64,000 nt of DNA from Methanolobus zinderi (GTDB taxonomy: Archaea > Halobacteriota > Methanosarcinia > Methanosarcinales > Methanosarcinaceae), in contig NZ_CP058215.1 in assembly GCF_013388255.1 (NCBI RefSeq), positions 186,001 through 250,000 on the forward strand, read 5' to 3'. Position numbers and translations under genes: made by a program. Below, piece after piece: positions 1 through 64,000 of the stretch. Numbering within the stretch: the stretch's first letter is position 1; each line of letters starts with the position of its first letter. The notes under the pieces were generated by a model, which was given only the letters and a program-made list of their open reading frames with translations, was not told the DNA's origin and ran no database searches.

Positions 1-879
1 CCTGACTTTTGTGTGCCATCCCCCTACAATAGCCCCTGAATCCGAAAGTTTAGGAAGACCCTCATACATAAGGGAAACATCGGTGCTGGTCCCTCCTACA
101 TCTATAACCGCACAGGTATCACTTCCTGAAAGGAAAGATGCGCCCACAAGGCTTGCCGCCGGACCTGAAAAAACAGACTCAATGGGCTTTTTAAGAGCTT
201 CACCGATGCCCACCATGGAACCGTCACATTTGAGCATCATGATATTCATGTCTGGATTTCTGCGGTGAAGTTCGCCCTGTACAGCATCCATAAAATCCCT
301 TGTAACAGGTATTAGGCGTGCGTTCAGATAAGCTGTCACACCGCGCTCGTATGCACCAAGGTCCTGGGAGAGTTCATGGCCGCATACCACAGGCAGGCCT
401 GTAAGCTCGGTTATAAGGTCCTTGATTGTAAGTTCATGATCAGGATTTCTCACGCTGAAATAGGAAGAGACTGCAAACGCTGATACTTTATCCATGAGCC
501 TGTTCACAAAAGCTTTTACTGATTCGATGTCCAGAGGGCACACTTCATTGCCTGAGCTGTCATGACCGCCCTTCACAGAGATAAAATTCTCTATACCGGA
601 CCTGTTGTGTATCTCGGTTTCATTTACGAGTATCAGACCTACAGGATATCCCGTATCCTCAAGTACACTGTTGGTTGCAAGGGTGGTCGAAACAGAAGCA
701 AAAGAAACCTTTTGGAGAATATCCGGATCAATGCCGTCAAGACAGCTCCTGATACCTGTGAGCAGCTCAGGATAAGTTGTAAGAGACTTATTGAGATCGA
801 CGACCTCCCCATCGCCATCTCTTATTACCACTGCGTCAGTGTAAGTTCCACCGGCATCTATTCCCAGACTGTACCGCAT
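1..879 (-). CDS. Hydantoinase A/oxoprolinase-like protein, 3' end outside window
   Basis: The 293 codons present run unbroken from ATG at 879 to the window edge. The protein starts MRYSLGIDAGGTYTDAVVI, the phosphate-binding loop of the ASKHA fold, and later has IDVGGTSTDVSL and GGWHT, typical of the N-terminal and catalytic parts of hydantoinase A/5-oxoprolinase/acetone carboxylase beta-type ATPases. These enzymes use ATP to open or carboxylate small substrates; the substrate cannot be read from sequence. The ATG follows a GAGAAGGGA ribosome site. A minus-strand TATA-like element (1125-1136) gives it a leader of about 220 nt. Its place beside mtbA suggests, but does not prove, a link to methylamine or corrinoid metabolism. 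Confidence 0.8.
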   Translation of the reverse strand, partial: MRYSLGIDAGGTYTDAVVIRDGDGEVVDLNKSLTTYPELLTGIRSCLDGIDPDILQKVSFASVSTTLATNSVLEDTGYPVGLILVNETEIHNRSGIENFISVKGGHDSSGNEVCPLDIESVKAFVNRLMDKVSAFAVSSYFSVRNPDHELTIKDLITELTGLPVVCGHELSQDLGAYERGVTAYLNARLIPVTRDFMDAVQGELHRRNPDMNIMMLKCDGSMVGIGEALKKPIESVFSGPAASLVGASFLSGSDTCAVIDVGGTSTDVSLMYEGLPKLSDSGAIVGGWHTKVR

Positions 880-989
880 TGTACATCATTCCCTTCTCTC
901 AAGCTTAACAGGTACCTGATCTTTGTGAGCAATGCCATATGCGGCAGTTCAAAAGACAGTTAGTGATGATGATATTTTGCAGAAATTCT

Positions 990-1015
990 ACTCCTTTGTT
1001 ATGAAACAAAGGAGT
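990..1015 (-). promoter_or_regulatory. Perfect 11-bp hairpin in leader of hydantoinase-like gene
   Basis: ACTCCTTTGTT and AACAAAGGAGT pair fully around a 4-nt loop. It is about 110 nt upstream of the start at 879 and downstream of the likely TATA element, so it should be in the 5' untranslated RNA. One arm contains AAAGGAG and the other its complement. No T-tract follows, which argues against a simple terminator. Confidence 0.6.
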
Positions 1016-1170
1016 TGTGGAGCTGAATTACTGCAGAGATTTTCGTGTAGCCTTAGATGGATATAGACCTTTTAACAAATAATGAAGACTACTTTAACCT
1101 CAATTAATGCTATACGTCCCTACTATTTATATTTTTCCTGCAAGGCAACATTAGCTTGTCTCAAAAAATG

Positions 1171-1233
1171 ACATTTCAGCATATCGTATATGACTACTGA
1201 TTGCGTTTGTCCTACATTTCAGTAATCGTATAT
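1171..1233. repeat. Two direct repeats ACATTTCAG-N2/3-ATCGTATAT
   Basis: Copies begin at 1171 and 1214, 43 bp or about four helical turns apart, and differ by one base in the inner spacer. They lie 35-100 bp beyond the minus-strand TATA-like element of the hydantoinase-like gene, the usual place for archaeal activator sites. The binding protein is unknown. Confidence 0.5.
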
Positions 1234-1391
1234 ACAGAAAATAATTCCAAAAATTATATATAGTGCTATACTTTTTCCTTTAAGAGAAAAGTATAAATAC
1301 CAGATTAGAAGAGGGACTTTTAAGGAGTTAATTAAAAATTTTATCAAAAGAAAACGAATTGCAGGAGCTTTTTTCTAGATTTTGCACTACA

Positions 1392-2411
1392 CTAATATTT
1401 GTGGCTCTTTGCCATCTCGACCATTGCCTGCAGGTTCTCGGTCGGTGTCTTACTGACAATACCACAGCCTGGTGCCAGCAGGCCTACTCCTGCGTCCAGT
1501 ACCTTCTGTGATTCTTCCTTTACGACTTCCGGGGTCTGGTTCCAGAGGACGTTCACAGGATCAAGGTTACCGACGATCACTGCCTTGTCCACGTTTCCAA
1601 CAGCGGTTGCAACGTCAACATTCTGGTCAACACTGATGGCATCCACACCTGAGGATTCCATGAGTGCAAGTCCCTTGGTGGTATCACCACAGATGTGCAA
1701 CACTACAGGTACGTTGACCTCGTGCATTGCATCAACTATCTTTGCGTGGTATGGCACGACGAACTTCTCATAGAACTCTGCACCAATGAGCTGGGCACTT
1801 GCTGTAGGATCAATGATGACCATTGTGTCGGCACCGTTCTCGACCATCTTCTTTGCATATGCAACACAGAAATCGGTTGTGAACTCCATAAGTGCCAGAC
1901 CGAAGGCCTCGTCTGTGAATATGGCCATGAACCAGTCATCACCATTGAGGTGCTGTGCAAGGGAGAAAGGACCGATCATACTGCCCATGACAGGAAGTTC
2001 GTCACCGTACTTGTCTGCCAGTATCCTGATAGCGTCACAGACAACACCGATCCTTCCGTGATCAAGGCTGTAGCCTTTGAACTTCTCGATATCCTCTGTG
2101 TTACTTATCACATGACCGATAACAGAGGGTTGCTGTTCCATTGTACCGGGTTTGATCTCACAGCCGAAAAACTCAGCCTCTGCGGTAATGTCAAAAGGTA
2201 CACGTACTGCCTCAAAACCTACTACGGTGTGACCTGCTTCTGCAAGTGCTGCCATCTTTTCAGCATCCTCGTTGGCCTCAGGCCAGAAAGCTCCGGAAGC
2301 CTCCATCTGATCAACGGTACCTGTCTGTGTGACGGAGATCGCTGGCATCCTGTCAACAGGCTGTCCTGTAAGTGCACGTGCTAATCTCTCTTTGGGGGTA
2401 TATTCTGCCAT
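1392..2411 (-). CDS. mtbA: Methylcobamide:coenzyme M methyltransferase MtbA
   Basis: This 339-residue cytoplasmic enzyme of the uroporphyrinogen decarboxylase-like family transfers the methyl group from methylated MtmC or MtbC to coenzyme M, the last shared step of methylamine methanogenesis. The zinc and thiol ligands are visible as H239 and C241 (LHICGD) and C316 (APGCGI). AGGAGC precedes the ATG. It lies downstream of mtmCB, separated by two RNA hairpins. Its stop codon is TAG, notable in a pyrrolysine user: readthrough would add about 16 residues before TGA, but 339 residues is already the normal length. MtaA, the methanol paralogue, is the alternative; the methylamine context favours MtbA. 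Confidence 0.93.
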
Positions 2412-2511
2412 AATTTTAAGCTCCTGAAGAAGAGATGGTTGGCAATTGGAAACCAGCCATTCATATCTTGGAGATCATTTTCAGTCTTATCAATACAAAT
2501 GTGTGAAAGTT

Positions 2512-2538
2512 GAGCCAGCGGTGATTAGGCGCCGGCTC
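2512..2538 (-). promoter_or_regulatory. GC-rich hairpin between mtmB and mtbA
   Basis: In the minus-strand RNA GAGCCGGCG pairs with CGCTGGCTC (nine pairs, one a G-U wobble) around a 9-nt loop. It lies 44-70 nt beyond the mtmB stop and about 100 nt before mtbA. No T-run follows. An RNA processing, stabilising or partial-termination element fits. Confidence 0.55.
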
Positions 2539-2547
2539 GTTAGGGAA

Positions 2548-2567
2548 GTGATAAACTATGTTATCAC
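2548..2567 (-). promoter_or_regulatory. Hairpin just downstream of mtmB
   Basis: GTGATAA and TTATCAC form a perfect 7-bp inverted repeat around six bases, 15 nt after the mtmB stop, directly followed by the GC-rich hairpin at 2512-2538. Both are conserved in position as a tandem before mtbA in this transcript. Confidence 0.5.
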
Positions 2568-2581
2568 AGTGATTTGCGGAC

Positions 2582-3958
2582 TTAGAATGTAAGTCCGAAT
2601 TCTTCGAGCTTTTTGCGTGCGCCGTCGTAGACCTTGACGTATTCGTCTGTTGGCGTTACGGTAGCGATGTCGTAACATTCCTGGAAGGTCTTACCCTGTG
2701 GTGCATTTGCATAATTGCCCTCGTAGGAACTTACAAGGAGATCAAGGACCTTGTTGACATCCTCGATATCCATTCCTGCTGTTGCTCTCGCTGCTTCTCC
2801 CATCATCCTGGCTTCCATACCTGTGGTCTTATCCTGTACAACACCCTTTGCAGCTGCCACACCGGAGAGGATCTCACGGCCTGAAGCTGTGTCGGTGATG
2901 GACTGTGCGGATGCTTCGAGCAGGCACATCTCGGTACACGGACCTGCGCATGGATAGTACTGGTTACCTGAGAGCATGTCGGTAAACTCTGAGATTGTTG
3001 CACACGCCCAGCCAGCAATCATAAGGGTCTCACGAGTGTTTGTGGATCCCCAGCGGATGTGGACCGGACCGTCAAGGTGCCAGCTTGCATTGCTCATTAC
3101 AAATGCATTGATATGGGTTGCGATGTTAACTATCGTGGTTTCCTCTATGCCACCGGCATAGCCACCAAAGATAGGCATCTGCTCATCCATGATGATGTCA
3201 CTGTTTGCATTGTAGTGTGCAATAACACTCAGTGCATCAAGATCAATTTTCAGCTCATTTAGTTGTGAAACTTCATGGCTGTCACTGCAGGCCATGCCAC
3301 CGGCACAGTCAGCAGATATATTTCCCTGAGCGGACAGGGAAGTCTCTGGTCCCTATATGGCCATACCAGGCCTGCCGGCCATTGCACATGCATTTTTAAT
3401 GAGTCTTGTTTCTGTCTTGGCTGCAAGTACCTCGTAAGGGCTCTTTGGAATTGGTGGCTTGCCACGGACTGTCATCATGACACCGTTGACAATCGTATCG
3501 ACTTCCTTCTCAAGAGCGTAGCTCATGTGGACAGGCATGAACATGTCCTCGGAAATTGGTGAACCTGTTGGACCTCCCTGGACCACTGGCTTTCTCTTGT
3601 CACCGACACTTCTCTTGTGGACCCTGATAGCCTCTCTGCCGGTACCAAGTGTGAATTCCTTCTGGACGTTGTTGATAGCGTCCCAGATCTCATCTTCTGT
3701 GTACTTTACCACACGGTTGGTGTCGGTACAGTAGATACCGCACTCGAGCAGCATCTCAAAACCTGCCTTGAACAGGTTTTCCATCATGTCCTTGTCGGTT
3801 GGAACAAACTCTCCCTTGAAGTCGAGGTTGTACTTCTGCTTGAGTTCCATTGCCTTCATCGGAATGGTCATAAGGTCCCAGTCATCCTGGGTTGTCTTCT
3901 CTCCCTTCTTTGCCCTTTCATAGAATTCGTAAACATCAAGTGATCTTGAAAATGTCAT
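2582..3958 (-). CDS. mtmB: Monomethylamine:corrinoid methyltransferase MtmB, read through in-frame amber
   Basis: MtmB moves the methyl group of monomethylamine onto the cobalt of MtmC. The reading frame from ATG 3958 is interrupted only by TAG at 3353-3355, codon 202, where pyrrolysine is inserted in this family. Read through, the protein has 458 residues, the known length and Pyl202 position of Methanosarcina MtmB. Residues around the amber are AGRPGMAI-Pyl-GPETSLSAQG. An AGGAGG site precedes the start, and mtmC ends 13 nt upstream, so the two are cotranscribed. An automatic caller would split this into two genes; it is not a pseudogene. Confidence 0.97.
3322..3341 (-). promoter_or_regulatory. 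PYLIS-like hairpin 3' of the mtmB amber codon
   Basis: Starting 11 nt after the TAG, TTCCCTG pairs with CAGGGAA around a 6-nt loop in the mRNA, and outer CAGA/TCTG can extend it. A stem-loop here in mtmB has been called PYLIS; family experience says it aids but is not essential for pyrrolysine insertion. The bases also encode conserved protein, so selection on RNA alone is not shown. Confidence 0.6.
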
Positions 3959-3971
3959 CTTACATGCCTCC

Positions 3972-4628
3972 TTATTTCATAAGGTCAAGTGCCACACGGG
4001 CTGCATCAGCTGCATTCTCTGCTGTTGCGTCTGCCCCGATCTCCTCGATCCATTTATCGGATACTGGTGCTCCACCGAACATTATCTTCACGGAGTCCCT
4101 CAGACCCTCTTCGGAAAGCATTTCGACTGTGTCCTTCTGTCCGAGCATTGATGTTGTCATGAGTGCTGAACCTACGAGCAGGATTTTCTTACCCTTATTG
4201 TTAGCCACTTCTTCTGTGACCTTCTCGTTTGGAACGTCAACTCCCATGTCAACGATCTTGAAACCGTTTGCACCAAGCATGGTTGTCACAAGGCGGTGGC
4301 CGATATCGTGAATGTCTCCTTCCTGTACGTAGGTAATTGCAAGACCTGCGCCCTCGTCAGCTTCTCCCTTTTCTGCTTCCATGATAGGCAGAAGGATCTC
4401 CATTGCGGCGTTCATTGCCTTTGCGGACATCATGATCTGTGGAAGATAGATCTCTGCTGCTTCGAATTTGTCTCCGATTACCTTCATTCCCGGTGAAAGA
4501 CCGTCGTTGATGATCTCAACAGGAGTGAGTCCTGCATCCAGGGCTTCCTGGGTAGCTTCGGCACAACCATTGATGTTCTGATTTACAATGGTGTCCTTGA
4601 GTTTGTCTAAAATTTCCTGCTTTGACAT
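3972..4628 (-). CDS. mtmC: Monomethylamine corrinoid protein MtmC
   Basis: This 218-residue protein carries the corrinoid that accepts methyl from MtmB and gives it to MtbA. An N-terminal helical cap (about 1-90) with the LSPGM and LPQIM signatures is followed by the B12-binding Rossmann domain. H107 in EGDIHDIGH is the lower axial cobalt ligand of the DxHxxG motif. AAGGAG lies before the ATG. It heads the mtmC-mtmB(-mtbA) transcript, with a likely TATA at 4757-4766 and a leader of roughly 100 nt. RamA (19403) should keep its cobalt in the Co(I) state. Confidence 0.95.
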   Translation of the reverse strand: MSKQEILDKLKDTIVNQNINGCAEATQEALDAGLTPVEIINDGLSPGMKVIGDKFEAAEIYLPQIMMSAKAMNAAMEILLPIMEAEKGEADEGAGLAITYVQEGDIHDIGHRLVTTMLGANGFKIVDMGVDVPNEKVTEEVANNKGKKILLVGSALMTTSMLGQKDTVEMLSEEGLRDSVKIMFGGAPVSDKWIEEIGADATAENAADAARVALDLMK

Positions 4629-4756
4629 ATTTTTGTCTCCTTAACGGTCCTTTGCTAGTGTCAAGACGATGAATGACGTTTTTAGATGTTTTTCAAATCT
4701 ATGACTTGGGTCCTTCACTAGTTACAGGCATACGGTAATCTTGAACCTACTTCCTA

Positions 4757-4766
4757 ATATTTAAAA
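4757..4766 (-). promoter_or_regulatory. mtmC: Probable TATA box of mtmC
   Basis: TTTTAAATAT on the minus strand, about 130 bp before the mtmC ATG, is the best TATA match in the gap. It implies a long untranslated leader, usual for methyltransferase operons. The dyad at 4808-4826 lies some 40 bp further upstream. Confidence 0.4.
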
Positions 4767-4807
4767 CTTTTTATTTCTCGGAATTTGCAATTATAATCAT
4801 AGTGAAA

Positions 4808-4826
4808 CATTACAACGTCATTGTAA
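4808..4826. promoter_or_regulatory. Dyad operator ATTACAA-N5-TTGTAAT, copy 1
   Basis: A perfect 7-bp inverted repeat around CGTCA lies between divergent mtmC and the sensor kinase gene. GAAACATT flanks it (from 4804). A near copy with the same flank occurs upstream of mtbC at 12194-12212. Its place upstream of the likely TATA of mtmC suggests an activator site; it could also act on the kinase gene. Confidence 0.65.
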
Positions 4827-4922
4827 TCCAATCACACGTTTATTTTAAAGCAGGAAAATCAAATAGAGATTCATATACCAATTAATCCTGCAGAATTCGA
4901 TATCTGAAAAAAGGCCATTGCA

Positions 4923-6968
4923 ATGAAACTTAAAGATATGCCTTTGAAGGCTAAGTTAATACTGTATATAGTCGTGGGTACACTGCTTGTACTTGTGGCC
5001 AGTACTGCAATGACAATTTCAACCGTGACAAGCCAGGAAGAAGAACTTGCATACAAACAGGCAACAGAAATAGCCAGAAGCTATGCCAACGATTTCAACG
5101 GGGATATGGAAAAGAATCAGGCAATTGCTGAAACCATTGCAGTAAGCATGAGCAGTTATGACTCCATGAGCAGACAAGAAGCAAATGCGATGCTCTATAA
5201 TCTTCTGGAGGAACATCCTCACCTTCTTGGCACATATGTTGCCTATGAACCAAATGCCTTTGACGGCCAGGATGAAATCTATATAAACGCTGCTGGTCAT
5301 GATTCCACAGGAAGGTTCATCCCCTACTGGAACAAGATAGACGGTGATATAGAGCTTGAGCCTCTGCTGGATTATGAAAACCTTGACTACTATCAGGTTC
5401 CGAAGTTAACCAAAAATGAGACACTCACAGAACCTTACTACTATGAGGGTGTGTTCATCGTAAGTTATGTATATCCTATCCTGAATGGCGAGGAATTTGA
5501 AGGGATCGGAGGGGTGGATGTCTCACTGAACTACCTTGACGATGAAATAAGCAATGTAAAAGCATTCGATACTGGCTATGCTTTTATGACAGGAAACACC
5601 GGTATACTTGTCTCACATCCTTTTAACAAGGACTGGATAGGTGAGAAAACACTTTATGATTTCGACATCCCGGAAATATCAAAGGCTGCAGACGATATAA
5701 GAGAGGGTAAAAGCGGTCATGTGGAAACAATAGATCCAAGCACCGGAGAAGAGGTGGTCATGTTCTATGAGCCTATCAGAACAGGGAATTTCTCTTTTAT
5801 ACTGGTGGTTCCCAGAGATGAGATATTTGCCGGTGTGACTGCACTTAGCGACAGGCTTCTACAGATATCCCTTGTATCTGTTATTTTCATGGCTGGAGTT
5901 TCCTATCTTATTGGAATGTCCTTTAGCCGGCCGATCAAAAATATAGTACAGGATTTTAAAAGCATCTCAAACGATGCTATCAGAGGAAAACTAGACTCTA
6001 GGGCAAACACGGACGTAGAAGTTGATTTCAGGGAAATACCCATGGGTCTGAACGAGATACTTGAGACGGTGATAGCACCTATCAGAGATACGATCCGACT
6101 GACCAATGAACTTGCAAACGGAAAGTTAAACGAACGTTCCGATCTGGATGTAAAGGGAGAATTCAAACAACTTGCGGATACCCTGGACAACTTTGCAGCT
6201 TCCCTTGACACCATTATCAGGGACTCCAACGAAGTATTGACAGCGGTCCAGAACAATGATTTCTCAAGAAAAGTAGAAGTATACGGAGAAGGGGATTTCC
6301 GCATCCTGACCGAGGGAATTGAAAAAACAAGAGAAACCCTCTCCAGGATGATGGACGAACGGAAAAAAGTGGAAGAGATACGGAAAAAAGAGATACACCA
6401 CCGTATAAAAAATAATCTGCAGGTGATCTCAAGCCTCCTTGATCTTGAATCTGAGAAATTTGAAAACGAGAATGTTGTCGAAGCCTTCAGAGAAAGCCAG
6501 AACAGAGTAGTATCAATGGCGCTGGTTCATGAGGAACTATACAGATCACAGGACATGGAAAGTATTGATTTCTCGGATTATATCATGAAGCTTGTTAACG
6601 AGCTATCTTACTCCTATATCATGGACAAAGACAAGATCCAGGTTAAAACGGATATTGATAATGTTTTCCTTGATATGGACACCGCCATTCCACTTGGGAT
6701 GATAGTGAATGAACTTGTCTCCAACTCATTCAAACATGCGTTCGAACCGGGCCAGGATGGAGAAATATACGTAAATCTGCATTCAGTTGATGATAAACTG
6801 ACGCTCGAAGTGGGAGATAACGGAGTCGGCTTCCCTGAAGATATAGATTTCAGGGAGACGGATTCACTTGGCCTGCAACTGGTAACCACACTGACAAGCC
6901 AGATAGAAGGTAGCATTGAACTTGAAAATACAGAGGGTACAAATTTCGTTATAATATTAAATCGATGA
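4923..6968 (+). CDS. Membrane sensor histidine kinase with extracellular Cache domain
   Basis: The 681-residue protein has a transmembrane helix at about 10-32, a large outside domain of the dCache type (about 40-300, with YYxVPKLT-like and GGVDVSL motifs), a second helix at about 309-334, a HAMP-like linker, a coiled region, and a HisKA_2-type phosphoacceptor site near H492 (EIHHRIKNNLQ). The HATPase domain follows with an N box near 595 (NELVSNSFKHA) and a G box near 632 (DNGVGFPE). It likely autophosphorylates in response to a small ligand and signals to the receiver protein that overlaps its 3' end. An amine as ligand is inference from the neighbours only. Confidence 0.88.
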   Translation: MKLKDMPLKAKLILYIVVGTLLVLVASTAMTISTVTSQEEELAYKQATEIARSYANDFNGDMEKNQAIAETIAVSMSSYDSMSRQEANAMLYNLLEEHPHLLGTYVAYEPNAFDGQDEIYINAAGHDSTGRFIPYWNKIDGDIELEPLLDYENLDYYQVPKLTKNETLTEPYYYEGVFIVSYVYPILNGEEFEGIGGVDVSLNYLDDEISNVKAFDTGYAFMTGNTGILVSHPFNKDWIGEKTLYDFDIPEISKAADDIREGKSGHVETIDPSTGEEVVMFYEPIRTGNFSFILVVPRDEIFAGVTALSDRLLQISLVSVIFMAGVSYLIGMSFSRPIKNIVQDFKSISNDAIRGKLDSRANTDVEVDFREIPMGLNEILETVIAPIRDTIRLTNELANGKLNERSDLDVKGEFKQLADTLDNFAASLDTIIRDSNEVLTAVQNNDFSRKVEVYGEGDFRILTEGIEKTRETLSRMMDERKKVEEIRKKEIHHRIKNNLQVISSLLDLESEKFENENVVEAFRESQNRVVSMALVHEELYRSQDMESIDFSDYIMKLVNELSYSYIMDKDKIQVKTDIDNVFLDMDTAIPLGMIVNELVSNSFKHAFEPGQDGEIYVNLHSVDDKLTLEVGDNGVGFPEDIDFRETDSLGLQLVTTLTSQIEGSIELENTEGTNFVIILNR

Positions 6969-6985
6969 AGATCACAGGTGAACAT

Positions 6986-7396
6986 ATGGAAGAAACAAAG
7001 ATACTGGTAGTTGAGGATGAAAATATCATCGCTCTTAATATCAAAAAGAAACTAAAAAGCCTGGGTTATGCAGTTCCGGCAATCGCTTCAACAGGCGAAG
7101 AAGCCATAAAGATGACAGAGATCACTTTTCCGGATCTGATCCTCATGGATGTGATGCTGAAAGGGGAGATGGATGGGGTCCAGGCTGTGGAAGAGATACA
7201 CAAGAAATATGATATTCCCGTAATCTACCTGACAGCATTCTCCGATGACGAGGTACTGGAAAGGGCCAAGGTTACCAGACCTTATGGCTACATTGTCAAA
7301 CCATTTAAGATCAATGATCTGCATAGCAATATTGAAATCGCACTTTACAGACATAAAATGGATGACGGGGGAAGAAAAGAGCTTACAGGTTCATAG
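6986..7396 (+). CDS. Single-domain response regulator (receiver only)
   Basis: This is a CheY-like receiver of 136 residues. D55 in LILMDVML is the phosphorylation site; acidic residues in VVEDEN and the Lys of KPF complete the pocket. I start it at ATG 6986, preceded by AGGTGA, rather than the ATG at 6965, which overlaps the kinase and lacks a ribosome site. It has no DNA-binding domain, so output must pass through another protein; the HTH regulator 60 bp downstream is the obvious candidate. Its stop is TAG. Confidence 0.85.
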   Translation: MEETKILVVEDENIIALNIKKKLKSLGYAVPAIASTGEEAIKMTEITFPDLILMDVMLKGEMDGVQAVEEIHKKYDIPVIYLTAFSDDEVLERAKVTRPYGYIVKPFKINDLHSNIEIALYRHKMDDGGRKELTGS

Positions 7397-7458
7397 GATT
7401 TCAAACAGCAAGAAGATAACAGAACTTATAAAATAAACAGGAGTGGCAGGTAATTCCA

Positions 7459-8259
7459 ATGAACAAGTCGTTGATCGATATAATCTTCAATTCAGAAAAA
7501 CGAAAGAATGTCCTGTTACTTCTGGTAGAGGGTCAGAAAAGCCGTGAAGAGATTAAAACAAGTCTCAATGTGACCTCCACGGCCCTTATTCCCCAGATTA
7601 AAAAACTAAAAGAGCATGGACTTGTTATCCAGAACAATGATTATTATATCCTGACCGATATGGGGAGGGTAATGGTTGAGAACATGCTGCCTCTTTTGCA
7701 GGCGGTGGAAGTCTTCGAGGATAACAGCAGTTACTGGCTGAACCGCGACCTGAGCGGTATACCAGGACATCTTCTGAAAAGACTGGGGGAATTGGGGAAT
7801 TATCTGGTTATAGAGCCTGACCTGAACTATCTTTTTGAATTTCCGGAAGAATTTACTGAAAACATCGATAAGTCCGGCTACATTATGGCCTTTAATGCGT
7901 ACTTCCATCCGGAATACCCTGCCCTTTACTCAAAACTTGCCGAAAAAGGTATTGAGTTCTCGCTTGTCCTGAGCAGTTCGGTACACAAGAGAATGCAGAA
8001 CGATTATAAAGAAGATATGCAAAAATTTCTGGATTGTGAAAGCACTGATTTTTCTGTCTCAAATGAAGTATCAGGTCTTGCTACACTTGTTACAACCGAT
8101 CGTTTCCTGTTTCTCTGTTTCTTTGACAAACAGGGACAATACGATCACCGGATTATAATGAGCTTCGATTCCAGGGCTCTCGAGTGGAGCCGGGAATTGT
8201 TCAGCTACTACAAGGATAAGTCAGAAAATATCTGTGATTTAAACTGTAATATAAAATAA
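7459..8259 (+). CDS. Msr/FilR1-type HTH transcriptional regulator
   Basis: The 266-residue protein has an N-terminal winged helix of ArsR type (about 1-75, SREEIKTSLNVTSTALIPQIKKL) and a C-terminal domain of the kind found in methanogenesis regulators Msr and FilR1 (DUF1724). Msr proteins in Methanosarcina control methyltransferase genes. It follows the kinase and receiver on the same strand and faces the amine permease and mtbCB. It is a good candidate for binding the ATTACAA dyad, though nothing in the sequence proves that. A close paralogue lies at 53159. Confidence 0.82.
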   Translation: MNKSLIDIIFNSEKRKNVLLLLVEGQKSREEIKTSLNVTSTALIPQIKKLKEHGLVIQNNDYYILTDMGRVMVENMLPLLQAVEVFEDNSSYWLNRDLSGIPGHLLKRLGELGNYLVIEPDLNYLFEFPEEFTENIDKSGYIMAFNAYFHPEYPALYSKLAEKGIEFSLVLSSSVHKRMQNDYKEDMQKFLDCESTDFSVSNEVSGLATLVTTDRFLFLCFFDKQGQYDHRIIMSFDSRALEWSRELFSYYKDKSENICDLNCNIK

Positions 8260-8311
8260 AAAAATCGTACAGCAAGCAGATTTTTAATGCTTGCTGTCCA
8301 GGTCTCCTTTC

Positions 8312-9799
8312 TTATGCTGTCTGTGGTTCCGATCTTGCCACATGGCTCTCATGCTGTGAATAATACCACATGGGTATGTACAGAGCCAGTACGACTATTC
8401 CTACACCTGTGGAGAACCAGCTCCCTTCTATACTGTTTAGATAGATTATACCGATCAGACAGAGAGGAATGTTGAACAGACCGAACATAAGTGCGACGTT
8501 CTTCCAGCCCTTTGGTGCCTTGAAAGGTCTCTCGAGACCTACAAGGTGCGGGTTCATCTTTGCCTTTACATATGCAAAGAGACTGATACCATTGGCACAA
8601 ACATATCCTATGGCGGATGCTGCAAGGATAGCTGTTGGAGTACCCATTGATATGAGTACCAGGTTGAACAGGCCAATAATTACCATGGCGAATACGGGAG
8701 TTCCATGGCTGTTTACTTTACCGAAAACCTTTGGCAGGTTTCCTTCAACTGCCATTGAGTGCATTGCCCTTGAAGATCCCAGGTATGCAGTCTGTATGAT
8801 GAGCACCATTGCAGCAATGAGCATTACAATAGCGATGGTTGAACCTATATCACCAAGGGATGCCTGTGCAACCGGAAGCATAGGATCGATCGGTGCGTTG
8901 GCGATACCCTCTATACCTAGCACACCGGTAACTGTTGTCTGCACGATTACATATGCAAAGAAACAGATCGCACCGCAGGAGAACAGTGCCTTTGGCACAT
9001 CCGTACCCGGATTCCTGTACTCGGGACCGTATATAGCTGCTGTTTCCCATGCACATGCACTCCATTGAGCCATTGCGAATATACCCAGCAGGATCAGGAC
9101 ACTGTTAAGGTCCCATACCCAGTCTGTTGGCAGCCAGGTGCTGGTGATGTTCGAAAGTACGAAATCCCCTGTGGCATATGGTGCCAGGGCAATTATGATC
9201 AATGGTACAAATGCAAGTGCTGCAAGGATATAACCTACCAGTGCACCACTTGATACACCACGGTAGTTGACAAGTATGAGACCTCCGAATATCACGATTC
9301 CTGCAGCAAGCGATAGCTGATATTCAGTGAATGTATTTGCAAGTGAGGGGAAGAGACTGTGCAGGTAGAAACCCACAAGGATTGCAAAGATAGCAAGTAC
9401 GGGATTCCATGCAAACCAGTAGCTCCATGCACTGAATCCGCCTATAAGCTTACCTCTGTCATACTTTCCTGCGTAGTCAGGTGTTTTGAATACATTCTGT
9501 GCAAATCCGGGAAGACCGGATGCCTTCGGGAAAGTTGTTGCAAGTTCACCGTAAGCCAGATTCTGCATGAAACCCTGGAATACGGAAAGACCCCACACAA
9601 TAATAGCAGCCGACCATAGCCAGCCTGCAAAATATCCTATCGACGGCAGGATCAGCAGAGGCACACCCACAGCGATGGCAAGACCCTGTTTCCAGTCGAT
9701 CGAACGCTCAAGTCCACCAGATTCACCGGACTCACATACCACTTTTGAGCATTGCTCGGCATGCTGCCAGTCAATCCCTGTCTCTTCATTCGAATTCAT
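8312..9799 (-). CDS. Methylamine permease, APC family (MtmP/MtbP/MttP type)
   Basis: A 495-residue integral membrane protein with about 12 hydrophobic segments and the APC layout. A soluble N-terminus of about 38 residues precedes the first helix (LAIAVGVPLLILPSIGY). It is the last gene of the mtbC-mtbB transcript and should import di- or other methylamines. AAGGTG precedes the ATG. Homologues are named MtmP, MtbP or MttP by operon; with mtbB upstream, MtbP is the natural name, but sequence cannot settle the substrate. Confidence 0.85.
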   Translation of the reverse strand: MNSNEETGIDWQHAEQCSKVVCESGESGGLERSIDWKQGLAIAVGVPLLILPSIGYFAGWLWSAAIIVWGLSVFQGFMQNLAYGELATTFPKASGLPGFAQNVFKTPDYAGKYDRGKLIGGFSAWSYWFAWNPVLAIFAILVGFYLHSLFPSLANTFTEYQLSLAAGIVIFGGLILVNYRGVSSGALVGYILAALAFVPLIIIALAPYATGDFVLSNITSTWLPTDWVWDLNSVLILLGIFAMAQWSACAWETAAIYGPEYRNPGTDVPKALFSCGAICFFAYVIVQTTVTGVLGIEGIANAPIDPMLPVAQASLGDIGSTIAIVMLIAAMVLIIQTAYLGSSRAMHSMAVEGNLPKVFGKVNSHGTPVFAMVIIGLFNLVLISMGTPTAILAASAIGYVCANGISLFAYVKAKMNPHLVGLERPFKAPKGWKNVALMFGLFNIPLCLIGIIYLNSIEGSWFSTGVGIVVLALYIPMWYYSQHESHVARSEPQTA

Positions 9800-9829
9800 A
9801 TATTTTCACCTTCGTTTGATAATAATTAC

Positions 9830-9918
9830 TGATACCTGCAGACCTTCCGAAAGAGCGTTAATGAGTTTCATAAATTGGAGGTTATGTTTTCATCATCTGC
9901 GGGAAGTTGCAGGTATCA
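9830..9918 (-). promoter_or_regulatory. Long-range stem in mtbB-permease intergenic RNA
   Basis: In the minus-strand transcript TGATACCTGCA (9918 to 9908) pairs with TGCAGGTATCA (9840 to 9830). CTTCC and GGAAG add five more pairs after a small asymmetric internal loop, enclosing about 53 nt. The stem ends some 30 nt before the permease ATG, so it could protect the mtbCB end, tune permease expression or be a riboswitch-like element. Confidence 0.6.
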
Positions 9919-9962
9919 TACAGCCGCCGTACAGACACAGCCTGCATGACGGCAATTAACGC

Positions 9963-11369
9963 TTATTTGCTCACCTGACCTCTGAACTTCTCACATGAGT
10001 TGATCTTTATATCCAGAAGCTTCTCGATGTTCATCTTTGCAGCAATTCCCTTGGGAGCTCCTGCAACTGAAGTGATTACACCAATACCAAGATCCTCTCT
10101 CAATTCCCTCATCACATATTCATCACTTAGATCAAGTGTGGAAACACCGAGCTTCTTTGCAACGTAATCCTTTGCGTCACCGACGCGCATGCTCTTTGCC
10201 AGTTCCATTCTTGCAACAAGGTCACCTGCTGCTCTTATTCCGCTCATTCCGGAGGTCATTATGTGGGAGATCGGCATACCCATCGGGTCGCCGACCCCTA
10301 TCTATATGCCGTCCACGCCAGCAATTTCGACCATCGCCTTGCTGGCTCTTGATACAGCATCAACCGTCGGGGTCTCGAGCATCGGGATACCGCCTACACC
10401 CATACCCATGTTCACATGGCACGGGATTGTTGAATCCTTAACAGCCTGTTTGATGAAGGTAACAGCTCTTCCAAGGTTCCATGCTGAAGATTTGCTGGTG
10501 TTGGTGTTTACAACAGGTCCGAAAACATTGGCTCCTGCCTTTGCAACAAGTGCAGCCTGCTGGTGTGGCCAGAGACCTGCAAGCACTGTACCGTCGTATT
10601 CAAGCTCACCGTGCATTCCAAGCAGAAGTTCTCCTGCCATACCTGCTTCGATATAGATATCAGGGAACTGCTTTCTCAGTGATTCGATCGCATGCAGGGA
10701 GGCATACATGTCACCGTCACCTGCAGCACCGATCGTATCGAAGTTGACACCATCGGAACCGGATGCCATCATCCTCTGCATGATCCATACAATGTCCCTT
10801 GTAAGATGCTTTGCAGAGTGCTCCATGGACTCTCTTGCCTCATCGATCTTGAATGCCTTCATAAGGTCACCGGGGTTCTCAAATGGTCCGTCTGGTGTAT
10901 AGTAGAGACCCATGTTTGGCATTGCACCGTAGAGCAGAGGAACGATCATGTTCTGCTGGCAGACTTCCATTGTCTGCATTTCCTGTGCGATCACAGGTTT
11001 TGCAGGCTTGTAACTGTAGTCGATGTGACCGAGTTCCATTGTGTCAGCACCGAATGCACGCTCGTGCATCATTGCACCAACAAGCCTGCTTGCCGGGATA
11101 CCGACACCGCTGTTACCCTGGTCACCATCGATCCTGATGGTTCCGATGTCGTGGGTTACGGGAACTTCCATACCCTGCTCTACACCTACCATCCTGGAAG
11201 GCATGGTGATAATTTCCACGAGCTTGTCGATCTCATCTTCACTGAGATCAGGAATGTCACCAAGGTCTGCAGCATCTGCCATACCTTCTTTCAGGTCAGC
11301 TACGATCTGCTCCTTTGTCATGAAGAGACGCTTTCCGTCTCCCATTCTTAACTTATATTCTGTTGCCAC
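9963..11369 (-). CDS. mtbB: Dimethylamine:corrinoid methyltransferase MtbB, read through in-frame amber
   Basis: MtbB transfers methyl from dimethylamine to MtbC. TAG at 10302-10304 interrupts an otherwise open frame at codon 356, the pyrrolysine site of Methanosarcina MtbB (local sequence EIAGVDGI[13 protein letters not shown]). The full product has 468 residues. I place the start at GTG 11369, giving [12 protein letters not shown] like known MtbB, with AGGTGA five bases upstream; a GTG at 11378 would put the ribosome site inside the gene. mtbC ends 14 nt upstream. The part after the amber begins in the wrong place if called alone, so it must be joined. Confidence 0.96.
10285..10297 (-). promoter_or_regulatory. 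Small hairpin next to mtbB amber codon
   Basis: GGGTC-GGC-GACCC forms a tight stem four bases 3' of the TAG. It differs from the mtmB element in size and spacing. The bases also encode the conserved IGVGDP stretch, so it may be coincidental. Confidence 0.3.
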
Positions 11370-11383
11370 AACTTTCACCTCAT

Positions 11384-12028
11384 TTAAAGAAGCAGTTCCT
11401 TTGCCTTTGTGACAGCTTCACTGGCATTCTCTGCGTAGCAGTCAGCACCGATCTTGTTTGCCCAGGCTTCTGTTGCAGGAGCACCGCCAACCATGACCTT
11501 TACACCGTCTCTCATGCCCTGTTCCTTGAGCATTTCAATGACATCCTTCTGGCCCGGCAGTGTGGTTGTCATGAGTGCAGACATGCCGATCATATTTGCA
11601 CTGGTTTCCTTTGCCTTGTCAATGAAATCCTGCAAGGGCACATCTCTGCCGATATCGTGAACCTCAAATCCTGAAGATTGCAGCATTGTGGAAACGATGG
11701 ACTTACCGATATCGTGTACATCACCCTCGACAGTACCGTTTACGATAATACCCAGCTTCTTACTTGCAGCATCCTTTGGCATGTCTTTTTCCAGTAAAGC
11801 CACACCGGCTTCCATTGCACCTGCTGCCATCATCACATGTGGCAGGAATAACTTGCCCCTCTCAAAGAGAACACCCACTTCATTCATTCCGGCTGCAAGA
11901 CCTTTCTCTATGATCTCAGCAGGCGGAATACCTTCGTCCCTTGCCTTTTCTACGGTTGCTATAACAGCATCCTTTTTGCAGGAAACAATGGCATCAGAGA
12001 GTTCTTTAAACATTTCTTCATTGCTCAT
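11384..12028 (-). CDS. mtbC: Dimethylamine corrinoid protein MtbC
   Basis: A 214-residue B12 protein with the helical cap and the axial His motif EGDVHDIG (H105). It receives methyl from MtbB and passes it to MtbA. I choose ATG 12028 ([10 protein letters not shown]), six bases after GAGGTG; the GTG nine bases earlier is part of that ribosome site. It heads the mtbC-mtbB-permease transcript. A TATA-like GATATATAC lies at about 12113-12122 and the shared dyad 80 bp beyond. Confidence 0.93.
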
Positions 12029-12112
12029 TACTAACACCTCGTCACCTTTGTCCTCCGGTAAACAACACTTAAGACCGGAATACAGTCAGTTACAATAAGC
12101 ACTGAGAGAAAA

Positions 12113-12122
12113 GTATATATCA
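12113..12122 (-). promoter_or_regulatory. mtbC: Probable TATA box of mtbC
   Basis: ATATATAC on the minus strand, 85-95 bp before the mtbC ATG. It implies a leader of about 60 nt. Confidence 0.4.
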
Positions 12123-12193
12123 TAAACTCAAAGCAATGTGTCTACTGCTCTTGAATTTATCAATGAGAAATAAATGTTTCGAGGCTCTTTTAT

Positions 12194-12212
12194 CATTATA
12201 ACGACGTTGTAA
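12194..12212. promoter_or_regulatory. Dyad operator, copy 2 (upstream of mtbC)
   Basis: Read on the minus strand this is GAAACATTACAACGTC followed by GTTATAATG, matching the site at 4804-4827 in 22 of 24 bases. The arms are ATTACAA and TTATAAT around CGTCG. It lies about 75 bp upstream of the mtbC TATA-like element. Confidence 0.65.
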
Positions 12213-12317
12213 TGTTTCGCTGGTATTGACCAGAAATTTAGATCGTGATCTAGGATCTGCCAGCAAATGCATCCAAAGGGCCAAAATATCCCGATACGAT
12301 ATGGTATTTTATGATCT

Positions 12318-12965
12318 TTACTTCTGCAGGAAAAGAGACTTTATCTTTGCAACGGCTTCAACAGCATTTTTTGCATAACAGTCTGCACCTATTTTTTCAG
12401 CCCACTCCATGCTTGCAGCAGCACCGCCTATCATGACCTTTACACTATCACGCAGGTCCTGTTCCATGAGCATCTCGATAAGTTCTTTCTGACGGGACAG
12501 TGAAATGGTGGTAAGGGCTGAAATGCAAAGCATATCTGCATGAGTTTCCTTTACCTTGTCAATGAAGTCCTGAAGAGGAACATCCCTTCCAAGGTCATAT
12601 ACCTCGAATCCGGATATTCGCAACATAGAGGAAACAATAATTTTACCGATGTCATGCACGTCACCTTCGACAGTACCTATGACAATGATACCAAGTTTTT
12701 CATTCTCTACTTCCTGCAGCTCTTTCTCAAGCACACTAATACCGGCTTCCATGGCATCGCTTGCAAGTACCAGGTGCGGCAGGAACAGCTTACCACTTTC
12801 GAACAGGACTCCCACTTCATCCATCCCACGGATAATACCTTTTTCGATTATCACCTCGGGAGGGATGCCCTCATGAAATGCTTTTTCCACAGTTGATTTA
12901 ACAGAATCCTTTTTACATGATACAACAGCATTTGAGATATCTTTGAATATTTCTTCTTTAACCAT
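12318..12965 (-). CDS. Solo corrinoid protein, MtbC paralogue
   Basis: This 215-residue relative of MtbC keeps the cap and the axial His ([13 protein letters not shown]104), so it should bind B12. No methyltransferase partner is next to it: mtbCB starts a new unit 290 bp downstream and pylS lies divergently upstream. ATG 12965 follows AGGTG; the in-frame ATG at 12974 lacks a site. It could be a second acceptor for MtbB, serve a methyltransferase elsewhere, or sense methylation state. It differs from MtbC in the stretch ISALTTISLSRQKEL. Confidence 0.85.
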   Translation of the reverse strand: MVKEEIFKDISNAVVSCKKDSVKSTVEKAFHEGIPPEVIIEKGIIRGMDEVGVLFESGKLFLPHLVLASDAMEAGISVLEKELQEVENEKLGIIVIGTVEGDVHDIGKIIVSSMLRISGFEVYDLGRDVPLQDFIDKVKETHADMLCISALTTISLSRQKELIEMLMEQDLRDSVKVMIGGAAASMEWAEKIGADCYAKNAVEAVAKIKSLFLQK

Positions 12966-13387
12966 GTATAACACCTGATAGCATCAAGAAAATATCATGG
13001 ATTTAAAAATGGTTCCCCTGTCCAGTAGGTAGTACTCAATAATTAAAGGGTGTTTGGTAAGGAGAAATAAAAATACATATATCGCAACTAAACACAGAAC
13101 TCCATTCACATTTATTAACAGAGCCGGTGGTTGCTTAGATATCTCTGTTATGTGTATGATTTAGATTGCAGACAGATAAGTATTTATACCAGATAAAAAA
13201 GGCATTTTGCAAAAACTATAAATATCCAACATTGCGGAAATATATATATATGCCGATTAGCAGATTCTTATGTGAATTAGATACCGAGCTTTCAGGAAAC
13301 CAATTAATCAGGTTGTATATTTAAGACCTGCTAATTCAAAAATCAAGCTATCAACAACATGTAACAGATTCAAAGGAAGGAAATCAT
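12966..13387. other. Promoter and leader region of the pyl operon
   Basis: These 422 AT-rich bases separate the divergent corrinoid and pyl genes. Plus-strand TATA candidates are ACTATAAATAT (13215-13225) and TATATATATA (13241-13250). A foldable element lies at 13274-13337. I looked on both strands for a tRNA-Pyl gene, which precedes pylS in Methanosarcina, and found none. Confidence 0.6.
13274..13337 (+). promoter_or_regulatory. Foldable element in pyl leader RNA
   Basis: GAATTAG (13274-13280) pairs with CTAATTC (13331-13337), closing 50 nt that contain a CAGGT/ACCTG hairpin and a small TTTC/GAAA one. A 7-bp closing stem with an inner arm recalls a tRNA acceptor and T arm, but no anticodon arm or T-loop can be drawn, so I do not call it a tRNA. 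It lies 50 nt before the short TAG-containing ORF. Confidence 0.45.
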
Positions 13388-14828
<1,441 letters not shown>

Positions 14829-14838
14829 GGTGGGAAAA

Positions 14839-15927
14839 ATGTTAGAGAATATGACACAGGATGAACTGGACAGCCTTGCAGGAAATATCTTAAACGGCTT
14901 TCAGCTCACAGACAGCCATCTCAGGGGTCTTCTGAGTATCACTGAAAAAGACGATCTCGAAAAGCTCTACTATGTTTCAAGGAAGATAAGGGATCACTAC
15001 TTCGGGAACAATGTCTTTCTGTACAGCTTCGTCTACTTTTCCACTCACTGCAGGAACAAATGCGCCTTCTGTTACTACCGGGAATCAAATCATATAAACA
15101 GATACAGACTTGATGCCGATGAAGTAAGAGGCATATGCCGGTCACTCAAAGGAGAAAACATTCACATGGTCGACCTGACCATGGGTGAAGACCCCTATTT
15201 CCACAGCAACCCGGAAAGGTTTGTGGATATTGTGAAGATAGTTAAAGAGGAAACAGACCTTCCGATCATGATCTCCCCGGGTGTGATGAATGACAGGACG
15301 CTTAACAGGCTTTACGAAAGCGGTGCCGATTTTCTTGCACTCTACCAGGAAACACATGACAGGCAGCTCTACCGAAAACTGAGGGTCGGACAATCTTTTG
15401 ATGAAAGACGGCATGCCAGGGAATTTGCAAGGAATATCGGATACTGTGTCGAGGACGGAATACTCACAGGCGTTGGAAATGATATCGAATCCACCATAAA
15501 ATCACTCAGGGGTATGCAGAAGGGAAATCCTGACATGGTGAGGGTCATGACCTTTGTTCCACAGGAAGGGACCCCTCTCTGGAAAAAAACACCTGAGTCC
15601 AGTATGGAAGAGCTCAAGATAATAGCTATTCTGAGACTTATGTTTCCTGACAGGCTCATACCGGCATCCCTTGACCTTGAAGGTATCCCGGGAATGGTGC
15701 ACAGACTGAACGCAGGTGCAAATGTTGTCACATCCATAATACCTTCTGACTCGACCCTCGAAGGTGTCGTCAACTATGATAGGGGTCTTGAGAGACACCG
15801 GGACCCGAAAAGCGTTATTAAAGCACTTGAAAATATGGGCATGAAGCCCGCAGGACAGGACGATTTTAACAGGATACTGGAAAAAGCAAAAAAAAGGAAA
15901 ACTGAAACTCTGGCGGTGGCCCTGTGA
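14839..15927 (+). CDS. pylB: Methylornithine synthase PylB (radical SAM)
   Basis: PylB rearranges L-lysine to (3R)-3-methyl-D-ornithine, the first step of pyrrolysine synthesis. The radical SAM cluster motif CRNKCAFC lies near residues 71-78. I start at ATG 14839 after GAGGTGGG, giving 362 residues; a longer frame runs back into pylS and is not needed. The gene begins 10 bases after pylS ends and its stop overlaps the GTG start of pylC, so translation is probably coupled. Confidence 0.96.
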   Translation: MLENMTQDELDSLAGNILNGFQLTDSHLRGLLSITEKDDLEKLYYVSRKIRDHYFGNNVFLYSFVYFSTHCRNKCAFCYYRESNHINRYRLDADEVRGICRSLKGENIHMVDLTMGEDPYFHSNPERFVDIVKIVKEETDLPIMISPGVMNDRTLNRLYESGADFLALYQETHDRQLYRKLRVGQSFDERRHAREFARNIGYCVEDGILTGVGNDIESTIKSLRGMQKGNPDMVRVMTFVPQEGTPLWKKTPESSMEELKIIAILRLMFPDRLIPASLDLEGIPGMVHRLNAGANVVTSIIPSDSTLEGVVNYDRGLERHRDPKSVIKALENMGMKPAGQDDFNRILEKAKKRKTETLAVAL

Positions 15928-17027
15928 GAACCATATGCATCATAGGTGGTAAACTGCAGGGGTTCGAGGTCGCATACCTTGCACACAAGGCAGGTATGAA
16001 AGTTCTGCTTGTGGACCGCAGGGAAAAGCCCCTGATACTCAGTGCCGTTGATTTTTTCCATTGCTTCGATGTTATCAGGGAACCTGATAGACTGGTCGCG
16101 ATCTCAGAGAATGTGGACGCGATAATTCCTGTTAATGAGAATATAGAGACAATCGAATCTTTGAAAAAAATAAAAGACAGGCTGGCCTGTCCCCTGCTTT
16201 TTGACTTTGACGCCTACCATATCAGTATGGACAAAAAACGGTCCAAGGATTTTTTCTATTCAATTGACGTACCCACACCTGCTGACAATCCTACATCCCC
16301 TCCGTATTTCGTCAAGCCTCCGTGTGAGAGCAGCAGTGTGGGTACTTCTATCATTTACAACAACAGAGAACTGGATGGTCTTGATCCTGACATGCTTGTG
16401 GAAGAGTACGTGGAAGGAGATGTCATCTCCCTTGAGCTTGTGGGTGACGGTGAGAACTTCGCTGTTGCAAAGGAAACAAAGGTGCATGTGGACGAGACCT
16501 ATGACTGCCATATGGTAACACCCATAGACCATCACCAGGAGTTAAGGGATATCTCCCTCAAACTTGCCAGGAATCTCAGACTCCGGGGAATCATGGACAT
16601 TGAGGCAATAGACAGTCCAAGGGGGCTGAAAGTGCTGGAGATCGATGCAAGGTTTCCCAGCCAGACACCATCTGTGGTTTACCATTCCTCAGGGATAAAT
16701 CTTGTTGAGATGCTTGTGCAGGCTTTTTCCGGTGGTATTGGTAATACAGATAATTCAAGAATAGTTTCTAACGGTAATTATTGTACTTTCGAGCACCTTG
16801 CCCTGAAAGAAGGTGGGCTTGTGCCTGTCGGTGAGCATGTGATCTCACAGGGCACGGATTATCATGTTTTTCACGCTTCTCACGGGCTCGATATCTTTGA
16901 ATGCATCGGTGATATCCGGGTCTTTACTCTTATGAGCTGGGGTCCGGGAAAGGAAGAAGCAGAAAATAACAGACAGAGAGGGTTTGGTATTGTCAGGGAA
17001 CATCTTGGAATCGAAAACCTGAATTAA
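15924..17027 (+). CDS. pylC: Methylornithine-lysine ligase PylC
   Basis: An ATP-grasp ligase of 367 residues joining 3-methyl-D-ornithine to the epsilon-amino group of lysine. The Rossmann-like start TICIIGGKLQGFEVA, the ATP-grasp strand DMLVEEYVEGDV and the metal site EIDARFPSQTPS are visible. The start is GTG 15924, overlapping the pylB stop in the pattern GTGA. Confidence 0.96.
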   Translation: MRTICIIGGKLQGFEVAYLAHKAGMKVLLVDRREKPLILSAVDFFHCFDVIREPDRLVAISENVDAIIPVNENIETIESLKKIKDRLACPLLFDFDAYHISMDKKRSKDFFYSIDVPTPADNPTSPPYFVKPPCESSSVGTSIIYNNRELDGLDPDMLVEEYVEGDVISLELVGDGENFAVAKETKVHVDETYDCHMVTPIDHHQELRDISLKLARNLRLRGIMDIEAIDSPRGLKVLEIDARFPSQTPSVVYHSSGINLVEMLVQAFSGGIGNTDNSRIVSNGNYCTFEHLALKEGGLVPVGEHVISQGTDYHVFHASHGLDIFECIGDIRVFTLMSWGPGKEEAENNRQRGFGIVREHLGIENLN

Positions 17028-17043
17028 AATCGGGAGGAATAAA

Positions 17044-17787
17044 ATGGCACTTTTAACACCACAGGATCTTGAGAACCTGTCCGCACAGCTTGAGGAGAAC
17101 GATGAGATAATCAAAAGGGTCACCGGCCTCAATATCAAAGGAATATGCGAGGAGCTGTACGGAACAAAACTCGACTCTCCGAAAGTAGGAATAATCCCAA
17201 TAACAGCAGGTGAGGGGATAATCAGCACCTTTACTTCGTCACTGCTTTTTATCGTGCAGTATTTCGGCCTTGAGGGTTTTATTACCGAACATCCGGACAT
17301 TACAGGTTACTATGAAGCCGTCTCAGAGGGCGCCGACATCATACTCATGGCAGACGACCATATTTTTATTGCGCACAACCTTCGCAACGGGAAGATCGTG
17401 AGTAACCACGTGGCCACTGGGGTGATATATGCAGATATTGCTTCAAGGTTCAATGAGACAAATTCAAAGGATATCCTTGTCATCGGTCTTGGGAAAGTGG
17501 GTTATGCCGGAGCATGCCACCTTGTGAACAAGGGTTTCAATGTCTATGCCTGCGACCCAAACAGGGAATTTTTGCAGAAGGCTGTGGATGAGCTGGGAAT
17601 TAAACCTTACTGCAGCGACGACAGGAAAAAATTTTCCATGGTATTTGAGGCCACACCCAATGCGGATACAATATCCGAGGGCATGATCGAGGAAAGATGT
17701 CTGGTCTCCACTCCAGGGATACCCTGCGGCCTGCCTCCGGAGGTCGGAAGCAGGTACCGTGTCGACCTTGTAATGGACCCCTGGTGA
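17044..17787 (+). CDS. pylD: Pyrrolysine synthase PylD, C-terminus cut by an apparent frameshift
   Basis: PylD oxidises lysine-N6-methylornithine to pyrrolysine with NAD+; the NAD loop VIGLGKVGYAGA is clear. As read, the protein stops after 247 residues with VDLVMDPW. The known family ends EPLGIGTASMLYSVL. Here, shifting frame after CCC at 17778-17780 gives DPLVIGFASMLYSVI and a stop at 17820-17822, for exactly 259 residues, the length of Methanosarcina PylD. One C is therefore missing from the CCCC run (17778-17781). This is either a sequencing or assembly error or a real mutation. The shifted stop falls neatly within the terminator hairpin. Confidence 0.92.
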   Translation: MALLTPQDLENLSAQLEENDEIIKRVTGLNIKGICEELYGTKLDSPKVGIIPITAGEGIISTFTSSLLFIVQYFGLEGFITEHPDITGYYEAVSEGADIILMADDHIFIAHNLRNGKIVSNHVATGVIYADIASRFNETNSKDILVIGLGKVGYAGACHLVNKGFNVYACDPNREFLQKAVDELGIKPYCSDDRKKFSMVFEATPNADTISEGMIEERCLVSTPGIPCGLPPEVGSRYRVDLVMDPW

Positions 17788-17819
17788 TCGGGTTTGCCTC
17801 CATGCTGTATTCTGTTATC

Positions 17820-17847
17820 TGATAAAGGAGAATTTACTCCTTTATCA
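17820..17847. terminator. Bidirectional terminator between pylD and PAS gene
   Basis: TGATAAAGGAG and CTCCTTTATCA form a perfect 11-bp inverted repeat around AATTTA. It lies between two convergent genes. The TGA at each end is the stop of the PAS protein on one strand and of frame-corrected pylD on the other. Confidence 0.75.
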
Positions 17848-19161
17848 TCCCTTTTGCTTTAGTTCCGTGATATCCTGAATAATACCCTGATAATGGGTGA
17901 CAACTCCGTCATCGTTACGCTGGATGAAGGTCTTCTCTTCCACCCATCTCTGTTCTTTGGATTTGGTTCTTATCCTGTATTCCTTGACAAAGACGGTACC
18001 ACCTTCATCACAGATGTCCGAAAGTTCCGCCTGTACCTCAGGTAGATCATCAGGATGGATTATATCACCATAAAGAATGTCTCCTGAAAGAAACTCATCA
18101 GCCGAATAGCCGAACATGGTTATATTGTCTGAAACAAATTCAACAGGCCAGAGTTCCATCTCATCGTCCGACCCCGCTTTCCATAGGAAAGCAACCACCG
18201 GGCTGTGATTGACAATCGTTTCAAGTGCCTGTTTTCTTTCCAGCAGTTCAGCCTGCCTTTCAAATGATTCCCTGAGTTCGATCTCCCTTTCCTTCAGCTC
18301 CGTGATGTCCTGAACAACTCCCTGGAAATAATCTATATTCCCGGCCCTGCCTCTCTGGATAAAAGTTCCCTGACTTACCCACAATATCTTTCCGTCTCTG
18401 GATTTTAAACGATATTCCTGAGTATAGCTGTTACTTCCATCCTCACATTTCTCCGCAAGTTTATTACTGACCTTCGCGTAGTCATCAGGATGGACCAGGT
18501 CACTGTAATTAACACGACCAAGAATAAAGTCCTCAGCTGAATAACCAAGCCTTGAGACATTCTCAGAAGCATAATCCGCAGGCAGAAACTCTTCTGCCCT
18601 CCACAGGAATACCATGGTAGAACTATTGTTTATGGCATTCTCCAGAGACATCTGTTTGTTCAGTGCTTCCTCTAATGCCATTTCCTTGTTCTTCTGCTCT
18701 GTTATGTCAAAAATTGTACCCTGATAGTGTGTTACATCACCTTCATCGTTACGCTGAATGAAGGTCTGCTCTTTCACCCATCTGTCCTCTCCTGACTTGG
18801 TCCTTATCCTGTACTCCTTGACAAAAACAGTACCTCCCTCGTCACGAATCTCCGAAAGTTCTGTCTCTACCTCAGGAAGATCATCAGGATGGACTATGTC
18901 AGCATAAAGTAGGCCGCCTGAAGTGAAATCCTCCACTGTATAACCCAGAAGGCTTACATTATCTGAAACATATTCCACAGGCCATTTTTCCTCCGGAGTG
19001 TCGTCCGCCTTCCAGAGAAAAGCAATAACAGGACCATTGTTTATTATTTTTTCAAGTACTTTTTCCCTTTCAAGAACCTCATCCAGAGTATTTTCACAGA
19101 CCTCCGGATCATTTTTGTCTGATATGTCAGCTCCCATATAACTCCCCCTTAAGCTAAACAT
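17845..19161 (-). CDS. Triple PAS/PAC-domain protein without output domain
   Basis: The 438-residue soluble protein is three PAS-PAC units (about 35-160, 170-290, 310-435) joined by helical linkers. There is no kinase, cyclase or HTH domain. Units 1 and 3 are far more alike than either is to unit 2 (shared VHPDDLPEVE-like and GGTVFVKEYRIRTKS blocks), pointing to recent internal duplication. It may be a sensor adaptor or scaffold in two-component signalling, or a kinase that lost its end. It lies between pylD and ramA, but the link to pyrrolysine is positional only. A start at the internal ATG (GADISD) is also possible. Confidence 0.8.
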   Translation of the reverse strand: MFSLRGSYMGADISDKNDPEVCENTLDEVLEREKVLEKIINNGPVIAFLWKADDTPEEKWPVEYVSDNVSLLGYTVEDFTSGGLLYADIVHPDDLPEVETELSEIRDEGGTVFVKEYRIRTKSGEDRWVKEQTFIQRNDEGDVTHYQGTIFDITEQKNKEMALEEALNKQMSLENAINNSSTMVFLWRAEEFLPADYASENVSRLGYSAEDFILGRVNYSDLVHPDDYAKVSNKLAEKCEDGSNSYTQEYRLKSRDGKILWVSQGTFIQRGRAGNIDYFQGVVQDITELKEREIELRESFERQAELLERKQALETIVNHSPVVAFLWKAGSDDEMELWPVEFVSDNITMFGYSADEFLSGDILYGDIIHPDDLPEVQAELSDICDEGGTVFVKEYRIRTKSKEQRWVEEKTFIQRNDDGVVTHYQGIIQDITELKQKG

Positions 19162-19402
19162 TTCCTGTTATATTGTTTGTTAGTCAAAGTATTAATCAAT
19201 TTTTAGCTCTGCCGAAATATTCATAGAACAATAGAGACTATTGTATAGTAAAATATAAATAGTACATTTTATGAAAATGTTTTTGATTTTATAGGGCTAT
19301 GTTTTTGTATACCCGGATTTTAGGCACAAAATATATATTTCAGTGCCCTCAAATCAAAAGCTGAAGGTTAATAATTCAAAATGTTTTGTGAAGGAAAAAC
19401 TC

Positions 19403-21043
19403 ATGTACGTAATTGCACTGGACATTGGGACAAGTGGTTTCAGATCACAGCTAATAGACCTTGAAAAGCAGGAGACGATCAAAACAGTGATTACCATGGG
19501 TCATCCTCTTCCCGGTGGGAATGTGATGGACCATCTGGATTTTGCCATTAACACAGGCAGGGATGTAGCCCACGGACTGATGGTAGAAGCTGTGAAAAAG
19601 GTGCTGGAAAGATTTGACGTTGATCCTTCGGGCATACAGAGAATAGCTGTTTGCGGGAACCCTATACAATTATCCCTTTTCCAGAATACAGAGATTCGGG
19701 ACCTTGCATATGCAGGAGAGTCAAAGCAGAAAAATCTTGGTGTATATAATGTGAAAAGGGATGCCCGCATCTTTCCTGCCAACGAGATATTCAAAAAAAC
19801 CTATCCTATGAATAACTGCGAGATAGTAGTTCCTCCTGCAATAAAACACGAGATCGGGGCTGATGCTCTTGCCATGATGATGGAAACCGATTTTCTTGAA
19901 CAGGACGGACCATGCCTGGTAACGGATTACGGAACAAATGCGGAAATGGCACTGAAGGTCGGGGAAAAGATAATCACTGCAAGTGCCGCTGCCGGTCCGG
20001 CCATTGAAGGTCAGGGTATCAACTGCGGTATGCTGGCAGGTCCCGGAGCCATAAGCGATGTTAATACTGAGGGTGATTACTGGCGACTTATAGTACTCAA
20101 TGAGAAGATGGAAGCAGTAAAGGGAGACCTTGTAGATCCGGTTTCCGGCAAAACCATAGAGTCCTCTGATACTCAGGCCAGGGGTATTACAGGTACGGGA
20201 GTAATTTCCACCATCGCCCTGGCAATCAAGGAAGGACTCACAGAGAAGTTGCCCCATCTTCCCGAAGGGAGGATCATCCTCGGAGACAGCATCATAATCA
20301 CAGATAAAGATGTGGAAGAAGTGGGCAAGGCAATAGGTGCCATACTGGCAGCCCATATGACCCTGATGATAGAAGCCGGTATTGATTACTCCGACCTGAA
20401 ATACGTCTATATGTCCGGAGCCAGTGGTACATATGTAGATGCTGAAAAAGCAAGGCATATAGGTTCTGTTCCGGGTTTTGTCGAGAACATCGTCCAGTTT
20501 GGCAACACTTCCATCGGCCTTGCGAGAAAGCTTGCCGTAGATCCTATCAGGCTATGCGATGTTATGCAAATAGCAAGAAAAATACATGCCGATCACCTCA
20601 TGATGGCCACAAGCGAGACATTCAAGGATATATATATCTGCGAACTTTCCTACTGGCAGCAGGGAATGCCCCAAGAGATCTATGATGAGATGATCAAAAT
20701 GTATAATATCAAGCCCTTCCCTCCCAAACTCGAAAAGGTGAATATCGAAAGACGTGTTTCAAGGGACATCGATGATGTGGGTAAAAAAGGCCTTGATATT
20801 GTAAAGGATATAGGTACTATCCTTGAAGGACCCGTGGAAAAATGTATTCTGTGCCATAAATGTGAAAAAGAATGTCCTGAAGACGCTGTAGTTATAACTG
20901 AAGAGCAGGGCAAGAGGTTTGCGAATATAGACAGTCAGCACTGCCTTGGTACGAGCTGCAGGCGTTGTGTTGCCATCTGTCCCGAGCAGACAATGGACCA
21001 TTCGAAATTGAAAATAAAGCATTTCCTGAAAATAAAGCGCTGA
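19403..21043 (+). CDS. ramA: Corrinoid reductive activator RamA
   Basis: RamA uses ATP to reduce inactive Co(II) corrinoid in MtmC and MtbC to active Co(I). The start MYVIALDIGTSGFRSQ is an ASKHA phosphate loop; the body is the RACo-like activator domain, and the C-terminus carries two ferredoxin clusters, CILCHKCEKEC and CLGTSCRRCVAIC. I use ATG 19403, since the upstream in-frame ATG at 19343 lies in AT-rich DNA beside a TATA-like stretch. The product has 546 residues, near the usual length. It completes the methylamine set here. Confidence 0.95.
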   Translation: MYVIALDIGTSGFRSQLIDLEKQETIKTVITMGHPLPGGNVMDHLDFAINTGRDVAHGLMVEAVKKVLERFDVDPSGIQRIAVCGNPIQLSLFQNTEIRDLAYAGESKQKNLGVYNVKRDARIFPANEIFKKTYPMNNCEIVVPPAIKHEIGADALAMMMETDFLEQDGPCLVTDYGTNAEMALKVGEKIITASAAAGPAIEGQGINCGMLAGPGAISDVNTEGDYWRLIVLNEKMEAVKGDLVDPVSGKTIESSDTQARGITGTGVISTIALAIKEGLTEKLPHLPEGRIILGDSIIITDKDVEEVGKAIGAILAAHMTLMIEAGIDYSDLKYVYMSGASGTYVDAEKARHIGSVPGFVENIVQFGNTSIGLARKLAVDPIRLCDVMQIARKIHADHLMMATSETFKDIYICELSYWQQGMPQEIYDEMIKMYNIKPFPPKLEKVNIERRVSRDIDDVGKKGLDIVKDIGTILEGPVEKCILCHKCEKECPEDAVVITEEQGKRFANIDSQHCLGTSCRRCVAICPEQTMDHSKLKIKHFLKIKR

Positions 21044-21080
21044 ACCTTCGGGCTGGCCATTTTTCAGATTATGAAAGAAT

Positions 21081-22646
21081 TTATTCATCGAACCTGAGAA
21101 TGCTCGTCCTGTAGGTCGCAAGATCCACAACCGGAACCTGGCACGGTGTCGGGACGACATTCATCCTTTTCTGGAACTCGGTCTGGTCCTGCCATGTACC
21201 GGAGTTTACCAGCAGCACGTTCTTGTACCATTCAACACCCACGGTATGTACGTGACCGCAGTGCAAAATGTCGGGAACCTGGCCAAGCACGAAATGATCA
21301 TTTTTCTCGGGTGCAATGGAAACGCGGCTTCCGTACATGGGAGACAGGTGCCTGAACTTCATCATTTCCACCATACCCCTGGTGGGTTCGGTATATGAGA
21401 CGCCGGGCACGGCTGCCACAAGATCGTCTATTGAACGACCGTGGTATATCAGGATCTTCGTTCCGTCCAGATTCACCATTGCCGGGTTTCCCACAAAGGT
21501 CACATTGGACGGGAAATCGGCCCTGATGCACTCAGGAAGTTTGGGCTGAGGTTCGGCCTGTCTTACTGCGTCGTGATTTCCGGGAGAAATTATCACCCTT
21601 ATGTTCTTTGGTATCTCATCAAAATATTCGGCGGCCTTTCTGTACTGATCATACACATCCGGGATGTTGAGCTCATGTTCCTGTCCGGGATAGATTCCCA
21701 CCCCGTCCACAAGATCACCTGCAACCACAAGGTAGCGCACTTCCTTTGAGATAGCTGCAAGAGCTTCGTTATCGGTATCACCTCTCAGAAAATCAACAAA
21801 GCGCTCCCATGGTTCTTCCATAAAAGTGGTACTACCCACATGCACATCGGATGTGAGTACTGCCTTGCCAAAGCTGCCACCCTTTTTTGCCATTGTGTTG
21901 GGAAGGTCGGGAATAATGATCTTCTGAGCTATCATGAGCTTTCCGTCATTTGTGAGCGCACCGGAAAAACCCACGACCTCATCCAGTACAAGATGTGTGG
22001 CCTGCTCATAGAGTTCCTTGTCCGCCATGCGCACTAGCACCGAAAAAGAACCCGTAGGGTCTTCCACCTCCAGGATCTTATGGCCGTTACTGGTACTTTT
22101 TATATCGGATATCATACCGATTATAGATACGTCACCAAAATCCTTGCCCCCACGCAGTCCTGGGGACCGGTTCTTATTCAGACTCTCAATGGGTCTTGCA
22201 TTGACCCTGGAGCGTATGATCTCACTGAGCCTGCTGTAGCGGTTCCTGAAGAACTGCACAAATTCCATGTATTCTCCCACACAGGTGGAATTATCGGAGA
22301 TATCCGAAATAATAGATACCGGATTATCGGACAGTAAGAAATCAGGCGATCCGCTACTGGTGATTACTGAAGCCAGCGGCTGCTCTGTCTGGATCCTGAG
22401 TGTGTCGGCAGAATTTTCAACAAAAGTGGTGACAGGACCGTCGGTTGACTCATTAGCAGGATCAGCAGCAGCAGAATCTATGTCGATATGCTCCACACCG
22501 ATCACCAGCACGGAAGTGTCAATATTTCCCAGGACCTGCTGTATCAGCCTCTCGGGTGAGCAGTGGGAGCATATGAGTTCCACTGCCTCAGGGCTGATCT
22601 GGTAACCTTCTTCGATAAAAACCGTCAGGACATCAACTTCATTCAT
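21081..22646 (-). CDS. polB: DNA polymerase D small subunit DP1
   Basis: DP1 is the exonuclease subunit of the euryarchaeal replicative polymerase D. The 521-residue protein has an N-terminal helical region, a low-complexity segment (about 60-125), an OB-fold (about 165-255) and a calcineurin-like phosphoesterase domain with DVHVGS, GDLVDG, GNHDAV, HGRSIDD and CGHVHTVG as metal-binding motifs. It is close to orc1/cdc6 and the origin. Confidence 0.95.
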   Translation of the reverse strand: MNEVDVLTVFIEEGYQISPEAVELICSHCSPERLIQQVLGNIDTSVLVIGVEHIDIDSAAADPANESTDGPVTTFVENSADTLRIQTEQPLASVITSSGSPDFLLSDNPVSIISDISDNSTCVGEYMEFVQFFRNRYSRLSEIIRSRVNARPIESLNKNRSPGLRGGKDFGDVSIIGMISDIKSTSNGHKILEVEDPTGSFSVLVRMADKELYEQATHLVLDEVVGFSGALTNDGKLMIAQKIIIPDLPNTMAKKGGSFGKAVLTSDVHVGSTTFMEEPWERFVDFLRGDTDNEALAAISKEVRYLVVAGDLVDGVGIYPGQEHELNIPDVYDQYRKAAEYFDEIPKNIRVIISPGNHDAVRQAEPQPKLPECIRADFPSNVTFVGNPAMVNLDGTKILIYHGRSIDDLVAAVPGVSYTEPTRGMVEMMKFRHLSPMYGSRVSIAPEKNDHFVLGQVPDILHCGHVHTVGVEWYKNVLLVNSGTWQDQTEFQKRMNVVPTPCQVPVVDLATYRTSILRFDE

Positions 22647-22789
22647 GATTGACCGGGTGTTTTTTTAAAGTAAGAATGTCAACGTATAAAATTGCAATTA
22701 TTGATCCATACGTTAAGATTTTATTGGCTGCAAGTATATTCATAATCCTGAAATATTCTTTTATATTCTAAACCTCAGGCAGGAATAAA

Positions 22790-23350
22790 ATGACCTTAAA
22801 GGATAAGTATAAGGCCTTCAAAGAAAGTGATAACTTTTACGTATCACTTGCCCGTGATATTCTATCGGTATTCTTAGCCGTTTTGATATTTGCCTCTTTT
22901 TCACAGATAGTATTTGGAATGTGGACTCCCATGGTCGCCGTGGAATCCGGCAGCATGGAACCGCATATGAACGTTGGTGACATTATATTCATCAAAGACA
23001 TCGACCGAACGCAAATCGTGACCTATGCCCAGGGAACAGATGATTATACCTCATTTGATAGTTACGGAGATGTGATACTGTACAAACCCTACGGACAGGA
23101 AGGCGTAACACCCATCATCCACCGGGCCATGTATTATGTCGAAGAGGGAGAGCCCATGTGGGAGGGAGGTCCGGAAGCACCTCATTCCGGTTATATCACA
23201 AAAGGTGACAACGAAGTAACAAACAGATATTATGACCAGCAGGGTCAGGTAAGTTACCTCATGCCCGTGAAAGAGGAATGGGTGATTGGTGTGGCGCAGT
23301 TCAAGATTCCCTATCTGGGATATCTGAGACTCATGCTCCCAAGCTTCTGA
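22790..23350 (+). CDS. Signal peptidase I, archaeal type
   Basis: A 186-residue membrane protease that removes signal peptides outside the cell. One transmembrane segment lies at about 23-44, followed by the catalytic SGSMEPHM with S55. H111 (IIHRAM) stands where bacterial enzymes have Lys, as in archaeal and ER signal peptidases, and D140 is in TKGDNEVT. AGGCAGG precedes the ATG. It converges end to end with orc1/cdc6 with no gap. Confidence 0.92.
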   Translation: MTLKDKYKAFKESDNFYVSLARDILSVFLAVLIFASFSQIVFGMWTPMVAVESGSMEPHMNVGDIIFIKDIDRTQIVTYAQGTDDYTSFDSYGDVILYKPYGQEGVTPIIHRAMYYVEEGEPMWEGGPEAPHSGYITKGDNEVTNRYYDQQGQVSYLMPVKEEWVIGVAQFKIPYLGYLRLMLPSF

Positions 23351-24586
23351 TCACAGATGCAACTGCGTCGTCATTACGGGTTTGAAACCATCCAGTGGTT
23401 TTAACCTGTAATCCTCGAACAACACTTTTTTTGTACTTGTGATGGGTACGCTCAACACGATTTCCTTTGTCCTGCCGTACCTGCCTTTACTTACTACGAC
23501 CGCATTGACGATTCCCAGCATGTCCAGCTCGGACATAAGATCGGTCACCCTGCGCTGGGTCAGGATATCCATGTCAACATGAATGCAGAGCTGGCGGTAG
23601 ACATTGTAGACCTCGCCTGTTGTCACATTCCTGTAGCCGTTGTTCCTCAGGAGCATGACACTATAGAGGGCGAGTTTGGACTGGGTGGGAAGAGTGCGTA
23701 CAACTTCCACCACGCGGTCGATCTCGATCTTTTCCTGAGCATTCCTGACATGTTGCTCTTCGACCTGTGATTTGTTCTCACGTTCGGCAATCTCACCTGC
23801 AACTCTGAGAAGATCCAGTGCGCGTCTTGCATCACCATGTTCCTGGGCGGCAAACGCAGCACATAAGGGAATTACCATTTCATCAAGCGCATCCGGCTTG
23901 TATGCGATCTCAGCCCTTTCATGGAGGATATCACTGATCTGGTCCGCATCGTAGGGAGGGAAGATTATCTCTTCCTCTCCAAGGGAACTCTTGACCCTTG
24001 GATCAAGGAATTCAGTGAACTTCAGGTCGTTGGAAACACCTATCATGCTTACCTTCGCCTTTTTAAGATCAGTATTTATTCGAGAAAGATTATAAAGAAC
24101 ATCATCGCCTTTTTTGATCAGCTTATCAATTTCATCAAGAATAATAATAATGACCTGTTTTTCAGAATCGATTGCTTCCTTGAATTTCGCAAAGACCTGA
24201 TCCGTGGGCCATCCTGTCATCGGGACATCCTCACCGAACTGCCTTGAAAGGTTGGCAAGCAAACGGTACTGAGTATCTATGACCTCACAGTTGAGATACA
24301 CAACCTTACAGGACGTACCAAGGGATTCACCTTTTCTTTCCAGCTCAATACCCACATGACGGGTAACAGCTGTTTTTCCGGTACCGGTTTTTCCGTAAAT
24401 GAGGATATTTGAGGGGGTATCTCCTCGTAAAGCGGAAACCAGGATGGAAGCCAGACTGTTGATCTGATCATCCCTGTGAACCAAAGAATCAGGAGTATAA
24501 GAGTGTCTTAAGACCTCCTTGTTCTTGAAAATTGGTTCGCTCTCCAATAACTCCTGAAACAAACCATCCAACGATTTATTTTGCAT
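23351..24586 (-). CDS. cdc6: Origin-binding initiator Orc1/Cdc6
   Basis: An AAA+ ATPase that binds origin repeats and loads the MCM helicase. The Walker A motif GKTGTGKT and Walker B IIIILDEIDK are clear, with a C-terminal winged helix (LTQRRVTDLMSELDML). I start at ATG 24586 (MQNKSLDG), five bases after GGGTGA, giving 411 residues; a GTG/ATG option at 24604 adds six. The origin with ORB-like repeats lies directly upstream. Confidence 0.94.
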   Translation of the reverse strand: MQNKSLDGLFQELLESEPIFKNKEVLRHSYTPDSLVHRDDQINSLASILVSALRGDTPSNILIYGKTGTGKTAVTRHVGIELERKGESLGTSCKVVYLNCEVIDTQYRLLANLSRQFGEDVPMTGWPTDQVFAKFKEAIDSEKQVIIIILDEIDKLIKKGDDVLYNLSRINTDLKKAKVSMIGVSNDLKFTEFLDPRVKSSLGEEEIIFPPYDADQISDILHERAEIAYKPDALDEMVIPLCAAFAAQEHGDARRALDLLRVAGEIAERENKSQVEEQHVRNAQEKIEIDRVVEVVRTLPTQSKLALYSVMLLRNNGYRNVTTGEVYNVYRQLCIHVDMDILTQRRVTDLMSELDMLGIVNAVVVSKGRYGRTKEIVLSVPITSTKKVLFEDYRLKPLDGFKPVMTTQLHL

Positions 24587-24681
24587 TTTTGTCACCCTGT
24601 CCATTCAGTAGCACAAGTTAAACATTATTCTGAGGGGATTAGAAGCGTAAAGATAATAGAGCGTTTTTCATCTATCTCTCC

Positions 24682-24702
24682 GTTCCAAAGGATACATAGG
24701 AA
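24682..24702 (+). repeat. Weak ORB-like element
   Basis: GTTCCAAAGGATACATAGG resembles the archaeal ORB consensus GTTCCAGTGGAAACAAAGGG with about six mismatches. It is the box nearest cdc6. Confidence 0.35.
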
Positions 24703-24731
24703 GAGTAGCTTATTAATGCTTATGGTGAAGA

Positions 24732-24752
24732 CCCCCCTGTTTCAAATGCAAC
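24732..24752 (-). repeat. Partial ORB-like element
   Basis: CCCCCCTGTTTCAAATGCAA read on the minus strand keeps the G-rich end and GAAACA core of an ORB but has a poor distal half. Confidence 0.4.
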
Positions 24753-24865
24753 TAAAGATCTTTTTAAACTTGAAAGATAAAAACCGACAAAAGAGAGCTT
24801 TTTTAAGAAGAGTTTGTTTATCCTGAACAGGATGGTTATAACCTTCAGAGCTTCCTATGGAACTT

Positions 24866-24888
24866 AACCCCTTTGTTTCAACTGGAAG
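24866..24888 (-). repeat. Origin recognition box, strong match
   Basis: On the minus strand the core is CTTCCAGTTGAAACAAAGGG followed by GTT, differing from the archaeal ORB consensus at a single core base. It is the best box in the origin. Confidence 0.8.
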
Positions 24889-24904
24889 CTATATAAACCA
24901 CAGT

Positions 24905-24929
24905 GACCCTATGATTTCAACTGGAATGC
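24905..24929 (-). repeat. Origin recognition box, moderate match
   Basis: On the minus strand ATTCCAGTTGAAATCATAGG keeps the TTCCAGTTGAAA core shared with the box at 24866 and has the same orientation, 39 bp away. Confidence 0.65.
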
Positions 24930-24931
24930 AC

Positions 24932-24957
24932 AAAAAAAGATGAAAACATCTTTTTTT
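24932..24957. repeat. A/T inverted repeat in origin
   Basis: A7-GATG and CATC-T7 form a perfect 11-bp inverted repeat around AAAA. It sits between the two facing sets of ORBs, where DNA unwinding would be expected. Confidence 0.6.
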
Positions 24958-25047
24958 AAAATTTCAAAAAAAACCTGGTAGTGTAAGTATGGATATTCTG
25001 ATATATAAAGATTACTTTTCATTAAACACACTGAACAAAAAGATAGG

Positions 25048-25069
25048 CTTCCAGTAGAAATAATGGGGT
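25048..25069 (+). repeat. Origin recognition box in opposite orientation
   Basis: CTTCCAGTAGAAATAATGGG followed by GT matches the ORB consensus with three changes. It faces the boxes at 24866 and 24905, so the A/T tract is bracketed. Confidence 0.7.
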
Positions 25070-25100
25070 AGCTCTCTAGCCAAAAAATCTTCCCGGAGTT

Positions 25101-25121
25101 ATCCAGAGGACAAAAACAGGA
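25101..25121 (+). repeat. Weak ORB-like element
   Basis: TATCCAGAGGACAAAAACAG keeps TCCAG-N-GGA-N-A and the spacing of an ORB, in the same orientation as the box at 25048. Confidence 0.35.
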
Positions 25122-25371
25122 TTCCAGAAATCCGTAACAATCAAAATTCTGTCGATATAGCAAATACTTAAATTTTTTCTCATCTATCTTCATCTGTTGT
25201 GACCTATTTTGCAATCTATTAAACTAAAATCCGAAAAAATGATGTAGCAATAACCAAAATCAACAAAATCAGTATGCTAAAATCAGCAAAATGATCAATC
25301 TTCAAATTAAAAGAACCAGGCAAATCTTCAAACACAATAGTTTTAAACATCCGGTAGTATTCATGTGTTAA

Positions 25372-26526
25372 ATGAAGCAAACCGGAGTTAGCGAAGAAGA
25401 AATCTTCTATCTTCTTAGTGATGCGAAAAAAAGGGACTTCAGCTATCAGCGGGTTCTCAGTTCAATGTGTACCTATCCCCATGAGGTTGCCGTCAGGGCA
25501 CATATGCAGTTCATCGAGTCCAACATGGGTGATTTTGGTCTTTTCAGGGGTACCCATGATCTGGAAAAGCAAATTATCCTGATGCTTGGCGATATATATC
25601 ATTGCGGTTCTGTTGAAGGCTATCTTACAACCGGTGGAACGGAATCCAATATTCAGGCAGTTCGCGCAATGCGTAATTTCTCACGGGATCGGGGAAACTA
25701 TGACAGTTCTGAGGTGAGACCAAATATAGTGGTTCCAGCATCTGCTCATTTTTCATTCGACAAGATTGCCGATATCCTTGATATGGAGGTCAAAAAGGCT
25801 GATCTTGATCATGAGATGAAAGTATCCGTGGATTCAATGCAGTCTCTTATAGATGAGAACACTGTTGGATTGGTTGCTATTGCAGGCTCCACGGAATTCG
25901 GGCAGGTGGATCCGATAGAAGAGATATCGCAAATTGCACTGTCTCATTCTCTTCCGCTGCATATAGATGCGGCGTTTGGTGGTTTTGTACTGCCGTTCAT
26001 TTCAGCTAATCACAAATTCGATTTTTCCCTTCCGGGGGTAACTTCCATGGCAGTTGATCCTCACAAGATGGGTCTTAGTACCATTCCTTCAGGTGTGTTG
26101 CTTTTCAGGGATTTCGAGTACATTAATCATCTGAGGGTACATGCTCCCTATCTCACAGTGGATACCCAATACACGCTCACAGGGACCAGAAGTGGTGCAG
26201 CGGTTGCAGCGACCTATGCTGTGATGAAGTTCCTGGGGGTAGAAGGATACTCAAAGGTGGTTGAAAGATGCATGGACCTTACAGGTCATCTGGTTGAGAG
26301 GGTAAAGGGACTTGGTATCAGGCCTGTGATCGATCCCGTGATGAACGTTGTGGCACTGGAGGTTCCACATCCTACGACTCTGAGAACAAAACTTTCCAGC
26401 GAATATGACTGGCATGTTTCCATCACTCAGGATCCGAAGGCATTAAGGCTTGTGATCATGCCTCATCTTGATATCGGAACAATTGATATGTTCATTAACG
26501 ATCTTGAAAAAGCACTTCGGTCTTGA
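25372..26526 (+). CDS. mfnA: Tyrosine/aspartate decarboxylase MfnA
   Basis: A PLP enzyme of 384 residues related to glutamate decarboxylase. In methanogens MfnA makes tyramine for methanofuran, and some homologues make beta-alanine from aspartate. TTGGTESN binds the cofactor phosphate, HIDAAFGGF holds the PLP-nitrogen Asp, and K232 in DPHKMG is the Schiff-base lysine. The start is ATG 25372 with no clear ribosome site, so the mRNA may be nearly leaderless. Confidence 0.9.
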
Positions 26527-26574
26527 GAGATCTAAAAAAGAATAGTGAAGAGAGAAACAGTTGAGGGGATGAGG

Positions 26575-26619
26575 CTGATGACACCATGCCCTGAAACTTG
26601 TAGGACGTGTGTTCATCAG
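26575..26619 (+). other. Hairpin downstream of mfnA
   Basis: CTGATGACAC can pair with GTG-TTCATCAG across a 22-nt loop with a one-base bulge, starting 49 bp after the mfnA stop. It is probably a 3'-end structure. The rest of the 277-bp gap holds only a likely promoter for the next gene. Confidence 0.4.
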
Positions 26620-26803
26620 ACCCGTGCTTGAGTGGAAATCTGTATGTATAATATATACTTATGATCCAAGCAGGGTGAAAGTAATCAGTTTTGAGTAAGT
26701 TCCCCATTAAATTACACAGGCAGATTCCGGATCAAAAAGTTCTGTCTGAGTTTTTTCCGATCCCCGGATAAAATTAAATACGAAGCTCATCTAACAACAA
26801 AGC

Positions 26804-27895
26804 ATGAAGTCATCACTTAAGATCGGGAGTATAATGGGGATACCTGTAAAACTCCACATAACGTTTTTGCTTATCCTTCCTGTCTTTGCTCTGGTCTTTT
26901 CGATCAACGAGTATCCGCTTGGTTTTGCGGGCACGACTCCGGTCATCCTTAACTATGCGCTGTCTCTTTTGACAACTATCCTGCTTTTTGCCTGCATACT
27001 ATTACATGAGCTCGGGCATTCTTATATTGCAAAGAGCTACGGTGTTGAGATCAAGGATATTACATTGCTTTTGTTTGGTGGCGTATCTTCCATGGAGGAG
27101 ATTCCCAGGGAACCTTCCCAGGAGCTGAGGATGGCCTTTGCAGGTCCGCTGGTAAGTTTTATCATCGGTTTTATTCTCCTGGGTGCAAACTATATTTTAG
27201 CTTCCACCGCTTCGGGTTACGGTGGGACTTCAATCTGGCTGATGTTCTACATCCTGGGTTCTATTAACATAGTGCTGGGACTCTTCAACCTGCTACCTGC
27301 GTTTCCAATGGACGGCGGAAGGCTGCTCAGGGCATGGTATGCCAAAAGGATGAGCTATGTCAAGGCCACTCATTATGCAGCAGGCTTTGGGAAGATGTTT
27401 GCTTTTCTCATGGGGCTTCTGGGTCTGTTCTTCAACCCCTGGCTTATATTGATAGCATTTTTTGTATATATTGGCGCATCCGAGGAGGACAAATCAACCA
27501 CTATTTCCGTGCTCCTGGAAAAATACAATGTCAGTGATATCATGTCAGAAGACGTGCGGACAGTATCTCCTGATATTACTGTGGAAGAACTCTCAAAATT
27601 TATGTTTGAGAACAAACATCTCGGATATCCTGTCATGCAGGGTAACTCTTTAAAAGGGATTGTGACATTTACAGATATACGTAACATCATTCCGACCGAC
27701 CGTTTTGCAACCCTTGTTTCGGATGTAATGACAAGGGATATAATCTCGGTGAGTCCGGAAGATACGGCATCAGAGGCGTTTAAGGTGATGACAGTGAATA
27801 ATGTCGGACGCCTGCTGGTTGTCAGCGACGGAGAGCTGGTCGGGATACTCTCAAGATCGGATCTCATGCGTACAATGACGTTACTGAACGAATAA
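26804..27895 (+). CDS. Site-2-type membrane metalloprotease with CBS pair
   Basis: An M50-family intramembrane protease of 363 residues. HELGH at about 68-72 and PAFPMDGGR near 168 provide the zinc ligands, within about six transmembrane helices (to about 225). Two CBS domains (about 240-360, VSDIMSEDVRTVS and VSDVMTRDIISVS) form an adenosine-nucleotide sensing module. Such enzymes cut membrane-bound regulators; the substrate is unknown. Confidence 0.9.
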   Translation: MKSSLKIGSIMGIPVKLHITFLLILPVFALVFSINEYPLGFAGTTPVILNYALSLLTTILLFACILLHELGHSYIAKSYGVEIKDITLLLFGGVSSMEEIPREPSQELRMAFAGPLVSFIIGFILLGANYILASTASGYGGTSIWLMFYILGSINIVLGLFNLLPAFPMDGGRLLRAWYAKRMSYVKATHYAAGFGKMFAFLMGLLGLFFNPWLILIAFFVYIGASEEDKSTTISVLLEKYNVSDIMSEDVRTVSPDITVEELSKFMFENKHLGYPVMQGNSLKGIVTFTDIRNIIPTDRFATLVSDVMTRDIISVSPEDTASEAFKVMTVNNVGRLLVVSDGELVGILSRSDLMRTMTLLNE

Positions 27896-27922
27896 GTTCA
27901 AAATATTTTAAGAGGATAAGAA

Positions 27923-29323
27923 TTGAAAAAATCTAGTAATTTTGATGATTCGCAGGGCACATTCAGTGAATACGAGCTGAATGATTCGGGAGACCTTCAC
28001 CCTGCGGAGAGTGTCGCTTCCATGTCGTCGACGAATGAACAGACAGAAGTTGACATTGTAAAGGATATTATCTCATCTACAGCAGGTCAGGAAACCGAAA
28101 ATCGGGAAAACATACCTTCCCAGATAATTATAGTGGGAACTGCTCACGTTTCTGAGAAAAGTGTCAGGGAAGTTATCAGTACAATAGAGCGGGAAAAACC
28201 GGATATCGTAGCCGTGGAACTGTGCAAGGCAAGATACGATTCGCTAAAGGGTAATGTCGAGAATACGGACATTCCTGTGAAAGACCTGCTCAGGGAAGGC
28301 AAGGTGTATTTCTATATAGTACACATGCTGCTTGCCCATGTACAGAAGAAATTCGCTGACGAGATGGGCATCCAGCCGGGTGCCGAGATGATCAGTGCCA
28401 TGGATGCGGCTGAGGAGAACGGAGCCAGGATCCTTCTTATAGACAGGAATGTGCAGGTAACACTGCAGCGTTTCTGGAGTAAGATGGGCTTTGTTGAAAA
28501 GCTGAAGATGCTTGGCGGCCTGATCGCTGCGGTGCTTGGCATCGGCGGTACCAAGGATATCGATATGGATACCATAACAAATCAGGACATCGTTTCCATG
28601 CTTGTTGAAGAGTTCAGGGAGACTTCTCCAAACGCAGTCAAGGTCCTGATCGATGAAAGGGATGCCTATATGGCAAGGAATCTTCTCAGGGCCGCATCAG
28701 GAGGCGGGAAAAAAATCGTCGCCGTTGTGGGTGCAGGACACAGGGCAGGTATCCAGAAATATATTGAGAATCCCGATACCCTTCCAAAGATTGAATATGC
28801 CACCGAAGCTCCTAAAAAGCGCTTCAGTATAATGAAAGTCTTTGGATTTGTGATCGTGGGAATTGCCCTTGCTACTTTTGCACTGCTGATCCTGTCAGGA
28901 GTTCCCCTCGAAACCATGATGCTGGCCTTTGCCTGGTGGTTTGTGATCAACGGGGTACTCAGTGCTGCAGGGGCCATCCTTGCAAGGGGTCATCCTTACT
29001 CTGTAATAACTGCCTTTTCAGTTGCATGGCTCACTTCCCTGAATCCAATGATGGCTGCAGGCTGGTTTGCAGGTCTTACCGAGGCAAAATACCGCAATCC
29101 AACCACAGATGACTTCAAGGGAATGGTTGACATCGAGTCCACAGAGGATATGATGAAGAACAACCTCTTCAGGGTCATAATGGTGGCAGCGCTTGCAAAC
29201 CTTGGAAGTATGATCGGGACTTTCCTTGGAGTCTATGTCATGCTCGAGGTAACAGGCATCAATCCGCAGGAGATAATCCAGAGCGGTATAAATGCGGGGC
29301 TTACGGCTATCGGTATGGGGTAA
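27923..29323 (+). CDS. TraB/PrgY family membrane protein
   Basis: This 466-residue protein has a polar N-terminus (about 1-65), a TraB domain with IIVGTAHVSEKSVREV, VAVELCKARYD and VVGAGHRAGI, and four to five transmembrane segments at the C-terminus. TraB/PrgY proteins resemble the Tiki/EreA putative metalloprotease fold; PrgY lowers peptide pheromone activity in enterococci, but archaeal members have no proven role. The start is TTG 27923 with GAGGA upstream. Confidence 0.82.
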   Translation: MKKSSNFDDSQGTFSEYELNDSGDLHPAESVASMSSTNEQTEVDIVKDIISSTAGQETENRENIPSQIIIVGTAHVSEKSVREVISTIEREKPDIVAVELCKARYDSLKGNVENTDIPVKDLLREGKVYFYIVHMLLAHVQKKFADEMGIQPGAEMISAMDAAEENGARILLIDRNVQVTLQRFWSKMGFVEKLKMLGGLIAAVLGIGGTKDIDMDTITNQDIVSMLVEEFRETSPNAVKVLIDERDAYMARNLLRAASGGGKKIVAVVGAGHRAGIQKYIENPDTLPKIEYATEAPKKRFSIMKVFGFVIVGIALATFALLILSGVPLETMMLAFAWWFVINGVLSAAGAILARGHPYSVITAFSVAWLTSLNPMMAAGWFAGLTEAKYRNPTTDDFKGMVDIESTEDMMKNNLFRVIMVAALANLGSMIGTFLGVYVMLEVTGINPQEIIQSGINAGLTAIGMG

Positions 29324-29377
29324 TAAGTTAATTTACCCTTTTTCTTCTTTTTTGTCCGATAAAACTTTTATAGACTT

Positions 29378-29824
29378 TTATTTTACCGGTACCACAAGTA
29401 CCTGTTTCTTTGAGTGACGAACAACGTTTTCAGCGACACTTCCGAGCAGTATATGGTCAAGTCCTGTTCTACCCAGCGTTCCCATAACTATCAGGTCGAT
29501 ATTATTTTCATAAGCAAAGTCCACAATTGCATCCGCAGGATCCCTGTCCTCGATTATCTCGGATTCTACTTCCACTCCTTCTTTCTTACCCAGGTTGCTG
29601 ACATGTTCAACAGCTTTGCCACCCTCTTCTTTCAGGTGCTCATGCAGTCCCCTGGCCCACATCTCACCGCGCATGGCCAGAGAGATACCTGAAGGCGGCA
29701 CCACATAAAGGGCATTGACTTTTGCATCGTGTCTCTTTGCAAGTTCGATACCCCAGTCTACTGCATTCTTCACATTTTCAGAACCATCGGTAGCTATCAA
29801 TATTCTGTCTATTTTTACGCTCAT
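29378..29824 (-). CDS. Universal stress protein, UspA family
   Basis: A 148-residue alpha/beta nucleotide-binding protein. RILIATDGSENV opens the fold, and the ATP loop GTLGRTGLDHILLGSVAENV is intact, so it likely binds ATP. It converges with the TraB homologue. Confidence 0.9.
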   Translation of the reverse strand: MSVKIDRILIATDGSENVKNAVDWGIELAKRHDAKVNALYVVPPSGISLAMRGEMWARGLHEHLKEEGGKAVEHVSNLGKKEGVEVESEIIEDRDPADAIVDFAYENNIDLIVMGTLGRTGLDHILLGSVAENVVRHSKKQVLVVPVK

Positions 29825-29880
29825 TTTCTACCCCCGATTAAGAGAGCGTAATTAGTTTGATATACGTTTTTCGCCTGTGT

Positions 29881-30483
29881 TTATTCGTCACAGTTATTCG
29901 CTATCAATGGAACATCAGGTAAATTGTCATAGACTTCAGCGTAGTCTGTGTACTTGCTCAGAACTTCCACAACAGGTGGAATCGGATCTGTCCATATTTC
30001 AGGCAGGTCAGCTTCTCCTTCAATTCTGATCTCATATGCAAGCTGTTCATGGGGAGGGTTGAACTGAGCATTCACATCTTCCTTGTTTCCCCTTGCATCC
30101 ATTCGGTACCATCCAATATCTTCCAGATAAACAGCATTCAAGGCATGCAGACAAAATGGTGCTCCCTTATCATCCCTGCTCAGGCGCTGGTAACAGATAC
30201 CTGCAGGTATGGAGTTAGCTCTGAGCAGTGCTGCCAGAAGATGGCTTTTGGCATAGCAATAGCCTGTACCATGTTCCAGGACCTCGGATGCTTTCAGGGT
30301 AACAGGATTCATGCGGTAATCATGACTGTGTTTTATCTCGTCTCTGACAAACTCGAAGCAAAGTCTTGCTATCTTTATTGGGTCCTCTGTTTCCACTGCA
30401 AGTTTCTTTGCTTTTTCCATTACAGTCGGGTGTTCAAAATCGACGATGGATGTGGGTTTCAGATAATCCTGCATTGCTGTCAT
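29881..30483 (-). CDS. Transglutaminase-like cysteine protease fold protein
   Basis: The 200-residue protein has the transglutaminase core triad: C76 (GTGYCYAKS), H113 (CLHALNAVYL) and D129 (YRMDARGNK). It has no signal peptide, so it acts in the cytoplasm. Its substrate cannot be inferred; such proteins in archaea are mostly uncharacterised hydrolases. Confidence 0.85.
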   Translation of the reverse strand: MTAMQDYLKPTSIVDFEHPTVMEKAKKLAVETEDPIKIARLCFEFVRDEIKHSHDYRMNPVTLKASEVLEHGTGYCYAKSHLLAALLRANSIPAGICYQRLSRDDKGAPFCLHALNAVYLEDIGWYRMDARGNKEDVNAQFNPPHEQLAYEIRIEGEADLPEIWTDPIPPVVEVLSKYTDYAEVYDNLPDVPLIANNCDE

Positions 30484-30601
30484 AATTACTTTCAGTTAAT
30501 CCAGTTCTTAAAAAAAAGTTGTGCCTGTGGGCTGAAATATTCGAAATTAAAAATATGACCATCTAAGAATTATGGATTGAAAAGAAAAAAAGGAAAGACC
30601 C

Positions 30602-31495
30602 TCAGCAGATGTCTTTCAGGTGGAACTGGTACTTTCCGAGCTTTCCGCCGTAGTTTCCTGCGGTGATCTTTGACACACCTGGAACTGCGATGGCTGCCTC
30701 AATTCCTGCCTTCATTGCCTTCTGGATCGCATCTTCGTCAAGACCATTGATGACAAGCTCGTACACTGCCTTTACGCCTTCGGGGATTTCTGTGCCTTCT
30801 ACCTTGTCCCTGATGGACGGGCAGAACTTCTCGTTTGCGGTTGCCTTCATGAACTTGTAGTTGTTAAAACCAGCCTTGGAACCACTTGCAACAATTCCGC
30901 CCGGGAACGGGGTGATGGTGCCTTCAAGGTCCTTGATGGCATCTACAGCGACTTCTGCTGCAGTGAGTGCTGTCATCTGGCTGTCACCGAAGATGAAGAA
31001 GTTACCGCCTGCGATACCTGCTACAGCGCCGATGTTCTCTTCAACGAGGAAATCTCCTTCCATGATCGGGATGCTGTACATCTTGCGGCCGTCGATCTCG
31101 GTCTCGGATTCCATTCCGTCACCGAAGAACTTGAGCTTGAAACCTACGTTGAACTGTTTCTCAGCATCCGGAAGGCCGTTAAAGACTGCTGTTGTTGGTG
31201 CTGTAAGCACACACTGGCCGAGGCGCTCGAGTAACTGGTGTTCAAGTGATTCGTATCCGAAGGTGCAGAACTGGACGTAAACACCAGGTCTTCCGTCAGG
31301 TGTCTCATCAGGGCCTACGAACTTCTCGATACCTGCTTCTGCAGGGCACATGATAACAGATGTACCAAATCCTGTTGCTTCCAGGGCGGCTATCTCTGCC
31401 CAGCGTTTTGTTGCTGCGGTGATGAGAACCCTTGCAATCTTGATCGGAAACGCTTCTGCGAAAGTATCTTCAATTTCTACTCCGTTGATTTCCAT
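30602..31495 (-). CDS. ftr: Formylmethanofuran:tetrahydromethanopterin formyltransferase Ftr
   Basis: Ftr moves the formyl group between methanofuran and tetrahydro(sarcina)pterin. In methylotrophs it works in the oxidative direction, making CO2 and electrons from methyl groups. The 297-residue length and blocks such as [23 protein letters not shown] and KLGKYQFHL are those of the family. A TATA-like ATTTAAAAATAAAA lies upstream near 31550-31563, with a palindrome at the likely transcription start. Confidence 0.95.
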
Positions 31496-31524
31496 AATAA
31501 TCCCTTCTTACAGGCTTTGAGTTC

Positions 31525-31538
31525 CAGGTCTGGACCTG
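31525..31538. promoter_or_regulatory. Palindrome at likely ftr transcription start
   Basis: CAGGTCTGGACCTG is symmetric except for its two central bases and lies about 20 bp downstream of the ftr TATA-like element, where a repressor could act. Confidence 0.4.
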
Positions 31539-31658
31539 CCTTAGCCTTTTATTTTTAAATTTAAGTAAATTCAAATTTGAGGTCCGCTAAACTCTAACGT
31601 GACCACTCAGCAATATTAGAATACAATGACAGTACATATAATCTTCGAAAAGCCGGTT

Positions 31659-33335
31659 TTACTTCCCACCAGAGTTGTTGTAGGTTTTCTCGAACAGTGC
31701 GAACATCTCCCTGTCCATTTCCCTGTATTTCCCAAGTTCGAAAACTGCTTCGTTCACAAAGATCGTAAGGTCTTCCCTGTTTGAAAGGCTGGCAAGGGTT
31801 TTTGATGATCTGGCTGTGGATTCCACCATCTGTTCTCTTATAGAAGCCCTGCATACCTCCATGATGGCAACCACAGAACTTGATGCATGGTCATCCATTT
31901 GTTTTTCCGAAGCAAGCAGACAGAAGTGCTCAATATGGGGTATCACATGGGAGACCTTGGAATCGGAGTACCTCCTGGCAGCCACTATACCTATATCCTT
32001 CAGGGAGCCTGTCACATCAGGATAGGATCTCTCCCCGAATATCTCTCCGACATCTCTGAGTGCTGCAACGGCTTTTGGAAGCGAATCGTTCTTCTTCCTG
32101 TCAGATGATTCCTGCACGGCTTTGATACAGATATCCCTGAGGGTTGTAATTATCTGCTTTTCAAGATGCTCGATCTTGTTTTCCTTGACCGTAGCTGCGA
32201 CTTCAACGAGTGCGCTTCGCACATATTCAAGTGTATCGATGTCTTTTTTGGATGCTGCATCCAGGGCAATTATCTTCAGAAGTTCAACAGACCTCTCTGC
32301 TGCTTCTATCATCCTGAACCTGGCAGCGTTCTCACCTATCTTTCCACTGGCAGTGGCAAACTTGTGTCTTGGTGAGGTAATGGTATTCTTTTTGAGCACA
32401 TTATAGAGATCGGTGGTAGTTTCAGCTCTTTTGATCAGCTCTATCCTGCCAAGGGTCGGGAAGAAACTTTTGTCCATATGCCATCTGAAGAAGTTGTTAA
32501 GATATTCGGTCGCCTGTAACGTACTTTTTTCCATACCTTTTTGAATACAGCTACATGCTATTGTTTTGAAGGCATCAATGACCTCGACAATCAAATCTCT
32601 GTTTCGCTCTTCTTCTGCCAGCATCCCGAGACCGTAAAGCTGTGCGTTCAGATGCCTGATAACCAGGGAAGTATTATCGTTGTATTGAACAAGTTCCGAA
32701 CCAAAATCCGCAAGTTCGCGTATTCCGCGTGTGGCTGTCAGGGTATCATCATCCCTGATGGCACCTCTGATAATGTCTATAACAGGTTGAAGGGGGTCGG
32801 TACCAGATTTTCCTGCATCTATCTTTCTGTAGTTCTCGTTCATCTCATAGACATTCATCTTTTTAGTAATGCTGCGGAATCTCTGGGTAGTTGATTCACT
32901 TTTAAGATGATCTGCGAAAAGGAAACCTATAACCGAAAGGATGAATGAGGCAACTGCCACTATCAGAATTCCGGTGGGATTCGGAGCTCCCAGGGAATGC
33001 ATGATGGCTCCCGCAAGTGCGAATATTCCAAGGGTGTATGAGAACATATCGGCGAGTATGTCCCTTTTGCTTGGAAGCCAGAGACATAGTATCCAGATAA
33101 TGGCAAAACCGATCGCAAAAAGAACGTTCTCATTAAAAGAGCTCATCTGCTGGTTCGTCAGCAGATTTGTAAGAAAAGCAAGCTGAACCACGAACGCGCC
33201 CAGAGCCAGATCCGCACCGATATCCTTGAGGCTGATTTTCAGATGGTTCTTTGCAATGATGTCAGCAAAAAGAAAAACTGCAGTGACACCGGTTATCAGG
33301 GCAGCATCAACGATATCAGTTATGAGGATCTCCAT
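31659..33335 (-). CDS. Uncharacterised membrane protein with long helical cytoplasmic domain
   Basis: I do not recognise this 558-residue protein. The N-terminal 150 residues contain about five hydrophobic segments; the rest is soluble and predicted helical, with heat-repeat-like periodicity (recurring blocks of about 40-50 residues with LxxIAxxA and DIG patterns). Similar N-terminal membrane plus helical-repeat proteins occur in Methanosarcinaceae without known function. It lies between ftr and cooS on the same strand as both. Confidence 0.7.
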   Translation of the reverse strand: MEILITDIVDAALITGVTAVFLFADIIAKNHLKISLKDIGADLALGAFVVQLAFLTNLLTNQQMSSFNENVLFAIGFAIIWILCLWLPSKRDILADMFSYTLGIFALAGAIMHSLGAPNPTGILIVAVASFILSVIGFLFADHLKSESTTQRFRSITKKMNVYEMNENYRKIDAGKSGTDPLQPVIDIIRGAIRDDDTLTATRGIRELADFGSELVQYNDNTSLVIRHLNAQLYGLGMLAEEERNRDLIVEVIDAFKTIACSCIQKGMEKSTLQATEYLNNFFRWHMDKSFFPTLGRIELIKRAETTTDLYNVLKKNTITSPRHKFATASGKIGENAARFRMIEAAERSVELLKIIALDAASKKDIDTLEYVRSALVEVAATVKENKIEHLEKQIITTLRDICIKAVQESSDRKKNDSLPKAVAALRDVGEIFGERSYPDVTGSLKDIGIVAARRYSDSKVSHVIPHIEHFCLLASEKQMDDHASSSVVAIMEVCRASIREQMVESTARSSKTLASLSNREDLTIFVNEAVFELGKYREMDREMFALFEKTYNNSGGK

Positions 33336-33431
33336 GGAGATATAAATGTCATCGTTATTTATATAAATATTGAAATTTGTTTTTCTGAAGTCTTTGATCC
33401 GAATATTTCATAAAGATAAAAAAGGGAATTT

Positions 33432-35336
33432 TCAGATTCCCAGTTTCTTACGATTACTCTCAATATGCTCCATCATGGAGTCCACCGCTTTTACGGTATC
33501 TGTTTCCACGTTGAGCAATCCGCCGGTAACATCTTTGCAGTCTTCGGTGAGCAGTTTCACGAGGTCAGGAGCCCCGGTCACCGTCGGCACCGGGTTCACG
33601 TGTGTATAGAGTCCCAGTGCAAGTGCGAATACCGCGTCGATGGTTGCCTTCTGTTCCATGTATTCCGGAGCCGTTGCAACGACCGGCAGATCAGGTAACG
33701 GAACATCTCCAAGTGCTCCGGATACTGCGCCAAGCAGATCTCCAAGCCTGCCGGTATCGGTACATGTACCATAGCTCAGTACAGGCGGGATCCCGAGCGC
33801 CTCACAAACGCTTTTCAGACCCGGGCCTGCCTGCTCCTTTGCTTCGGGACTGCACAGGCCTGCAACCTGTACGGCGCCGTTACCGCAGCCCATGGAAAGC
33901 ACGAGTACGTCGCGTTTTATGAGTTCCTTTACCACATCCACGGTATGGTTATCATGTCCGAAATCCCTGAGGGTTGTACAGGAGACCATACCAGCTATTC
34001 CTCTCAGGGTCCCGTCTTTGACAGCATCCAGTAGCGGATCAAGGTTTCCTCCCAGCGCATCAAGTATGCTCTCGGTGGAAAAACCCACAACAGCTTCCCT
34101 CATCGGCAGTCCGGTAACGGGCTTAACGGATTCCCTGCGCTCCTTGAAATTATCGATTCCCATTTGAAGAAGCTGAGCAGCCTGTTCACGGGCCTGCTCG
34201 GGAACATAGTTCAACCTTTCAGTAACTCCCTCAAAGGAGATCAGGTCACTCACAGGTATAAGTCTGAACTTGTATTTCTCGGCGTAAAGTGGATCGATGG
34301 GCATGGAACAGTTCATGTCTGATACGAACACGTCCACAGCGCCGCTTGCAAGCACCGCTTCCTGCATGATCCAGTTTCCTGTGAAACCATAGAATACATC
34401 ATCCATCTCCCATCTCTGGATCATTTCCTGTCCCGTCTCGATGTTGGCGATAATTCTGAGTCCTTTTGCTCCGACTTCCTTTGCTTTGTCCTGCCACTCC
34501 TGTTCTCTGGCAAGCTGTACCATGGCAAATCCCAGGAAAGGTTCATGCCCGTTGGGTAAAATGTTCACATAATCAGGGTCCAGCACTCCGAGGTCCACGC
34601 GCATATTGTGCGGTCTCGGGATGCCATACATCATATCCTGACAGTATTCATTGACTATCTGGCTCTGATAGGCCATTGCTATCCCCAGTTTCATTGCTTT
34701 GAGAGCCAGGCTCACATAATCCCCGTCAACGTTTGTCAGGGAGGAGCTTGTGGCCCGCATCATCTCGGAATTGATACCTCCGGGGAAGATGCCAATCTCT
34801 TTCCATAGTTCCTGACGCTCTGATGGGGCAAGTAGTTCGACTATCCTGCTTGGCTTATCGTACTCTCTGTCAAAATCCTCATCAACAAAATCACAGAGTC
34901 GCAGGGCCATATCTTTCACCTCACCGCTACTGTCCACACCAAGTCTGTCCGCAAAGCTGCGCAGTTTTCCTTCTTCCCGGATCTCAAATGGTGTTTCACC
35001 TCTTGCGGTAGCCCTGAGTGTCTTTATGGTCTGTGTTGTATGGTAGTGGTAAGTGGATGCTCCCATCACATTACGCAGAAGCATCATGCGCATTGCCATT
35101 CCGTCTGCCGTGATACCGCAGACTCCGCGCTTGTCCTTTGCTGCGCTGCCACGGCATGGTCCGTTGGAGCACAGGTCGCAACGCACACCGGCCTGGCAGA
35201 ATGCGCATCTTCTGTCGGGATCGCCTCCCATTCCCTGTGCTACGTAGCGGTCCCAGACATTTGTCATGCCATCTTCTTTTATACGTTTATATACTGTACG
35301 AACTGAATCGTGATATGATATTCTTTCATCTTCCAC
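33432..35336 (-). CDS. cooS: CooS-like carbon monoxide dehydrogenase with altered C-cluster
   Basis: A 634-residue member of the monofunctional Ni-CODH family. The B-cluster cysteines C53, C56, C61, C73 are present, and the D-cluster site is C44-x2-C47. Of the C-cluster ligands, H264, C343, C453, C484, C525 and K563 align, but the usual CCTGNE cysteine is Glu here (IETGQE, E300). The His proton relay (HxxHxxHxxH) is also absent. Hybrid-cluster proteins use a Glu at this place, so activity on CO is doubtful. The start is GTG 35336, close enough to a TATA-like element to be leaderless. Confidence 0.87.
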   Translation of the reverse strand: MEDERISYHDSVRTVYKRIKEDGMTNVWDRYVAQGMGGDPDRRCAFCQAGVRCDLCSNGPCRGSAAKDKRGVCGITADGMAMRMMLLRNVMGASTYHYHTTQTIKTLRATARGETPFEIREEGKLRSFADRLGVDSSGEVKDMALRLCDFVDEDFDREYDKPSRIVELLAPSERQELWKEIGIFPGGINSEMMRATSSSLTNVDGDYVSLALKAMKLGIAMAYQSQIVNEYCQDMMYGIPRPHNMRVDLGVLDPDYVNILPNGHEPFLGFAMVQLAREQEWQDKAKEVGAKGLRIIANIETGQEMIQRWEMDDVFYGFTGNWIMQEAVLASGAVDVFVSDMNCSMPIDPLYAEKYKFRLIPVSDLISFEGVTERLNYVPEQAREQAAQLLQMGIDNFKERRESVKPVTGLPMREAVVGFSTESILDALGGNLDPLLDAVKDGTLRGIAGMVSCTTLRDFGHDNHTVDVVKELIKRDVLVLSMGCGNGAVQVAGLCSPEAKEQAGPGLKSVCEALGIPPVLSYGTCTDTGRLGDLLGAVSGALGDVPLPDLPVVATAPEYMEQKATIDAVFALALGLYTHVNPVPTVTGAPDLVKLLTEDCKDVTGGLLNVETDTVKAVDSMMEHIESNRKKLGI

Positions 35337-35348
35337 TTCAAAGCCCCC

Positions 35349-35371
35349 GATTTAAAAATCGATTTTAAATC
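35349..35371. promoter_or_regulatory. Palindrome over the cooS promoter
   Basis: GATTTAAAA and TTTTAAATC are perfect 9-bp arms around ATCGA, ending 12 bp before the cooS GTG. They cover the only TATA-like sequence, so a bound protein would block initiation. Confidence 0.55.
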
Positions 35372-35450
35372 ACTATCTGATAAACTCATATATAGGTGGG
35401 ATAGCGTGGAATAAAAAGCCTTTGGGAGCAGTTTTAGAATAAAAAGGCAT

Positions 35451-37076
35451 CTAAGCTTTTTTCAGGTTTACCCAGAAGATGCTACCGCTTCCAAGAGGAT
35501 TATCATCGACCCCTACCTCTCCCCTGTGCAGGTCAACGACCCTTTTTACTATTGCAAGGCCAAGTCCGCTGCCTTTGACACTGCCCTTGTCAGCCTGTCT
35601 AAATCTATCAAATATCCTTGGTTTGTCTTCATTACTGATACCGGGACCAAAATCCGTAACCTGTATCCTGCATCTGTCCCCAAGTTCTGTGGAGCTGACA
35701 ACGATTTTCCCTTCATCAGGACTGTATTTTATAGCATTGCTGAGCAGATTGACAAAGACCTCTTCGATAAGGGGACTTGCCATAATTTTACACTTGCATG
35801 CCGGATTGAAAACAAGATCGATATTCTTTTTATCAATATTGTCCCTGAAATTCCTGATGGCTTTTTCAAGCAGGGGTACAACATCCTGCTCCTCGAAACT
35901 GATGTCGTTGACAGATTCGAGTTTGATGAACTTTGCAGCGGATTCCATCATCTCGATGAGTTTCTCATTGTTTGTGTGAACCTTGTCAAGCAATTTTTTC
36001 TTACTCTCATCGTCCTCAAGAATGATGAGCTCTTCTGTGAATCCGCGGATGATGTTTGCAGGGTTGAGAAGATCGTGGGTGAGAATATCCGCAAACAATA
36101 CCTTAAGCTCGGTGGTATCCTCGAGTTCCTTTGTGTATTTTTCCAGCCTCTGTTCGTTTTCCCTGCGATTGATGGATTCCGCAAGTACGTTTGCCACGGA
36201 CTGTACAAAATGTATATCGTCTTCTGTGAACATCCTCTTCCGGGCTGTGTGAACGTTCATGGTTCCAAATGGCCTTTCTCTGCTGCCTATGAGTACATCC
36301 ATTCCGCTGACCTGCCCGTGGTCCCTGAGCAATGAATAACCACTGAATTTGTCCTTTGTTTCGCTGTGATCAACGACGGATGTTTCCCCGTTGTAGAGTG
36401 TGTAGCAGAGTATATTCTGTCCGTTATTACTTTCTTCCTGAGAGATATCTTCATCCCGATCTTCTTCCCAGCCCACACCGGCCAGCATCACAAAGTCTCC
36501 ATCATTCTCCTGCTTCATTATCCTGCAGTATTCAACATCCAGTGTCCGGGAAACAAGTTTCACGGCTTCTTTCATGAGCAGGTCAAGATCCGTTCCGGAC
36601 AGTCCCTGCTGTCCTAATTTTGCCACTGCAGCATGCTGGCGCTCTCTCATCTTCAGGATCTTTTCCACATTCTTGCGTTCGGTGATGTCCTTTGAATGGC
36701 GTACGACCATGGTGACACGGTTATTCTCATCAAAGATGGGAGACAGCTCAATTGCCTTTGTCTTTCTGTCAAGAGGATCCTCGATCTCGAACTTCTTACA
36801 TCTTCCTGTGGTAAATACCTCGAGCAGATGACATGGTTCACAGGGGGTGCTGCGTTTCATGAGGCAGCTATAACAGTAAGGATGACCCTGCTTTTCCCTG
36901 GAGGGTATTGAATCGCAGTTTTTCCAGTTGCTTGTAACTATTCTGAGATCCCTGTCTATAACCACAACAAGATCCTGTATGGACCCGAGTGTTTTTCTGA
37001 GCAGATCAAGCTGAAAATTCTTGTCCTCTTCGTTTTTCATTTCATAGCTTGATATATGAATCCCTCTTTTTGACAA
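35451..37076 (-). CDS. Soluble PAS-GAF sensor histidine kinase with Cys-rich PAS
   Basis: The 541-residue kinase has a PAS domain (about 30-135) with a cluster of cysteines (YCYSCLMKRSTPCEPC and TGRC), a GAF domain (about 150-315), a phosphoacceptor His in ILTHDLLNPANIIRGF, and a HATPase domain with DFGPGIS and GSGLGLAIVKR. It has no membrane segment. The cysteines could bind a metal or haem and sense redox. It neighbours cooS, which may or may not be its target. The start is TTG 37076; a later ATG (MKNEEDKN) is possible. The stop is TAG. Confidence 0.85.
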   Translation of the reverse strand: MSKRGIHISSYEMKNEEDKNFQLDLLRKTLGSIQDLVVVIDRDLRIVTSNWKNCDSIPSREKQGHPYCYSCLMKRSTPCEPCHLLEVFTTGRCKKFEIEDPLDRKTKAIELSPIFDENNRVTMVVRHSKDITERKNVEKILKMRERQHAAVAKLGQQGLSGTDLDLLMKEAVKLVSRTLDVEYCRIMKQENDGDFVMLAGVGWEEDRDEDISQEESNNGQNILCYTLYNGETSVVDHSETKDKFSGYSLLRDHGQVSGMDVLIGSRERPFGTMNVHTARKRMFTEDDIHFVQSVANVLAESINRRENEQRLEKYTKELEDTTELKVLFADILTHDLLNPANIIRGFTEELIILEDDESKKKLLDKVHTNNEKLIEMMESAAKFIKLESVNDISFEEQDVVPLLEKAIRNFRDNIDKKNIDLVFNPACKCKIMASPLIEEVFVNLLSNAIKYSPDEGKIVVSSTELGDRCRIQVTDFGPGISNEDKPRIFDRFRQADKGSVKGSGLGLAIVKRVVDLHRGEVGVDDNPLGSGSIFWVNLKKA

Positions 37077-37103
37077 CGTGTTTTCATTTAATTTATAAAC
37101 GAC

Positions 37104-37121
37104 ACTCTATATTTATAGAGT
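37104..37121. promoter_or_regulatory. Palindrome upstream of Cys-rich kinase
   Basis: ACTCTATA-TT-TATAGAGT is an 18-bp perfect palindrome about 28 bp before the kinase start, overlapping its likely TATA box (TATAAATAT). Confidence 0.5.
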
Positions 37122-37224
37122 CAGTTCTTGATGGAAAAAAGTTGTCCTGTTCTCTTATTTATATATATCCGTATAAAAAGGAATGATGATAATGATGATT
37201 CAGATATAGCGGAGTCCTGAATAT

Positions 37225-38082
37225 CTACAGAATCCCTGTTCCGCAATGCTTGCAGAAAAGGGCATCATTGTCATGCTCAGGGTTCCCGCACTCCGGGCAT
37301 ATTCTCTGAGGTCTTGTTCTTCTCCTCTCTTCCATGGAGGCAAAGCTGATCTCTGAGGTGACAATACCTGTCGGGACCGCTATTATGCTGTAACCAAGGA
37401 TCATTATTACAGATGCCAGTGTCCTTCCAAGGGGTGTCTGGGGGACAATGTCACCAAAACCCACGGTAGTAAGGGTAACGATCGCCCAGAATATGCTTGT
37501 GGGTATGCTTGTAAAACCGTTCTCTTCACCCTCTATCAGGTACATCAGGGAGCCGAGTATTATCACAAGGGTCAGCACCGTGAACAGGAAGACGGTAATC
37601 TTCTGTCTGCTTGCACGCAGGGCTCTTGCAAGCATCTCCGCCTCACTGACATAGTGCACCAGTTTGAGAACACGGAATATCCTCAATACCCTCAGTACCC
37701 TTATCACAAGCAGGAACTGGCTTCCGGGGAGGAAGAGGCTCATATATGTGGGTATTATCGCTATGAGGTCGACAATACCAAGCGGACTGGCAGCGTATTT
37801 TATCCTGTTCCGGACACATAAAAGGCGGAGAAAGTACTCTATTGTAAAAATGATAGTAAAGAACCACTCAAGATCGTGAAGCACCTGTCCATGACTGTTT
37901 CTTACTGAACCGATACTGTCCAGCATTACCACAATAACACTCAGGATAATACTTACGATCAGCAGGAGATCGAAATATTTTCCGGCAGGTGTTTCGGCCT
38001 CGAAGATAATATCATATAGCTCGCCTCTCCACTTACTTTCACCCGGTCTGTTACCCCTGTAAGCGTTATTTGTTTCAGGCAT
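37225..38082 (-). CDS. Voltage-gated potassium channel with C-terminal zinc ribbon
   Basis: A six-helix channel subunit of 285 residues. Helix S4 has regularly spaced arginines (LVIRVLRVLRIFRVLK), the pore has the TTVGFGD selectivity filter, and the end carries a zinc ribbon (CPECGNPE...CKHCG). The ribbon is unusual on a channel and may aid assembly or sensing. The stop codon is TAG. Confidence 0.9.
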   Translation of the reverse strand: MPETNNAYRGNRPGESKWRGELYDIIFEAETPAGKYFDLLLIVSIILSVIVVMLDSIGSVRNSHGQVLHDLEWFFTIIFTIEYFLRLLCVRNRIKYAASPLGIVDLIAIIPTYMSLFLPGSQFLLVIRVLRVLRIFRVLKLVHYVSEAEMLARALRASRQKITVFLFTVLTLVIILGSLMYLIEGEENGFTSIPTSIFWAIVTLTTVGFGDIVPQTPLGRTLASVIMILGYSIIAVPTGIVTSEISFASMEERRRTRPQRICPECGNPEHDNDALFCKHCGTGIL

Positions 38083-38092
38083 CTTAATATCC

Positions 38093-39181
38093 TCAGAAAT
38101 CGAAAAGACTCTTCTGTCCTGCCGTTTCGTTGAGATTTCCCACCCTTACTCCGATACGCCTGAAGTTCAAAGTGCTTTCCTCAAGAAACTGCTGCATCAT
38201 CTGTTCTGCATTCTCCTTAAGGGATTCCACATCGGAGACCGGGTGGTTGAAAGTCCGGCTTTTGGTAGATGTTTTGAAATTCGATAAAATAACAGTTACG
38301 GTCACTGAGCGAAAACCTACTTTCCGTGACCTGATCCTGGACAGGACATCATCTGCAAGTTCATCCAGCAAAGAGAAGATCATGCTTTCATCCCTGGTAT
38401 CATGTTTTAGTGAGGCCATCCTTCCTATCTGGTCACTTGCTGTCCTCTCTTTCACAGGTGTTTCATCCACACCGGATGCGGCCTGCTTGAGCCATGTTCC
38501 CTTATTCTTACCGAAAACAGCAATTAGTTCCAGTATGTCATGCCCTTCAAGTTCACCGATGGTCTTTATCCCCATCTCAGCTAGTTTCTCTTCGGTGACA
38601 CCGCCGATACCCCAGAGCTTTTTCACGGGCATGGGTCTCAGGAAATCCTTCATTTCTTCTGGTCTTATAACGGTGATACCGTCTGGTTTCTTAAAAGAGG
38701 ATGCCATCTTGGCTATGAGTTTATTGGGACCGATTCCCACGGAACAGGTGATTCTCTCTCTTTCCCTGACCTCTTCCTTGATTCTCATCCCGATCTCTCT
38801 GGCCGTGTCAAAATCCGAACCTGAAGATTTTGTAATTTCGAGAAAGGCTTCATCTATACTTATCTTCTCAAAGCTTTCCTCGCTATCGGCATTTGAACGC
38901 AGGATCTCCATCACACTGGCTGAGACTTCTTCATAAAAAGGCTTGCGCACTGGCAGGAATACGGCATCGGGATCCAGGGACTTTGCCTGCCTGCATGGCA
39001 TGGCAGAACGGATACCTGCATCTCTTGCCACGTAATTGCATGTACTTACTGCTCCGCCCTCCTCACCTCGGTTGGAATACATGCATACGACCACCGCCTT
39101 ACCCTTAAGTGAGGGGTCCTCCCTTTCCTCTATGGCTGCATAGAAGTAGTCCATGTCAACATGGATGATCACACGTTCCAT
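38093..39181 (-). CDS. dinB: DNA polymerase IV (Y family)
   Basis: A 362-residue translesion polymerase. Catalytic acidic residues are in HVDMDYFYAAIE and SIDEAFLE, with helix-hairpin-helix (LWGIGGVTEEKL) and little-finger domains. The C-terminus QKSLFDF is a PCNA-binding PIP box. Confidence 0.95.
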   Translation of the reverse strand: MERVIIHVDMDYFYAAIEEREDPSLKGKAVVVCMYSNRGEEGGAVSTCNYVARDAGIRSAMPCRQAKSLDPDAVFLPVRKPFYEEVSASVMEILRSNADSEESFEKISIDEAFLEITKSSGSDFDTAREIGMRIKEEVRERERITCSVGIGPNKLIAKMASSFKKPDGITVIRPEEMKDFLRPMPVKKLWGIGGVTEEKLAEMGIKTIGELEGHDILELIAVFGKNKGTWLKQAASGVDETPVKERTASDQIGRMASLKHDTRDESMIFSLLDELADDVLSRIRSRKVGFRSVTVTVILSNFKTSTKSRTFNHPVSDVESLKENAEQMMQQFLEESTLNFRRIGVRVGNLNETAGQKSLFDF

Positions 39182-39244
39182 TGCTTCTATTTAGGGCGGA
39201 GGGTTTTTATGATTAACTCTTTTTATTTTATGCCATTTTGTTAA

Positions 39245-40189
39245 TCAGGCCTTTTTCTCTGTCCCGGTATCTGCAAGAGCTGTGCTCAGATATCTCTCAC
39301 CTGTGTCAGGCAGGACCACTACAATGACCTTTCCTTCATTCTCCTTCCTTCTGGCAAGTTCCAGTGCAGCATGAAGGGCTGCACCGCATGAGATGCCCGC
39401 AAGGATACCTTCCTTTCTGGCGAGCTCCTGTCCTGTCTTAAAAGCATCGTCGCTGTTTACCTTAATGACCTCATCGATAATATCTGTATTCAGGACATCA
39501 GGCACAAAACCGGCACCTATCCCCTGTATCTTATGTGGTCCGGGTTTTCCTCCTGAAAGTATAGGTGACTCCTCCGGTTCCACTGCAACTGCCCTGAACT
39601 CCGGCTTGCGGGACTTTATTACTTCGGCTACTCCGGTTATGGTTCCTCCGGTACCGACTCCGGCCACGAGTATATCCACGGCACCGTCGGTATCGTTCCA
39701 TATCTCTTCGGCAGTCGTCTTGCGGTGTATCTCGGGATTTGCAGGATTCATGAACTGATGGGGTACGAAAGAGTTTGGTATTTCCTTTCCCATCTTCTCA
39801 GCTTCTTCAATAGCTCCGGGCATTCCTCCCGGGCCGGGTGTGAGAACGATCTCTGCACCCAGCATCTTCATGATCTTCCTCCTTTCCACACTCATTGTCT
39901 CAGGCATGGTAAGGATCAGGCGGTACCCCTTTGCGGCACAGACGAATGCCAGGCCGATACCTGTGTTTCCGGATGTGGGTTCTATGACAACTGTATCGGC
40001 TTTTACGTATCCTTCTTTTTCGGCCGTTTCTATCATATTTAGGGCAATACGGTCCTTTACCGAGCTTAATGGGTTGAAGGATTCGACCTTTGCAAGTACA
40101 GTTGCATGGCATCCTTCGGTAATCCTGTTCAACTTAACTAAAGGCGTGTTACCAACTGTTTTTGTTATATCTTCGTAGATCTTGCTCAT
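39245..40189 (-). CDS. cysK: Cysteine synthase A
   Basis: A PLP enzyme of 314 residues making cysteine from O-acetylserine and sulfide. [11 protein letters not shown] holds the PLP lysine and [11 protein letters not shown] the substrate loop. AAGGAGAG precedes the ATG and cysE ends 17 bp upstream, so the pair forms an operon covering the whole O-acetylserine route. Many methanogens make cysteine on tRNA instead, so this route was probably gained from bacteria. Confidence 0.95.
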
Positions 40190-40206
40190 TATCTTAGTCT
40201 CTCCTT

Positions 40207-41172
40207 CTAGTGCTTTTCTTTGAATATCAGATCCGGTTCCGCTATGATGACCTTGGTGTCAGGTGGAACCGATTTTGTAAGCCATACGTTACCACCGATT
40301 ACCGAGCGTGCACCGATGGTTGTATCCCCTCCGAGTATGGTAGCATTGGAATAGATGATAACGTCATCCTCTATGGTAGGATGTCTCTTTTGACCACGGA
40401 TGATCTGTCCGGTCTCATCCTTTGGGAAACTCAGTGATCCCAGCGTAACTCCCTGGTAGACGCGTACGTTATCACCGATCTCGCAGGTTTCCCCGATAAC
40501 CACACCTGTGCCGTGATCGATAAAAAATCCCTTCCCGATCCTGGCCCCGGGATGGATATCGATTCCTACGACACTGTGGGCATGTTCTGTCATTATGCGC
40601 GGGATTATGGAGATTCCCTGTTTGTGCAGCTCGTGGGCTGACCTGTAGACCGTCATGGCAAAAATGCCGGGATAGCTGAAGATGATCTCATCATGACTTT
40701 TAGCTGCGGGGTCTCCTTCGTATGCGGCTATAATGTCTGATGCAAGCAGGGAACGGATCTCAGGGATCTTTTTCAGGAATATGATCGTCTCTTCCTGACC
40801 CTGTTCGAGACATTCGGTGCAATTCTCCTCATATCTGTCGCAATCATGGATGATGCTGTTGGAGATCTGTTTTGACAGCTTTTCAAAGAGTATTGTTATC
40901 TCATTACCGATATGGTATGGCAGAACACTCCTGTCAACTGTCTGGTCCCCGAAATAACCGGGAAAAAGCACGTCTCTGAGCAGATCTATGATCTCGATCA
41001 TAGCTTCCCTTGAAGGTATCACTGCAGCATCCAGGTGATCAAAACAGTTCCTGTCAGAACAACTGGATGCGACCAGATCAACGATCTCTGGAATCTCTGC
41101 ACGGTACCTGTTATCGATCATGGAACTGAGGATTGTGCATTTTCTCATTTCCGTTTCTGTTTCACCACTCAT
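40207..41172 (-). CDS. cysE: Serine O-acetyltransferase
   Basis: A 321-residue enzyme acetylating serine with acetyl-CoA. The C-terminal left-handed beta helix shows hexapeptide repeats and the active site [19 protein letters not shown]. The N-terminal half (about 1-170) is helical and longer than in E. coli CysE, as in EpsC/SrpH types. It heads the cysE-cysK unit under the palindrome at 41248. The stop is TAG. Confidence 0.93.
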
Positions 41173-41247
41173 ATTATTGCCCAGCTTTATTTTCAGACCC
41201 GTTTCCAGGTCGGCTTTTATTTAATAGATAAATTCCGACTTATTAAA

Positions 41248-41264
41248 TGTTAACGATGTTAACA
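41248..41264. promoter_or_regulatory. Palindromic operator of cysEK
   Basis: TGTTAAC-GAT-GTTAACA is a perfect inverted repeat, flanked by ATTAA/TTAAT, 76 bp before cysE and beside its TATA-like ATTTAATAAG. It could also affect the divergent gene at 41443. Confidence 0.6.
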
Positions 41265-41442
41265 ATTAATGTCTATTTACTATGTTTCTCATTACTGTGT
41301 CAGTTCCACTAGAAGAAGACCGGAAGTTCCTGATCTTTTGAAGTGGAAATTGTCAATGCTCCCATAAAGGCTATATTTCCGATGGCATTTAAGCACTTTG
41401 ACAATCCTTAGATTTAAGTATAAGAGAACATCACTTTTTTAT

Positions 41443-42600
41443 ATGAATCCTGAAGAACCTTTCCGGAAAATACTAACCGAAGCTCCTGTTCCCGTAACTG
41501 ATATCGATATCAGACCACTGGCTGAGATATATGCTGAAAAGAATGTTTATCTTTCAGTCTATCTTCCCGTTGGAGGCAGGGAAAACGAGCATCCGAATAA
41601 AATTTTCCTGGATTCCAGGCTAAAGGCAATAAAGGAAGTTGTGACAGGAGAACTGCTATCTGATTTTGAAAAAACTCTGGAGATGGCGGAGGAATACATT
41701 TTCGAGCCTGCGATCTCAGGCGAGAAGGGCAGGATAATATTTGCATCTTCACCGGAGTCTTTTCTGCAGGTCTACAGGCTTGCAGTGGAGCCGGAAAGAT
41801 CCCTTGTACTTGACACCTCGCCTTATCTGCTACCTCTGGCAAGACTGCGTGCAGACTATGAGGACTACGGGATGCTTCTTGTGGATTCACAGGAAGCCAG
41901 GTTTGTTTGTATACGTTCGGACCTTGCGGAGGAGAGGGAACACCTGTCCACAGACCTCATGAACAAACACAAAAAGGGAGGGTGGAGCCAGATGCGTTTC
42001 AACCGCCAGAGAAAAGAAGCAATGAAATCCTTCTTTACGGAAGTTGCCGGGAATGTTGAGGATACCTGCGGAAAACTGAAAACAAAGGGACTGGTTCTTG
42101 CAGGACCTGGAAATGCCAAGCAACAGCTTCAGGAAATGCTTCCGGAAGAGGTTCGCAATAGCATACTTGACGTAATTGACGTGCCTATGGATATTCCAAA
42201 AGATGAGTTAATTGAGTCAGGGAACTCCGTATTACAGGAAGAAGAACTTGCGGAATCAAACAGATGGGCAAAAAAGTTCAAGAGCGAGATACTAAAGGGT
42301 GGTCTTGCAGTTGCAGGTGTGAAAAATGTCGGGCAAGCTCTTGAACAGGCACGGGTAAATGTCCTTTTGATGCGGAGAGCTTCATCGGTTCCCGGCTGGA
42401 TATGTGAGAGATGCCAGAACCTGCAGGCAAATGCCACTCCTCCCGTGGAATGTGATCGATGCGGAGGACCTACATCAAAGGTGAACATACTGGAAGAGTT
42501 CTATGAACTTGCACAACGTACGGGTGCGGATGTGGAGTTTGTGGAAGAAGATGACTTTCCTGATCAGGATTATGTTGTAGGTGCATTGCTCAGGTACTGA
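41443..42600 (+). CDS. Vms1/archaeal eRF1-like peptidyl-tRNA hydrolase homologue
   Basis: The 385-residue protein contains KKGGWSQMRFNRQR, the catalytic-loop signature of the Vms1/baeRF family, which replaces GGQ of eRF1 and in yeast Vms1 cuts peptidyl-tRNA on stalled ribosomes. A zinc ribbon follows (CERCQN...CDRCGG). The ATG at 41443 is about 21 bp after a TATA-like TTTAAGTATA, so the mRNA is likely leaderless; the in-frame TTG at 41398 precedes the promoter. A role in ribosome rescue is inference from the family. Confidence 0.85.
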   Translation: MNPEEPFRKILTEAPVPVTDIDIRPLAEIYAEKNVYLSVYLPVGGRENEHPNKIFLDSRLKAIKEVVTGELLSDFEKTLEMAEEYIFEPAISGEKGRIIFASSPESFLQVYRLAVEPERSLVLDTSPYLLPLARLRADYEDYGMLLVDSQEARFVCIRSDLAEEREHLSTDLMNKHKKGGWSQMRFNRQRKEAMKSFFTEVAGNVEDTCGKLKTKGLVLAGPGNAKQQLQEMLPEEVRNSILDVIDVPMDIPKDELIESGNSVLQEEELAESNRWAKKFKSEILKGGLAVAGVKNVGQALEQARVNVLLMRRASSVPGWICERCQNLQANATPPVECDRCGGPTSKVNILEEFYELAQRTGADVEFVEEDDFPDQDYVVGALLRY

Positions 42601-42615
42601 AGTTGGCCTCAGTTT

Positions 42616-42951
42616 TCAACCCTGAACGTAATCAAAACCTGCCTTCATTGCTATCTCGGCACGTGCCAGTTCCTGACCCAGATAGGCTGCGTGGTTGAGT
42701 GTACTTGCCCAACCGTATTTGATGATTATCCGGTAGATCGACCTTGCATCCGGACCCTCAATAATCCTCTGCAATTCCTTCTCATAGGAATAGTGTTTTG
42801 CCAGTATCAACATTCTTTCCGGGTCAGGTAAGATCACAAAGTATCCGGCCTTATCAAGTTCGAGTTTTCCGGGCTCGTCGGCCACGATCACAGGAACATC
42901 TATGATATCTTCGTCTTCATTTTGATCTGCTTCACATACCTCTTCTTCCAC
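42616..42951 (-). CDS. DUF4346 domain protein
   Basis: This 111-residue protein has an acidic N-terminus (about 1-22) and then a domain matching my recollection of DUF4346 (GYFVILPDPE, STLNHAAYLGQELARAEIA). Related domains are fused to pterin or methyltransferase-linked proteins in methanogens. Function is unknown. It closely follows the 430-residue gene, 15 bp away. Confidence 0.7.
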   Translation of the reverse strand: MEEEVCEADQNEDEDIIDVPVIVADEPGKLELDKAGYFVILPDPERMLILAKHYSYEKELQRIIEGPDARSIYRIIIKYGWASTLNHAAYLGQELARAEIAMKAGFDYVQG

Positions 42952-42966
42952 TCTATCACCTTTTAT

Positions 42967-44259
42967 TCATTCTTCAGGATGCCATTTCTTCATATGCTCT
43001 GCGTGTGTCTTCAGGTATGCTCCCTTTTCATAGAATCTGTCATAGAAGTCCAGGTCTATGTGTTGTGCCTGCAGGTAGGGCATGACAAAGATGCTGGGAA
43101 CCGTTCCCGGAAACTTGCCGAATGTGTCATAGATATACTGTGCCTGCAGTGCAACACATTCCCTGAAATGCTCATCTGGCACCTGTGCACTGCTGCGGAC
43201 TCCTGGTGTATCCTTATAGTAACCCGGGGTTTCGGGATTGAATGGTCCACCGGGACCGAATTTTCTTTCCATAAGAGCATCCACTGCATGACGCATATCA
43301 GGATAATGTGGTGGTGTAAAGCCTTCAAAGACACCTTCTATTCCAGTGGGATTAGGCAGAGGCCATCTATCATCTGTATCGTACCTGAATCCAAGTCCTC
43401 TAACATCAGGATCCCCGCTTGCTCCTAGCACAGAAAATGGGTCTATGCCGTTGAACATCCATCCTCCGAGACCCATTGCCTGCATCATGAGCATACCTGC
43501 ATAGCATGAAGTTGAAAGCTCTGCCGTCAGTTCTGAGAGTGACCACATCTCCAGGAAGGTTATCGGGAATGGTTCTTCTGTATTCACTATATCCGAGAAT
43601 TTCCCGATTCCTTCTATCTGATTTCCGTTCACGTCATCATAAAAACAGATACCGTTCTGTGTATAGTAGAACAGACCTGCCAGTACATGCTGGGCAAGAT
43701 CGCCTACCGGAATCATCAGTGTGGTGCCCGGATGATTGACAACCCAGGTGTTGTGAGCCTCCACATGAGGGGTTTCAGGTGGCAATATCAGCCGACCGTC
43801 GTATAATTTATGTATGCGGCTACGGTGTGCTTCCAACAACTCCCCAGGATAGAATGTACCGTCACCCTTGCGTCTGGTGAGGGCGGGCGCATCCCTTGTA
43901 CTGAGCATATACGTACCCTCATCATCCGTAAAGAAGAGTTCACTTGTATGAAATCCGGCTGCGGACGGAAAAGTCCTGCCTCCGGCGGTACAGGCATAGT
44001 TTGACAGGTACGGCACATAAGGTTCCCCGCGCATTATGAGATTTTGCCAGCCGTTATTTGCTCCCATTGCGGTTAAGACCGTTATCTGCTCTAGTTCTGA
44101 GAGCGGCAGAGGCCTATGTTCTGATGTATATTTGAAGTAGCCGTCAGGAATTGAAGCTCCCATGAAAAAACGGCGTGATCTTCTGCCAAAAAGTGCATCC
44201 GATAATCTGAAATTCAGTACGTCTTCAAATCCCGGTGGAAATTTTCCTTCTTTCCCCAA
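42967..44259 (-). CDS. Hypothetical protein, possibly nitroreductase-like
   Basis: I cannot name this 430-residue protein with confidence. The N-terminus LFGRRSRRFFMG and the later GLGGWMFNGID resemble the FMN-contact regions of nitroreductase-like enzymes, and no membrane segment or signal peptide is seen. It lies in tandem with the DUF4346 gene and may share its transcript. Confidence 0.6.
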   Translation of the reverse strand: MGKEGKFPPGFEDVLNFRLSDALFGRRSRRFFMGASIPDGYFKYTSEHRPLPLSELEQITVLTAMGANNGWQNLIMRGEPYVPYLSNYACTAGGRTFPSAAGFHTSELFFTDDEGTYMLSTRDAPALTRRKGDGTFYPGELLEAHRSRIHKLYDGRLILPPETPHVEAHNTWVVNHPGTTLMIPVGDLAQHVLAGLFYYTQNGICFYDDVNGNQIEGIGKFSDIVNTEEPFPITFLEMWSLSELTAELSTSCYAGMLMMQAMGLGGWMFNGIDPFSVLGASGDPDVRGLGFRYDTDDRWPLPNPTGIEGVFEGFTPPHYPDMRHAVDALMERKFGPGGPFNPETPGYYKDTPGVRSSAQVPDEHFRECVALQAQYIYDTFGKFPGTVPSIFVMPYLQAQHIDLDFYDRFYEKGAYLKTHAEHMKKWHPEE

Positions 44260-44410
44260 ATTGTTTCCTCCTCATTTATCATATGAATCTGATGGGAGGG
44301 CCTCTGTGTAGCAGTTTAACTCAAAATATCCTACAAGCCTGATGTCCGATAATTTTCCCCTGCTCCCATTAAAACTTATCAGGCATGGGATTTAAGATTT
44401 CGGAACGTAA

Positions 44411-45163
44411 CTACTTGATACAGTAAAAACCAGCCTGCATGTAGGAGTACCAGAACAGTTCAACTGTTCTGAATCCTGTTTTACGTAGTAATTTCAGGTG
44501 TTCTTCAATGTTTATGGGGAAATATTCAGTTCCAAACCGCTTCAGGTGCTGCTCTATTTCATCATCAGTCCTGCCCTGTTTCGACTGGAAATCTCCCCAG
44601 TAACTTTTCCCTACAGAAATCCCTTCTTCAGTAAGCGGGCTGATATTCTCGAAGGTGATGAAAATTCCACCATCTTTCAGCAGTTCATGGCATTTCCTTA
44701 CAGCCCTTGCCCTGTTCTTCCTATCCAGATAGTGATGACACTGGATAGCGGTGATGACATCCGGTTTTTGTTCAAGTTCCTGTGAGAACTCCTGTGTTGG
44801 TGAGGCTTTCAGGAATTCAAGTCTCTCACGGGAAAATGAGGACAACTTTTCCTTCGCCTGCTCCAGCATTCCATCTGACGGGTCAAGCATAAGGAATTTA
44901 GTGTCGGGAAACTGCTCAATAGCCTTGCTTACAAGTGAGCCTGTGCCACATCCCGTATCCATCCAGACTTTTGGGGGTGATGGCAGTGATTTAACGAGAT
45001 TGATTGTTTCCTGATGGAATGATGAATAATATGGAAGAACAGAGGAAATCTTTGTATCATAATCCTCTGGCATGTGAGGTGTTTTGTTTTCTGAGGGGCT
45101 TGTAGAAGGCATGTAGAAAGTTGAATTATTTGCTGCTTTATATTTCCTTTGCAAAGATGGCAT
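44411..45163 (-). CDS. SAM-dependent methyltransferase
   Basis: A class I methyltransferase of up to 250 residues. The SAM loop VWMDTGCGTGSLVS, acidic LMLDPSDGM and VITAIQCHHYLD are clear. The substrate is unknown. The start is uncertain between ATG 45163 and internal ATGs (MPSTSP, MPEDYD). It is divergent from tetR across a 65-bp gap holding the tetR promoter and operator, so TetR may control both. The stop is TAG. Confidence 0.85.
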   Translation of the reverse strand: MPSLQRKYKAANNSTFYMPSTSPSENKTPHMPEDYDTKISSVLPYYSSFHQETINLVKSLPSPPKVWMDTGCGTGSLVSKAIEQFPDTKFLMLDPSDGMLEQAKEKLSSFSRERLEFLKASPTQEFSQELEQKPDVITAIQCHHYLDRKNRARAVRKCHELLKDGGIFITFENISPLTEEGISVGKSYWGDFQSKQGRTDDEIEQHLKRFGTEYFPINIEEHLKLLRKTGFRTVELFWYSYMQAGFYCIK

Positions 45164-45190
45164 AAAGTATTTATGTGAAACTCTATTTTA

Positions 45191-45213
45191 GTATATAAAT
45201 GACTAATCAGTCA
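45191..45213 (+). promoter_or_regulatory. tetR promoter with operator TGACTAATCAGTCA
   Basis: GTATATAAA (45191-45199) is a good TATA box, directly followed by the palindrome at 45200-45213 (arms TGACT/AGTCA). The ATG is 15 bp further. The reverse complement of the same site recurs at 47183, so this is likely the TetR operator and the gene controls itself. Confidence 0.7.
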
Positions 45214-45228
45214 ACCCAGAGATAATCC

Positions 45229-45804
45229 ATGAAAAAGCAAATTGAAGACAAAAAAACAGCCCTCTTGGAAGCGGCCCTGAAGCTCTTTACTGAGAGAGGT
45301 TTCCATGGCACATCCACTGCCCAGATATCAAAAGAAGCAGGTGTAGCCACAGGCACTTTATTCAATTACTTCCCTACTAAAGAAGATCTCATCAATGGCC
45401 TGTATTTTGATGTTAAGGGAAAATTAAGCCGCAGCATGGAAGAAGATCTCCAGACACAGAGTACCTTTCATGACAAACTTAAAAAAATCTGGTATAATAT
45501 GATCGAATGGGGAATCAATAATCCGGAAGATTTTCTTTTTGTTGGTCAATTCTGTTCCTCTCCTTATATTACAAGCTATACATGTGAAGAAGTGGCGAAA
45601 GAGTATGTATTCCTTCATGATCTTGTGAAAGAGGGAATAACAAATGGCTATATAAAGGACTATTCTGTAGAACTGGTCACATCAATGTTCTATCAGTCCA
45701 GCAGGGCGGTGGTGAACTTGATTCTTGATTCAGAACCACAGGATAAAGATAAGCTTATTGCAGATGGATTTCAGGTTGTCTGGGAAGGATTGGCCAAAAA
45801 ATAA
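45229..45804 (+). CDS. TetR-family transcriptional repressor
   Basis: The 191-residue protein has the TetR N-terminal helix-turn-helix (LFTERGFHGTSTAQISKEAGVATGTLFNYF) and a helical ligand-binding C-terminus. TetR proteins are bacterial in style and uncommon in methanogens, so transfer is likely. It appears to govern the oxidoreductase genes up to 50832 through repeated sites; the inducer is unknown. Confidence 0.9.
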   Translation: MKKQIEDKKTALLEAALKLFTERGFHGTSTAQISKEAGVATGTLFNYFPTKEDLINGLYFDVKGKLSRSMEEDLQTQSTFHDKLKKIWYNMIEWGINNPEDFLFVGQFCSSPYITSYTCEEVAKEYVFLHDLVKEGITNGYIKDYSVELVTSMFYQSSRAVVNLILDSEPQDKDKLIADGFQVVWEGLAKK

Positions 45805-45823
45805 TATTTTTTTCATTAGCTCA

Positions 45824-45843
45824 GTGAGTGACCTATCACTCAC
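45824..45843. repeat. Palindrome GTGAGTGA-CCTA-TCACTCAC
   Basis: A perfect 8-bp inverted repeat lies 20 bp after tetR. It may end the tetR mRNA or bind a regulator of the next gene. Its arms are not those of the TGACTNATYAGTCA sites, so I keep it apart. Confidence 0.5.
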
Positions 45844-45954
45844 ATTTAAGCACTATACTCTTTTTCGATATAAACAGGCAACCTGCAGGAAATTAAGATT
45901 CGGCAGAAAGAGACATCTAGGTTGCAGCTTAAATTAGAATTATAGAGGTTGAGG

Positions 45955-47082
45955 ATGGTAAAAATAAAGAGAATTGTATTGCATTCATTCTTATTTTTGC
46001 TTCTGTTTTGTGCAGGAGTCATATTATTTATGAATATACACCCGGCTTTCGGGGGGGCTCCGACGACAGAACAAAAAGAAACCTATCAGCAATTAGATAA
46101 TTATGTTGATGGGCATTTTATAAATGAAATTCCTACAAGTGTATTCTCAAATCCACCTGATACTTCATCAACGAGTAACGCTTCTGCTTCTGGAGTCAAA
46201 GACCGTGATCCTGCAGCTCCGATCCCTGTTTCTGCTATTGACCGGAAGCAGATAAATAGCGAGAACGATAGCCTGACATGGTTAGGACATTCTGCTTTTC
46301 TGCTTAGTATTGATAATAAAAAGTTGTTGATAGATCCCATCCTGAGTCCTGTGGCTTCACCGGTTTCGTTTGTGGGAATTAATAGATATGACTATAGTGA
46401 AGATATAATGCTGGATATAATTGATGAAATGCCGCCAATTGATGCAGTTCTCATTACACATGACCACTACGACCACCTGGATTACCAGTCTATTATAAAA
46501 CTGAACAGTAAAGTATCGCATTTCTTTGTTCCTCTTGGATGTGGTGCTCATCTCACCAGATGGGGCATTCCGGAAGAAAAAATTACAGAGCTCAACTGGT
46601 GGGAAGAGACAGAATATGAGGGCCTGACAGTTGCCCTGACACCGTCAAGACATGGTTCAGGCAGAGATCCATTCAGTATCGATACCACACTCTGGGGTGG
46701 TTGGGTAATCCTGGGAAATAAAACCCGAGTGTATACCAGTGGGGATGGCGGATACGGTCCGCATTTTAAGGAGATAGGGAACCAGTACGGACCTTTTGAT
46801 ATCACATTGATAGAGGGTGCCCAATATGACCGAAGATGGCCGGAGATTCATATGGTGCCGGAACAATCAGTCCAGGCTAATCTGGATGTGAATGGTGAGA
46901 CCATGATGTTAATGCATTGGGGAGCATTCACGTTAGCTAATCATGCCTGGAATGAGCCAATAGAAAGAGCGCTGGAAGAGGCAGATGAAAAAGAAGTGGA
47001 CATAATTGCTCCAATGATTGGTGAGACAGTCATGTTAGATTCAAAACTGCAAATGCCTCTTACTGCATGGTGGGATATCTGA
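45955..47082 (+). CDS. Metallo-beta-lactamase-fold hydrolase, exported or membrane-anchored
   Basis: The 375-residue protein starts with a signal or anchor helix (about 5-27, LHSFLFLLLFCAGVILFM), then a UlaG/NAPE-PLD-like MBL domain with LTWLGHSAFLLSID, ITHDHYDHLD as metal site, SRHGSGRDPF and YTSGDGGYG. NAPE-PLD cuts phospholipids and UlaG a lactone; the substrate here is unknown. ATG 45955 with GAGG upstream is preferred over the TTG six bases earlier. Confidence 0.85.
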   Translation: MVKIKRIVLHSFLFLLLFCAGVILFMNIHPAFGGAPTTEQKETYQQLDNYVDGHFINEIPTSVFSNPPDTSSTSNASASGVKDRDPAAPIPVSAIDRKQINSENDSLTWLGHSAFLLSIDNKKLLIDPILSPVASPVSFVGINRYDYSEDIMLDIIDEMPPIDAVLITHDHYDHLDYQSIIKLNSKVSHFFVPLGCGAHLTRWGIPEEKITELNWWEETEYEGLTVALTPSRHGSGRDPFSIDTTLWGGWVILGNKTRVYTSGDGGYGPHFKEIGNQYGPFDITLIEGAQYDRRWPEIHMVPEQSVQANLDVNGETMMLMHWGAFTLANHAWNEPIERALEEADEKEVDIIAPMIGETVMLDSKLQMPLTAWWDI

Positions 47083-47181
47083 CCTGAGTCTAAAATTTAA
47101 CTGAGATCTTTCGATCAACTATTTCCATTCAATTTTTTGTGTAATGCTTATCTTTATATATCTGTATTAACTATCATGGAT

Positions 47182-47197
47182 GTGACTGATTAGTCAC
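47182..47197. promoter_or_regulatory. TetR-type operator upstream of cupin gene
   Basis: GTGACTGATTAGTCAC contains the exact reverse complement of the tetR operator. A TATA-like TTTATATATCTG lies just upstream at about 47153-47164. Confidence 0.7.
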
Positions 47198-47240
47198 TCG
47201 TAAGTATTCGCTACCAGAAAAGACAACGTGGTTGAGCCGA

Positions 47241-47258
47241 TGACTGATTACTCAATCA
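47241..47258. promoter_or_regulatory. Second TetR-type site upstream of cupin gene
   Basis: TGACTGATTACTCA matches the operator in 13 of 14 bases, and TGATT-ACTC-AATCA is an overlapping palindrome. It lies 58 bp from the first site. Confidence 0.5.
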
Positions 47259-47311
47259 TGGCGATATCGAGCATATATGGCTTTTCAGACAAAGAAAATT
47301 GAGGGTTTTAT

Positions 47312-47737
47312 ATGAGTAATTCAACTGATCTAAGTGAAAGCACGATCTTCCCTAAAGGAGAAGAACTTCCGGAATTTTTAAGCAAGTATTTTACAGGTAA
47401 AGTGTGGGTTAGCATGCTTGTTGACAGGGATAATGAATTTAATTGTCCCATTGGCAATGTAACATTCGAACCCGGATGCATAAATAACTGGCATAAGCAT
47501 CCTGGCGGGCAGATCCTGCTGGTAACAGGCGGACGCGGTTACTATCAGGAAGAGGGAAAGCCTGCACGGGAACTTAAAGCAGGTGATGTGGTGAAAATAG
47601 CTCCGGATACAAAGCACTGGCATGGAGCAGCACATAACAGCTGGTTCGTACACCTTTCCGTTGAGACAAATGCCGATGCAGGTCCGGCAGAATGGCTGGA
47701 ACCTGTAGCTGATGAAGAGTACAAAAAACTGAAATGA
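47312..47737 (+). CDS. Cupin-domain protein
   Basis: A single-domain cupin of 141 residues. The metal site is visible in NNWHKHPGGQILLVTGG and DTKHWHGA. Similar small cupins accompany quinone or aldehyde-type oxidoreductases in bacteria. It is first in a run with the alcohol dehydrogenase, cyclophilin-like protein and aldo/keto reductase. Confidence 0.88.
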   Translation: MSNSTDLSESTIFPKGEELPEFLSKYFTGKVWVSMLVDRDNEFNCPIGNVTFEPGCINNWHKHPGGQILLVTGGRGYYQEEGKPARELKAGDVVKIAPDTKHWHGAAHNSWFVHLSVETNADAGPAEWLEPVADEEYKKLK

Positions 47738-47805
47738 GTCTGGTTTAGAAGATAAAGAATTCGAATTGAAGTTAAAATATTAAACTAAATAAGAGGTGCA
47801 TAAAT

Positions 47806-48867
47806 ATGGCAGAAAATATTCAATCAAAAGCTTATGCTGGAAAAGATGATTCAGGAAAGTTATCTCCCTGGTCTTTTGAAAGGAGACCTGTAGGCGACAA
47901 TGACATTCTAATTGACATCAAATACTGTGGAGTTTGTCATTCCGACATTCACCAGATCAAAGGACACTGGGGACCACAACAATATCCACAGGTGCCTGGA
48001 CATGAAATTGTAGGTATTGTCGCTGCTGTTGGAAAGAATGTAACAAATTTCAAAGTAGGTGACCGTGCAGGAGTCGGGTGTATGGTTGACAGTTGTATGG
48101 ACTGCGAAAGCTGCAACGGTGGTGAAGAGCATCATTGCGACAAGGGTGAAACTATAATGACATATGGTTATCTGGAAGAATCATCACCTACAGGTATAAG
48201 TCAGGGAGGATATTCCAATAACATCGTTGTCACCGAGCATTTTGCAATAAAGATACCTGATTCCATTAAACTTGAAGAAGCAGCTCCATTACTGTGTGCC
48301 GGTATTACTACTTATTCACCTTTAATGAAAGCTAATATCAAAAAAGGGGACAAGGTAGGAGTCGCAGGAATTGGGGGACTGGGACACGTAGCTATTAAAT
48401 TGGCAGTATCAAAAGGTGCCGAAGTTTATGCCTTTACAACCAGCGAAAGCAAAAGAGAGGATTGCCTTGAATTCGGAGCAAAAGAAGTCGTTGTTGTTAA
48501 CTCACCGGAAGACCTGCAGCCATTGAGAGGAAAACTGGATTACATGATATCCACAGTTCCATACGCATACGAAATGTCCTCATACATTGATTGCGTAAAA
48601 CCATACGGATACTTCACTCAGGTAGGACAGCCAATTGGAGGAGAACTCACAATTAACAACTTCAATATGATCTTCAACAGAGTGAACTTCAACGGATCAC
48701 TTATTGGAGGGATCCCGGAAACCCAGGAAGTAGTTGATTATTGTGCGGAAAATAAGATCTATCCGGAAATCCAGATGATCGAACCTGAAATGACCAATGA
48801 GATATGGGAAAAGGTCGTAAATAAGGAAGCTCGCTATCGATATGTAATTGACATGTCAACCTTATAA
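47806..48867 (+). CDS. Zinc-dependent NAD(P) alcohol dehydrogenase
   Basis: A 353-residue medium-chain dehydrogenase of the cinnamyl alcohol/YahK group, likely reducing aldehydes. The catalytic zinc site is CGVCHSDIH and PGHE; the structural zinc motif is SCMDCESCNGGEEHHC; the cofactor loop is GIGGLGHVA. AGAGGTG lies before the ATG. Confidence 0.93.
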   Translation: MAENIQSKAYAGKDDSGKLSPWSFERRPVGDNDILIDIKYCGVCHSDIHQIKGHWGPQQYPQVPGHEIVGIVAAVGKNVTNFKVGDRAGVGCMVDSCMDCESCNGGEEHHCDKGETIMTYGYLEESSPTGISQGGYSNNIVVTEHFAIKIPDSIKLEEAAPLLCAGITTYSPLMKANIKKGDKVGVAGIGGLGHVAIKLAVSKGAEVYAFTTSESKREDCLEFGAKEVVVVNSPEDLQPLRGKLDYMISTVPYAYEMSSYIDCVKPYGYFTQVGQPIGGELTINNFNMIFNRVNFNGSLIGGIPETQEVVDYCAENKIYPEIQMIEPEMTNEIWEKVVNKEARYRYVIDMSTL

Positions 48868-48920
48868 TAGGACCTGACCAGGTCCTTGCTTTTTTGATGA
48901 TTAAAAGTGAGGCATTGTCA

Positions 48921-49442
48921 ATGAGAATTATTCCTGAATACAATGATGGAATAAAAAGGATGCTAATTTGTTTAGGAGTATTTTTACTGGTATTTTTAGC
49001 GATTGGATGTGCTGAAGAAAATAACATAGATGAAATAACCATCAGTAATCAATCAGAAAATGAACAGGTTGAAACCAGCCAGAAAGAGGAGGAAATGAAA
49101 ATGCAAATCAGTGTTCAGGCAAATGAAGATACAACGATCTTTGAGCTCAATGATGGGAAAGCTGCAAAAGAGTTCTATGAACAATTGCCTTTAACAGTCG
49201 ATGTTGAAGATTTCAGTAATGATGAAAAGATATTTTATCCGCCCAAAAAACTCGATACAACTAATACACCTGTGGCAAATGCAAAATCTGGAACGCTTGC
49301 ATATTATGCTCCATGGGGAGACGTGGTGATGTTTTATGATAGCTTCGGCTCTGCAAGCGGACTGTATGAATTAGGAAACGTCGTATCAGGGGGCGAGCAT
49401 ATAAAAAACATGTCAGGTACGATACAGATCAGGAAAGTGTAG
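48921..49442 (+). CDS. Cyclophilin-like lipoprotein
   Basis: About 173 residues from ATG 48921. A hydrophobic stretch ends in a lipobox-like AIGC, so the protein is probably lipid-anchored outside. The second half (from about residue 60) is a cyclophilin-like barrel (GTLAYYAPWGDVVMFY, SGLYELGNVVSG) without evident isomerase residues. A later ATG (MKMQISVQ) after GGAGGA could give a cytoplasmic form. It ends in TAG. Confidence 0.8.
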   Translation: MRIIPEYNDGIKRMLICLGVFLLVFLAIGCAEENNIDEITISNQSENEQVETSQKEEEMKMQISVQANEDTTIFELNDGKAAKEFYEQLPLTVDVEDFSNDEKIFYPPKKLDTTNTPVANAKSGTLAYYAPWGDVVMFYDSFGSASGLYELGNVVSGGEHIKNMSGTIQIRKV

Positions 49443-49557
49443 ACATAGGCAAGATCGCAGTCGAGAAATTCCGGAGTGGTCTGAGTTAAATAAAAACAGA
49501 TGATTCCGGCGATTCAGTTACTTTTATTTGTTTCTTGATCAGGCATAAAGGTTAACA

Positions 49558-49588
49558 GATTGATTAATAGTAAAATAAGTAGTCAATC
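49558..49588. promoter_or_regulatory. Possible diverged TetR-type site before aldo/keto reductase
   Basis: GATTGATTA and TAGTCAATC are inverted about 22 bp apart; the second half resembles the TetR half-site. The match is weak. Confidence 0.3.
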
Positions 49589-49626
49589 AGGATTTGTAAA
49601 ACAATTCAAAATGAGGGAGGAATTCA

Positions 49627-50832
49627 ATGTTATACAGGAAAATGCCAAAAAACGGGGATGAGCTTTCAGTACTTGGTTTTGGTGCCATGCGCCTGCCAAC
49701 AAAAGAGGATGGCAGCATTGACGAAAAGATAGCTACCGATATGGTTCGCTACTCAATCGATAATGGTGTGAACTATGTGGATACCGCATGGCCTTATCAT
49801 ATGGGAGAAAGTGAGCCTTTCCTTGCACGTGCGCTTGCCGATGGATACAGGGAGAAAGTAAAACTTGCCACAAAACAGCCGCAGTGGATGGTAAAAAATT
49901 ATGAGGATATGGACAGGTTCCTCAATGCCCAGCTTGAGAAACTGAACACCGATCAGATCGATTACTACCTGATACACAGCCTGGTCAAAAGCAGCTGGGA
50001 AAATATCAGGGATCTTGGGGTCATGGAATTCCTGGATAAAGCTAAAGCTGACGGTCGCATAGTCAATGCAGGTTTTTCCTATCATGGTGCCCCTGAGGAT
50101 TTTGAACCGATAATTGATGCCTACGACTGGGATTTCTGCCAGATACAGTATAATTTCCTTGATGAGGATGTGCAGGCAGGGACCAAGGGACTTGAATATG
50201 CTGCATCGAAAGGTCTTGGGGTTGTGATAATGGAGCCCCTGAGAGGCGGGAACCTAGCAGACCCGGTTCCTGATGAGGTTATGGATATCTGGAACGAGGC
50301 AGATGCCAGGCGCAGTCCGGTGGAGTGGGCACTTCGCTGGGTCTGGAACCGTCCCGAAGTTACCGTAGTGCTTTCCGGAATGAGTGAACCTGCTCATGTT
50401 GAAGAAAATCTGAGGATTGCTAATGAGGCTCTTCCGGATTCACTGACAGAAAAAGAATTACGTCTTGTGGAAAGGGTAGCGAACAAGTACCAGGACTTGA
50501 TGGAAGTCGGATGTACCGGATGCAGGTACTGTATGCCCTGTCCCGAGGGTGTTGATATCCCGGCCTGCTTTGAGATGTATAACAACCTGCACATGTTCGA
50601 TGACGAGGACAGGCTCATGATGATGTACGCAGCAAAGCTTGGCGGTATTCTCAGAGGATCTGAGACAAATTTTGCATCCCAGTGTACAGAGTGTGGACAG
50701 TGTGTTGATGCATGTCCGCAGAACCTGCCGGTACCAGAACTACTTGAAAAGGTTTCGGAGACCTTCGAAGGTCCGGGTCTGGGAGAAAGAATGGAGTTTG
50801 CAAAACAGTTGTTCTCAGATGATAGCTGTTAA
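49627..50832 (+). CDS. Aldo/keto reductase with two [4Fe-4S] clusters
   Basis: A 401-residue fusion of an aldo/keto reductase barrel (about 1-285, with YVDTAWPYHMGESE and the His in YYLIHSL) and a ferredoxin-like end (CTGCRYCMPCPEGVDIP, CTECGQCVDACPQNLPVPE). It likely passes electrons between ferredoxin and a carbonyl substrate. GGGAGG precedes the ATG. Confidence 0.92.
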   Translation: MLYRKMPKNGDELSVLGFGAMRLPTKEDGSIDEKIATDMVRYSIDNGVNYVDTAWPYHMGESEPFLARALADGYREKVKLATKQPQWMVKNYEDMDRFLNAQLEKLNTDQIDYYLIHSLVKSSWENIRDLGVMEFLDKAKADGRIVNAGFSYHGAPEDFEPIIDAYDWDFCQIQYNFLDEDVQAGTKGLEYAASKGLGVVIMEPLRGGNLADPVPDEVMDIWNEADARRSPVEWALRWVWNRPEVTVVLSGMSEPAHVEENLRIANEALPDSLTEKELRLVERVANKYQDLMEVGCTGCRYCMPCPEGVDIPACFEMYNNLHMFDDEDRLMMMYAAKLGGILRGSETNFASQCTECGQCVDACPQNLPVPELLEKVSETFEGPGLGERMEFAKQLFSDDSC

Positions 50833-50921
50833 TTAACAGGTCAAACCTGACCATTCCTCTCTTTTTTATATTTTCAACAATATATTCTCCTGTATAATAA
50901 ACTCAATTCCAGGTGAATATT

Positions 50922-51623
50922 TTGATAACCGTTAAGGATCTCTCAAAACACTTCGGCGATAATAAAGCCGTGGATACTGTTAATCTTGAAGTAAGAAAAG
51001 GCGAGCTGTTCGGCCTGCTGGGACCCAACGGATCCGGCAAGACCACAATGATCAAGATGCTCACAGGCCAGATCAGACCCACGGCAGGTGAGATAATCAT
51101 ACATGGTATCAATGTCCTCGAAGAGCCCCTGAGAGTGAAAGAGCTTGTTGGAATAATACCGGAGCAGGAAACTCCACCTAGTTTTTTGACGGCTGAAGAA
51201 TACCTGTACTTTGTTGCGAAGATCAGGAAACTGGAGGATTTTGAGGAAAAATGTGAATGGTGGTTCTCATATCTTGACTTCGCAGGACAGCGGGATGTGC
51301 TTTGCAAGGACCTCTCCAGGGGAACAAGACAGAAACTGATGCTGGCACAGGCTTTTCTACATGAGCCCGAACTTGTGATCATAGATGAACCCCTAATCAA
51401 TCTTGACCCGCTCATGCAGCGCAAGGTCAAGGATTTTCTTAAGGATTACGTGGGCAAAGGAGGAACTGTTTTCATATCCACCCATATTCTGGAGATTGCC
51501 AGGGAAATATGTAGCTGCATGGGTATCATTTACAAGGGTAATCTGGTCTTCTCGGGAATCATGGACGACCCTGCCATTGGTGAGAGGCCACTGGAAGATT
51601 TCTTCCTGGAACTGGTGAACTGA
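50922..51623 (+). CDS. ABC transporter ATP-binding protein
   Basis: About 234 residues with Walker A GPNGSGKTT, Walker B LVIIDEPLINLDP and the H-loop STHILEIA. The signature is LSRGTRQKL, a variant of LSGGQ. TTG 50922 follows AGGTGA by five bases and is preferred to GTG 50913. With the permease 10 bp downstream it forms an ABC-2-like exporter; the cargo is unknown. Confidence 0.9.
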   Translation: MITVKDLSKHFGDNKAVDTVNLEVRKGELFGLLGPNGSGKTTMIKMLTGQIRPTAGEIIIHGINVLEEPLRVKELVGIIPEQETPPSFLTAEEYLYFVAKIRKLEDFEEKCEWWFSYLDFAGQRDVLCKDLSRGTRQKLMLAQAFLHEPELVIIDEPLINLDPLMQRKVKDFLKDYVGKGGTVFISTHILEIAREICSCMGIIYKGNLVFSGIMDDPAIGERPLEDFFLELVN

Positions 51624-51633
51624 GGTGTCTTGA

Positions 51634-53028
51634 ATGTTCGAACTCTTCAACAGCATGATGAAGGAAGAGTGGCGTATGCACTCCTCATTCTTCGGGAATA
51701 GGGGATTTGCACTTTTCCCGATAGTAATAGCTGCTATTTCCATGCTGCTCTCACTTTCCATGATCATTTTCGGAAGAATCATCAGCCAGGCGCAAGTGTT
51801 GCTGGGACTTCACTACTTGTTATTCTTCATGGGTTCAATGGTGGGAGGATTCGGCCTGCTGGGAAGGGAGGTCATGAACAGGCGTTTCGGGCAGGCAAGC
51901 CTGCTGGCTTATTCATCAAGGACACTTCCAATTTCTGAAAGGGTTATTTTCACCAATTTCGTAATTAAGGATGTCATCTATTACTTTTTCCTGTACGTGC
52001 TGCCGTTCACTGCAGGATTTGTGACCGGTGCAGTTCTTATCGACCTTCATTACCCGTTCATCCCACTTCTTACTACATTGTTCCTGGCATTCTGTACCGG
52101 CCTGTCCTTTGTGTTCCTCTTGTCGACGATATATGCCAATATGGGAAAGAAGGGACTTTTCCTGCTTCTCCTTATTCCTGTAGTGTTCATGGTTTTCTTC
52201 CAGGGCATAGGACTTGAAAGCCTGTATGTGCTTCCACCACTTGTTCTTTACATGAACCCTTCAGCAGAGATATTCATTATCGCTCTTGCTCTTGTAATTG
52301 TGCCTTCCGTCATATCCCTGATATTCCTTAAAGTGGATTATCCGCAATCGCAAAAACACTATAGAAACCGGTTCAAAGAGGCGGTTGAGCGTCTGGACTT
52401 CTATGGATACTCTCATTTCATGGTCAAGGACTATCTGGATTTCAGCCGCAGCGAGGGTGGAGCCGGAAAAATAGTTTTCTCATTCCTCGTGCCTGTGATC
52501 CTCGTATGGCTTTTCCTGCCCCAGTTATTGAAAGTGGTTCCGGGACTTGACATCCTTGTGGTCTTTGCGGTAGTTGTGGGAATGATGGCCTCGTCCATGT
52601 ACAACTGGCTGGTGGAGTATGATATGTTCAGCTCCTATGCCTTTCTTCCGCTCACTGTTCCGGATGTGTTAAGAAGCAAGCTCAACAGTTATTCAGTGTT
52701 GAACATTGTTCCACTTATAGTGGTCCTGATAGCTACAATCTATGCTGGCAGGCTCTATGATATTGTCCACATTGTCCTGCTCTTTGTTGCAGTATCCCTG
52801 TATGTTGTCTCGGTGACAGTCTACCTGACAGGTCTCAACACTACATTTTCACTCTACAGTGCCGGCACATTCGCAAGCTATGTACTTGCCATCGGTCCTG
52901 TGGCACTGGGAATCATCTTTCTTGCACAGTTGAACTTCTACTTTGTGCTTGCTTCTGTGGTTCTGATCCCGATGGCATTATTTGTGCTTAAAAGGAGCTT
53001 TGGCAAGTGGGAAAACTGTGAAGTTTAA
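51634..53028 (+). CDS. ABC transporter permease
   Basis: A 464-residue membrane protein with about 12 hydrophobic segments and no other domain. It starts right after the ATPase gene after GAGGTG and must be its membrane partner. The doubled size compared with ordinary ABC-2 permeases suggests a fusion of two six-helix halves. Confidence 0.85.
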   Translation: MFELFNSMMKEEWRMHSSFFGNRGFALFPIVIAAISMLLSLSMIIFGRIISQAQVLLGLHYLLFFMGSMVGGFGLLGREVMNRRFGQASLLAYSSRTLPISERVIFTNFVIKDVIYYFFLYVLPFTAGFVTGAVLIDLHYPFIPLLTTLFLAFCTGLSFVFLLSTIYANMGKKGLFLLLLIPVVFMVFFQGIGLESLYVLPPLVLYMNPSAEIFIIALALVIVPSVISLIFLKVDYPQSQKHYRNRFKEAVERLDFYGYSHFMVKDYLDFSRSEGGAGKIVFSFLVPVILVWLFLPQLLKVVPGLDILVVFAVVVGMMASSMYNWLVEYDMFSSYAFLPLTVPDVLRSKLNSYSVLNIVPLIVVLIATIYAGRLYDIVHIVLLFVAVSLYVVSVTVYLTGLNTTFSLYSAGTFASYVLAIGPVALGIIFLAQLNFYFVLASVVLIPMALFVLKRSFGKWENCEV

Positions 53029-53158
53029 AATTATTTCAGTTAATATTTTTTAAAATTTTAAAGAAAAATTAGTTAAATACTATAATTGAATTTATTTTTA
53101 ATGCAATAATTCTACGTTGGTTGGTAGAGTACTTTGTGTAAATAAAACGGGTGGTATT

Positions 53159-53944
53159 TTGAAGAAGTCAATACTTGATATTCTGTTTGCTTCTGAAAAA
53201 AGGAAGAATGTTATGTTGCTGCTGAAAGATGGTCCTCAGGAAATGAATTTCTTGCTCGATAATCTTGATACTTCAAGGCAGGCATTGCTTCCGCAGATGA
53301 AGATACTGAAAGAACGTGATCTTATTTTTCAATCGGATGATTCATATGGCTTGACAAACACTGGAAAATTGATAGCTAACTCAATGAAACCTTTCATAGA
53401 TACTGTTGAAACTCTTGATAGCAGCAGTCACTATTTTGCACAGCATAATGTAGATGGTATTCCCGAACATCTTCTGAAGCGAATAAATGAGATAAGGGGT
53501 TTTAATCTTGTAGAACCTGATCATGTAAATTCAATTGAGTTGAATACAGATCATCTTCCCGATTGCCTAGATTCCAGAGCGGTTTATTTTGTATATACAT
53601 TCATGCATCCGGGAGCTAAATCCGTTCTGGATCAGCTGGTTGCTAGAGGCGTTGAAGTTTCAATTATTTTCTCGAAAGAACTTGCTCAGAAAATAATCGA
53701 TGAAATGTATGATGCATGTAAATCTGCTATAGCTCTTGAAAATGTTAATATCTATATATATCAAAAAGAGCCGAAAATCTCATCAGTCACAGTTAGTGAT
53801 AACGGTTTCCTGCTGAGGCTGTTTTTGAAGAACAATGAATTCAGTAATAAACAGGTTTTATGTTACAGGCCGGAAGGACGTCAGTGGGCTAAAGAACTTT
53901 ATGATCATTACCTGAAAGATGCAAAGCTGATAACTGAAATTTAA
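53159..53944 (+). CDS. Msr/FilR1-type HTH regulator, second copy
   Basis: The 261-residue protein resembles that at 7459 over its length (start KSILDILFASEKRKNVMLL against KSLIDIIFNSEKRKNVLLL). It has an ArsR-like winged helix and the DUF1724 C-terminal domain. I use TTG 53159 after GGGTGG; an ATG at 53117 adds 14 unconserved residues. It may control the ABC exporter just upstream or genes elsewhere. Confidence 0.8.
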   Translation: MKKSILDILFASEKRKNVMLLLKDGPQEMNFLLDNLDTSRQALLPQMKILKERDLIFQSDDSYGLTNTGKLIANSMKPFIDTVETLDSSSHYFAQHNVDGIPEHLLKRINEIRGFNLVEPDHVNSIELNTDHLPDCLDSRAVYFVYTFMHPGAKSVLDQLVARGVEVSIIFSKELAQKIIDEMYDACKSAIALENVNIYIYQKEPKISSVTVSDNGFLLRLFLKNNEFSNKQVLCYRPEGRQWAKELYDHYLKDAKLITEI

Positions 53945-54507
53945 CTATTCATGTTTTTATTTATACCATGCAAGATGCTGTTTTTTTGATTTAGGATAAT
54001 TATCTATTCATGCAACTTCTGCATTAATCTCATTTTTAAATGGCTCTTTAATAATTTAAGGGCATTTTAAAATTAAAAGAAGAAAGTGTTATATTACAGT
54101 TCTTCAATAATTTATTTACGAAAAGTCCAAGAAAAAGCGCATCTGCAAGTTATATTAGGGGGAATTCCGATTGGCTGGTGTTCACGGGAATCGGAAACAT
54201 ACTATTCGAATAACTGCGATGCAGTCCATGTTAAGTCTTCACTTGTGGGAATGGGTGTTGGTTCAATAATATATGGGTCTTGTGGGAAAGAGGCCATATC
54301 ACATCATATCTTCAATGCTTGTTTTCATTTTGATATTAAATGATACATTGGCTGCGTCAATTTAGCATTATTTGCTAAATTCTCCATAACTTACAGATGT
54401 ACTTGCGGATATTGAGAATATCGAATATAATGATAAGAATTGAAAATTAAAATGAAGAGAATCTGTCTAGTTTAAAGTTAGGGATGATTAAAGAATTGGT
54501 GGTTTAA
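53945..54507. other. AT-rich region without clear gene
   Basis: These 563 bases contain one ORF of 85 codons (54086-54343) with no ribosome site and no recognisable domain; it may be a remnant. A 33-bp stretch at 54063-54095 recurs imperfectly at 55008-55040. Confidence 0.5.
54063..54095 (+). repeat. Imperfect direct repeat, copy 1
   Basis: CATTTTAAAATTAA begins a 33-bp unit matching 55008-55040 at 27 positions. Low complexity reduces its weight. Confidence 0.35.
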
Positions 54508-54804
54508 ATGGGATTTTTTAGTAGCTTAGTCTTTGCTGTATTGAATGTTTTCAAAGAAGGTCAAGAAAGTCAAATAACTATGGAACAGGTAAAAGAGCAA
54601 GAACAAAGAGCTATAAATCCAGCAGAACGTGAAAAAATTAATAAGATACAAAATAAAGCACGTAAAACATGTGAATGTGCTGAAATCGTCTTACCGGAAC
54701 AGAAAATAAATGACGGAACTCCCTCAAACTTTTGTCCCAAAATAGGACATGAATGTGTGTATATGCAGAACTCGAACAGGTGCTGGTTTGGATACGACAA
54801 TTGA
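54508..54804 (+). CDS. Small Cys-containing hypothetical protein
   Basis: I do not recognise this 98-residue protein. It has a hydrophobic N-terminus (MGFFSSLVFAVLNVF), a charged helical middle, and a C-terminal half with five cysteines (TCECAE, FCPKIGHECVYM, NRCW) that could bind metal or form disulfides. GGTGG precedes the ATG. It stands alone in AT-rich DNA. Confidence 0.6.
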   Translation: MGFFSSLVFAVLNVFKEGQESQITMEQVKEQEQRAINPAEREKINKIQNKARKTCECAEIVLPEQKINDGTPSNFCPKIGHECVYMQNSNRCWFGYDN

Positions 54805-55276
54805 TAAGATTTGTTTAAATAGCTTTTACTTTGTAAGAAATACTTCCTCTTTATTTTGCACATAATAGTTCAAAAAAGGTGGAGCCTTAAGTGTTACTCT
54901 GTACTGAAATAGGGAGTGAATAGCGCTTTTTCCAGACTAGAACTCCAGAGCTTCCATTCATTGAAACAAAAATTTCTGCCAGTTATGATATATTAAAATT
55001 AAAAAGCCATTTTAAAATTAAGGAAGGAAAATGTTTTATTCTTTTGATATATAAGCTAATATGACAACTCGGCTCTGTAGAATATCTTGAAAAAACCAAT
55101 ACCTGTGGGTACACTGAAATCTTCGGTATTGTTTACTGCACACATTTCTAATCTTAAATCTCATAAATTCGGGAATTTCTACAGAGCTTCTTATTTTATG
55201 CATCCTTTCTGTGATTGAGACCTCCGATTATCAGCAGTCATGTTTATTTACTTCAATATTCAATTTTCAAAAAAGT
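54805..55276. other. AT-rich region without clear gene
   Basis: I see no gene in these 472 bases. They hold the second copy of the direct repeat (55008-55040). A pyrimidine-rich stretch near 55210 precedes the acetyltransferase. Confidence 0.5.
55008..55040 (+). repeat. Imperfect direct repeat, copy 2
   Basis: Matches 54063-54095 at 27 of 33 positions, 945 bp apart, with the small Cys-containing gene between them. Confidence 0.35.
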
Positions 55277-55690
55277 ATGACAAATTACATCCTCAAAGAA
55301 AAACTCCCCTCAATTGAAGAATACATTCACCTGCGAAAATCCGTAAACTGGCCCTACCCCAATAAAGCAGCAATTGAAAAGAGCCTGAACAATTCCAACT
55401 ACTGCGTTTGCGCTGTTGAGAACGGGAAGGTCATCGGTATGTCCCGAATAGTGGGAGACGATAGTTTCATCTTCTTCATAACCGATGTGATTGTCCTGCC
55501 AGAATACCAGAAACAGGGCATCGGCACAGCACTTATGGAGAGGACAATGTCATATCTTAAAGACAATGTGCAGGAATATTCCTACATAACCCTGATGTGT
55601 GCAAAGGGTATGGAAAGCTTCTACGAGAAGTTTGGCTTTTTCAGGCGGCCGACTGGTGAGTATGGTTGCGGGATGATGGTGGAGCTTTAG
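55277..55690 (+). CDS. GNAT-family acetyltransferase
   Basis: A 137-residue N-acetyltransferase. The acetyl-CoA loop QKQGIGTALM is clear, with the preceding strand FFITDVIVLPEY. ATG 55277 (MTNYILKE) fits family length; an earlier ATG at 55211 adds a poor extension. The substrate is unknown. The stop is TAG. Confidence 0.88.
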   Translation: MTNYILKEKLPSIEEYIHLRKSVNWPYPNKAAIEKSLNNSNYCVCAVENGKVIGMSRIVGDDSFIFFITDVIVLPEYQKQGIGTALMERTMSYLKDNVQEYSYITLMCAKGMESFYEKFGFFRRPTGEYGCGMMVEL

Positions 55691-55738
55691 TTTTTCCTGA
55701 GCACAAATTATTATCCATATTTAACTTAGGACATAATT

Positions 55739-56446
55739 ATGAATGACATAATCTCCGATATCAGACAAGAACTCGAACAAAACGCCGACGAAAAAACAAA
55801 AGCAAGCTCAACTCGTTTCTTCAAAGAAAAAGTCAAATCTTACGGCGTAAAAACAGCAGTTGTCAAGAAGATGGCAAAGAATTACTTCAAGTCCATATCC
55901 GACAAAAGCAAGCCTGAAATATTCACACTCTGCGAGGACCTTCTCAGCTCTGATTACATGGAAGAATCGTTTATCGCATTCGAATGGTCATACTATCTGA
56001 AAAAGCAATACGATCCCGAGGATTTTCTTGTTTTTGAGAGATGGGTCGGTGATTATGTGAACAACTGGGCAAAATGCGATACCCTTTGCAATCACACCAT
56101 AGGGACATTTATCGACATGTATCCAGAGTATATCGGATCACTCAAGAAATGGACGGCTTCTGATAACCGCTGGTACAGGCGTGCTGCTGCTGTAACACTC
56201 GTTTTAGCGGCTCGCAGGGGAGATTTCCTTGACGACGTGCTGGAGATTGCTGACATGTTATTGATGGATGAGGATGACCTTGTGCAGAAGGGATACGGCT
56301 GGATGCTCAAGGAAGCCAGTAAACAGCATCAGCAGGAGATTTTCAACTATGTCATGAAGAACAAGAAGGTCATGCCACGTACTGCATTGAGGTATTCCAT
56401 CGAGAAAATGCCAAAGGATCTGAGGTCTAAGGCTATGGAAAAATGA
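55739..56446 (+). CDS. DNA alkylation repair protein, AlkD-like
   Basis: A 235-residue HEAT-like repeat protein of the AlkD family of DNA glycosylases. YGVKTAVVKKMAKNY, the WVGDYVNNWAKCDTLCNHTIG block and RWYRRAAAVTLV are typical. It should remove alkylated bases without base flipping. It is convergent with endonuclease III. Confidence 0.88.
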   Translation: MNDIISDIRQELEQNADEKTKASSTRFFKEKVKSYGVKTAVVKKMAKNYFKSISDKSKPEIFTLCEDLLSSDYMEESFIAFEWSYYLKKQYDPEDFLVFERWVGDYVNNWAKCDTLCNHTIGTFIDMYPEYIGSLKKWTASDNRWYRRAAAVTLVLAARRGDFLDDVLEIADMLLMDEDDLVQKGYGWMLKEASKQHQQEIFNYVMKNKKVMPRTALRYSIEKMPKDLRSKAMEK

Positions 56447-56483
56447 TAAATCAGTTTTATTTTAGGATGCTGTGATCTTTATT

Positions 56484-57140
56484 TTACACCCTGCTTGATG
56501 GACACAGTTTATTGACCACGCATATTTCACATTTTGGTTTTCGTGCGATACAGACGTTGCGACCGTGAAGGATCAGTGTCATGGAGAGGGTTTCCAGTTC
56601 CTCTCTTTCTGCGATGGACATAAGGTCCTGCTCTATTTTTTCAGGGTCTGTTTCCTGTGTAAAGCCCAGACGCCGGGACAGACGCTTAACATGTGTGTCC
56701 ACTGCTATGCCTTCTATCTTTCCGAAGGCCCTTGATAGCACTATATTTGCAGTCTTGCGGCCAACTCCTGGAAGTTGCAGCAGGCCTTCCATGGTGTCGG
56801 GTACCTGGCCGCCGAAGTCGGTGAGCATGAGCTGTGCACTCCCGATTATGTGTTTTGTTTTCTGGCGGTAGAAACCTGTGGAGTAAATATCCTTTCCGAA
56901 TTCCGTGATATCCGCGTTTGCGTAGTCCTCGACTGTGCGGTACTTTTTGAACAGGGTTTTTGTGACCTGATTTACCTGACGGTCCGTGGACTGTGCCGAT
57001 AATATAGTTGCCACCAGCAGTTCCAGTTCATTCTTAAAATGCAGGGCTGGTGCGGCATTAGGGTATTCCTGTTTCAGAAGTTCGAATATACGCTCGAAAT
57101 TGGCCGTGTTGTCAGCTACGGCAGGGACTTCTTTTGCCAT
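56484..57140 (-). CDS. nth: Endonuclease III
   Basis: A base-excision glycosylase/lyase of 218 residues. The helix-hairpin-helix LPGVGRKTANIVL with the catalytic Lys upstream, AVDTHVKRLSRRLG holding the catalytic Asp, and the C-x6-C-x2-C-x5-C cluster (CIARKPKCEICVVNKLC) are intact. ATG 57140 (MAKEVPAV) gives normal length; the ATG at 57200 adds 20 residues with no likeness. Confidence 0.93.
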   Translation of the reverse strand: MAKEVPAVADNTANFERIFELLKQEYPNAAPALHFKNELELLVATILSAQSTDRQVNQVTKTLFKKYRTVEDYANADITEFGKDIYSTGFYRQKTKHIIGSAQLMLTDFGGQVPDTMEGLLQLPGVGRKTANIVLSRAFGKIEGIAVDTHVKRLSRRLGFTQETDPEKIEQDLMSIAEREELETLSMTLILHGRNVCIARKPKCEICVVNKLCPSSRV

Positions 57141-57239
57141 GTTGAGTATAATTAGTGAAGAATGGTTGTAACTAATATTCAGAAACCCGGTTATTTCCAC
57201 TGCACATTAAAATAAAAATAGAATAATAAAGAGAGGATT

Positions 57240-58121
57240 TTACAATCCGTACTCTTCAATGTTCATGTTGGCAATATCCTGGATCTTGGCTATCTCTTCC
57301 TCGCCGCCTTCCATAGTGAAAAGGTGCTTGAAACGGCGCTGCATCTTGAGATAGTCCTCAACAGGTGCCTTTACCTTGCCTAATTTCCTTACCTTGGTGA
57401 CCACACCGTTCTCCATCTCATAGAGTGGCCAGAGACCTGTCTTTACAGCCATCTTGGCAACTTCCACGGTCTTGGAGGTGTCGAATCCCCATCCTGTGGT
57501 ACATGGTGCATGGCAGTGGATGTAGGTCGGCCCCTCGATCTCTGTGGCCTTCTTCACCTTTGCGATCATGTCTTTCGGATATGCAAGGGATGTTGTGGCA
57601 ACGTATGGTGAGCCGTGTGCTGCGATGATTGCAGGCATGTTCTTCTTCGGTCTTGGGTTACCGAATGAGACCTTACCTGCCGGACTTGTGGTAGTGGATG
57701 CATTGTAAGGTGTAGCACCACTTCTCTGCACACCGGTGTTCATGTATGCCTCGTTGTCGATACATACATATGTGAAATCGTGTCCTCTTTCAAAGGCACC
57801 GGATATTGCCTGCAGGCCGATATCCAGGGTAGCACCGTCTCCACCCATTGCGATTACCTTTGTTTTTTCTTTCTTGCCCAGTGCCTTAAGTCCTGCTTCG
57901 ATTCCTGAAGCTACAGCACCTGCATTCTCGAAAAGTGAGTGTATCCAGGGTACGTCCCAGGATGTCTCAGGATATGGTGTTGTCATAACCTCAAGGCAAC
58001 CGGTAGGACTTACAACTATACAGTTGTCCCCGGCACCCATGAGGGTGAACTTAGCAGCCATTGCGTCACAGCAGCCTGCACATCCGCTGTGTCCCGGTGC
58101 TAAAAGTGATATCTGATTCAT
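57240..58121 (-). CDS. porB: Pyruvate:ferredoxin oxidoreductase beta subunit
   Basis: A 293-residue subunit carrying the thiamine diphosphate site ([16 protein letters not shown] with [10 protein letters not shown]) and cluster cysteines ([11 protein letters not shown]). With PorA, C, D it makes pyruvate from acetyl-CoA and CO2 using reduced ferredoxin. It is last in porCDAB; its start overlaps the porA stop. Confidence 0.95.
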
Positions 58122-59332
58122 ACCAGTTCCTCCTTCAGATCGGTAAACTGACTCTCTGTCTTAATACCTGATTTCATAATTTCCTTTGCATCATCGATGA
58201 TCTTGTCGATGGTGCTTGTTGGTATGTCACGTCCTCCGTGACCGATCATGTAACCTGTAACAGGTACATCGATATCGGTGTTGTACAGGACGGACTTTGT
58301 CTCAATGAAAAGTGCACCTGCATTTATACCGAGTGATATGTTCTTGTCAAGGACAACAACGACCTTGGCATCCTTGATAACATTCTTGATAGCTTCTGCA
58401 GGGAATGGTCTGAACGCCCTGACCTTCAGGAGTCCTACCTTGACATTGTTCTCCCTGAGGCGGTCGATGACGTCCTTGATGGTACCGACAATGGAACCCA
58501 TAGCCATTATTATGATATCCGCATCCTCGGTCTGGTACTCGTCTATGAGTCCGCCAAAGTATCTGCCGTACATGTCAGAGAACTCGTCTGCAACGGTCTC
58601 TATCTTCTTCAGGGCAGTCTGCATTGCCTGCTCCTGCAGGTACCTGAACTCTGTGTAATAATTAGGATCTGCGAATGCACCGAATGTCAGAGGGTTGCTC
58701 GGGTCAAGTGTACGCTCCGGATCGAATGATGGCAGGAACTCGTCTGTGATGTCCTGCTCGAGAAGTACAACAGGCTCGTAGACATGTGAAAGGATAAAAC
58801 CGTCCATACATGCCATTGAAGGCATCATTATATCCTTGTCCTCTGATATCTTGAAGAGCTGGGCTGTCATGTCAGAGGCTTCCTGTATGTTCTCTGCATA
58901 GAGCTGTATCCAGCCTGTGTCCCTCTGCGCGATGGAATCCTGCTGGTCGTTCCAGATGCTGATCGGAGCACTTACAGCCCTGTTGGCAACGGTCATCACA
59001 ATAGGCAGTCTCATTCCTGAAACGTTGAACAGTACCTCATGCATGAGCTCAAGACCCTGGGATGTTGTGGCCGAGTAGGATCTTGCTCCCACTGCCGAGG
59101 ATCCGACCAGTGCTGAGAGTGCTGAGAATTCTGATTCTACGTTGATGTATTCACATTTTGGAATCTCACCGTCAGCCATGAACTGAGAAAGGTCTTCCAC
59201 AATATGGGTCTGCGGAGTAATTGGATAAGCTGAGATTACATTTGGTCTGCATACCTTTACAGAGTGTGCAACGGCATAGGAACCTTCCACAACCACCATT
59301 TTGCTTTTATCCATAGTCGTCTCACGTGGCAT
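58118..59332 (-). CDS. porA: Pyruvate:ferredoxin oxidoreductase alpha subunit
   Basis: A 404-residue subunit with the [12 protein letters not shown] signature and [23 protein letters not shown] 59332 shares a base with the porD stop (TAATG), so translation is coupled; a longer frame to 59395 runs inside porD. Confidence 0.95.
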
Positions 59333-59592
59333 TATTTCTCCTCCAGTTCCATTGTTATCGCATCTTTCGGGCATTCGTTTGCACAGATCCCGCATCCTTT
59401 GCAGAAGTCATAATCAAACTCGAAGTACCCGTCCTCTCTGGGTTTGACTGCACTGTCAGGGCAGAGCAGTTCGCATAACTTGCATTTTATGCATTTATCA
59501 TAATCATAAACAGGCTTGAAGGTTCTCCATCCGCCTGTCTTGTTGGCACGGCTTGTACCTGCTTCACAAACAGCTCCGGGTACTATCTTCAT
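59332..59592 (-). CDS. porD: Pyruvate:ferredoxin oxidoreductase delta subunit (ferredoxin)
   Basis: An 86-residue two-cluster ferredoxin with [13 protein letters not shown] and [13 protein letters not shown]. It carries electrons to and from the PorAB core. It overlaps porC by four bases and porA by one. Confidence 0.95.
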
Positions 59593-60134
59593 TTCTGATC
59601 CCTCATCATCTTGTATGCTTCCATAACGGCTTCTGCGTTTCTTTCTCCGACCTTGCCGGGGAATCTTTCCTTGACCGCTTCCATGATGGACTCGGGCCTT
59701 ACCTCACCGGTTGCACCGGCAAAAGCACCGAGCAGAACAGTGTTGACTATCGGTCTTCCGATAATGTCCAGTGCGATCTTGGTAGCGTTTACGGTCATGA
59801 TCCTGGCCTTGGTATCAATTTTGAATGTCTCAGGATCGAAATCACTGTTTATAATGAGGATACCGTCATCCTTGAGGCCGTTAGCGACTTCGACAACCTC
59901 TAACAGTGTCGGGTCCTGGACGATCACATAGTCCGGCTCGTATACCTGGCTTCTGAGTCTGATCGGGACATCGCCTATCCTGGTGAAGGCCTGGACTGGT
60001 GCCCCCCTTCTTTCCACTCCAAAAGCGGGGAAGGCCTGGCTGAACTTGTTGTCTGCAAAAGCAGCAACAGCCAGAAGTTCGGCAGCGGTAACCGAACCCT
60101 GACCGCCCCGGCCGTGTATTCTTATTTCTTTCAT
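59589..60134 (-). CDS. porC: Pyruvate:ferredoxin oxidoreductase gamma subunit
   Basis: A 181-residue subunit with [16 protein letters not shown] and [12 protein letters not shown]. It is the first gene of the por operon. The 272-bp AT-rich gap upstream should hold its promoter. Confidence 0.95.
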
Positions 60135-60406
60135 CTAAAATTCTCCATAAACCATGTGAAATAACAATAGATCAATTCAACAAAGTATTTTTTTAACAAT
60201 TTTTAGTATTACATCACAGCAGAATCAGGTCTAAGGTGTTCATGTTGCCGGAGGCACATGAATTTTTCGTCATCTGCCGTAAAATGCAATGTTTAATTGT
60301 GTAGAATCGGCTGATTACTATTTAGTCTTTCGGTAATTTACGCTGTTAATTAAATTAAAAATAAATTTATGAAATTATGAACTAAATAAAAATCTAAAGA
60401 AGAAAT

Positions 60407-61360
60407 TCACTGACCACCACACATTTTCTCAACCTGCAGAATTATTTCATCCACATCATGCGCCTCTGCAATCCTGTTTCGGATATGTCTTCCATTGCGG
60501 ATTCCGCGGGTAAACCACTGTGCATGAGCTCTCACATTTATTGTTTCCATGAGTCCGCACTCTTCCAGAAGCCTGAAGTACTCACGTATATCTTTCACCC
60601 GCTGCATGCATTCATCATACTCGAGCATCTCCCCGGTATCCAGATAGTGAGAGATCCTTTTGAAAAGGAAAGGATTTCCCATTGCAGCCCTGCCTATCAT
60701 TATTCCGTCACAGCATGTGTATTCCAGTGCATGCTCGGCTGATTTTTCGTCAACGATATCCCCGTTAACGATCACTGGTATTGACAGCTCTTCCCTGATC
60801 CTTTTTGCATATTCCATATCAGCCATCCCTGAATATTGCTGCTGGCGTGTTCTCCCGTGAACTGTAAGGGCAGATGCGCCTGCATCCTCTATCAGGCGTG
60901 CGATCTCAAGGGTCTTTTCCATATCTTCAAGTATACGTATTTTTGCGGTGACAGGTGCTGATACGGTCCCGGAAAGTTCTCTGATTATCGAATGTATGAG
61001 TTCGGGTGATCTTAGCAGTGCCGAGCCAAAACCATCTTTTGTAAGCAGCTTTGCCGGGCATCCGCAATTGAGATCTATGATGTCAGGATGATAATTCTCC
61101 TCGATGGTGTGTGCTGCTCTGGATATTACCTGCGGATCGTTACCGAATACCTGTATTCCGAAGGGTCTTTCGGCTTCAGAGCTCTTTCCGCGATTGAAGG
61201 TTTTTGTGTTCTCATAGATGACAGCATCGGAGCTTATCATCTCCGTATATGTCATGGAGGCCCCGTACTTTTTGCACATCAGGCGAAAAGGCAGGTTTGT
61301 GACGTTGGACATGGGGGCCAGCAGGATGTTTCCGGGAATTTTTACGTTGCCTATTCTCAT
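60407..61360 (-). CDS. tRNA-dihydrouridine synthase
   Basis: An FMN-dependent TIM-barrel enzyme of 317 residues reducing uridines in tRNA. MSNVTNLPFR, the catalytic Cys in NCGCPAKLL and VHGRTRQQ are conserved. Confidence 0.92.
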   Translation of the reverse strand: MRIGNVKIPGNILLAPMSNVTNLPFRLMCKKYGASMTYTEMISSDAVIYENTKTFNRGKSSEAERPFGIQVFGNDPQVISRAAHTIEENYHPDIIDLNCGCPAKLLTKDGFGSALLRSPELIHSIIRELSGTVSAPVTAKIRILEDMEKTLEIARLIEDAGASALTVHGRTRQQQYSGMADMEYAKRIREELSIPVIVNGDIVDEKSAEHALEYTCCDGIMIGRAAMGNPFLFKRISHYLDTGEMLEYDECMQRVKDIREYFRLLEECGLMETINVRAHAQWFTRGIRNGRHIRNRIAEAHDVDEIILQVEKMCGGQ

Positions 61361-61456
61361 TTACCTGGCGTATCGATGGGGATACTAATATATAAGTAGA
61401 ATGTATGGAAAAAGACCTATAGTAACATCATTTTACAAATCACGACAGGTTAAGCA

Positions 61457-61993
61457 ATGACCAGAATATTAGCTTTTGTAGGTATGCCGGCCTCGGGCAA
61501 GTCAGAGGCCTCTGCGGTCCTGCGCCGCAAGGGAATCGCAGTGATAAATATGGGAGACGTCATCAGGGAGGAAGTTGTCCGCAGAGGGCTGGAACCCACT
61601 GACGCAAACACAGGCGGTGTCGGTACAGAGCTGCGTGAGACAGAAGGCAGGGATGCCGTAGCCCGTCGTTGTGTTCCCAAGATCAAAGAGGCGGACTCGG
61701 ATTTTATAGGAATAGATGGTGTCAGGAGTGTGCCTGAGGTAGAATGCTTCAAGGAGGCATTCGGAGACGATTTTACTCTCGTATCCATTGACTCCCCCCT
61801 CGAGGTCCGCTTTGCACGGGTGATGGCCCGTAAAAGAAGCGATGATATGCAGGACATCGATGCCCTTAAGGTCAGGGATGAAAGAGAACTTGGCTGGGGC
61901 ATGGGCGAGGCTATGGACAAGGCAGATATAGTGATCACCAACAATTCAAGCCTTGAAGAGTTCAGTAAAAAGATAAGAGCACTTGTGGAATAG
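61457..61993 (+). CDS. UPF0200 P-loop nucleotide kinase-like protein
   Basis: A 178-residue protein with Walker A GMPASGKS and an adenylate/dephospho-CoA kinase-like fold. Conserved in archaea; its substrate is not settled. It heads an operon with the UPF0201 gene 5 bp downstream. The stop TAG is followed by only two sense codons before TGA. Confidence 0.88.
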   Translation: MTRILAFVGMPASGKSEASAVLRRKGIAVINMGDVIREEVVRRGLEPTDANTGGVGTELRETEGRDAVARRCVPKIKEADSDFIGIDGVRSVPEVECFKEAFGDDFTLVSIDSPLEVRFARVMARKRSDDMQDIDALKVRDERELGWGMGEAMDKADIVITNNSSLEEFSKKIRALVE

Positions 61994-61998
61994 TTGAA

Positions 61999-62442
61999 AT
62001 GATCAGGGTTATAGTTTCTGCGAAAGTAAACCCCACGGAAGAAGGGGTTAAGGTTTCCGGGGCAATTAATAATATCTTCCCGAATATCGAACTTGAGGAA
62101 GAGAAGCTGTCGGAGAACAGCTCAAGATTCTCAGGAGAAGGCGATAAATTCTCACTCACACAGATGCATTATCTGATCAGGGAAGAAGAGATCATCGATA
62201 CAGCCCGCACCGCACTGAGAATAGGACTGTCAGAGGATGACACATACACTTCATTTATTATCAGCAAACAGGTAGCCACCGTCGGGCATCTGAACTACCC
62301 TGCACAGGAAGAGGCTCTGGGTTCGATAAACATAGAGATCTTCGCAGATTCCGGAAGAGAGATGCAACGACTGTTTGACTGGCTTACCCCACCCACGGAA
62401 AACGGTATCCCCGATTTTGAGATCAATATCGATAGCGTTTAA
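61999..62442 (+). CDS. UPF0201 protein
   Basis: A 147-residue conserved archaeal protein of unknown function, often next to the UPF0200 gene as here. No catalytic motif is evident; it resembles ribosomal-protein-like alpha/beta folds. Confidence 0.85.
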   Translation: MIRVIVSAKVNPTEEGVKVSGAINNIFPNIELEEEKLSENSSRFSGEGDKFSLTQMHYLIREEEIIDTARTALRIGLSEDDTYTSFIISKQVATVGHLNYPAQEEALGSINIEIFADSGREMQRLFDWLTPPTENGIPDFEINIDSV

Positions 62443-62454
62443 GGAGCTTTATTT

Positions 62455-63228
62455 ATGAGGATCAGAAACCTGAGTTTTTCGTCACGTGAGGTAATAGAGG
62501 CATCTTTCGAGTGGGCATATGAACTTGAGGATATGGGATATTCAGGATGGGAGATCGTACAGGAAGGTTCCCAGTGCCTGACCGAGAAAAATCTCCCGAA
62601 GGTGCAGGAGATAAAGGAGACCACAAACCTCAAGCTGAGTATTCACCTTCCCTTTTCTGACATGAATCTGGCAGGCCTTAATGAAGGCATACATAACGAG
62701 GTCATGCGCCAGATGAAATATTACTTGCAAATGGCCTCAGGTCTTGCGGATGTGGCGGTACTGCATCCGGGTTATCTGTCCCCCTACGGTGCGAAACTGC
62801 CGGAGAGATCCTGGGAAACAAGCGTGACCTCGGCTCAGACATTATGTGATTTCGCAGAGGATCTGGGTATCACCATAGCGATTGAGAACATGCCGAATTT
62901 CCCCAAGATATTCGGTCAGCGTCCTGATGAGATGCTTGACATGCTCGATCAGGTTGACAGGAAGAATGCAGGTATGACCTTTGATGTGGGACATGCAAAC
63001 ACCATGGGTCTGGTGGATGAGTTTGTGGAGAAGTGCAAAGACAAACTCTCACACATGCATATCCATGACAACCATGGCAAGTACGACGAGCACCTGCCTC
63101 TGGGACAGGGCAATATCGACTGGAAAAAACTCATGGACAATCTTTCAGGCTACAAGGGGCTCATGGTCACTGAGATGGGTAACCTTGAGGAAGGCAGGCA
63201 GTGTATTGAGTATCTGAAGAGCCTTTGA
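62455..63228 (+). CDS. TIM-barrel isomerase/AP endonuclease-like protein
   Basis: A 257-residue AP-endonuclease-2 superfamily protein. Metal residues appear in VAVLHPGY, IAIENMPN, TFDVGHANT and MHIHDNHGKYDEH. It may be a sugar isomerase or endonuclease IV-like nuclease. AGGAGC precedes the ATG; it is third in the operon from 61457. Confidence 0.88.
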   Translation: MRIRNLSFSSREVIEASFEWAYELEDMGYSGWEIVQEGSQCLTEKNLPKVQEIKETTNLKLSIHLPFSDMNLAGLNEGIHNEVMRQMKYYLQMASGLADVAVLHPGYLSPYGAKLPERSWETSVTSAQTLCDFAEDLGITIAIENMPNFPKIFGQRPDEMLDMLDQVDRKNAGMTFDVGHANTMGLVDEFVEKCKDKLSHMHIHDNHGKYDEHLPLGQGNIDWKKLMDNLSGYKGLMVTEMGNLEEGRQCIEYLKSL

Positions 63229-63533
63229 TGCGCAAAAAAGTGATCTTGTTTTCGTCTGTAGAAATCCTTTTAATTCCAATTTTAAAGTCTGTAGTCCGAT
63301 CCTGTCAGGTAGTTAGTAGTTTGCCGATTGATCTACCGGATTCATGAATAACTAAAACCATCCCGAAGGGTCCGGCAAAGCCGGCGTTTCTCGTCAATAA
63401 GAACGAAAATGATTCGCAAATACCCTTTTACAATATTTTTCGCATGACTTCTGTATAAGTTGCTATATAAAGCCCTCACTAATTGAAACTTTAAGTTCTA
63501 CAGTCTGAATATCAAAATAAATTCAATATTTTT

Positions 63534-63595
63534 CGGTACAATTGCGACGGATTGCGCCGCCTGCGGCGGGTGGTAGCGCTGTTCTTTGTGTACCG
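63534..63595. ncRNA. Candidate structured non-coding RNA
   Basis: CGGTACA and TGTACCG (7 bp) close a 48-nt GC-rich interior containing CGCCG-CCTG-CGGCG and a possible GCGC/GCGC pairing. It does not fold as a tRNA. The strand is uncertain. High GC in an AT-rich gap is a usual sign of structured RNA in such genomes. Confidence 0.4.
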
Positions 63596-63598
63596 ATC

Positions 63599-63613
63599 GA
63601 TCTTGCCAAGATC
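63599..63613 (-). terminator. Palindrome GATCTTG-C-CAAGATC after RHH gene
   Basis: A perfect 7-bp inverted repeat about one center base, 44 bp after the stop of the ribbon-helix-helix gene on the minus strand. A terminator or operator are both possible. Confidence 0.4.
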
Positions 63614-63656
63614 TTTGACAGAGCCTGTGAAAGATGTATTTGATAGAACCCCTGTT

Positions 63657-63827
63657 TTACTCTTCAATCCGCCCATGCCTGCGGTCTATGCTATCCATCT
63701 GGTCCAGCAGCTTGCGGATAGCTGTTCTTATGGCATCGGCCTGTGTTACGAATTTCTTATTGTCTCCGACGTGCTCGTTAAGATCGTTGAGGAGTTCCTG
63801 TGGTATATCAACACTCACTTTTGGCAT
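63657..63827 (-). CDS. Small ribbon-helix-helix (CopG-type) regulator
   Basis: A 56-residue protein starting MPKVSVDIPQELLNDLNEHV, the beta strand and helix of an RHH DNA-binding fold, then FVTQADAIRTAIRKLLDQ. AGGTGA precedes the ATG. It probably binds DNA as a dimer; its target is unknown. CACCT-N13-AGGTG over its ribosome site (63833-63855) might be its own operator. Confidence 0.85.
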   Translation of the reverse strand: MPKVSVDIPQELLNDLNEHVGDNKKFVTQADAIRTAIRKLLDQMDSIDRRHGRIEE

Positions 63828-63935
63828 GGTCTCACCTGCTAATGTGGTTTAGGTGGATTAACTAAAGTATAGATAAAACTAATGGCCTGAACTTTGAAAC
63901 TAAAACTAGGGTCAAAACAGTGATTAAAGTTTATG

Positions 63936-64000
63936 CGAGCCGGAAGGGATTTGAACCCCTGGCCTACGGATTAAGAGTCCGTCGCTCTTCCTGGCTAAGC
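63936..64000 (-). tRNA. tRNA-Lys (CUU), 5' end outside window
   Basis: On the minus strand the D-arm, the anticodon arm ACGGA-CTCTTAA-TCCGT with anticodon CTT, the T-loop TTCAAAT and the 3' acceptor strand CCGGCTC are visible; about seven 5' bases are missing. No CCA is encoded cleanly. Confidence 0.9.

Follow-up and report, generated by a model that had tools for sequence, protein, structure and literature searches.

A conserved 19-bp palindrome in Methanolobus as the probable operator of an isozyme-specific methylamine methyltransferase regulon

Introduction

Methanogens possess several methylamine methyltransferase sets that are almost identical, which raises the question of how one set is chosen over another. 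Among the closest described systems are the Msr regulators of Methanosarcina (MsrA/B, MsrC, MsrD/E, MsrF and MsrG; HTH plus DUF1724), which control single methyltransferase isozymes (PMC11218639). One Msr regulator or pair serves each isozyme, its gene lies beside the target operon, and the systems known to be controlled are those for methanol and methylsulfides. For the kinase MA4377 of M. acetivorans, preliminary data speak against phosphotransfer to the neighboring Msr proteins (PMC11784639). A second related system is FilI/FilR1/FilR2 of Methanosaeta harundinacea, in which a FilR1_middle regulator is linked to a kinase and one partner is receiver-only; FilR1, a receiver-HTH fusion acting on acetoclastic genes, binds the promoter of its own gene as well as the kinase operon promoter (PMC3991700). 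No operator sequence for Msr/FilR1_middle methyltransferase regulators was described in the openly accessible literature that we searched, and the FilR1 study gave no palindromic site. For TrmBL1/Tgr, Ptr2 and TFB-RF1, placement upstream of the TATA box goes with activation (PMC4158304).

Here we analyzed a 64-kb window of the Methanolobus zinderi genome (the whole stretch, positions 186001-250000 of a genome that is one 2.70-Mb contig), which encodes at 7459 a regulator with the same winged helix plus FilR1_middle/DUF1724 architecture as the Msr proteins and for which we propose the same class of job. Unlike the msr genes, this gene shares its operon with kinase and receiver genes, and the operons concerned are those for dimethylamine and monomethylamine. 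One partner is receiver-only, as in the Fil system; here, however, the receiver is a separate protein (at 6965), and without a fused receiver domain the 7459 protein is not FilR1 proper.

Results

The genes of the block were annotated as follows.

2582..3958, minus strand: mtmB, monomethylamine methyltransferase with an in-frame TAG; frame open with TAG read through
3972..4628, minus strand: mtmC, corrinoid protein divergent from the kinase operon (TIGR02370, 268.8 bits, cut-off 215)
4923..6968, plus strand: sensor histidine kinase (Pfam dCache_1, HAMP, HisKA_2, HATPase_c)
6965..7396, plus strand: receiver-only response regulator with TAG read as stop (PF00072; no DNA-binding domain)
7459..8259, plus strand: winged-helix regulator of FilR1_middle/Msr type, the proposed operator binder (PF08350 5.5e-36, PF25213 1.3e-10)
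8312..9799, minus strand: permease of the mtbCB operon, APC-type; the closest NCBIfam model is a TMAO permease, below cut-off
9963..11378, minus strand: mtbB, dimethylamine methyltransferase with an in-frame TAG; frame open with TAG read through, named by its order beside MtbC, start codon uncertain
11384..12028, minus strand: mtbC, dimethylamine corrinoid protein, HTH-linked isozyme (NCBIfam MtbC equivalog, 388 bits, cut-off 350)

Just upstream of mtbC lies a diverged mtbC-like corrinoid gene (12318-12974) that scores below the MtbC cut-off and above the general corrinoid cut-off and has no adjacent partner methyltransferase.

An earlier note on this DNA had reported a dyad shared upstream of mtmC and mtbC, with the HTH gene at 7459 between its copies, and had read it as a regulon site. 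The 24-mer at 4804-4827 (plus strand) was present exactly as described, and the coordinates confirmed the place of the HTH gene between the two sites. The minus-strand partner is real, but it lies 3 bp from where it had been put: the shared 24-mer, GAAACATTACAACGTC[A/G]TT[G/A]TAAT, matches at 22 of 24 bases at 12195-12218, while only 12/24 match at 12192-12215. No 24-base alignment of the two intergenic regions scored higher, and after dinucleotide shuffling (300 rounds) the best match averaged 16.5 and never exceeded 19.

The dyad proved larger than that note had it. In the Methanolobus consensus, its core is a 9-1-9 palindrome of 19 bp, ATTACAACG-N-CGTTGTAAT, with weaker symmetric flanks (TGTAAG...CTTACA), and the core carries 27.3 bits in a position matrix. 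We built this matrix from 24 sites of other Methanolobus species, excluding the window species and a near relative; because that palindrome also served to pick the training sites, the matrix is not independent of the motif idea, though it is independent of the genome studied here. Run over the 64-kb window, it found only two sites, at 34.0 and 23.4 bits, the next best scoring 6.3. The three operator positions are:

4790..4808, no strand: degenerate adjacent operator position, mtmC-proximal and 19 bp away from copy 1 (8 mismatches, score -9.9)
4809..4827, no strand: operator copy 1, ATTACAACGTCATTGTAAT, in the mtmC/kinase intergenic region (GAAAC-flanked copy 4804-4827)
12195..12213, no strand: operator copy 2, minus-strand sequence ATTACAACGTCGTTATAAT, upstream of mtbC (GAAAC-flanked copy 12195-12218)

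Copy 2 is the top-scoring site of the window, whereas copy 1, with 1 mismatch to the consensus core, is the second. The mtmC-proximal tandem position is a good or even the best copy in several relatives and has decayed in this genome.

Rarity in the whole genome was judged by pattern searches. ATTAYAA-N5-TTRTAAT with 0 mismatches occurs at three places in 2.70 Mb, two of which are the window sites, which bore out the expectation of few matches elsewhere. The third exact match (G000:C1:1119636) overlaps the 3' end of a large ORF, scores 4.4 bits and was rejected as an operator. In two relatives (G045 and G055) several additional look-alike sites, ATTATAAYGCCATTRTAAT, were seen near unrelated genes (L175:5712, L176:5914, L177:6872, L180:6080, L181:6276).

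The same site recurs across the genus. We searched 27 Methanolobus genomes and collected the loci around the regulator from 22 Methanolobus and five sister-genus genomes; these relatives are not independent, and several are draft assemblies with contigs ending inside the block (e.g., G040 and G050). Exact copies of the core were found in at least 7 of the 27 genomes, and in most genomes with the gene block the site has 0-2 mismatches and keeps its position. In nearly all loci it lies upstream of the histidine kinase gene, the first of the kinase-receiver-HTH operon (the kinase-gene copies are degraded in one genome, G051), and a second site lies about 166-178 bp upstream of the predicted start of the HTH-linked mtbC. 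The earlier note had taken absence before the same genes in relatives as evidence against its reading; instead, relatives carry the dyad at fixed promoter positions before the linked genes and seldom anywhere else, as expected of a conserved regulon operator. In Methanosarcina and other genera, we did not find the same palindrome between the HTH gene and mtbC; outside Methanolobus and its sister genus, HTH orthologs about 50% identical adjoin mtbC without it. In four genomes, strong operators also occupy the region between pylS and a second permease gene (L148:12113, L149:1725, L150:5965, L156:7468), some with a weak tandem copy.

Alignment of the upstream regions revealed that the operators stand at set distances from predicted TATA elements, which in the window are:

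4840..4849, plus strand: predicted TATA box of the kinase-receiver-HTH operon, TTATTTTAAA (conserved TATTWTAAA)
12114..12130, minus strand: predicted extended TATA of mtbC, TGAGTTTATGATATATA, 0 mismatches and the single match in the genome
12131..12160, minus strand: conserved middle element, AAATTCAAGAGCAGTAGACACATT, kept between operator and TATA at the mtbC/mtmC promoters of the genus

At mtbC, and at mtmC in most species, the gap from the operator to the extended TATA is 63-64 bp, or 81-83 bp where the tandem neighbor is the better copy (64+19). The gap from the best operator to the kinase TATA box (TATTTTAAA; TATTWTAAA) is 12-13 or 31-32 bp in the Methanolobus loci where this box was recognized. 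The two operator positions are 19 bp apart, which is both the length of one operator and the difference between the alternative gaps. A second conserved stretch, ATTCA-N4-CARTAGACAYATT, lies between operator and TATA at the mtbC and mtmC promoters genus-wide and may be the site of another factor; it is also discernible on the second-permease side. In the window, mtbC has the full composite promoter, with a gap of exactly 64 bp from the operator to the TATA.

With at most 1 mismatch allowed, each genome contains 0-2 copies of the extended TATA, most of them at these promoters. We searched 111 Methanosarcinaceae-level genomes with the composite pattern ATTACAA-N5-TTGTAAT-N67-GTTTATGATATATA, which gave 25 matches against 0 for the reversed control. 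This result, the shuffle test, the matrix derived from other genomes and the fixed spacing leave practically no room for a chance match or dispersed repeat, a reading that we regard as refuted for the two window sites even though, at 3 mismatches, background matches are as frequent as in the reversed control and G045 and G055 carry the extra look-alikes. The same composite promoter, with the 64-bp gap and the TATA, was also observed before a stand-alone corrinoid gene beside a conserved gene (probably cysS), where the operator center differs (ATTACAAGCACGCTGTAAT type; L283:15194-15293, L284:5959-6058, L285:8202-8301, L286:7901-8000, L287:2127-2226). In another genus (G002, L288:7875-7974), a composite promoter precedes pylS-pylB-pylC-pylD-ramA, and the adjoining HTH protein is about 61% identical to that of the window.

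These positions also bear on how the dyad could act. As an inverted repeat it could in principle work as RNA, in a leader hairpin or terminator, and long leaders are frequent on methanogen methyltransferase mRNAs (PMC5378194); however, the dyad lies upstream of the conserved, predicted TATA in both promoters and so would not be transcribed from it, and the same site serves either orientation relative to the gene, making an RNA role highly improbable. A DNA operator could instead be occupied in the absence of methylamines by a regulator that is mainly a repressor and shuts off its own operon together with mtbC. Regulators of the TrmB and Msr groups can act in either direction (PMC4158304; PMC11218639), but all copies lie upstream of the TATA, and at mtbC/mtmC they are at least 64 bp away, where a simple block of TBP/TFB or polymerase is unlikely. 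We consider predominant repression unlikely and favor activation, because every operator copy is upstream of the TATA.

The earlier note had assigned copy 1 to mtmC. This assignment is the weaker one here: genus-wide the site tracks the TATA of the kinase operon, and it is kept at the kinase gene in loci where mtmC is no neighbor (L146, L152, L158, L160, L162), so that we rejected mtmC as its primary owner in this genome. Indeed, copy 1 is 12 bp upstream of the kinase TATA, which is the canonical arrangement for this operon, whereas the mtmC side in the window has neither the genus-shared extended TATA nor the middle element. The TATA-like element that had been placed 40-80 bp downstream of each site holds for mtbC (64 bp, to 12114-12130); for mtmC there is only a weak AT-rich candidate about 41 bp away. 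With the matching TATA box gone, it is doubtful that copy 1 controls mtmC in this genome; at a guess, a weak TATA at about 4757-4767 could still let mtmC respond. The composite promoter is present at mtmC in most other species, even where 500-640 bp separate mtmC from the kinase gene. The upstream regions of mtmC and mtbC are thus otherwise unlike in this genome, as the earlier note had it, but not in most of the genus, where a composite promoter common to both is frequent.

The genome contains a second methylamine cluster (G000:C1, about 172-178 kb) with mtmC, an mtbC that is 95% identical and a third corrinoid gene. Between the two sets, mtmC, mtmB, mtbC, mtbB and mtbA share 87-94% DNA identity, and the upstream regions are unrelated (window 1392-12028 compared with L163). 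While 15/17 HTH-linked mtbC promoters score at least 14 bits, none of 55 second-cluster mttC/mtbC/mtmC promoters from 19 loci has the operator, the best having 5 mismatches and 0.7 bits. The matches that had been predicted at mttC and other mtm/mtb copies are therefore absent, and an operator of all methylamine operons was rejected: the palindrome is not a general methylamine site but marks one isozyme set. The highly similar second set serves as a built-in negative control. No related palindrome was found at a third mtmC cluster, which is linked to twin HTH paralogs; direct repeats of the ACAATTCACAAG type were seen there instead (L144 upstream of 2005, L155 upstream of 19568, L173 upstream of 5721).

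A domain search of the three proteins of the operon identified the 7459 protein as the only recognizable DNA-binding protein of the conserved block. It has 266 aa, with PF25213 (HVO_A0261-type winged helix) at 6-85 and PF08350 (FilR1_middle) at 126-253, both above cut-off, and by this domain content it is a member of the FilR1_middle/Msr group. It shares 98% identity with a protein of Methanolobus sp. UBA118 and 72-79% with further proteins of this genus, and its gene adjoins the mtbCB-permease operon in Methanolobus and several other genera. In a structure model of modest confidence (overall pLDDT 71.7), the wHTH has pLDDT 80-89 and the C-terminal domain looks PLD-like; the top Foldseek match of this model in the PDB was TrmBL2 (E 5e-10, TM about 0.4), with human PLD-like FAM83/BJ-TSA-9 among the further matches. 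PF01978, the TrmB DNA-binding domain, gave no match in the protein at E 0.001, so that by sequence it is not of the TrmB family, though the plan of the operator is TrmB-like and the modeled fold may be so too.

Several observations connect this protein to the site. The recognition-helix segment STALIPQIKKLKEHG is invariant in Methanolobus orthologs, near-identical in the sister genus, where the sites are weaker, and replaced by SKAMMPQIKIL in genera that lack the site; this change follows the phylogeny and is thus only suggestive. The composite promoter, with paralogous promoters excluded, was present in 17/22 genomes, against 0/5 genomes that have neither an HTH ortholog nor the linked mtbC (p 0.003, kinship ignored), a co-occurrence that cannot tell the HTH from another factor because the HTH gene is gained and lost with the whole block.

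The dyad might be a true operator with another reader, for example another FilR1_middle paralog, while the adjacent HTH protein binds elsewhere. About 20 paralogous regulators are encoded in the genome, and one relative, G056 (L169:1925-2540), lacks the HTH gene, the permease and the linked mtbCB between the receiver and pylS but keeps the kinase, the receiver and a 2-mismatch operator; an HTH remnant was sought in G056 and not found. A near-identical palindrome with other flanks, AAATTATAAYG-N-CGTTRTAATTTCA, also lies near a paralog before an mfnDF-like operon. Against another reader, the sites with TAAG/CTTA flanks cluster with the operon of this HTH and its neighbors, and the recognition segment is constant or nearly so where the site occurs and altered where it is absent. 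We judge a different reader to be improbable, if a little less so than predominant repression, and retain the 7459 protein as the candidate binder.

The AAATTATAAYG-N-CGTTRTAATTTCA palindrome was observed upstream of an MfnD-like/MfnF-like (methanofuran synthesis) operon at L194:3460, L195:3177, L197:3047 and L199:3125, with a FilR1_middle-like paralog on its opposite side in 3/4 loci, and it is possibly a sister operator with a different reader.

Discussion

Together, these data suggest that the dyad is probably the autoregulated operator of an isozyme-specific regulon, bound by the FilR1_middle/Msr-type protein encoded at 7459, which likely acts as an activator. The site, its conservation, its fixed promoter geometry and its absence at paralogous promoters come directly from the computation. 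We infer the identity of the binding protein, activation over repression, the link to the kinase and the existence of a signal. In the proposed mechanism, a dimer of the winged-helix protein would bind each ATTACAACG-N-CGTTGTAAT, and the tandem 19-bp units suggest that two dimers could sit side by side. At its own operon, the regulator would bind close to the TATA on its upstream side, at a gap of 13 bp (32 bp via the second tandem position), which would result in autoregulation, as shown for FilR1 (PMC3991700). At the mtbCB-permease operon, and at mtmC in most relatives, it would be bound exactly 64 (or 83) bp upstream of the special TATA and most likely activate transcription of the HTH-linked methylamine methyltransferase set, whereas the parallel mttC/mtbC/mtmC set would lie outside its control. 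The kinase and receiver presumably relay a signal to the regulator.

More speculatively, the genus may use a modular archaeal promoter, in which the 19-bp operator would be an exchangeable module: its central five bases, together with the flanks, would specify the cognate FilR1_middle paralog, and it would be kept exactly 64 (or 64+19) bp upstream of ATTCA-N4-CARTAGACAYATT and the extended TATA. Which isozyme is chosen would then depend on the identity of the operator, the rest of this enhancer-like promoter staying constant, and a second protein might occupy the middle element. We put this idea forward tentatively, as a possibility that we would not yet bet on.

For the choice among near-identical methyltransferase sets, this analysis supplies a precise site, a candidate regulator, a proposed self-control loop, a list of target operons and an exact promoter geometry. 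A distance of 64/83 bp to the TATA is long for an archaeal activator and could be informative on how such proteins reach the TBP/TFB machinery.

Two further archaeal systems offer a comparison at the level of the DNA site. In the TrmB family (TrmBL1/Tgr), the Thermococcales glycolytic motif TATCAC-N5-GTGATA has the same half-site/N5/half-site plan as ATTACAA-N5-TTGTAAT, and TrmB sites upstream of BRE/TATA go with activation; the half-site sequence differs, however, and the operators described here are very remote from the TATA (64/83 bp) and come in tandem 19-bp units. HdrR of Methanosarcina barkeri, a winged-helix protein that activates a methanogenesis operon, has a palindromic promoter site mapped by footprinting; its target (hdrBCA) is different. 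The novelty here lies in the operator and the layout of the promoter; the regulator family is known, and the system as a whole is not of a new kind.
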